Shown in pieces: positions 1 through 20,725 of a stretch of 20,725 bases of DNA (the first letter of the stretch is position 1; the number at the start of each line of letters is the position of its first letter). The notes below the pieces were generated by a model. That model was not told where the DNA came from. It saw only the letters and a program-made list of their open reading frames with translations, and did not search any database. A program made the position numbers and the translations under genes. The stretch is from Candidatus Zixiibacteriota bacterium (GTDB lineage: Bacteria; SM23-81), in assembly GCA_030628225.1 (NCBI GenBank), contig DAOVRJ010000006.1:1-20725 (forward strand). The letters run 5' to 3'.

Positions 1-17
1 AGGATCCTGGAAAAATA

Positions 18-50
18 GGATTCAAGGATTCGAGGATTCAGGGGTTCGAG
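18..50. repeat. 8-bp tandem repeat array, left arm (4 units)
   Basis: Four consecutive octamers begin at 18, 26, 34 and 42: GGATTCAA, GGATTCGA, GGATTCAG and GGGTTCGA. The spacing is exactly 8 bp. The array faces a longer array of the same octamer in the opposite orientation at 105-160, so the two arms could pair across bases 51-104. There is no gene here. The function is unknown. Confidence 0.75.
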
Positions 51-104
51 CGATCCCCGTCCACCACCACTGGGAACATCAACAGGTTTTGAATTGCTTT
101 TCCC

Positions 105-160
105 TTGAACCCTCGGCCCCTAGACCCCTCGAATCCTGGACCCCTTGACTCCTTGAATCC
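105..160. repeat. 8-bp tandem repeat array, right arm (7 units, inverted)
   Basis: Read on the minus strand from 160 to 105 the sequence is seven octamers in a row: GGATTCAA, GGAGTCAA, GGGGTCCA, GGATTCGA, GGGGTCTA, GGGGCCGA and GGGTTCAA. The shared pattern is GG, two variable bases, then C and A. It is the same family as 18-50 but inverted. A short reading frame crosses the array but is low-complexity (Pro, Asn, Leu, Asp) and is judged not to be a gene. Confidence 0.75.
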
Positions 161-240
161 TATGTTATTTCCAAGCTCGTTTATCGGTGTCGATGCTGGT
201 TACGAAGCTCGTCTGTCGAAGCTCGAAGCTGGAAAGGTGT

Positions 241-269
241 TGTCATGCCTGCGAATGCAGGCATCTCCG
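241..269 (+). repeat. REP-like palindrome, copy 1
   Basis: The core at 245-264, atgcctgcgaatgcaggcat, folds into a perfect 8-bp stem with a GAAT loop. The 29-nt unit at 241-269 is an inverted copy of 301-329 with only two differences. Those two differences lie at paired positions of the stem (G-C here, T-A in copy 2). Such hairpins are a common class of dispersed intergenic palindrome in bacteria. Confidence 0.75.
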
Positions 270-300
270 AAAGCAGAACAAGTGAATAATACGGCCAATG

Positions 301-329
301 CGGAGATTCCTGCATTCGCAGGAATGACA
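301..329 (-). repeat. REP-like palindrome, copy 2
   Basis: The core at 306-325, attcctgcattcgcaggaat, is a perfect 8-bp hairpin with a 4-nt loop. The unit is the reverse complement of 241-269 except for a compensatory base-pair swap. It lies in the 3' flank of the secreted-protein gene that ends at 418, where it may stabilise the mRNA end or help end transcription. There is no T-tract, so it is not a standard terminator. Confidence 0.75.
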
Positions 330-334
330 TGAGC

Positions 335-363
335 GAGAGAGATCCCGGTGTTCGCCGGAATGA
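335..363 (-). repeat. REP-like palindrome, copy 3 (diverged)
   Basis: Bases 342-361, atcccggtgttcgccggaat, form an imperfect hairpin with CCGG arms and one C/A mismatch. On the minus strand it starts with the same TGTCATTCC-type sequence as copy 2 and is followed by similar ATCTC flanks. It therefore belongs to the same family in the same orientation. Confidence 0.6.
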
Positions 364-417
364 CACAAACGAGAGATCTCCAACGGACTCCGGATCCCGA
401 TCCACGAATCCCGGTCA

Positions 418-2145
418 TCACCGTATCAGCAACATCTTGCTCGTCTGGCGAATATCTCCCACTTGCAGGCGGCACAGGTACACACCGCTGGCCACATCCA
501 TTCCCCTCTCGTCCCGGCCATCCCACCATACGCTATAGGAGCCAGCACCCTGGGGCTCATCCACCAGCTCTCTCACCAGCTGGCCCAGAATGTTGTGGAC
601 GGCCAGCCGCACATGCGCAAGCTCGCCACCAGACCCAGGGGAACCAACCCGATAGGCGATGCGGGTGCTGGCATTGAAGGGGTTTGGATAATTGACAGAT
701 AGAAAAGACCGGGGAAGGGAACCCTTTGCAGTACTCTCCTCGACGGGAGTCTGGCCCACCCGCAGAGTGATGGGCACGGGGATGAGCCGATCTGCGGAAT
801 CGTTGTCGATCACCACACAGGTCCGGTAGGTGCCGTCATTCAGGCCGGCGGCGTCCAAGTGCAGCTCGATCTCGTCGACATCCATGGTGAAAAGATAGCC
901 CGAATTCGGCTCGATGGAAATCCAGTCCGGCTGAGCGCCATAGTTCACCGCCGCCTGAATCATGAAGTTGGCGTCTATGCCGTGGCGCCTGTATATGGTC
1001 TTCCAGTTCTCGCCCCACAGCTCCGAGCTGCGCCGCTGGTTGCCCACCGGGAGGCCGTCGTCGGAACACAGCGCCAGGGAATCGCCGGGACTGTGGCTGC
1101 GTAATGTATACCCGATATGGAAATCGTTATGAGCTTGAAGAACGAGGCCCCTGTCGGCCAAATCCGCATCCTGCCAGCCGGGATAAAAGAGGAGAGAATC
1201 GTGGGGAACCAGGGCCGAGTCCAACTTCGCTCCCGGAAATCCCCCGTCGTCATCCCAGATGTAGACCATCAGATCCGGGGTTCCGGAAGTTCCCTCTTCG
1301 GAGAGCAGAAACTGGGCCGATGTTAACGTGCCGGCCTGAGCCGGGGTGAACCTTACGTTGAACAGATCCTGGCCGTACTGGTCGGAAAGGGACCACCATT
1401 GCGCCGGCTCACTATCGTCATAGCGCAAGTTCTCCTGCTCCTGGGGCAAGCACAGGTCGTATCTCACGTACTTGCCGCCCCCGTTGGTCAACACCAGAAT
1501 CGTACCGCAACTGGCTCCCGGCTCCAGGGAGATGTCAAAAACTGCCGGGGTGAACTCTACGATGCCAAAATCCGGTCTCTGCAACTCCACAGTGAGCCGG
1601 GAATCGTTTCTGCCTGTCTCGCCGTTGTAACGAAACTGGCAGGGGCTCAAATTCAGTATCTGGTAAAAATGAAAGCCCAGCTCATCCCCCTGGTTAAAGT
1701 CAACAACAGGATAGACCATCACGTCCGCCAGGATATCCACCTGGTGACTGCCGGAGTGCCCCGGAGGAAGCTCGTACACGTCCGTCGTATATACGATACT
1801 CCCGTTGCGCCGGATGTCGATCTCTATCCTGGAGGAAGCCTGCTCTGAGACAACATAGACATCGAAATGAAGCTGCAAAGTTAATGAGCTGAGGGTAAAT
1901 GTCCGCTCCACATAATAGCCACCCCAGACAGCAAGGGCACCGTATACATTCTCGCTGATCGCCTGCTCGCCCGGCACGGGATCCAGGAATCGATTGCCCG
2001 AACTTTTACGTAAGTAGAGGGTGAGTTCATCGGCGTCTTTCTCCGGAAAACGCAACTGGCCCAAATCTCCGCCCCAGGCATCGCCACTGAAAAGACAGAT
2101 CAAAACCAGTGCAATGCCGATCATCTGTGCTCGCTTTCTGAACAT
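418..2145 (-). CDS. Secreted protein with C-terminal NYPNPFN (type IX-like / FlgD-like) sorting domain
   Basis: This predicted exported protein of about 575 residues is of unknown specific function. The N-terminus (MFRKRAQMIGIALVLI, then a small-residue region ending near AWGG) is a signal peptide. The middle holds beta-rich segments, including one of the form 'WISIEPNSG ... DAAGLNDGTYRT' near residues 410-450 that resembles Ig-like or BACON-type repeats of FCB surface proteins. Residues 485-575 begin NYPNPFNASTRIAY, contain WWDGRDERG and SGVYLCRL, and end KMLLIR. This is the classic sorting or FlgD Ig-like domain that targets proteins to the outer surface. I chose the ATG at 2145 because AGAGG precedes it at proper spacing and the signal peptide follows at once. 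The frame stays open to a TTG at 2196, which has no ribosome site. It has its own promoter (2238-2266). The cargo role is not recognisable. Confidence 0.85.
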   Translation of the reverse strand: MFRKRAQMIGIALVLICLFSGDAWGGDLGQLRFPEKDADELTLYLRKSSGNRFLDPVPGEQAISENVYGALAVWGGYYVERTFTLSSLTLQLHFDVYVVSEQASSRIEIDIRRNGSIVYTTDVYELPPGHSGSHQVDILADVMVYPVVDFNQGDELGFHFYQILNLSPCQFRYNGETGRNDSRLTVELQRPDFGIVEFTPAVFDISLEPGASCGTILVLTNGGGKYVRYDLCLPQEQENLRYDDSEPAQWWSLSDQYGQDLFNVRFTPAQAGTLTSAQFLLSEEGTSGTPDLMVYIWDDDGGFPGAKLDSALVPHDSLLFYPGWQDADLADRGLVLQAHNDFHIGYTLRSHSPGDSLALCSDDGLPVGNQRRSSELWGENWKTIYRRHGIDANFMIQAAVNYGAQPDWISIEPNSGYLFTMDVDEIELHLDAAGLNDGTYRTCVVIDNDSADRLIPVPITLRVGQTPVEESTAKGSLPRSFLSVNYPNPFNASTRIAYRVGSPGSGGELAHVRLAVHNILGQLVRELVDEPQGAGSYSVWWDGRDERGMDVASGVYLCRLQVGDIRQTSKMLLIR

Positions 2146-2237
2146 CTCCGTCCTCTGTGATGAGCGCTCCAACAGGAACTGGGTGAACAAAACCAACTAT
2201 CGTCGGATCCCTTTTAAAAGATACATCTGCTCTTTTT

Positions 2238-2266
2238 AGTGTAACACACGGGATCGAGCTTGTCAA
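2238..2266 (-). promoter_or_regulatory. Sigma-70-like promoter for the secreted-protein gene
   Basis: On the minus strand TTGACA (2266-2261, perfect -35) is followed after exactly 17 nt by TACACT (2243-2238, -10). Transcription would start near 2231 and leave a leader of about 85 nt before the ATG at 2145. The promoter lies within 40 nt of the glnA stop codon, so the secreted protein is probably expressed apart from the upstream cluster. Confidence 0.65.
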
Positions 2267-2275
2267 GACCATGCT

Positions 2276-3604
2276 TTACAGGATGGGAAAGTACTTTTTG
2301 ATCTCGGCATCGGTGACCTGGGATCTGTAGTCGTCCCACTCCACTTTCTTGTTGGCAATGAATTTCTGATAGATGTGATCTCCTAATGTCCGGCGCAACA
2401 GATCGCTTTTCTCTGCCTCGCCGATGGCCGCGTAAAGGTTCCCCGGAAGCGAGAGTATTCCTCTCTGGGCCCTTTCCTCGGCTGACATGGAATAGATGTC
2501 CTCCTCGATGGGCTCGGGCAGCTGATAGCCCTGGGAGATACCCTCCAACCCGGCCGCCAACATCACCGCAAAGGCCAAATAAGGGTTACAGGCGGGGTCG
2601 GGACAGCGAAATTCCACTCGGGTGGCCCGCTCCTTTCCCGGCTTATAGCGGGGAATCCGGACGAGTGCGGATCGATTTTTCTGACCCCAGGAGATATAGA
2701 CCGGGGCCTCATAGCCGGCCACCAGCCTTTTGTAGGAGTTAACCCACTGGTTGGTGACCAGCACCAACTCTGTGGCGTGTTTTAAAATACCCGCGGTATA
2801 GGCTTTGGCCAATGGGGAGAGATGGTATGAATCCTGGGCTTCGAAAAAGGCGTTTCGTTCGCCCTGGAACAGGGATTGATGCACGTGCATCCCGTTGCCG
2901 TTCTCACCATAAAGGGGTTTGGGCATAAAGGAGGCATATACTCCTTCCGACCGGGCTATCTCCTTGACCACCAGCCGATAGGCCATCGTGTAGTCGGCCA
3001 TGGTTAGAGCGCTCTGAAAGACCAGGTCGATCTCGTGCTGGCTGGGAGCCACCTCATGGTGGCTGTATTCCACGGGGATGCCCATCCTCTCCAGGGCAAA
3101 GACCGACTTCTTGCGCAGACGAGTACCTACGTCCAGCGGCGCCAAATCGAAATAGCCGCCCAGATCAAGGACCTGCGTGCTGCCATCGCCCTTAAAGTAA
3201 AAGTACTCCAGCTCCGGCCCCACGTAGAAGGTATAGCCCAGATCCTCAGCTCTCTTCAGGTTCTGTTTGAGCACATAGCGGGGATCTCCTTCATAGGGCT
3301 GTCCTTCCGGTTTGAGGATGTCGCAGAAGACCATGCCGGTCTTCTGGCCATCGTCGGACCATGACTGAACCCGAAAGGTGTCTGGGTCTGGCATGGCCAA
3401 AAGGTCGCTCTCGTAGATGCGACAGAACCCCTCGATGGAGGAGCCATCAAAGCCCATGCCCTCCTCCAGGGCCTCTTCCATCTGACCGGCGGGGATCTCG
3501 AACCCCTTCAGCATTCCCAGAATGTCTGAGAAGCACAGGCGAACGGTGCGAATATTCTCCGATTTGATCTGATCCAAAATTTTCTTCCGCTTATCCGAAG
3601 ACAT
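2276..3604 (-). CDS. glnA: Glutamine synthetase, type I (alpha-like)
   Basis: The enzyme makes glutamine from glutamate, ammonia and ATP in the cytoplasm. The protein is 442 residues, the usual length of the GSI-alpha group (Bacillus and Thermotoga type, about 440). Visible motifs are FDGSSIEGF at 52-60, the metal-site stretch GPELEYF near 129-135, HHEVAPSQHEID at 182-193, NGNGMHVHQS at 235-244, NSYKRLVAGYEAP at 289-301, NRSALVRIP at 310-318 and TRVEFRCPDP at 328-337. The C-terminal part reads IYSMSAEER, as in GSI-alpha, rather than the adenylylation-type LYDLPPEE, so control by adenylylation is unlikely. Feedback control is inferred from the family only. The start is set by AGGAGG at 3611-3616: it abuts an upstream ATG (3610) but is 6 nt from the ATG at 3604. 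The gene follows thiL by about 30 nt with no terminator. Confidence 0.95.
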   Translation of the reverse strand: MSSDKRKKILDQIKSENIRTVRLCFSDILGMLKGFEIPAGQMEEALEEGMGFDGSSIEGFCRIYESDLLAMPDPDTFRVQSWSDDGQKTGMVFCDILKPEGQPYEGDPRYVLKQNLKRAEDLGYTFYVGPELEYFYFKGDGSTQVLDLGGYFDLAPLDVGTRLRKKSVFALERMGIPVEYSHHEVAPSQHEIDLVFQSALTMADYTMAYRLVVKEIARSEGVYASFMPKPLYGENGNGMHVHQSLFQGERNAFFEAQDSYHLSPLAKAYTAGILKHATELVLVTNQWVNSYKRLVAGYEAPVYISWGQKNRSALVRIPRYKPGKERATRVEFRCPDPACNPYLAFAVMLAAGLEGISQGYQLPEPIEEDIYSMSAEERAQRGILSLPGNLYAAIGEAEKSDLLRRTLGDHIYQKFIANKKVEWDDYRSQVTDAEIKKYFPIL

Positions 3605-3610
3605 AAGCAT

Positions 3611-3616
3611 CCTCCT
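3611..3616 (-). promoter_or_regulatory. Ribosome binding site that fixes the glnA start
   Basis: A perfect AGGAGG sits directly against an in-frame ATG at 3610 (zero spacing) and 6 nt before the next in-frame ATG at 3604. Only the second spacing is workable, so the first ATG is not the likely start. Confidence 0.7.
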
Positions 3617-3634
3617 TATCCGTTAATATTCCTT

Positions 3635-4663
3635 TCAGAAATGTCGATACCCCTCTGTCAGCAATGGTTCTCGATTCCCCTGGGGGGAAACGAGAACAAT
3701 CCCTTCCCCGGCCGGAAGAACCTCACCGATGATGGAGATGGGCGTTTCCGTCTTCTGACGGACCTTCTCGATGACCCCGGCGGCCTTGGCCGGGGAGATG
3801 GTAAAGATAAGTTCGAAGTCCTCGCCCCCGTGAAGGACGAATTCCAGGACCGACAGTCCCAGATGCCTGGCCACACGTTGAGTTTGTGACCCTACGGGGA
3901 TCTTCTCCCGGTAAATCTCGGCGCCAACGCAGCTTTGCTCGGCGATGTGACCCACCTCTCCGGCAAGGCCGTCGCTGACATCTATCATGGCATGCACCTG
4001 CCCGCTCTGGGCCAGCAATCTGGCCTCTTTGAGCCGCGGCTGCGGGCGCAGGTGCCGGTCCCGGACTATGGACCACTCAGCCTGGGGCAGGCTGGCAAAA
4101 TTGCTCTTTTGATCCGAATTGGCCAACTGCAACATGGCCAGGCCGGCCTGGGACCCTCCCAGCTCTCCGGTGACGCAGATGAGGTCGCCTGTCCGGGCGC
4201 CCCCTCTGGTAACCAGGCTTTTCTCTTCCACATCTCCGGACAGACCTATGGAGATCACCACATCCCGGGGCGATGAAACGGTATCGCCCCCGACAATCTG
4301 AAAGTGATGCTCATCGGCTACCGCCTGCATGCCATCGTAGATTTCCTCCGCTTGCTCAATGCTTATCGTCTGCGGAAGACAGATTGACACCAGGGCAAAA
4401 CTGGGCAGGCCACCCATAGCGGCAATATCGCTGACGTTAGCCACCATGGCTCGCCAACCGATTTGCCAAAAGCTCTGCAGCCGCCGGTCGAAATGGACCC
4501 CCTCCACCAAGATGTCTGTTGTCAGAAGAAGCAACTGTTTCGACGACACCCTGACGGCCGCGGCATCGTCGCCGATCCCGACCACCACCCGTTTCTCCGG
4601 CCGGAAAACCTTCTCTTTGAAGCGAGCGATGAGCCCAAACTCGCCGATCTGTCCCAGCTTCAT
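3635..4663 (-). CDS. thiL: Thiamine-monophosphate kinase
   Basis: ThiL phosphorylates thiamine monophosphate to thiamine diphosphate, the active cofactor, using ATP. The protein is 342 residues, normal for the family. Family motifs occur in order: GEFGLI near 7-12, VGIGDDAAAV near 28-37 (metal-binding Asp pair), TTDILVEGVHF near 48-58, NVSDIAAMGG near 76-85, GGDTVSSP near 125, RGGARTGDLICVTGELGGS near 150-170, DVSDGLAGEVGHIA near 214-227 and HGGEDFELIFT near 278-288. The start codon follows the stop of the upstream propeller gene with no gap (TAA then ATG), which suggests translational coupling. No other thiamine gene is nearby and I see no TPP riboswitch upstream, so it is expressed here as part of a housekeeping cluster. 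Confidence 0.95.
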   Translation of the reverse strand: MKLGQIGEFGLIARFKEKVFRPEKRVVVGIGDDAAAVRVSSKQLLLLTTDILVEGVHFDRRLQSFWQIGWRAMVANVSDIAAMGGLPSFALVSICLPQTISIEQAEEIYDGMQAVADEHHFQIVGGDTVSSPRDVVISIGLSGDVEEKSLVTRGGARTGDLICVTGELGGSQAGLAMLQLANSDQKSNFASLPQAEWSIVRDRHLRPQPRLKEARLLAQSGQVHAMIDVSDGLAGEVGHIAEQSCVGAEIYREKIPVGSQTQRVARHLGLSVLEFVLHGGEDFELIFTISPAKAAGVIEKVRQKTETPISIIGEVLPAGEGIVLVSPQGNREPLLTEGYRHF

Positions 4664-6175
4664 TTAATCAATCCTCATCGGGTCCTTCCAGTAAAACCTG
4701 GTCACCCCCTCCGGGGTACCCAACCAGATGTGACTTCCATCCAGAAGGATGGCCTGGATAACGTCGTCCAACAACCCGTCCTCGGTAGTGAAGGACCTCC
4801 ACAATCCTGTTTGGCGTCTGAACTTCCATAGACCCGACTCGGTACCCGCCCAGACCGCTTCCTTTCCTGCCTTCACACAGAGAATATGTCCGGCGGTCAA
4901 TTGATGGTGCGAAGAATACCACCGCCATTTCCCCCGAGACCTCTGGTAGACGGTGATGCCAATGGGTGTGCCAAACCAGATCTCATCCTCGAAGCTGGAG
5001 ATGGCCGTGACCGTTCCGTTGATGGTGCCATCCGGGCTGGTGAATTTCATCCATAGATTCATGCTCTTGTCCAGGGCATACACCCCATTTTCCGCTCCGA
5101 ACCAGACGAACTCCCCATCGGCCTCGATATCGTATATTTTCTGTCGTCCGATCTTGGGCACCTCAGCGACCAGCACGGTGTCTCCCCGGGCATCGACCCT
5201 GCTCGCGCCGTGGGATGTGCCCACCCATACAATCCCGTTATCCAGAACGACGTCGGTGACCCAGTCATCGGCCAATCCGTCGAAGGAGGTCAGTGTCCGC
5301 CACTCCCTCCTCTCCTTGTCGTAGCGGGAGAGACCATAGAGAGTTCCCACCCACACCTTTTTCTCCCCAGCGGCAAATGATGTGACGTCGTCGCTTCGCA
5401 GCCCATTTAAATAGCGAGCCTCGAAATGGTCCCATGTCTGCAGATCTCTGTCGACACGGGTGATGCTGGTGGGCCCATCCCACATGTTCACGCCACCCAT
5501 CCAGATGTGCCGTCCATCAATGGCCATGGCGGTCACGTTCCTCTCCATCAACCCGTATCTGAACATCTTCAGCCGGCCGGTGCGCAGCGAGGCTTTCCCA
5601 GCACCCAGGCCTGCGGTTCCGATCCACAGATTCTCCCATGCGTCAGTCAGATGGGCCGTCAGCGGGTAGCGACGCAGGTAGGAATCGGTCAGATATGCGC
5701 CCCACTGCTCTCGGTAAAAATTGAACTCAAAATCGGGGAACAGATCGGGATACTGATAATTGGCATCCGCTGGAGAGGACGGAAAATAACCGCCGATCCT
5801 CCAGTTCTCTAAAACGGGGTCGTAACGGCAATATCCCCGCCGGGTCTTGAAGAGGATCTCGTGGTAGGTTTCATCGACGGCCATGTCCAGCACATAGTTG
5901 TCTAACATGCCGGAGCTGGTGGTCAGCGGAGTTTCCCACACATCTCTCCAGTGATCATATCGCATCACGCCCCCGGTGGTGCCAAAGTAAATGCAGCGGT
6001 CGTCCATGGCTATGGAGGTGACGTACCGAAAAACGGAATAGCTGACCCAATCCTCAGGTTCGTATCGAGCCGCTTCCGCCGGCCGGCCGGCCAAAAGACC
6101 GCACAGTCCCAGAAACAGAACAAAGAGCAAATACGATCTCTTCAGCGGCGATCCGGATATTCCAAACGCAATCAA
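4664..6175 (-). CDS. Secreted beta-propeller protein (two-component-regulator-propeller type repeats)
   Basis: This predicted exported protein has 503 residues. After a signal peptide (hydrophobic core YLLFVLFLGLCGLLAG, cleavage near AEAARY at about 35) come repeated units of about 40-50 residues with the pattern 'aromatic-x-G-T-x-x-G-(hydrophobic)-x-R/xY'. Examples are IYFGTTGGVMRYD, VWVGTLYGLSRYD, VWVGTSHGASRVD, VWFGAENGVYALD, IWFGTPIGITVYQ, VWAGTESGLWKF and IWLGTPEGVTRF. This is the Reg_prop beta-propeller seen in the sensor part of hybrid histidine kinases such as those of Bacteroides, but no kinase or DNA-binding part is present, so it stands alone. The start is a TTG at 6175 with only a weak GAG-type ribosome site; no better start precedes the signal peptide. 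It sits between nnr (27-nt gap) and thiL (no gap). Its ligand and role are unknown. Confidence 0.85.
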   Translation of the reverse strand: MIAFGISGSPLKRSYLLFVLFLGLCGLLAGRPAEAARYEPEDWVSYSVFRYVTSIAMDDRCIYFGTTGGVMRYDHWRDVWETPLTTSSGMLDNYVLDMAVDETYHEILFKTRRGYCRYDPVLENWRIGGYFPSSPADANYQYPDLFPDFEFNFYREQWGAYLTDSYLRRYPLTAHLTDAWENLWIGTAGLGAGKASLRTGRLKMFRYGLMERNVTAMAIDGRHIWMGGVNMWDGPTSITRVDRDLQTWDHFEARYLNGLRSDDVTSFAAGEKKVWVGTLYGLSRYDKERREWRTLTSFDGLADDWVTDVVLDNGIVWVGTSHGASRVDARGDTVLVAEVPKIGRQKIYDIEADGEFVWFGAENGVYALDKSMNLWMKFTSPDGTINGTVTAISSFEDEIWFGTPIGITVYQRSRGKWRWYSSHHQLTAGHILCVKAGKEAVWAGTESGLWKFRRQTGLWRSFTTEDGLLDDVIQAILLDGSHIWLGTPEGVTRFYWKDPMRID

Positions 6176-6202
6176 GATTTTCTCAACCGTCCGAAAGAAG
6201 GT

Positions 6203-7765
6203 TCAGGGCCGTCTGGGCAAGGCTCGCGATCCACAGGTTCGGAAAATAGCCTCACCTATCGCCCCTACCATATCCCCGGCCACCAGGCTCCACTCACCCT
6301 GGCGAGCCATGACCACATCCCCGGCCAGGCCATGAAGATAGACGCCCACCCTGGCCGCCTCTAGAGGCGCGAGGCCCTGAGCGAGAAATCCGGCAATCAT
6401 TCCGGTGAGCACATCCCCTGCTCCAGCGGTGGCCATGCCGGCGTTTCCGGTTGTGTTGATGTGGACCTGCCCTGTATCGTCGGCGATGATGGTGGGGGCT
6501 CCCTTAAAAACGCAAACGGTGTTGTAACGTCTGGAAAGAGACACCGTGGCCTCGATGCGCTCCGTTGCCCCGGACGGGATCTCAATTCCACTGAGACGAG
6601 CCAGCTCGCCAGCGTGGGGGGTGAGCACAAGAGGTGCTTTCACCGATCTTAAAAGTTGTCTGTCCCGGGCGATGGCGTTAAGGCCGTCGGCATCGATCAC
6701 CGTGGGGCAGGACAGTCTGGGGAGGAGCTGGCGTACCAGCTGAGCCGTCTCCGGGTCTGTGGACAGACCCGGCCCGATGGCCAGAACATCCGCCCAGCGG
6801 AGAAGCGCCTGGATGGCATCCAGGGAGGCGAGGGAAAGAGCTCGACCCCTGGTTTCCGGGAGAGGTCTGGTCATCACCTCGGTGAGCTTAATCTCCATGA
6901 TCTCATTGAGGCTTTCCGGAATGCCCAGGATGACCATGCCGGCACCGGAGCGAAGAACGGCCATGGAAGTTAAGGCAGCCGCACCGGTCATGCCCACGGA
7001 GCCGGCCAGCACCAAGACCCGCCCGCACAAACCCTTATGGGCGTCGGCAGCCCTCGATGGGACGCGCTCAGCGATCTGGTAGCCCTCAATGGTCTGGACG
7101 GTTAACTTCTCTTCCTCCACGGCCCACTCTGGCACGCCGATGTCCACCACCGTCAGCTTCCCCACCTGCTCCCGGCCCGGGAAGAAGAAAAAACCCTGTT
7201 TTGGAAAAGCCATGGTGGCCGTCCGATCCGCCCGAACGCAGCAGCCCAGGATCTCACCAGTGTCGCCGTTGACCCCGGATGGGATATCCACGGACAGCAC
7301 GGGAAGCCCCGATTCGTTGACCCGTTTTATGGCCTGGGCCATCAAACCCCTCACAATACCGCTGACCCCCGTTCCCAGCAGGGCGTCAACGATCAGTTGG
7401 GCCTGCTCAAGACCGGAGATATCCCCGGCATCGGCCAGCTCCTCGATCTCTACGCCCATCTTGAGGAGACGGTTCATGTTCTCCAGGGCATCTCCACGCA
7501 CCTCTGTCTTTTTCCCCAGAAGGTAAACCTGGGGTACAGCACCGGCCTGGGCCAGCAACCGGGCCACCACAAAACCATCCCCACCGTTGTTTCCCTTGCC
7601 GCAGAAGTGAACCACTTTCTTGCCCTGGAGATCTCCGAGCATCTCCAGGGCCACCCGGGCGACCCCCTGGCCGGCACGTTCCATCAAATCTAGGCCGGGA
7701 ACCTTCGCCTCCCGGATGGTCCGGCGGTCTATATTGCGCATCTGAAAAGCAGTCACGGTCCTCAT
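6203..7765 (-). CDS. nnr: Bifunctional NAD(P)H-hydrate epimerase / ADP-dependent NAD(P)H-hydrate dehydratase
   Basis: This metabolite-repair enzyme handles damaged NADH and NADPH: the N-terminal domain interconverts R and S hydrates and the C-terminal domain dehydrates the S form with ADP. The length of 520 residues matches fused YjeF proteins. The N-terminal YjeF domain (1-215) shows CGKGNNGGDGF at 55-65, VDALLGTG at 126-133 and VDIPSGVNGDTG at 159-170. The C-terminal carbohydrate-kinase-like domain (225-515) shows DAHKGLCG at 241-248, IGPGLS at 330-335, DADGLNA at 358-364, LTPHAGE at 381-387 and NAGMATAGAGDVLTG at 441-455, which holds the catalytic Asp. The ATG at 7765 is preceded by AGGGGAG at good spacing, 3 nt after the acpS stop. 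The acpS-nnr order is common in bacteria. Confidence 0.95.
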   Translation of the reverse strand: MRTVTAFQMRNIDRRTIREAKVPGLDLMERAGQGVARVALEMLGDLQGKKVVHFCGKGNNGGDGFVVARLLAQAGAVPQVYLLGKKTEVRGDALENMNRLLKMGVEIEELADAGDISGLEQAQLIVDALLGTGVSGIVRGLMAQAIKRVNESGLPVLSVDIPSGVNGDTGEILGCCVRADRTATMAFPKQGFFFFPGREQVGKLTVVDIGVPEWAVEEEKLTVQTIEGYQIAERVPSRAADAHKGLCGRVLVLAGSVGMTGAAALTSMAVLRSGAGMVILGIPESLNEIMEIKLTEVMTRPLPETRGRALSLASLDAIQALLRWADVLAIGPGLSTDPETAQLVRQLLPRLSCPTVIDADGLNAIARDRQLLRSVKAPLVLTPHAGELARLSGIEIPSGATERIEATVSLSRRYNTVCVFKGAPTIIADDTGQVHINTTGNAGMATAGAGDVLTGMIAGFLAQGLAPLEAARVGVYLHGLAGDVVMARQGEWSLVAGDMVGAIGEAIFRTCGSRALPRRP

Positions 7766-7768
7766 CTG

Positions 7769-8149
7769 TCACTCCCCTGGATCATCGACCAAAATGGCGA
7801 CGGCAATGGCAAGCTTTCGAATGTGGGAGAGGCTGATAAGCACCCTTTTGCTGCCCATGAGATCCAACATGCGCCGGCCAGGCCTCACCACGGGAGCGCC
7901 CAGCTCATCGTTAATGATCTCCAGGTCCCTCCAACCCAACCCCCCTTTGAGACCGATACCCAGCGCTTTCAAGACAGCCTCTTTGGCGGCAAATCGAGCG
8001 GCAAAGGATAGCTCAGACCTGCGCTTTCCGCGGCAATAGCCGATCTCTGCAGGTGTGAAGACGCGCCACAGAAACCGGTCTCCCCAGCGCTCAATGGCCT
8101 GGCGGATGCGCCCGACCTCGATGACATCAATGCCCGTGGCTACTACCAT
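7769..8149 (-). CDS. acpS: Holo-[acyl-carrier-protein] synthase
   Basis: AcpS transfers the 4'-phosphopantetheine group from coenzyme A to apo acyl carrier protein, which activates fatty-acid synthesis. The protein is 126 residues, the standard length. It begins MVVATGIDVIEVGRI with the metal-binding Asp in GID. It continues with FTPAEIGYC near 34-42, ARFAAKEAVLKALG near 53-66 (catalytic Glu and Lys) and ISLSHIRKLAIAVAIL near 103-118. I chose the ATG at 8149 because AGGAG lies 6 nt upstream and the product then starts as in the family. A longer frame starting at 8203 would overlap the membrane-protein gene and add 18 unrelated residues. Confidence 0.95.
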   Translation of the reverse strand: MVVATGIDVIEVGRIRQAIERWGDRFLWRVFTPAEIGYCRGKRRSELSFAARFAAKEAVLKALGIGLKGGLGWRDLEIINDELGAPVVRPGRRMLDLMGSKRVLISLSHIRKLAIAVAILVDDPGE

Positions 8150-8190
8150 AGCTCTCTCCTGGGCCTCATCAGCCCGTGGCAATACCCTCT

Positions 8191-9012
8191 TTACCGCTCC
8201 CAAGGCCTCCAGAGATCCCTCCAGCCCCGGGTCTCCTCGGCCATCTTATTCTGGGCTTCCCGAATCTCCGCCCAGGTCTTTGGCTTCTCATCTTTGTTCT
8301 CCGGCTCATACCTGCTCAACACTTCGCGCAGACCGGTATTGGCGATCACTCCCGTCAGGCTAACACACACAAACAGCAGCCCGGCAATGCTGATCACGCC
8401 GACCAGAAGAACTATGCCTACCAGCAGCGCCAAACAGAGAGAGTACCACAGGTTGTCCAGCACGACCAAAATGCTCCGCCGAAGAATCTCCTTTATGGAA
8501 AGGTCTTCCCGCACCAGAAAAGCAAGGGCGTAGATCTGCACAAGACACAACAAGAGATAAACCCAAACCATCAGCCCCGCAGCAACCGCGCCGGGAAAGG
8601 TGAGTTTCCCGGACAGATGCTCGTAGAAAAAGACGTTCAGGGCCAAGAGCAAAGCAGCCAGGCTGAAAAATAGCCACAGGCCCAGGGAGGGGCCAAATAG
8701 TTTTCGCAAAGCGGGGAAAAACTCCCTTGCCCCTGCCTCCTGGTAGTGAGCCCACCGGGCGGTTACAGACCACAGGGCAGCCGAGACCGGTGAGACCATC
8801 AGTTGCTGAACGCCAATCAAAGCGATCATAAATCCCAGAAGAACTCTCCCAGCTGTGATCTGGGTCCAGCCCACCGTTAACAACAGAACTGCTACCGCAA
8901 TCCATGGGAGACTGAGCAGTGACCAGAAGAGATTCAGCAGTATGCATCCGCCTAGATGATCGTAGGCATTCCAAAAAACCTTCCTGGCCATCTGACCCAC
9001 AGACCTCTTCAT
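8191..9012 (-). CDS. Polytopic membrane protein, YesL/DUF624-like
   Basis: This integral inner-membrane protein has about 273 residues and roughly six hydrophobic segments, near residues 20-50, 55-80, 100-125, 130-165, 185-215 and 215-235. The N-terminus (VFWNAYDHLGGCILLNLFW) and the 'SPVSAALW' stretch resemble the DUF624/YesL family, whose biochemical function is not established. The C-terminus is a charged cytoplasmic tail (KDEKPKTWAEIREAQNKMAEE). I chose the ATG at 9012 because AAGGAGAGAGG lies about 9 nt upstream; the in-frame ATG at 9039 lies before that site. It is the first gene of the leftward cluster and is served by a candidate promoter at 9092-9120. About 41 nt separate its stop from the acpS start. 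The family assignment is by resemblance only. Confidence 0.7.
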   Translation of the reverse strand: MKRSVGQMARKVFWNAYDHLGGCILLNLFWSLLSLPWIAVAVLLLTVGWTQITAGRVLLGFMIALIGVQQLMVSPVSAALWSVTARWAHYQEAGAREFFPALRKLFGPSLGLWLFFSLAALLLALNVFFYEHLSGKLTFPGAVAAGLMVWVYLLLCLVQIYALAFLVREDLSIKEILRRSILVVLDNLWYSLCLALLVGIVLLVGVISIAGLLFVCVSLTGVIANTGLREVLSRYEPENKDEKPKTWAEIREAQNKMAEETRGWRDLWRPWER

Positions 9013-9062
9013 GGAAAAGCACCTCTCTCCTTTCTGCATGTGGTATCGTTAACTGATTTTTC

Positions 9063-9091
9063 TTGACACCGTGGCGTTTTTTCGCTATGCT
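9063..9091 (+). promoter_or_regulatory. Sigma-70-like promoter for ECF module 1
   Basis: TTGACA at 9063-9068 (perfect -35) is followed by a 17-nt spacer and TATGCT at 9086-9091. The start point would be near 9098, about 30 nt before the ATG at 9128. This looks like a housekeeping promoter rather than an ECF-type one, so sigma factor 1 need not depend on itself for basal expression. Confidence 0.65.
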
Positions 9092-9120
9092 AAAATATTA
9101 ACTTCCCACTAAAAATGCAA
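9092..9120 (-). promoter_or_regulatory. Candidate sigma-70 promoter for the leftward cluster
   Basis: On the minus strand TTGCAT (9120-9115) is followed after 17 nt by TATTTT (9097-9092). The match to TTGACA/TATAAT is moderate. It would start transcription near 9085 toward the gene at 9012. Its -10 box directly abuts the -10 box of the rightward promoter at 9063-9091. Confidence 0.45.
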
Positions 9121-9127
9121 CTTTTTA

Positions 9128-9730
9128 ATGAAACTTCTCGTAAACAAAATGAAAATAGCCAAAGCAGGGAGAAAAAAGGTTCAGGATCTGATTCAACGGG
9201 CTCTCTCCGGAGACCAGGGAGCCTTCACTGAGCTGCTGGACAGACACAAGCGTCTCGCCTACCAATTGGCTCTGGGCATTGTCAAGAACCCGGCAGAGGC
9301 AGATGACTTGGTCCAGGAATCGTTCATTAAAGCCTTCAGATCTCTGTCCAGTTACAAACCGCAATTTGCTTTCACATCCTGGCTGTGCAAAATCGTCTAC
9401 AACCACTGTCTCGACCATCTCCGGCGACGAAAGATCAAGGCCGTCTCCCTGGATGAGCCGATACGCGGTCAAAAGGGAAACATCAAGAGGGAAATCCCCG
9501 ATTGGACACTCAACCCGGAACGGCTACTTATCCGCAAACAACGCATGATCTCCATCGATCTGGCCATCGACTCGCTGCCCCCTCACTACCGGCGCGTCAT
9601 CGTGCTTCGCCACAAGGAAGACCGCTCCTACGAGGAAATCTCCAACATTCTGGACATCCCCCTGGGAACCGTGAAGGCTCAGATATTTCGTGCCCGGGAA
9701 CTGCTCAAGAAAAAACTGAAGGGCATATAG
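9128..9730 (+). CDS. ECF-family RNA polymerase sigma factor (module 1)
   Basis: This alternative sigma factor of 200 residues directs RNA polymerase to a dedicated promoter set. Region 2 spans about 31-101: AFTELLDRHKRLAYQLA, then NPAEADDLVQESFIKAF (core-binding DDLVQE motif) and FTSWLCKIVYNHCLDHLRRRK (-10 recognition). A linker follows, and region 4 spans about 140-196: LPPHYRRVIVLRHKEDRSYEEIS, then PLGTVKAQIFRARELLKKKL, the helix-turn-helix for the -35 element. There is no C-terminal extension. No good ribosome site precedes either the ATG at 9128 or the in-frame ATG at 9149, so the start is uncertain by 7 codons. It heads a three-gene run with a DUF4097 protein and a bactofilin-like protein. 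No anti-sigma gene is adjacent. Confidence 0.93.
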   Translation: MKLLVNKMKIAKAGRKKVQDLIQRALSGDQGAFTELLDRHKRLAYQLALGIVKNPAEADDLVQESFIKAFRSLSSYKPQFAFTSWLCKIVYNHCLDHLRRRKIKAVSLDEPIRGQKGNIKREIPDWTLNPERLLIRKQRMISIDLAIDSLPPHYRRVIVLRHKEDRSYEEISNILDIPLGTVKAQIFRARELLKKKLKGI

Positions 9731-9752
9731 ATTCGGGCGAGGAGATGGTACC

Positions 9753-10844
9753 ATGACCAGAAGAGCGACAAAACGGGTTTTGGTCACATTTTTTCTTCTC
9801 TCGTCCCTGGCTTATCACTATCCTGCCTGGGCAAGTTCAAAAAAGGTATATACTTTCCCGCAGCAGAAAACGATCCTCCCGGCGCCCGCTGATTTGATCT
9901 CCGTCCAGAGCACCCAGGGGGACATACGCATCATAGGCGGGGACCGGCAACAGGTGATTATCCAGGCCACCAAGCGGGTCAAGGCTCGCACCCGAGAGGA
10001 AGCCGAGGAATGGGCTCAAAAGGTGAACATCATCATCGACGAAAGGGAGAAGGATCTTTTCATCGGGACCAAAAAGCCCCGGGAGTGGTCGGGATCGCTT
10101 CGCGACTTCCTCTCCAGCCTTCTGGAAAAAAAACCATCTGTGCGGGTGGACTTTGAGATCCGCGCGCCCCGGGAGATGAACATCCAGGCGGTTTCGGTCA
10201 GCGGGGACATATACATAGCCGGCATCAATGGTCAGGTGGAAGTTGATGTGGTCAGCGGCGATGTGGAGCTGGAGGAGATCGGCGGAAACGTAGCCGTCGA
10301 TGCCGTTAGCGGGGACATGTTCTTTCAGGACATCCGCGGGGATCTGGAAATCGACGCTGTTAGCGGCGACACGGAGATGGCGGACATCCGTGGCGATATA
10401 AACATCGATATAACCAGCGGGGACGTTTCCGGCAAACGCATCGAGGGCAAGTTGGCGGTGGATGCCACCAGCGGAGACGTATCTATCAAGGCTATTCGCG
10501 GCGACGTCAAGATCGATGTGACCAGCGGGGATATCACCATCTGCCAGAAGAGCGGTGACCTGTGGATCGACACCAGCAGCGGGGATGTGCTGGTGGAAAC
10601 CATTGTGGAAAAAGCTTGCCGATATGAGGTGGATACCTCCAGCGGGGAGATCATGTTACGCATCCCGGAGACCTCCTCCAGCACGGTAGATCTGCAAACC
10701 TCCGCGGGCAGAATTCATGTCAAGCTGCCCATGATCGTCGAGTCTGTCTCGCGTACCCATCTGCGCGGCACCCTGGGGTCTGGAGCGGCAGAAATTGTCC
10801 TGTCCACATCTGGAGGAGATATCGATCTGCTGCCCTTGGACTAA
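9753..10844 (+). CDS. Exported DUF4097 beta-solenoid protein (module 1)
   Basis: The protein of 363 residues has a signal peptide (hydrophobic stretch VLVTFFLLSSLAYHYPAWAS, cleavage near 27), so it should act in the periplasm or at the cell surface. Residues 35-145 form a charged N-terminal part. From residue 150 to the end there is a very regular repeat: seven units of exactly 18 residues, each starting SGD and following the pattern SGD-x5-I-x-G-x-(V/L/I)-x-(V/I)-D, and then two units of 21. This is the DUF4097 (adhesin-like beta-strand) architecture and predicts a right-handed beta-solenoid. DUF4097 proteins such as YvlB are linked to cell-envelope stress systems, but no catalytic role is known. 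The ribosome site GCGAGGAG ends 8 nt before the ATG. The sigma gene lies 22 nt upstream and the bactofilin-like gene 26 nt downstream. Confidence 0.88.
   Translation: MTRRATKRVLVTFFLLSSLAYHYPAWASSKKVYTFPQQKTILPAPADLISVQSTQGDIRIIGGDRQQVIIQATKRVKARTREEAEEWAQKVNIIIDEREKDLFIGTKKPREWSGSLRDFLSSLLEKKPSVRVDFEIRAPREMNIQAVSVSGDIYIAGINGQVEVDVVSGDVELEEIGGNVAVDAVSGDMFFQDIRGDLEIDAVSGDTEMADIRGDINIDITSGDVSGKRIEGKLAVDATSGDVSIKAIRGDVKIDVTSGDITICQKSGDLWIDTSSGDVLVETIVEKACRYEVDTSSGEIMLRIPETSSSTVDLQTSAGRIHVKLPMIVESVSRTHLRGTLGSGAAEIVLSTSGGDIDLLPLD
10200..10703 (+). repeat. 54-bp periodic coding repeat (18-residue solenoid units)
   Basis: SGD codons start at 10200, 10254, 10308, 10362, 10416, 10470, 10524 and 10578, an exact 54-bp period for seven units. 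Two 63-bp units follow. DNA identity between units is moderate, so selection on the protein fold rather than recent duplication seems to keep the period. Confidence 0.8.
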
Positions 10845-10870
10845 GTCTGTTTGCTGCAAGGAGCTTAACT

Positions 10871-12091
10871 ATGACAAGAAAACGCTACCGCCATTATATT
10901 CAAATCCTCAATAAGCTGATCATCTTATCTTTTGTGGGTCTGTTGACCGCCTGCGGGTTCAGTCCAACAGTCGCCCAGGAGGTGGACACGACCAGTCCTG
11001 AGCCGAAAAAACAAATCACAGTGGAGATAGAGATCGGGGATGAGGGCGTGATCGTGCGCGGCTCTGAGAACAAGAAAAGCAAAAAAGCTAAAATCGGCAT
11101 CATCATCGACGATGATAAAATTATGGTGGACGGCAGTAGCATCGGCATCCTTGATCTGGACAGCGCTTTGAAGTGCATCACCATCGATGGCGGAGGCATC
11201 GTCAAATTCGGCGAGGACCTCACTATTGAAGAGGACAAGACCCTGCAAGGCGACGTGGTCGCCCTCGGCGGGGACATCACCGTCCTGGGCACGGTAACCG
11301 GTGATGTGGTCGCCCTCGGCGGGGACATCACCGTCCTGGGCACGGTAGCCGGTGATGTGGTCATTCTGGGCGGAGATCTGTACATTAAATCGACGGGCAC
11401 CATCAAGGGCGATGCCGTCACCGTTATGGGGAAAGTCCATCAGGAACGGGGCGCTGAAATCCGCGGACAGCGCGTTGGGGTGCTGCCCATAAGCCTCAAA
11501 ATACTTTTCAGCATGTTTCTGGCATTTTCCATCATCATATCCTTGCTTCTGGTCATCTTGGCAGTTTTGCTTGCTCCGAAAAATGTAGACCGGATTTGTG
11601 AGGCCATCGAGTTAGACTCTTTAAAATCGGCACTTATCGGTATCGTCGCTGCCATTGTGTTCGTTCTGCTGATCATCACTGTCATCGGAATCCCGGTGGC
11701 GTTTATCGCCTATTTCGTGGCCGGCTTTATGGGATTTGCCGGAATCAGCTTGTTCATGGGAACTAAGCTCCACAAAGGCTCTGGCCTGAGCCTTAGTTCT
11801 CCATTGGCCAAATCCTTTGCCGGAGCCGTGCTTTTAGAGTTGGTATTTGTCCTGGCCTGGCTTTTTAATTTGGGCGGTGACGCTTTATCTCCTTTGTTCT
11901 GGCTTTTCCTACTCATCGGCTGCATTATCATCTCCGTGGCAAACCTCGTTGGTCTGGGAGCTGCTTTCTGGACTCGTTTCGGCAAACGATCTGTGGCCCC
12001 CATCCCGATTCCCGTTCAGCAGGCCCCACCACTGTCACCAAAACAGGATGAAGAGGACGAAGAAATACCAGAAGCTCCTGCGTCCAGTTAA
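10871..12091 (+). CDS. Bactofilin-like (polymer-forming repeat) lipoprotein/membrane protein (module 1)
   Basis: The protein has 406 residues. The N-terminus has a hydrophobic stretch ending LLTAC (Cys28), a good lipobox. Residues 50-115 form a charged, strand-rich part. Residues about 127-195 carry polymer-forming repeats: GDVVALGGDITVLGTVT, GDVVALGGDITVLGTVA, GDVVILGGDLYIKS and GDAVTVMGKV, like bactofilin-type beta-helices. Residues 200-375 contain four or five membrane segments (for example ISLLLVILAVLLAP, AAIVFVLLIITVIGIPVAFIAY and WLFLLIGCIIISVANLVGL). A Pro- and acid-rich tail ends in DEEDEEIPEAPASS. Such repeat-plus-membrane proteins are often annotated as polymer-forming cytoskeletal proteins. 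A lipoprotein anchor together with several membrane helices is unusual, and the first segment could instead be a plain membrane anchor. The ribosome site AAGGAG (10858-10863) is 7 nt before the ATG. A terminator follows at 12170. Confidence 0.82.
   Translation: MTRKRYRHYIQILNKLIILSFVGLLTACGFSPTVAQEVDTTSPEPKKQITVEIEIGDEGVIVRGSENKKSKKAKIGIIIDDDKIMVDGSSIGILDLDSALKCITIDGGGIVKFGEDLTIEEDKTLQGDVVALGGDITVLGTVTGDVVALGGDITVLGTVAGDVVILGGDLYIKSTGTIKGDAVTVMGKVHQERGAEIRGQRVGVLPISLKILFSMFLAFSIIISLLLVILAVLLAPKNVDRICEAIELDSLKSALIGIVAAIVFVLLIITVIGIPVAFIAYFVAGFMGFAGISLFMGTKLHKGSGLSLSSPLAKSFAGAVLLELVFVLAWLFNLGGDALSPLFWLFLLIGCIIISVANLVGLGAAFWTRFGKRSVAPIPIPVQQAPPLSPKQDEEDEEIPEAPASS
11255..11347 (+). repeat. 51-bp direct repeat with 42-bp identical core inside the bactofilin-like gene
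   Basis: Bases 11255-11296 and 11306-11347 are identical over 42 nt at a 51-bp offset and encode VVALGGDITVLGTV twice. A third, diverged unit follows. Complete identity at synonymous sites indicates a recent in-frame duplication, or possible expansion and contraction. Confidence 0.9.
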
Positions 12092-12169
12092 TGAACAGCC
12101 TTGTAGCCCAAAAGTGAATCACAGGGGTTTTCTCAAGGCAACGGCGAACTCCAAAATCTCAGCCAGCTC

Positions 12170-12202
12170 AACCCGACGCCCTTCCGGTGTCGGGTTTTTT
12201 TT
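12170..12202 (+). terminator. Intrinsic terminator closing module 1
   Basis: The arm AACCCGACGCC (12170-12180) pairs with GGTGTCGGGTT (12186-12196): 11 bp with one G-U pair and a 5-nt loop. A run of T extends to 12202. It lies about 80 nt after the stop of the bactofilin-like gene and separates the two sigma modules. Confidence 0.9.
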
Positions 12203-12220
12203 CAGCGACCTATTTTTGTG

Positions 12221-12250
12221 GCAACCTTTTCACCACTCTCACACGTCATA
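12221..12250 (+). promoter_or_regulatory. Candidate ECF-type promoter for module 2
   Basis: GCAACCTTTT at 12221-12230 resembles the AAC-containing -35 element of many ECF sigma factors. CGTCATA at 12244-12250 resembles the CGTC-type -10 element. The AAC-to-CGTC gap is 18 nt, at the long end of the usual range. The position just after the terminator and about 40 nt before the sigma-2 start fits an autoregulated sigma operon. I saw no second copy of this motif in the window. Confidence 0.5.
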
Positions 12251-12286
12251 TTTTACGGTTAGAGATTTACTCGGGGGGAATTGGGT

Positions 12287-12874
12287 TTGAAAAAAGAACC
12301 CGAAGACCGGGATCTGATCCTATGCAGACGATGCCAGCGAGGCGATATCCATGCTCTGGAGGAGCTTTACAAAAGGCATAAGGATAAGGTATATGCTATC
12401 GCCCTCCGGCTGACCAACAATGTGCAGGATGCCGAGGATATCGTTCAGGATGTTTTCGTTCAGGTCTATCGAAAAATCGGCGGTTTTCGTGAAGATGCAG
12501 CTTTTACTTCCTGGCTTTACCGCATCTCCACGAACATCTCCCTGAGCGCTCTCCGGCGCAAAAAGCGTCTGGCCAGCAAGCCGGCGGCCGAGGAAGTCCT
12601 GAGGGCAAACCTCAACCCCGGAGCTCAGCGCAGCAAGCTGCTGAGACCTTTTCTGGAGCAAGCCATCGCCTCTCTTCCGCCGAAATCTCGAATGGTCTTT
12701 ATCCTTCACGATGTCCAGGGGTTCCAGCACAACGAGATCGCCCAGATGCTAACCTGCTCGGAGGGAACCTCGAAATCTCAGCTGCACAAGGCCCGGGCTC
12801 AGTTGAGAAAACGTCTGCTCCCACGCCTGGACATGATCGCTTCCCTGACCCATGTCTCTGGGGAGGAACCATAG
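12287..12874 (+). CDS. ECF-family RNA polymerase sigma factor (module 2)
   Basis: This ECF sigma factor has about 195 residues. Region 2 (about 18-95) includes LEELYKRHKDKVYAIALRL, NVQDAEDIVQDVFVQVYRK and FTSWLYRISTNISLSALRRKKR. Region 4 (about 125-182) includes LPPKSRMVFILHDVQGFQHNEIAQML and SEGTSKSQLHKARAQLRKRL, a helix-turn-helix typical of RpoE-like factors. The start is probably the TTG at 12287, which is 8 nt after GGGGGG at 12273-12278; an in-frame TTG at 12281 is only 2 nt from that site. The stop TAG is followed directly by the GTG start of the anti-sigma gene, which indicates tight translational coupling and equal dosing. It clearly differs from sigma factor 1, so the two modules are not a recent duplication. 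Confidence 0.93.
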   Translation: MKKEPEDRDLILCRRCQRGDIHALEELYKRHKDKVYAIALRLTNNVQDAEDIVQDVFVQVYRKIGGFREDAAFTSWLYRISTNISLSALRRKKRLASKPAAEEVLRANLNPGAQRSKLLRPFLEQAIASLPPKSRMVFILHDVQGFQHNEIAQMLTCSEGTSKSQLHKARAQLRKRLLPRLDMIASLTHVSGEEP

Positions 12875-13546
12875 GTGCACTGCCGTAAAATTCAAGAATT
12901 GCTCTCCCCCTATTTGGACGGGGAGCTCAAGCCCACCCGGGCGGCAGCCGTGGAAAAACATCTCTTGGGCTGTGGGCAATGCCGAAAGGTCTTAGATGAC
13001 CTGCGCCTTATTCTCTCTGAGGCGGAAAGTCTGGTCCCGGCGCACCTGGCCAGCGATCTATGGCCATCCATTGAACATAGCATCCTGGCCCAGCCGACCA
13101 TCTCGACGGTCAAGCGCCCACGCCACGCCCCGTTGTCCGGATGGCGGCCCAGAATCGCCTGGGCACTGGCACTGGCCGGCACATTCCTCATCGTCTTTTC
13201 TCTCCTGCGAGACCGCTTTCCATCGCCCGGGCCTGACCTGCCACCCGCTCAGGATCGCGCTCAGCTCCTGGCCACGGCTCAATCCGACATCGATCTTGCC
13301 CGGGCACACTATCAGCATTCCGTATCCGCTTTAGAGCAAATCGTCGCCCATCGAGCCCATGAGATGGACGAGGATCACGCCCGTCTGTACCGTGAAAAAC
13401 TGGCCCATCTAGATAATAGCATCGACGATTGCACCATCGCTCTGCAGAAAAACTCATATAACATCGGGGCGCAACGCGCCCTCTTCGACGCCTATGATAG
13501 GAAAATATCAACGCTCCGAGAGATGGCCGTTTCGGCCGCATATTAA
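12875..13546 (+). CDS. Membrane-anchored zinc-finger (zf-HC2) anti-sigma factor
   Basis: This protein of 223 residues should hold sigma factor 2 inactive at the membrane. The N-terminal cytoplasmic domain has the zf-HC2 pattern Cys3, His29, Cys33, Cys36 (HLLGCGQC), with LLSPYLDGEL between as in RsrA- and ChrR-type anti-sigma domains. One membrane segment runs about 94-111 (IAWALALAGTFLIVFSLL). The outer part (about 125-223) is helical and partly coiled-coil-like (ARAHYQHSVSALEQIV ... REKLAHLDNSIDDC) and could be the signal-sensing part. The start is a GTG immediately after the sigma-2 stop, with GGGGAGG upstream. Release could be by proteolysis or by redox or zinc change; the sequence does not decide. 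Confidence 0.9.
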   Translation: MHCRKIQELLSPYLDGELKPTRAAAVEKHLLGCGQCRKVLDDLRLILSEAESLVPAHLASDLWPSIEHSILAQPTISTVKRPRHAPLSGWRPRIAWALALAGTFLIVFSLLRDRFPSPGPDLPPAQDRAQLLATAQSDIDLARAHYQHSVSALEQIVAHRAHEMDEDHARLYREKLAHLDNSIDDCTIALQKNSYNIGAQRALFDAYDRKISTLREMAVSAAY

Positions 13547-13556
13547 GCTCCGGGCC

Positions 13557-15047
13557 ATGGTTTTCTCACCGGCGACCTTCATCCCGCTGGTTATCCTGGC
13601 CCTGGCGGCCACCGTCTTCGCCCAACAGGCGGGGTCTCCGGCAACGGGGGATCTCTCTGTGTTCCGCGACAGCCGGTTTGTCCTTTTGCCCAGCGCCCAG
13701 GATCTGATGGATTCTCTCTGGCCAGCCGAAAAATACGGCCAGGAGGTCCCCCTGGAGACCTTCGGGCAGAGCTCCCGGCAGGCTATGCGACTTTACCAGA
13801 AGGCTCTGGGTCGATATTTAGAGGAACTGCCCTGTGTTCAGGGTGTAGACTTGACCTGGCATCGCTGGTGGGAAAATTTTGACCGGCAGCAGGAACATTA
13901 TTGGATGATGTGGCAGGCCCGCTTCGGCAAGCTGTTCGTGCATCACCTGCAGAGTATCTGGACGGACGCATACTCGCATCGCCTGGAAAAGACCATCTCC
14001 CTCTCCGAAAGGCCCACTTTCTCTCTGGCTCACGAGCACGGCGATGTGGCCATCACCGGCTCATCGAAAACGACCGTGCATCTGGTCGCTGAGATCAAGA
14101 TCATCGCCGCCTCCCGGGCCGATGCTCAAAAATACGCCCAACAGATCGACTTTGCGGTAACTCGGGAAAACTCTGTCCTGAAAACGACCGTTCTTCTGCC
14201 CGCCGCTCGCCCTGAAACTGTGCAGGGAGTTTCCATCGACCTGGATGTGGAATTGCCCCGGGACTGTCCTCTTCTGGTAGAAAGCTGCTTTGGCAACATT
14301 CGCGTTCTGGGCATGACCAAGGGGCTCAGAGCCAAAAGCAGCCACGGTTCTTTGGAGGTTCGTGAGTGCAAGGGAGACCTAGACCTGGCCAACCGGCAGG
14401 GACAGATCAAGGTCACGCAGGGAGAGGGCATCCTCCGTGTGGAGACCAGTTTTGATCCCATCTTCGTGGCTGAATTTCTGGGCGATGTGTTCGCCAGCAA
14501 CAAATTTGGTCCTGTGAGCATCGAGGGGGTCTGTGGATCGGTACAGATCGAGAACAGCGCCGGGCTCATCAGAACTGTCGATATCGACGGGGACGCAACA
14601 ATCAGCAATCGCCTGGGTCAGGTGGTAGTACAGGGAGTGGCCGGCGATCTTTCGGTGGATAATGCCGGTGCTCCGGTGAACATCGCCGGCGTGCTTGGCC
14701 AAACGTATATTGAGAGTAAACAGGGGAAGATATGCGCCGAAAAACTCCGCGGAGACGTGATAATTTTCAACCAAAATGGAGATATCGAACTGGCTCTGGA
14801 CGAGATACGCCAGAACCTTTATCGCCTGGACACCTCCTTTGGAGTCGTCCGGCTCAATTTCCCCCCCAGCCCCTCGGCCACCATTCGTGCCCAGACCTTC
14901 TGCGGCACCATCGACTCCGATTTCCCCCTGGAGATCACCCGGGTGGGGACCACCCAGATGGCTCGCGGCAAGCTCGGCCAGGGGAAAACCCTCATCCAGC
15001 TGGATGCCAAAAATTCGAACATCTATCTCATCTCCTCCAAGAGGTGA
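13557..15047 (+). CDS. Exported DUF4097-type beta-strand protein (module 2)
   Basis: The protein has 496 residues if started at the ATG at 13557, which begins a signal peptide (MVFSPATFIPLVILALAATVFAQQ). The frame is open back to 13494 inside the anti-sigma gene, but that start would place 21 polar residues before the signal. Residues 25-150 form a helical, Trp-rich part (WHRWWENF, WMMWQARF). From about 155 to the end it is a chain of short strands of the DUF4097 kind: LAHEHGDVAITG, FGNIRVLGM, SHGSLEVREC, KGDLDLANRQGQIKV and GDVIIFNQNGDIEL. Repeats are less regular than in the module 1 relative. It starts 11 nt after the anti-sigma stop and ends 19 nt before the PDZ gene, so all four genes are likely one transcript. 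It may be a target or partner of the sigma system; its function is not known. Confidence 0.82.
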   Translation: MVFSPATFIPLVILALAATVFAQQAGSPATGDLSVFRDSRFVLLPSAQDLMDSLWPAEKYGQEVPLETFGQSSRQAMRLYQKALGRYLEELPCVQGVDLTWHRWWENFDRQQEHYWMMWQARFGKLFVHHLQSIWTDAYSHRLEKTISLSERPTFSLAHEHGDVAITGSSKTTVHLVAEIKIIAASRADAQKYAQQIDFAVTRENSVLKTTVLLPAARPETVQGVSIDLDVELPRDCPLLVESCFGNIRVLGMTKGLRAKSSHGSLEVRECKGDLDLANRQGQIKVTQGEGILRVETSFDPIFVAEFLGDVFASNKFGPVSIEGVCGSVQIENSAGLIRTVDIDGDATISNRLGQVVVQGVAGDLSVDNAGAPVNIAGVLGQTYIESKQGKICAEKLRGDVIIFNQNGDIELALDEIRQNLYRLDTSFGVVRLNFPPSPSATIRAQTFCGTIDSDFPLEITRVGTTQMARGKLGQGKTLIQLDAKNSNIYLISSKR

Positions 15048-15066
15048 GGGAAAGGAGAACACTTTT

Positions 15067-16083
15067 ATGAAAACCACCTTCAATCGCTCAGGAGTCGTGC
15101 TTCTTCTCCCCGTGCTTATCTTGCTGGCCATTTTCTTTTTGGTAGTTTCCACCGCCGCCGCCTGCGAAACTGAGGAAAATGGCTGGCTGGGCGTTTCCCT
15201 GCAACAGCTCACGGCAGACCTGCGCGAGGCCATGGACATCCCGTCAGGCACTGGCGTGCTGATCACGAACGTCGTCGAGGAAAGCCCGGCCCAAGAGGCG
15301 GGCATCGCGGTGGGCGACGTCATCTTGAAATACAACGACACGGCGATCACCTCCCCACACCACCTGTCGCGGCTGGTTCGAAAAACGGCTCCCGGCTCGA
15401 AGGTGACGGTAGAGATCTCCCGCCAGGGCAAGGAGAAAAGTCTCACCGTGAAGATCGGAGATCTAGAGCGGGAAATGGAGACATATTCCTGGCACGGCGA
15501 AATTGACCTGGACGAAATCCCACACCTCATTGGCCACTGGCTGGGCCCTGATCTCTGGCTGGGGGTGCATACCGTTGACCTGTCCGATCAGCTGGCTCAG
15601 TATTTCCACATCAAGGATGGCCGCGGTGTTCTGATCAAAGAGGTGATCGAGGACAGCCCTGCGGAAAAGGCCGGGCTTAAAGCCGGGGATGTGATCATCA
15701 AAACCGACGGTGAACGAATCGAGGATACACGCGATCTCCACCAGGTCATCGGAGGGCACGAGGAAGGGGAGGATATGGAGCTGGTGGTAGTACGCCAGGG
15801 CAAGGAGAAAAAACTGACCGCCACCCTGGAGGAGCCACCCTTTCACGGCGCAGATAAATTGGCCAAAAAGCTTAAGAAGCTCCCCGGCAAGCTGGAACGC
15901 ATGATGATGAAGGCTCCCTGTCACGAGCGGATGAAGGTAAAAGTTCCTCTCCATGAGCTGAAGGATATTCGCGTGGAGGTAATAAAAGAACTGGACGAGC
16001 TCGACATCCAAGAACTTGAAGACCGACTGGACAAGCTGGAAGAGGAGCTGGACCTGATCAAGGAAAAGATAGAGACAGATTGA
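15067..16083 (+). CDS. Exported double-PDZ protein without protease domain (module 2)
   Basis: The protein has 338 residues. The ATG at 15067 is preceded by AAAGGAG (15051-15057) and starts a signal peptide (GVVLLLPVLILLAIFFLVV, small residues before Cys33). The frame is open farther upstream but only over the DUF4097 gene. Two PDZ domains follow: PDZ1 at about 40-131 (GWLGVSL, GTGVLITNVVEESPAQEAGI, VGDVILKYND) and PDZ2 at about 164-253 (LWLGVHT, GRGVLIKEVIEDSPAEKAGL, AGDVIIKTDG). Both are of the HtrA/DegP type, but no trypsin-like domain is present. The C-terminal residues 303-336 (VIKELDELDIQELEDRLDKLEEELDLIKE) form a strong coiled coil. It probably binds peptides or C-termini in the periplasm, perhaps as an adaptor in sensing; this is inferred from context with the anti-sigma gene. 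Confidence 0.85.
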   Translation: MKTTFNRSGVVLLLPVLILLAIFFLVVSTAAACETEENGWLGVSLQQLTADLREAMDIPSGTGVLITNVVEESPAQEAGIAVGDVILKYNDTAITSPHHLSRLVRKTAPGSKVTVEISRQGKEKSLTVKIGDLEREMETYSWHGEIDLDEIPHLIGHWLGPDLWLGVHTVDLSDQLAQYFHIKDGRGVLIKEVIEDSPAEKAGLKAGDVIIKTDGERIEDTRDLHQVIGGHEEGEDMELVVVRQGKEKKLTATLEEPPFHGADKLAKKLKKLPGKLERMMMKAPCHERMKVKVPLHELKDIRVEVIKELDELDIQELEDRLDKLEEELDLIKEKIETD

Positions 16084-16108
16084 TCCCCCTAATCAGAATT
16101 CGTTCTTG

Positions 16109-16189
16109 GCGAGCGCCGGCAGATGGCCAAGGGCTCTGCCTCCCCCCTTATGCCCCTTCACCTTTGCATGGAGACCGTCCGGCGCTCGC
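16109..16189. repeat. 11-bp perfect inverted repeat with 59-nt spacer
   Basis: GCGAGCGCCGG at 16109-16119 is the exact reverse complement of CCGGCGCTCGC at 16179-16189. The arms are GC-rich and there is no T-tract. It could close a long hairpin in the 3' untranslated part of the PDZ mRNA or be the ends of a degenerate small element. Confidence 0.5.
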
Positions 16190-16351
16190 TCTGCCCCCCG
16201 ATTGAGAATCGTGTGCCCAGATTGTGGACAGGGAGGCTCGGCAAGAGAGATGTTCGCTAAGCCCGAATACGTGCCATGGTCTCCCCATCTCAAACCTCTA
16301 TAGGCCCCGCAGCGAAAGCGTGATGGCTCCCGGCGATGTTTGTCTGCACTT

Positions 16352-16370
16352 CCCAGTGATTATCATTATT
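16352..16370 (-). promoter_or_regulatory. Fur-box-like operator
   Basis: On the minus strand the 13-mer ATAATGATAATCA (16369-16357) is identical to the core of the classic 19-bp Fur consensus. Over the full 19 positions about 14 match. The AT-rich site stands out from its GC-rich surroundings. On the plus strand a TATCAT (-10-like) follows at 16381-16386, but the -35 match is weak. No gene starts nearby. Confidence 0.35.
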
Positions 16371-16442
16371 AATCTCTTTTTATCATGGCTTGTCATGTTT
16401 AGTCAAAAAGGGGTGGGAAAAATCTCCTGATCCTATCTAAGG

Positions 16443-16467
16443 CCGCGGATTATCAAGAAATTCGCGG
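16443..16467 (+). other. Hairpin
   Basis: CCGCGGATT (16443-16451) pairs with AATTCGCGG (16459-16467): 9 bp with one G-U pair and a 7-nt loop. It stands 22 nt before the terminator stem at 16489 and could be the internal stem of a small RNA. Confidence 0.5.
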
Positions 16468-16488
16468 ACACGCCCGGAAATGTACACA

Positions 16489-16524
16489 GGTAGAATCTCT
16501 AATTGAAGAGGTTCTGCCTTTTTT
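16489..16524 (+). terminator. Intrinsic terminator
   Basis: The arm GGTAGAATCTCT (16489-16500) pairs with AGAGGTTCTGCC (16507-16518): 12 bp with two G-U pairs, a 6-nt loop, and six T at 16519-16524. It is the first clear terminator after the PDZ gene, 406 nt downstream, so it ends either a long 3' untranslated region or a separate non-coding transcript. Confidence 0.8.
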
Positions 16525-16551
16525 ATTAATCCAAGCCCCTTTCATTGAAGG

Positions 16552-16576
16552 GTCAGCGGGTAAAATGACCGCTGGC
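16552..16576 (+). other. Hairpin
   Basis: GTCAGCGG (16552-16559) pairs with CCGCTGGC (16569-16576), 8 bp with one G-U pair and a 9-nt loop. There is no T-tract. It lies between the terminator and the folded segment at 16640-16756. Confidence 0.45.
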
Positions 16577-16639
16577 TATTGCATTTTGCCCATTATCCTT
16601 AAGGGCAGAATCTCTTCAAAGGATAGACCCGATCAGACA

Positions 16640-16756
16640 TCTCCCCGGAAAGCATGCTCTGGAAAACGCAGTGCAGGGAACTCAAATATCCCAAACACCC
16701 TGATTGACAGGGTGTTTGAAGCCGCATTCGCTTCGGGACTGCAGCCGGGATGGAGA
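16640..16756 (+). ncRNA. Candidate structured RNA element (unassigned)
   Basis: Nested helices can be drawn by eye. P1 is 16640-16648 with 16745-16756 (9 bp around a 3-nt bulge). P2 is GCAGT at 16668-16672 with ACTGC at 16738-16742. P3 is a perfect 11-bp hairpin, CAAACACCCTG at 16692-16702 with CAGGGTGTTTG at 16708-16718. P4 is AAGC at 16719-16722 with GCTT at 16730-16733, adjacent to P3. It does not match any riboswitch class I know by sequence. It lies about 170 nt upstream of a surface-protein gene, so it may be a leader element or an independent RNA. Confidence 0.4.
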
Positions 16757-16865
16757 GAGGATGTGCAGATTTATCGGTCCCGTTGAAAAAGCGGTTCAAG
16801 CGGAACAGTTTTTGCTGTATTTAATTGATATAAATAAAGTAAGACAAAAGTTGCTTGTTTGCAAT

Positions 16866-16893
16866 TTGAGACGGCCAATGGTCGCTCTATATG
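16866..16893 (+). promoter_or_regulatory. Candidate sigma-70 promoter for the surface-protein genes
   Basis: TTGAGA (16866-16871) is followed after 16 nt by TATATG (16888-16893). The start would be near 16900, leaving a leader of about 29 nt that includes the ribosome site AGAGGAG at 16913-16919. If this promoter is used, the folded segment at 16640-16756 is not part of that mRNA. Confidence 0.4.
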
Positions 16894-16928
16894 ATCCGAG
16901 TCCTCATCATAAAGAGGAGCACAGCAAA

Positions 16929-17483
16929 ATGAACAAACGTCTGTATGTTTCTTTGTTGACCGGGATCTGTCTATCTCTGCTGTTCAGCGCTGCTGCATTG
17001 GCCGACCACCTGCTGGTCAAGGACGTACTCAACAACGGCGGTGGACATGTCGAATCGGCCAGTTATCTGCTGGATTACTCTGTCGGCCAGGTGGCCATTG
17101 GCCGGAGCATGGGATCCAGCTATATAGAATGGGCAGGCTTCTGGGGATGGTCGCTCTGGGAGCCATTCCTGGCAGCAGAGGGGGAAACCCAGCAATTTTT
17201 GCCCACAACCTATGCCCTGCAACAGAACTACCCCAATCCCTTCAACCCGCAGACGCGCATTAGCTATCAGCTTCCTCGGGCCGTTCACGTCTCTCTGGTC
17301 GTTTTCAACGTCAAAGGCCAGGTGGTATGCCGGCTGGTCGATGAATATCAGGCCTCCGGAGAACACCTGGTTACCTGGAACGGCACCGATCAATCGGGCT
17401 GTTCGGTATCCAGCGGCGTCTATTTTTACCGTCTCTGTGCGGCTGATTTTCAAGAAATGCGCAAGATGCTCCTGCTGAAATAG
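16929..17483 (+). CDS. Small secreted protein with C-terminal NYPNPFN sorting domain
   Basis: The protein has 184 residues. The ATG at 16929 is 9 nt after AGAGGAG and starts a signal peptide (MNKRLYVSLLTGICLSLLFSA, cleavage near ALA-D at 26). The frame is open upstream to 16704 without a signal or ribosome site. Residues 27-80 are a short segment with 'SASYLLDYSVGQVAIG', a pattern I associate with short FCB secreted proteins. Residues 100-184 are the sorting domain: NYPNPFNPQTRISYQL, VFNVKGQVVCRLVDE, WNGTDQSGCSVSSGVYFYRL, ending KMLLLK. With so little between signal and sorting domain, the mature cargo is only about 60 residues. It precedes the long surface protein by 48 nt. Confidence 0.85.
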   Translation: MNKRLYVSLLTGICLSLLFSAAALADHLLVKDVLNNGGGHVESASYLLDYSVGQVAIGRSMGSSYIEWAGFWGWSLWEPFLAAEGETQQFLPTTYALQQNYPNPFNPQTRISYQLPRAVHVSLVVFNVKGQVVCRLVDEYQASGEHLVTWNGTDQSGCSVSSGVYFYRLCAADFQEMRKMLLLK

Positions 17484-17531
17484 ATTGGGAAGCTTTTCAT
17501 CGACCATATAACCTTCTAAGGAGGGTGAATC

Positions 17532-19601
17532 ATGAGCCCCAGAAAACCGTTGACGCTCGTAACACTGGCCGTCATGACGTGGGCCCTCGTCTCGGCGGCC
17601 AATGCGGGAGCAACAGAGAAAACGGCGTATCTGGCTTGGCACACACACGACCTGAACTTCTCCAAATCCGTCCCCAACCAGTTGAACTACCAGGGCTATC
17701 TGGCCGAAGCCGGTGAATCCGAGAGCCTGACCACCACCCTGCAGATGACCTTCCGACTTTATGACGACGAGACATCTGGGACGGAACTGTGGAGCGAGAC
17801 TTTTCCGGCTGTGCAGATCAGCGATGGGCTGTTCACCGTCCTTCTGGGAAGTATCACGCCTTTTCCGGACGATCTCTTCAGCGGATCGCCCCTGTGGCTG
17901 CAGACGGAGGTGGACACTGAGGTTCTGGTGCCCCGCAAACCGCTGGTCAGCGTGGCTTACGGCATGCGCTCCCAACAGGCCGATCATGCCCAGACGGCCG
18001 ATTGGGCCACCTATGCTACAGATGCCCAACACGCCGTCACGGCCGACACGGCTCTCTACTCCCCCGCAACTGACGTCTGGACGCTTGTGGGAGACGATAT
18101 CTGCCGTGAGTCTGGTAATGTAGGCATCGGCATCACCAGCCCCGCGTACACCCTCGATGTGGCCGGAATCGTCAATGCCACAACGTACTACGGAGATGGT
18201 TCAAACCTGACTGGTGTCACCGGAGAATCCGATGACGACTGGACCATCAACGGCGACGACATCTACCACGTGCCCGGCAAGGTGGGCATCGGGACCACCG
18301 ACCCCGCGGCCAAATTGCACATAGAGGGCGGGGATTTCGAGAACGCTTTGCTGGCCAAGGGCGGCTGGTCCTACCCAATCTTGGCGGAGTATGATGGTTC
18401 CGATTCCGGCGCCGCCATCTGTGCCAAGAACACCGGAGATGGTGGAGATGCCCTCCATGCCATCGCCGAGGGCAGCGGTCGAAGTGCCATCTACGCCCGG
18501 GCAGCAGCGGGCATCGATTACACCATCTGGGCTGAGGCCAACGGCGCCGACTGGGCCGGCTATTTCTCCGGTGACCTGCACACCAGCGGGAAGGTGGGCA
18601 TTGGCACCGAAAACCCGGCGGCTAAGCTGGATATAGAGGGCCTCGGATCCGAGAACGCTTTATACGCCAAGGGCAGTTGGTCCTATCCCATCATCACGGA
18701 ATGGGGTGGCTCAGGCGAATACGCCGCTTTACTGGCTAAAAACACCGGTACCAGTGGAGATGCCATCCAGGCTGTCGTCGAGGGCAGCGGCAGAAGCGCC
18801 ATATATGCCAAAGGCGCATCCGGTGCCGATTATGCCATCTGGGCTCTGGCCAATGGTGCCACCTGGGCCGGTTTCCTCTCCGGAGACGTACACGCCAGCG
18901 GCCAGGTGGGCATCGGTACCACAAACCTGGGAAGTTATCAATTATCGGTCAGCTCTTCGGGCAGCGGTGAATCCGGCTCAACCGTTCACATAGAGAACGA
19001 TGCTGCCGACGGCATCGCCATGACCCTGCAGAACGAATCGAGCGATATCACCCTGCTCGTTTCGCAGTACGGCGCCGGCGATCTGATCCGCTGCGACAGA
19101 TGGGCTGGCGGCCTAGAGACTGTCTTCAAGGTGCAGAACGACGGCCGGATCATCGGCTCCATCCTGGAGCTCACCGGCGGCAGCGACCTGGCCGAGCCAT
19201 TTGATGTTGCCGGGCCGAGCCTTGATGTCAAACCCGGCATGCTGGTGTGCATCGATGCGCAGCACCCGGGAGAGCTGATTCTCAGCAACAGACGCTATGA
19301 CCGCACCGTGGCCGGCATCATCAGCGGAGCCGGCGGGATCAACCCTGGAATGTTAATGGGTCAATCCGGCTCCGCGGCTGACGGACAGTATCCCGTTGCC
19401 TTAACCGGCCGTGTCTATTGCTGGGCCGATGTCTCTAACGGGCCAATCCAGCCTGGAGATCTGTTAACCTCCTCAAAGACGCCGGGGCATGCCATGAAGG
19501 TTACCGATTATGCCCGGGCTCAGGGCGCGGTTATCGGCAAGGCGATGAGCAACCTGGAAGAGGGGCGGGGACTTGTTCTCGTCCTGGTGACCCTGCAGTA
19601 G
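17532..19601 (+). CDS. Large secreted tail-fibre-like surface protein with two tandem 104-residue repeats
   Basis: The protein has 689 residues. AAGGAGGG precedes the ATG at good spacing, and a signal peptide follows (LVTLAVMTWALVSAANAGA). Residues about 50-150 are a beta-sandwich-like domain beginning PNQLNYQGYLAEAGE, common at the start of FCB surface proteins. A Thr/Ala-rich linker (about 155-180) leads to GNVGIGITSPAYTLDVAG and YYGDGSNLTGV, motifs shared with phage-tail-fibre-like proteins. Two tandem repeats of exactly 104 residues follow (about 249-456), each starting GKVGIGT, and a third repeat start GQVGIGTTN. The C-terminal 140 residues (GSDLAEPFDV, DRTVAGIISGAGG, GRVYCWADV, PGDLLTSSKTPGHAMKV, GAVIGKAMSNLEEG) form a conserved domain seen at the end of similar proteins and perhaps related to self-processing tail-spike endings; that link is uncertain. 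There is no sorting domain. Its role may be adhesion or surface structure. Confidence 0.82.
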   Translation: MSPRKPLTLVTLAVMTWALVSAANAGATEKTAYLAWHTHDLNFSKSVPNQLNYQGYLAEAGESESLTTTLQMTFRLYDDETSGTELWSETFPAVQISDGLFTVLLGSITPFPDDLFSGSPLWLQTEVDTEVLVPRKPLVSVAYGMRSQQADHAQTADWATYATDAQHAVTADTALYSPATDVWTLVGDDICRESGNVGIGITSPAYTLDVAGIVNATTYYGDGSNLTGVTGESDDDWTINGDDIYHVPGKVGIGTTDPAAKLHIEGGDFENALLAKGGWSYPILAEYDGSDSGAAICAKNTGDGGDALHAIAEGSGRSAIYARAAAGIDYTIWAEANGADWAGYFSGDLHTSGKVGIGTENPAAKLDIEGLGSENALYAKGSWSYPIITEWGGSGEYAALLAKNTGTSGDAIQAVVEGSGRSAIYAKGASGADYAIWALANGATWAGFLSGDVHASGQVGIGTTNLGSYQLSVSSSGSGESGSTVHIENDAADGIAMTLQNESSDITLLVSQYGAGDLIRCDRWAGGLETVFKVQNDGRIIGSILELTGGSDLAEPFDVAGPSLDVKPGMLVCIDAQHPGELILSNRRYDRTVAGIISGAGGINPGMLMGQSGSAADGQYPVALTGRVYCWADVSNGPIQPGDLLTSSKTPGHAMKVTDYARAQGAVIGKAMSNLEEGRGLVLVLVTLQ
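18276..18899 (+). repeat. Two tandem 312-bp coding repeats
   Basis: Repeat 1 is 18276-18587 and repeat 2 is 18588-18899, each 104 codons without any length change. Conserved blocks are GKVGIGT, ENAL, AKG-WSYPI, AKNTG, EGSGRSAIYA, ANGA-WAG and SGD. The units are diverged in between, so the duplication is not very recent. Confidence 0.85.
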
Positions 19602-19617
19602 GAAAGGCGGTGCCAAC

Positions 19618-20725
19618 ATGAAACAGAGGACGAACAGCGTTTCAAGAGCGGGCCGCCTGTGCGGGTTATTCCTGGTCGGATGTCTGCTTCTGGCCCCCGC
19701 CATCCTTCAAGCCAGAGAAATAGCGGAAAGCGAAGTGCGTCGTGCCGTACAGACCTGGGTGCGATCTGTCACCGCCAATGCCAGGCCCGATGCCACCGTC
19801 GAGCGCATGGAACCCCACCGGATTGATGGGCAGACCGTTGCCTACATAGCCTATCTCGCCGGCGGCGGATTCTGCCTATGCGGCGCCGATGATCTGGTCC
19901 TTCCCGTCTATTTTTACAACCCCCGAGGAACCTATGATCCCCAGAACCCCAACTACCAGTATATCCTCTGGGAAATAGACAGCAGACTGAAGAACCTGCA
20001 GGAGGGCTCACAAAAAGGAGATCCGCAGTTCTATTCATATCAAGAAACTTTGTCGGACAGAGAGACCTTCTGGCAGGATCTGGTTGCCGGCCGCGTTCCC
20101 CGAAGCATGGACAGACCGAAGGCACCTTATAAAGATACAGAGCCGGATTCCATGAGCCTGGAGCTCACCTGCCATTGGCAACAGGGCTCGCCGTACAATG
20201 ACCAATGTCCTGAGCTCACCCCCCAAGAGGATGAGCACACCCTTGTCGGCAGCGACGCCGTCGCAATCGCTCAGATCATGTACTACTGGCAATGGCCCCA
20301 TACAGGCTGGGGTACAGGAAAGGTGGAATACGAGTACAAATGGAGTGCCGACTGGGAAGAGGAGGATTTGGACGATAACCCCGGTATTCCACCGGATTCC
20401 ATCTGGGAGGACCGTCTCGAGTGGGTTGATGGTGCGGGTAAGGATGATGAAGCAGTCCTGCGCATGAAGGACTACTGGGACGAGAGCCTTTACGAGGAAG
20501 CCATAAATATCAACCAGGATGAAGACTATCGCGACGCCCTTGAGGACCTTTGGGACGACCTCACCGACGGATCAACGAGCTGCCAGGTCGATTTCTCGGC
20601 CACAAGCTACGACTGGAGCATCATGGAGGATATCCATTCAGATCCGCCAGATGCCGCAGATGCAGAGGTGGCCAAACTATGCTATCATGCTGGCGTGTCC
20701 ATTGGCAGGAACTACGGGGTGATGC
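19618..20725 (+). CDS. C10-family (streptopain-like) peptidase homologue, catalytic Cys replaced by Ser; partial at right edge
   Basis: 369 codons are visible and the frame runs off the window. GGAAAGG precedes the ATG at 19618 by 10 nt, 17 nt after the previous stop. A signal peptide follows (LCGLFLVGCLLLAPAILQA, to about 32). Residues 36-110 resemble the C10 propeptide (VAYIAYLAGGGFCLCGADD; usual form GGGFVLVSADD). The mature part starts near 183: CHWQQGSPYNDQCP matches the WGQGxPYNxxCP block and LVGSDAVAIAQIMYYWQWP matches the active-site block GCVATAxAQIMxYxxxP. At Ser212 (codon AGC, 20251-20253) streptopain has its catalytic Cys, and the next residues differ too, so a single read error is unlikely. 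An acidic insert of about 80 residues (about 235-315) precedes FSATSYDWSIMED. The catalytic His region is beyond the edge. It may be a non-catalytic homologue or a serine variant. Confidence 0.8.
   Translation, partial: MKQRTNSVSRAGRLCGLFLVGCLLLAPAILQAREIAESEVRRAVQTWVRSVTANARPDATVERMEPHRIDGQTVAYIAYLAGGGFCLCGADDLVLPVYFYNPRGTYDPQNPNYQYILWEIDSRLKNLQEGSQKGDPQFYSYQETLSDRETFWQDLVAGRVPRSMDRPKAPYKDTEPDSMSLELTCHWQQGSPYNDQCPELTPQEDEHTLVGSDAVAIAQIMYYWQWPHTGWGTGKVEYEYKWSADWEEEDLDDNPGIPPDSIWEDRLEWVDGAGKDDEAVLRMKDYWDESLYEEAININQDEDYRDALEDLWDDLTDGSTSCQVDFSATSYDWSIMEDIHSDPPDAADAEVAKLCYHAGVSIGRNYGVM

Follow-up and report, generated by a model that had tools for sequence, protein, structure and literature searches.

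Neighbouring ECF sigma factor/DUF4097 modules in Candidatus Zixiibacteriota: two probably independent envelope operons, one lacking a recognisable anti-sigma gene

Results

A seven-gene block with two ECF sigma factors

The window analysed here, a stretch of 20,725 nucleotides that makes up an entire contig (G000:C248) of a Candidatus Zixiibacteriota draft genome, carries seven plus-strand genes, arranged head to tail, between positions 9128 and 16083. The first three (module 1) encode an ECF sigma factor (sigma1), a DUF4097 protein (DUF4097-1), and a solenoid membrane protein, and the remaining four (module 2) encode a second sigma factor (sigma2), a zf-HC2 anti-sigma factor, another DUF4097 protein (DUF4097-2), and a double-PDZ protein. 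All seven genes, their order, and their common strand agree with an initial annotation made from the sequence alone, and the corresponding Pfam domains were found. Gene order and flanks are identical in candidate division Zixibacteria bacterium SM23_81 (G001, contig LJUY01000022), which belongs to a second genus of the same family, arguing that the block represents more than a chance arrangement.

The immediate neighbour of module 1 is a divergently oriented membrane protein gene (8191–9039, minus strand) resembling DUF624/YesL, with a match just under the cut-off (DUF624, E = 4e-4); its product is 63% identical to that of the module-adjacent gene in G001. A gene for a 30% identical homologue is also divergent from module 1 in G138, a genome from outside the phylum (L207, 7778–8584). 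Farther out, the flanks at 418–2196 and 16704–17483 encode exported proteins with C-terminal sorting-type ends (FlgD_ig/Por_Secre_tail), recognised by a domain match in the second and by similarity between the two, which suggests that the organism uses a type IX-like secretion route.

Sigma1 (plus strand, preferred start 9149, end 9730; the open reading frame opens at 9128) matches Sigma70_r2 (5e-18) and r4_2 (3e-15), and sigma2 (12281–12874, plus strand, TTG start) matches the same two domains (2e-19 and 2e-16). At 200 and 197 amino acids, respectively, both proteins consist of regions 2 and 4 only, joined by a short linker, as is characteristic of the ECF architecture; the NCBIfam matches of these ECF sigma factors fall under the equivalog cut-offs. 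DUF4097-1 (9753–10844, plus strand) carries a signal peptide and a strong match to PF13349 (4e-31).

The third gene of module 1 (10871–12091, plus strand) encodes an exported protein for which the predicted structure comprises coils of beta-strands followed by six helices; its assignment to a bactofilin-like family of solenoid and multi-helix membrane proteins derives from this model and from homologues. The window protein itself has a weak claim to the label "bactofilin-like": it has no match to Bactofilin (PF04519) among Pfam families, where FapA appears at E = 0.008; the best bactofilin fold match reaches only E = 0.8, and a sequence search for related solved structures returned none. The label is fair for the family, because two of eight homologues match PF04519 (best 1.5e-8). 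Within the gene, a nearly exact 51-base tandem duplication at 11248–11355 adds one 17-residue solenoid repeat (GDVVALGGDITVLGTV) that, by alignment, is absent from most relatives, including that of G001. The homologue in G299 (L217, 1545–3449, G299:C123) bears a C-terminal extension of approximately 250 residues. A LiaF-like_C match (E = 0.004) occurs in one of the eight family members, probably this G299 protein, which would thereby join a solenoid and a Toastrack-type domain in a single polypeptide. In G002 (L064, 4021–15970, G002:C59), module 1 is expanded by two proteins of the families DUF5916 and DUF4932, another DUF4097 protein, and a protein of 974 residues that carries a peptidase M1 domain and has a weakly Omp85-like end.

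In module 2, sigma2 is followed by a membrane zinc-finger (ZAS) anti-sigma factor (12875–13546, plus strand; zf-HC2, 9e-13), in which the H-x3-C-x2-C motif of zf-HC2 and a subsequent membrane segment around residue 95 can be read directly; a search of viral contigs for this protein gave no match. DUF4097-2 (13557–15047, plus strand, in a frame that opens at 13494) has a signal peptide and matches PF13349 weakly (3e-6), and its predicted beta-helix retrieves 4qrk and 4opw as first PDB matches. Both of these structures have been cited as examples of Toastrack, the name also given to DUF4097 (PMC11237479). The two DUF4097 proteins are assigned to this family by sequence and, for DUF4097-2, by the structural model as well. 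The N-terminal helical region of DUF4097-2 (13557–14030, approximately 130 residues) is predicted with low confidence; it is shared with G001 and mostly absent from G058. The block ends with an exported protein (15067–16083, plus strand) containing two PDZ stretches (PDZ_2, 1e-38), whose closest solved chains are those of DegP-like proteins and MucD. No trypsin-like protease domain was found in this protein, which has PDZ domains only.

Promoters and a terminator divide the block

A sigma-70-like promoter upstream of module 1, which we designate P1 (TTGACA-N17-TATGCT, plus strand, 9063–9091), is kept in G001 and has a counterpart in the sister-family genomes G002 and G003 (TTGACT-N17-TATAAA). 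Farther downstream lies a candidate ECF-type promoter, P2 (TGCAAC-N17-CGTA, plus strand, 9116–9142), that is likely to be read by sigma1. As P2 overlaps the start codon at 9128, the ATG at 9149 is probably the true start of sigma1. This codon sits six bases past the CGTA element, with the same spacing in G001 and G138, and a P2 transcript would be leaderless if translation begins there. In G002, just 4 bases separate the CGTA from the start codon, a short distance if the site is to serve this gene as promoter. With P1 and P2, module 1 has two candidate promoters. The placement of a housekeeping-type promoter before module 1 and an ECF-type promoter before module 2 in the initial annotation is supported; that annotation had overlooked P2.

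ECF promoters follow a rule of AAC in the −35 and CGT in the −10 element (PMC8103513), and both elements are present before the own gene of sigma1 and of sigma2. The form G(A/C)AAC-N15-18-CGTA occurs upstream of seven of eight sigma1-clade genes, compared with 0.04 expected in shuffled sequences, a contrast that is optimistic because the motif was spotted by eye before counting; its background frequency is 8 in 1115 regions. A genome-wide scan for further sigma1 targets gave counts near those of the reversed control, and only the site of sigma1 itself recurs in orthologues. One sigma1-type match in G001 (L260, 1501–1527, G001:C17) lies approximately 160–190 bases upstream of a double-PspC gene, with a PadR-like gene next in line. 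This match is probably due to chance, as a rough check, in which gene starts were not located, found no such site before the PspC genes of other genomes.

Between the modules, a predicted intrinsic terminator (12170–12203, plus strand; −19.4 kcal/mol, z = −6) is also found in G001, where substitutions in the stem preserve pairing, and this conserved element divides the block into two transcription units. Directly past it lies a candidate ECF-type promoter for module 2 (CAACCTT-N15-CGTC, plus strand, 12222–12247), whose elements, TGGCAACCTTT...CACACGTC, are kept in G001. The CAACCTT...CGTC arrangement is also present upstream of sigma2 relatives in G058 and G328, and the sigma2-clade motif was detected at 4 of 8 loci overall. 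Exact matches to this motif number four in G000, equal to the reversed-control count, and those examined, apart from the promoter of sigma2 itself, fall within open reading frames.

The two modules have separate lineages

In an unrooted tree of 34 sigma factors, sigma1 and sigma2 fall in different well-supported clades, and their placement in a single clade is rejected (p = 3.9e-7), in keeping with the earlier view that the block is not a simple duplication. Relatives of sigma2 reside in sigma–anti-sigma–DUF4097 operons in G009, G058, G328, G275, and G285, although the putative anti-sigma factor of G285 has no zinc-finger motif. Relatives of sigma1 occur in sigma–DUF4097–ZAS–solenoid operons in G138 and G275 and in a sigma–ZAS–solenoid operon in G105, with the zf-HC2 assignment based on Pfam in G105 and on the motif in the other two genomes.

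Both modules are adjacent in the two family genera examined (G000 and G001), and this adjacency was seen nowhere else. The sister-family genomes (G002 and G003) carry module 1 with no module 2 next to it. Of the loci read, those in G058 hold module 2 alone and those in G299 module 1 alone, and G275 carries both module types on different contigs. Moreover, the motif of either sigma clade was never found before the other module (0 of 8 loci in both directions). The two-layer, cross-talking system that had been proposed from the side-by-side placement is thus not supported, given the separation of the modules elsewhere, the absence of crosswise motifs, and the terminator between them; modules apart in relatives, with neither motif preceding the other module, is largely the outcome that the proposal itself had named as counting against it.

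The accompanying statement that DUF4097 proteins constantly partner ECF factors is likewise too strong. In a sample of 60 DUF4097 loci from outside the phylum, approximately nine have an ECF sigma factor gene within six genes; this may be a slight underestimate, because four of the nine surfaced only upon reading of the loci, the DUF4097 frame having been missed automatically.

An operon in G002 encoding a sigma factor, an anti-sigma factor, and an HtrA-like protein was considered as a displaced module 2 and discarded, since a sister relationship between its sigma factor and sigma2 is rejected (p = 0.004). The anti-sigma gene lies beside the gene for the HtrA-like protein, which has a trypsin-like domain and PDZ, in both G002 (L164, 3827–6444, G002:C112), where a sigma gene precedes the pair, and G003 (L165, 3693–5450, G003:C39). 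By eye, both proteins have other residues in place of the usual catalytic His and Asp (TKDV/LNLAV in G002, TGDV/SNLTV in G003), and Thr stands in for the catalytic Ser in G002 (GNTGG) but not in G003 (GNSGG). Both are probably inactive proteases.

An empty anti-sigma slot in module 1

The anti-sigma gene that fills a slot in the sigma1-type cassettes of G138, G275, and G105 is missing from module 1, a feature that the initial annotation had overlooked. Sigma1 genes without an anti-sigma neighbour are found in all four phylum genomes (G000–G003) and in G299, which lies outside the phylum, and they make up a single subclade (97/96) of the broader sigma1 clade (99/99). ECF sigma factors usually, though not necessarily, have a cognate anti-sigma factor that is co-transcribed with them. 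Among the ECF genes read in G000 and G001, besides which G000:C157 holds a sigma-like frame of 147 residues, zf-HC2 genes adjoin those at C24, C140, and C38 in G000 and at C29, C36, and C76 in G001, as well as sigma2; none lies beside sigma1, and no orphan zf-HC2 gene is common to the four phylum genomes. Among the orphans considered as a distant partner of sigma1, that at G000:C217 probably belongs to a continuation of C24 and that at G003:C39 lies at a contig edge, leaving G002:C73 as the only true orphan. Unconventional anti-sigma factors are hard to recognise (PMC8103513), and an unusual partner of sigma1 could be missed by a zf-HC2 search. Loss of the gene from the sigma1 cassette appears to be the simpler reading of the present distribution, although an unrooted tree cannot give the direction.

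Discussion

From the gene content, sigma clades, motifs, terminator, and missing anti-sigma gene, we assign a probability of roughly 0.68 to the reading that the block comprises two independent ECF envelope operons that are neighbours in one family, of which module 2 would be canonical and module 1 autoregulated without an anti-sigma factor. In module 2, the membrane zinc-finger protein would hold sigma2 until an envelope signal frees it, presumably through regulated proteolysis. An RseP-like site-2 protease is encoded in full in G001 and as a fragment in G000 (C120), which would allow release by the usual route. Freed sigma2 would then drive its own operon from CAACCTT-N15-CGTC, with the Toastrack and double-PDZ proteins possibly acting as envelope effectors or feedback parts. 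In module 1, P1 would give basal expression and P2 would amplify it through autoregulation by sigma1. This module may represent the sigma1/DUF4097/zinc-finger anti-sigma/solenoid cassette minus its anti-sigma gene, most simply by loss, with the activity of sigma1 depending on its own expression or on another partner, such as the solenoid membrane protein. ECF promoter rules, autoregulation, and control in the absence of an anti-sigma factor have all been described (PMC8103513; PMC8999054), and in the last case control can operate through transcription, conformational change, proteolysis, phosphorylation, or terminal extensions (PMC8999054). Sigma1 has no terminal extension.

A two-layer arrangement, in which one sigma factor reads the promoter of the other module or the module 2 anti-sigma factor also restrains sigma1, seems unlikely. 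It would account for the adjacency kept in both family genera and for the lack of an anti-sigma factor dedicated to sigma1, and the family promoters share a GCAAC(C/T)TTT −35 region in which P2 departs from the TGAAAC form of G002, G003, G299, and G138. However, AAC is common in the −35 elements of ECF promoters generally, and the −10 elements differ (CGTA versus CGTC) and track the sigma clades even where one module stands alone; a terminator separates modules that other lineages keep apart. A related scenario is similarly doubtful: the sigma1 clade might have lost its anti-sigma factor and kept the autoregulatory promoter, its Toastrack and solenoid proteins might have become the restraining sensor, and P2 might have drifted toward the sigma2 −35 element, such that module 2 may feed module 1.

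Slightly less probable again is that module 1 is transcribed from P1 and P2 is no working promoter, with sigma1 being constitutive or externally regulated and serving other genes. The conservation of P1 in four genomes, the position of P2 very near the start codon, and the control-level count of other genome-wide matches would all fit this possibility, but the motif precedes nearly every sigma1-clade gene, including those of G299 and G105, which have no recognisable P1. That the modules are old, diverged copies of one sigma/DUF4097 unit duplicated in tandem is barely credible despite their shared design of a sigma factor with an exported DUF4097 protein: the two sigma factors group with different foreign relatives, which, with the rejection of a single clade, refutes such an origin for the sigma genes, and the presence of both cassette types in other lineages indicates that their split is older than the family.

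Every part of the block is of a known kind. Module 2 resembles the RpoE–RseA and SigW–RsiW pairs in having a sigma factor, an adjacent membrane zf-HC2 anti-sigma factor, and an ECF-type, putatively autoregulatory promoter; it differs in adding Toastrack and double-PDZ proteins, and module 1 differs in lacking the anti-sigma gene. Operons of the algU-mucA-mucB-mucC-mucD type encode a sigma factor, an anti-sigma factor, a periplasmic regulator, and an HtrA-type protease. Module 2 has the same order of sigma factor, anti-sigma factor, periplasmic protein, and PDZ protein, the last being nearest to DegP-like proteins and MucD, but it lacks a protease domain and has a DUF4097 protein in the place of MucB.

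The operonic linkage of Toastrack with a sigma factor has been mentioned previously (PMC11237479), and the present locus shares with the Toastrack/Lia/PSP systems described there both this linkage and, in one of eight solenoid homologues, the LiaF-like_C match. In contrast to those systems, the locus has no two-component system, and its Toastrack proteins carry signal peptides and are predicted to be exported, whereas an intracellular Toastrack has been argued for (PMC11237479). PspA was detected in none of the four phylum genomes, with 9 of 14 control genomes positive, and PspC is present in the phylum, although not at this locus. Like AntA and HrpL (PMC8999054), sigma1 has no recognisable anti-sigma factor next door; unlike them, it sits with DUF4097 and solenoid genes and has relatives that keep an anti-sigma factor in the same cassette. 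The solenoid protein recalls bactofilins in its short beta-solenoid repeats but differs in being exported or membrane-bound and in its additional multi-helix membrane domain.

Within the open-access literature searched, the existence of two cassette types with clade-specific motifs, together with an anti-sigma-less branch, appears to be new. DUF4097/Toastrack proteins beside ECF sigma factors have been little studied, and two cassettes whose clade-specific motifs can be traced across lineages would offer, in place of a neighbour of obscure role, two regulons open to testing. A clade that lacks the anti-sigma gene while keeping the other parts of its cassette also raises the question of what checks an apparently autoregulated ECF sigma factor without the usual brake.
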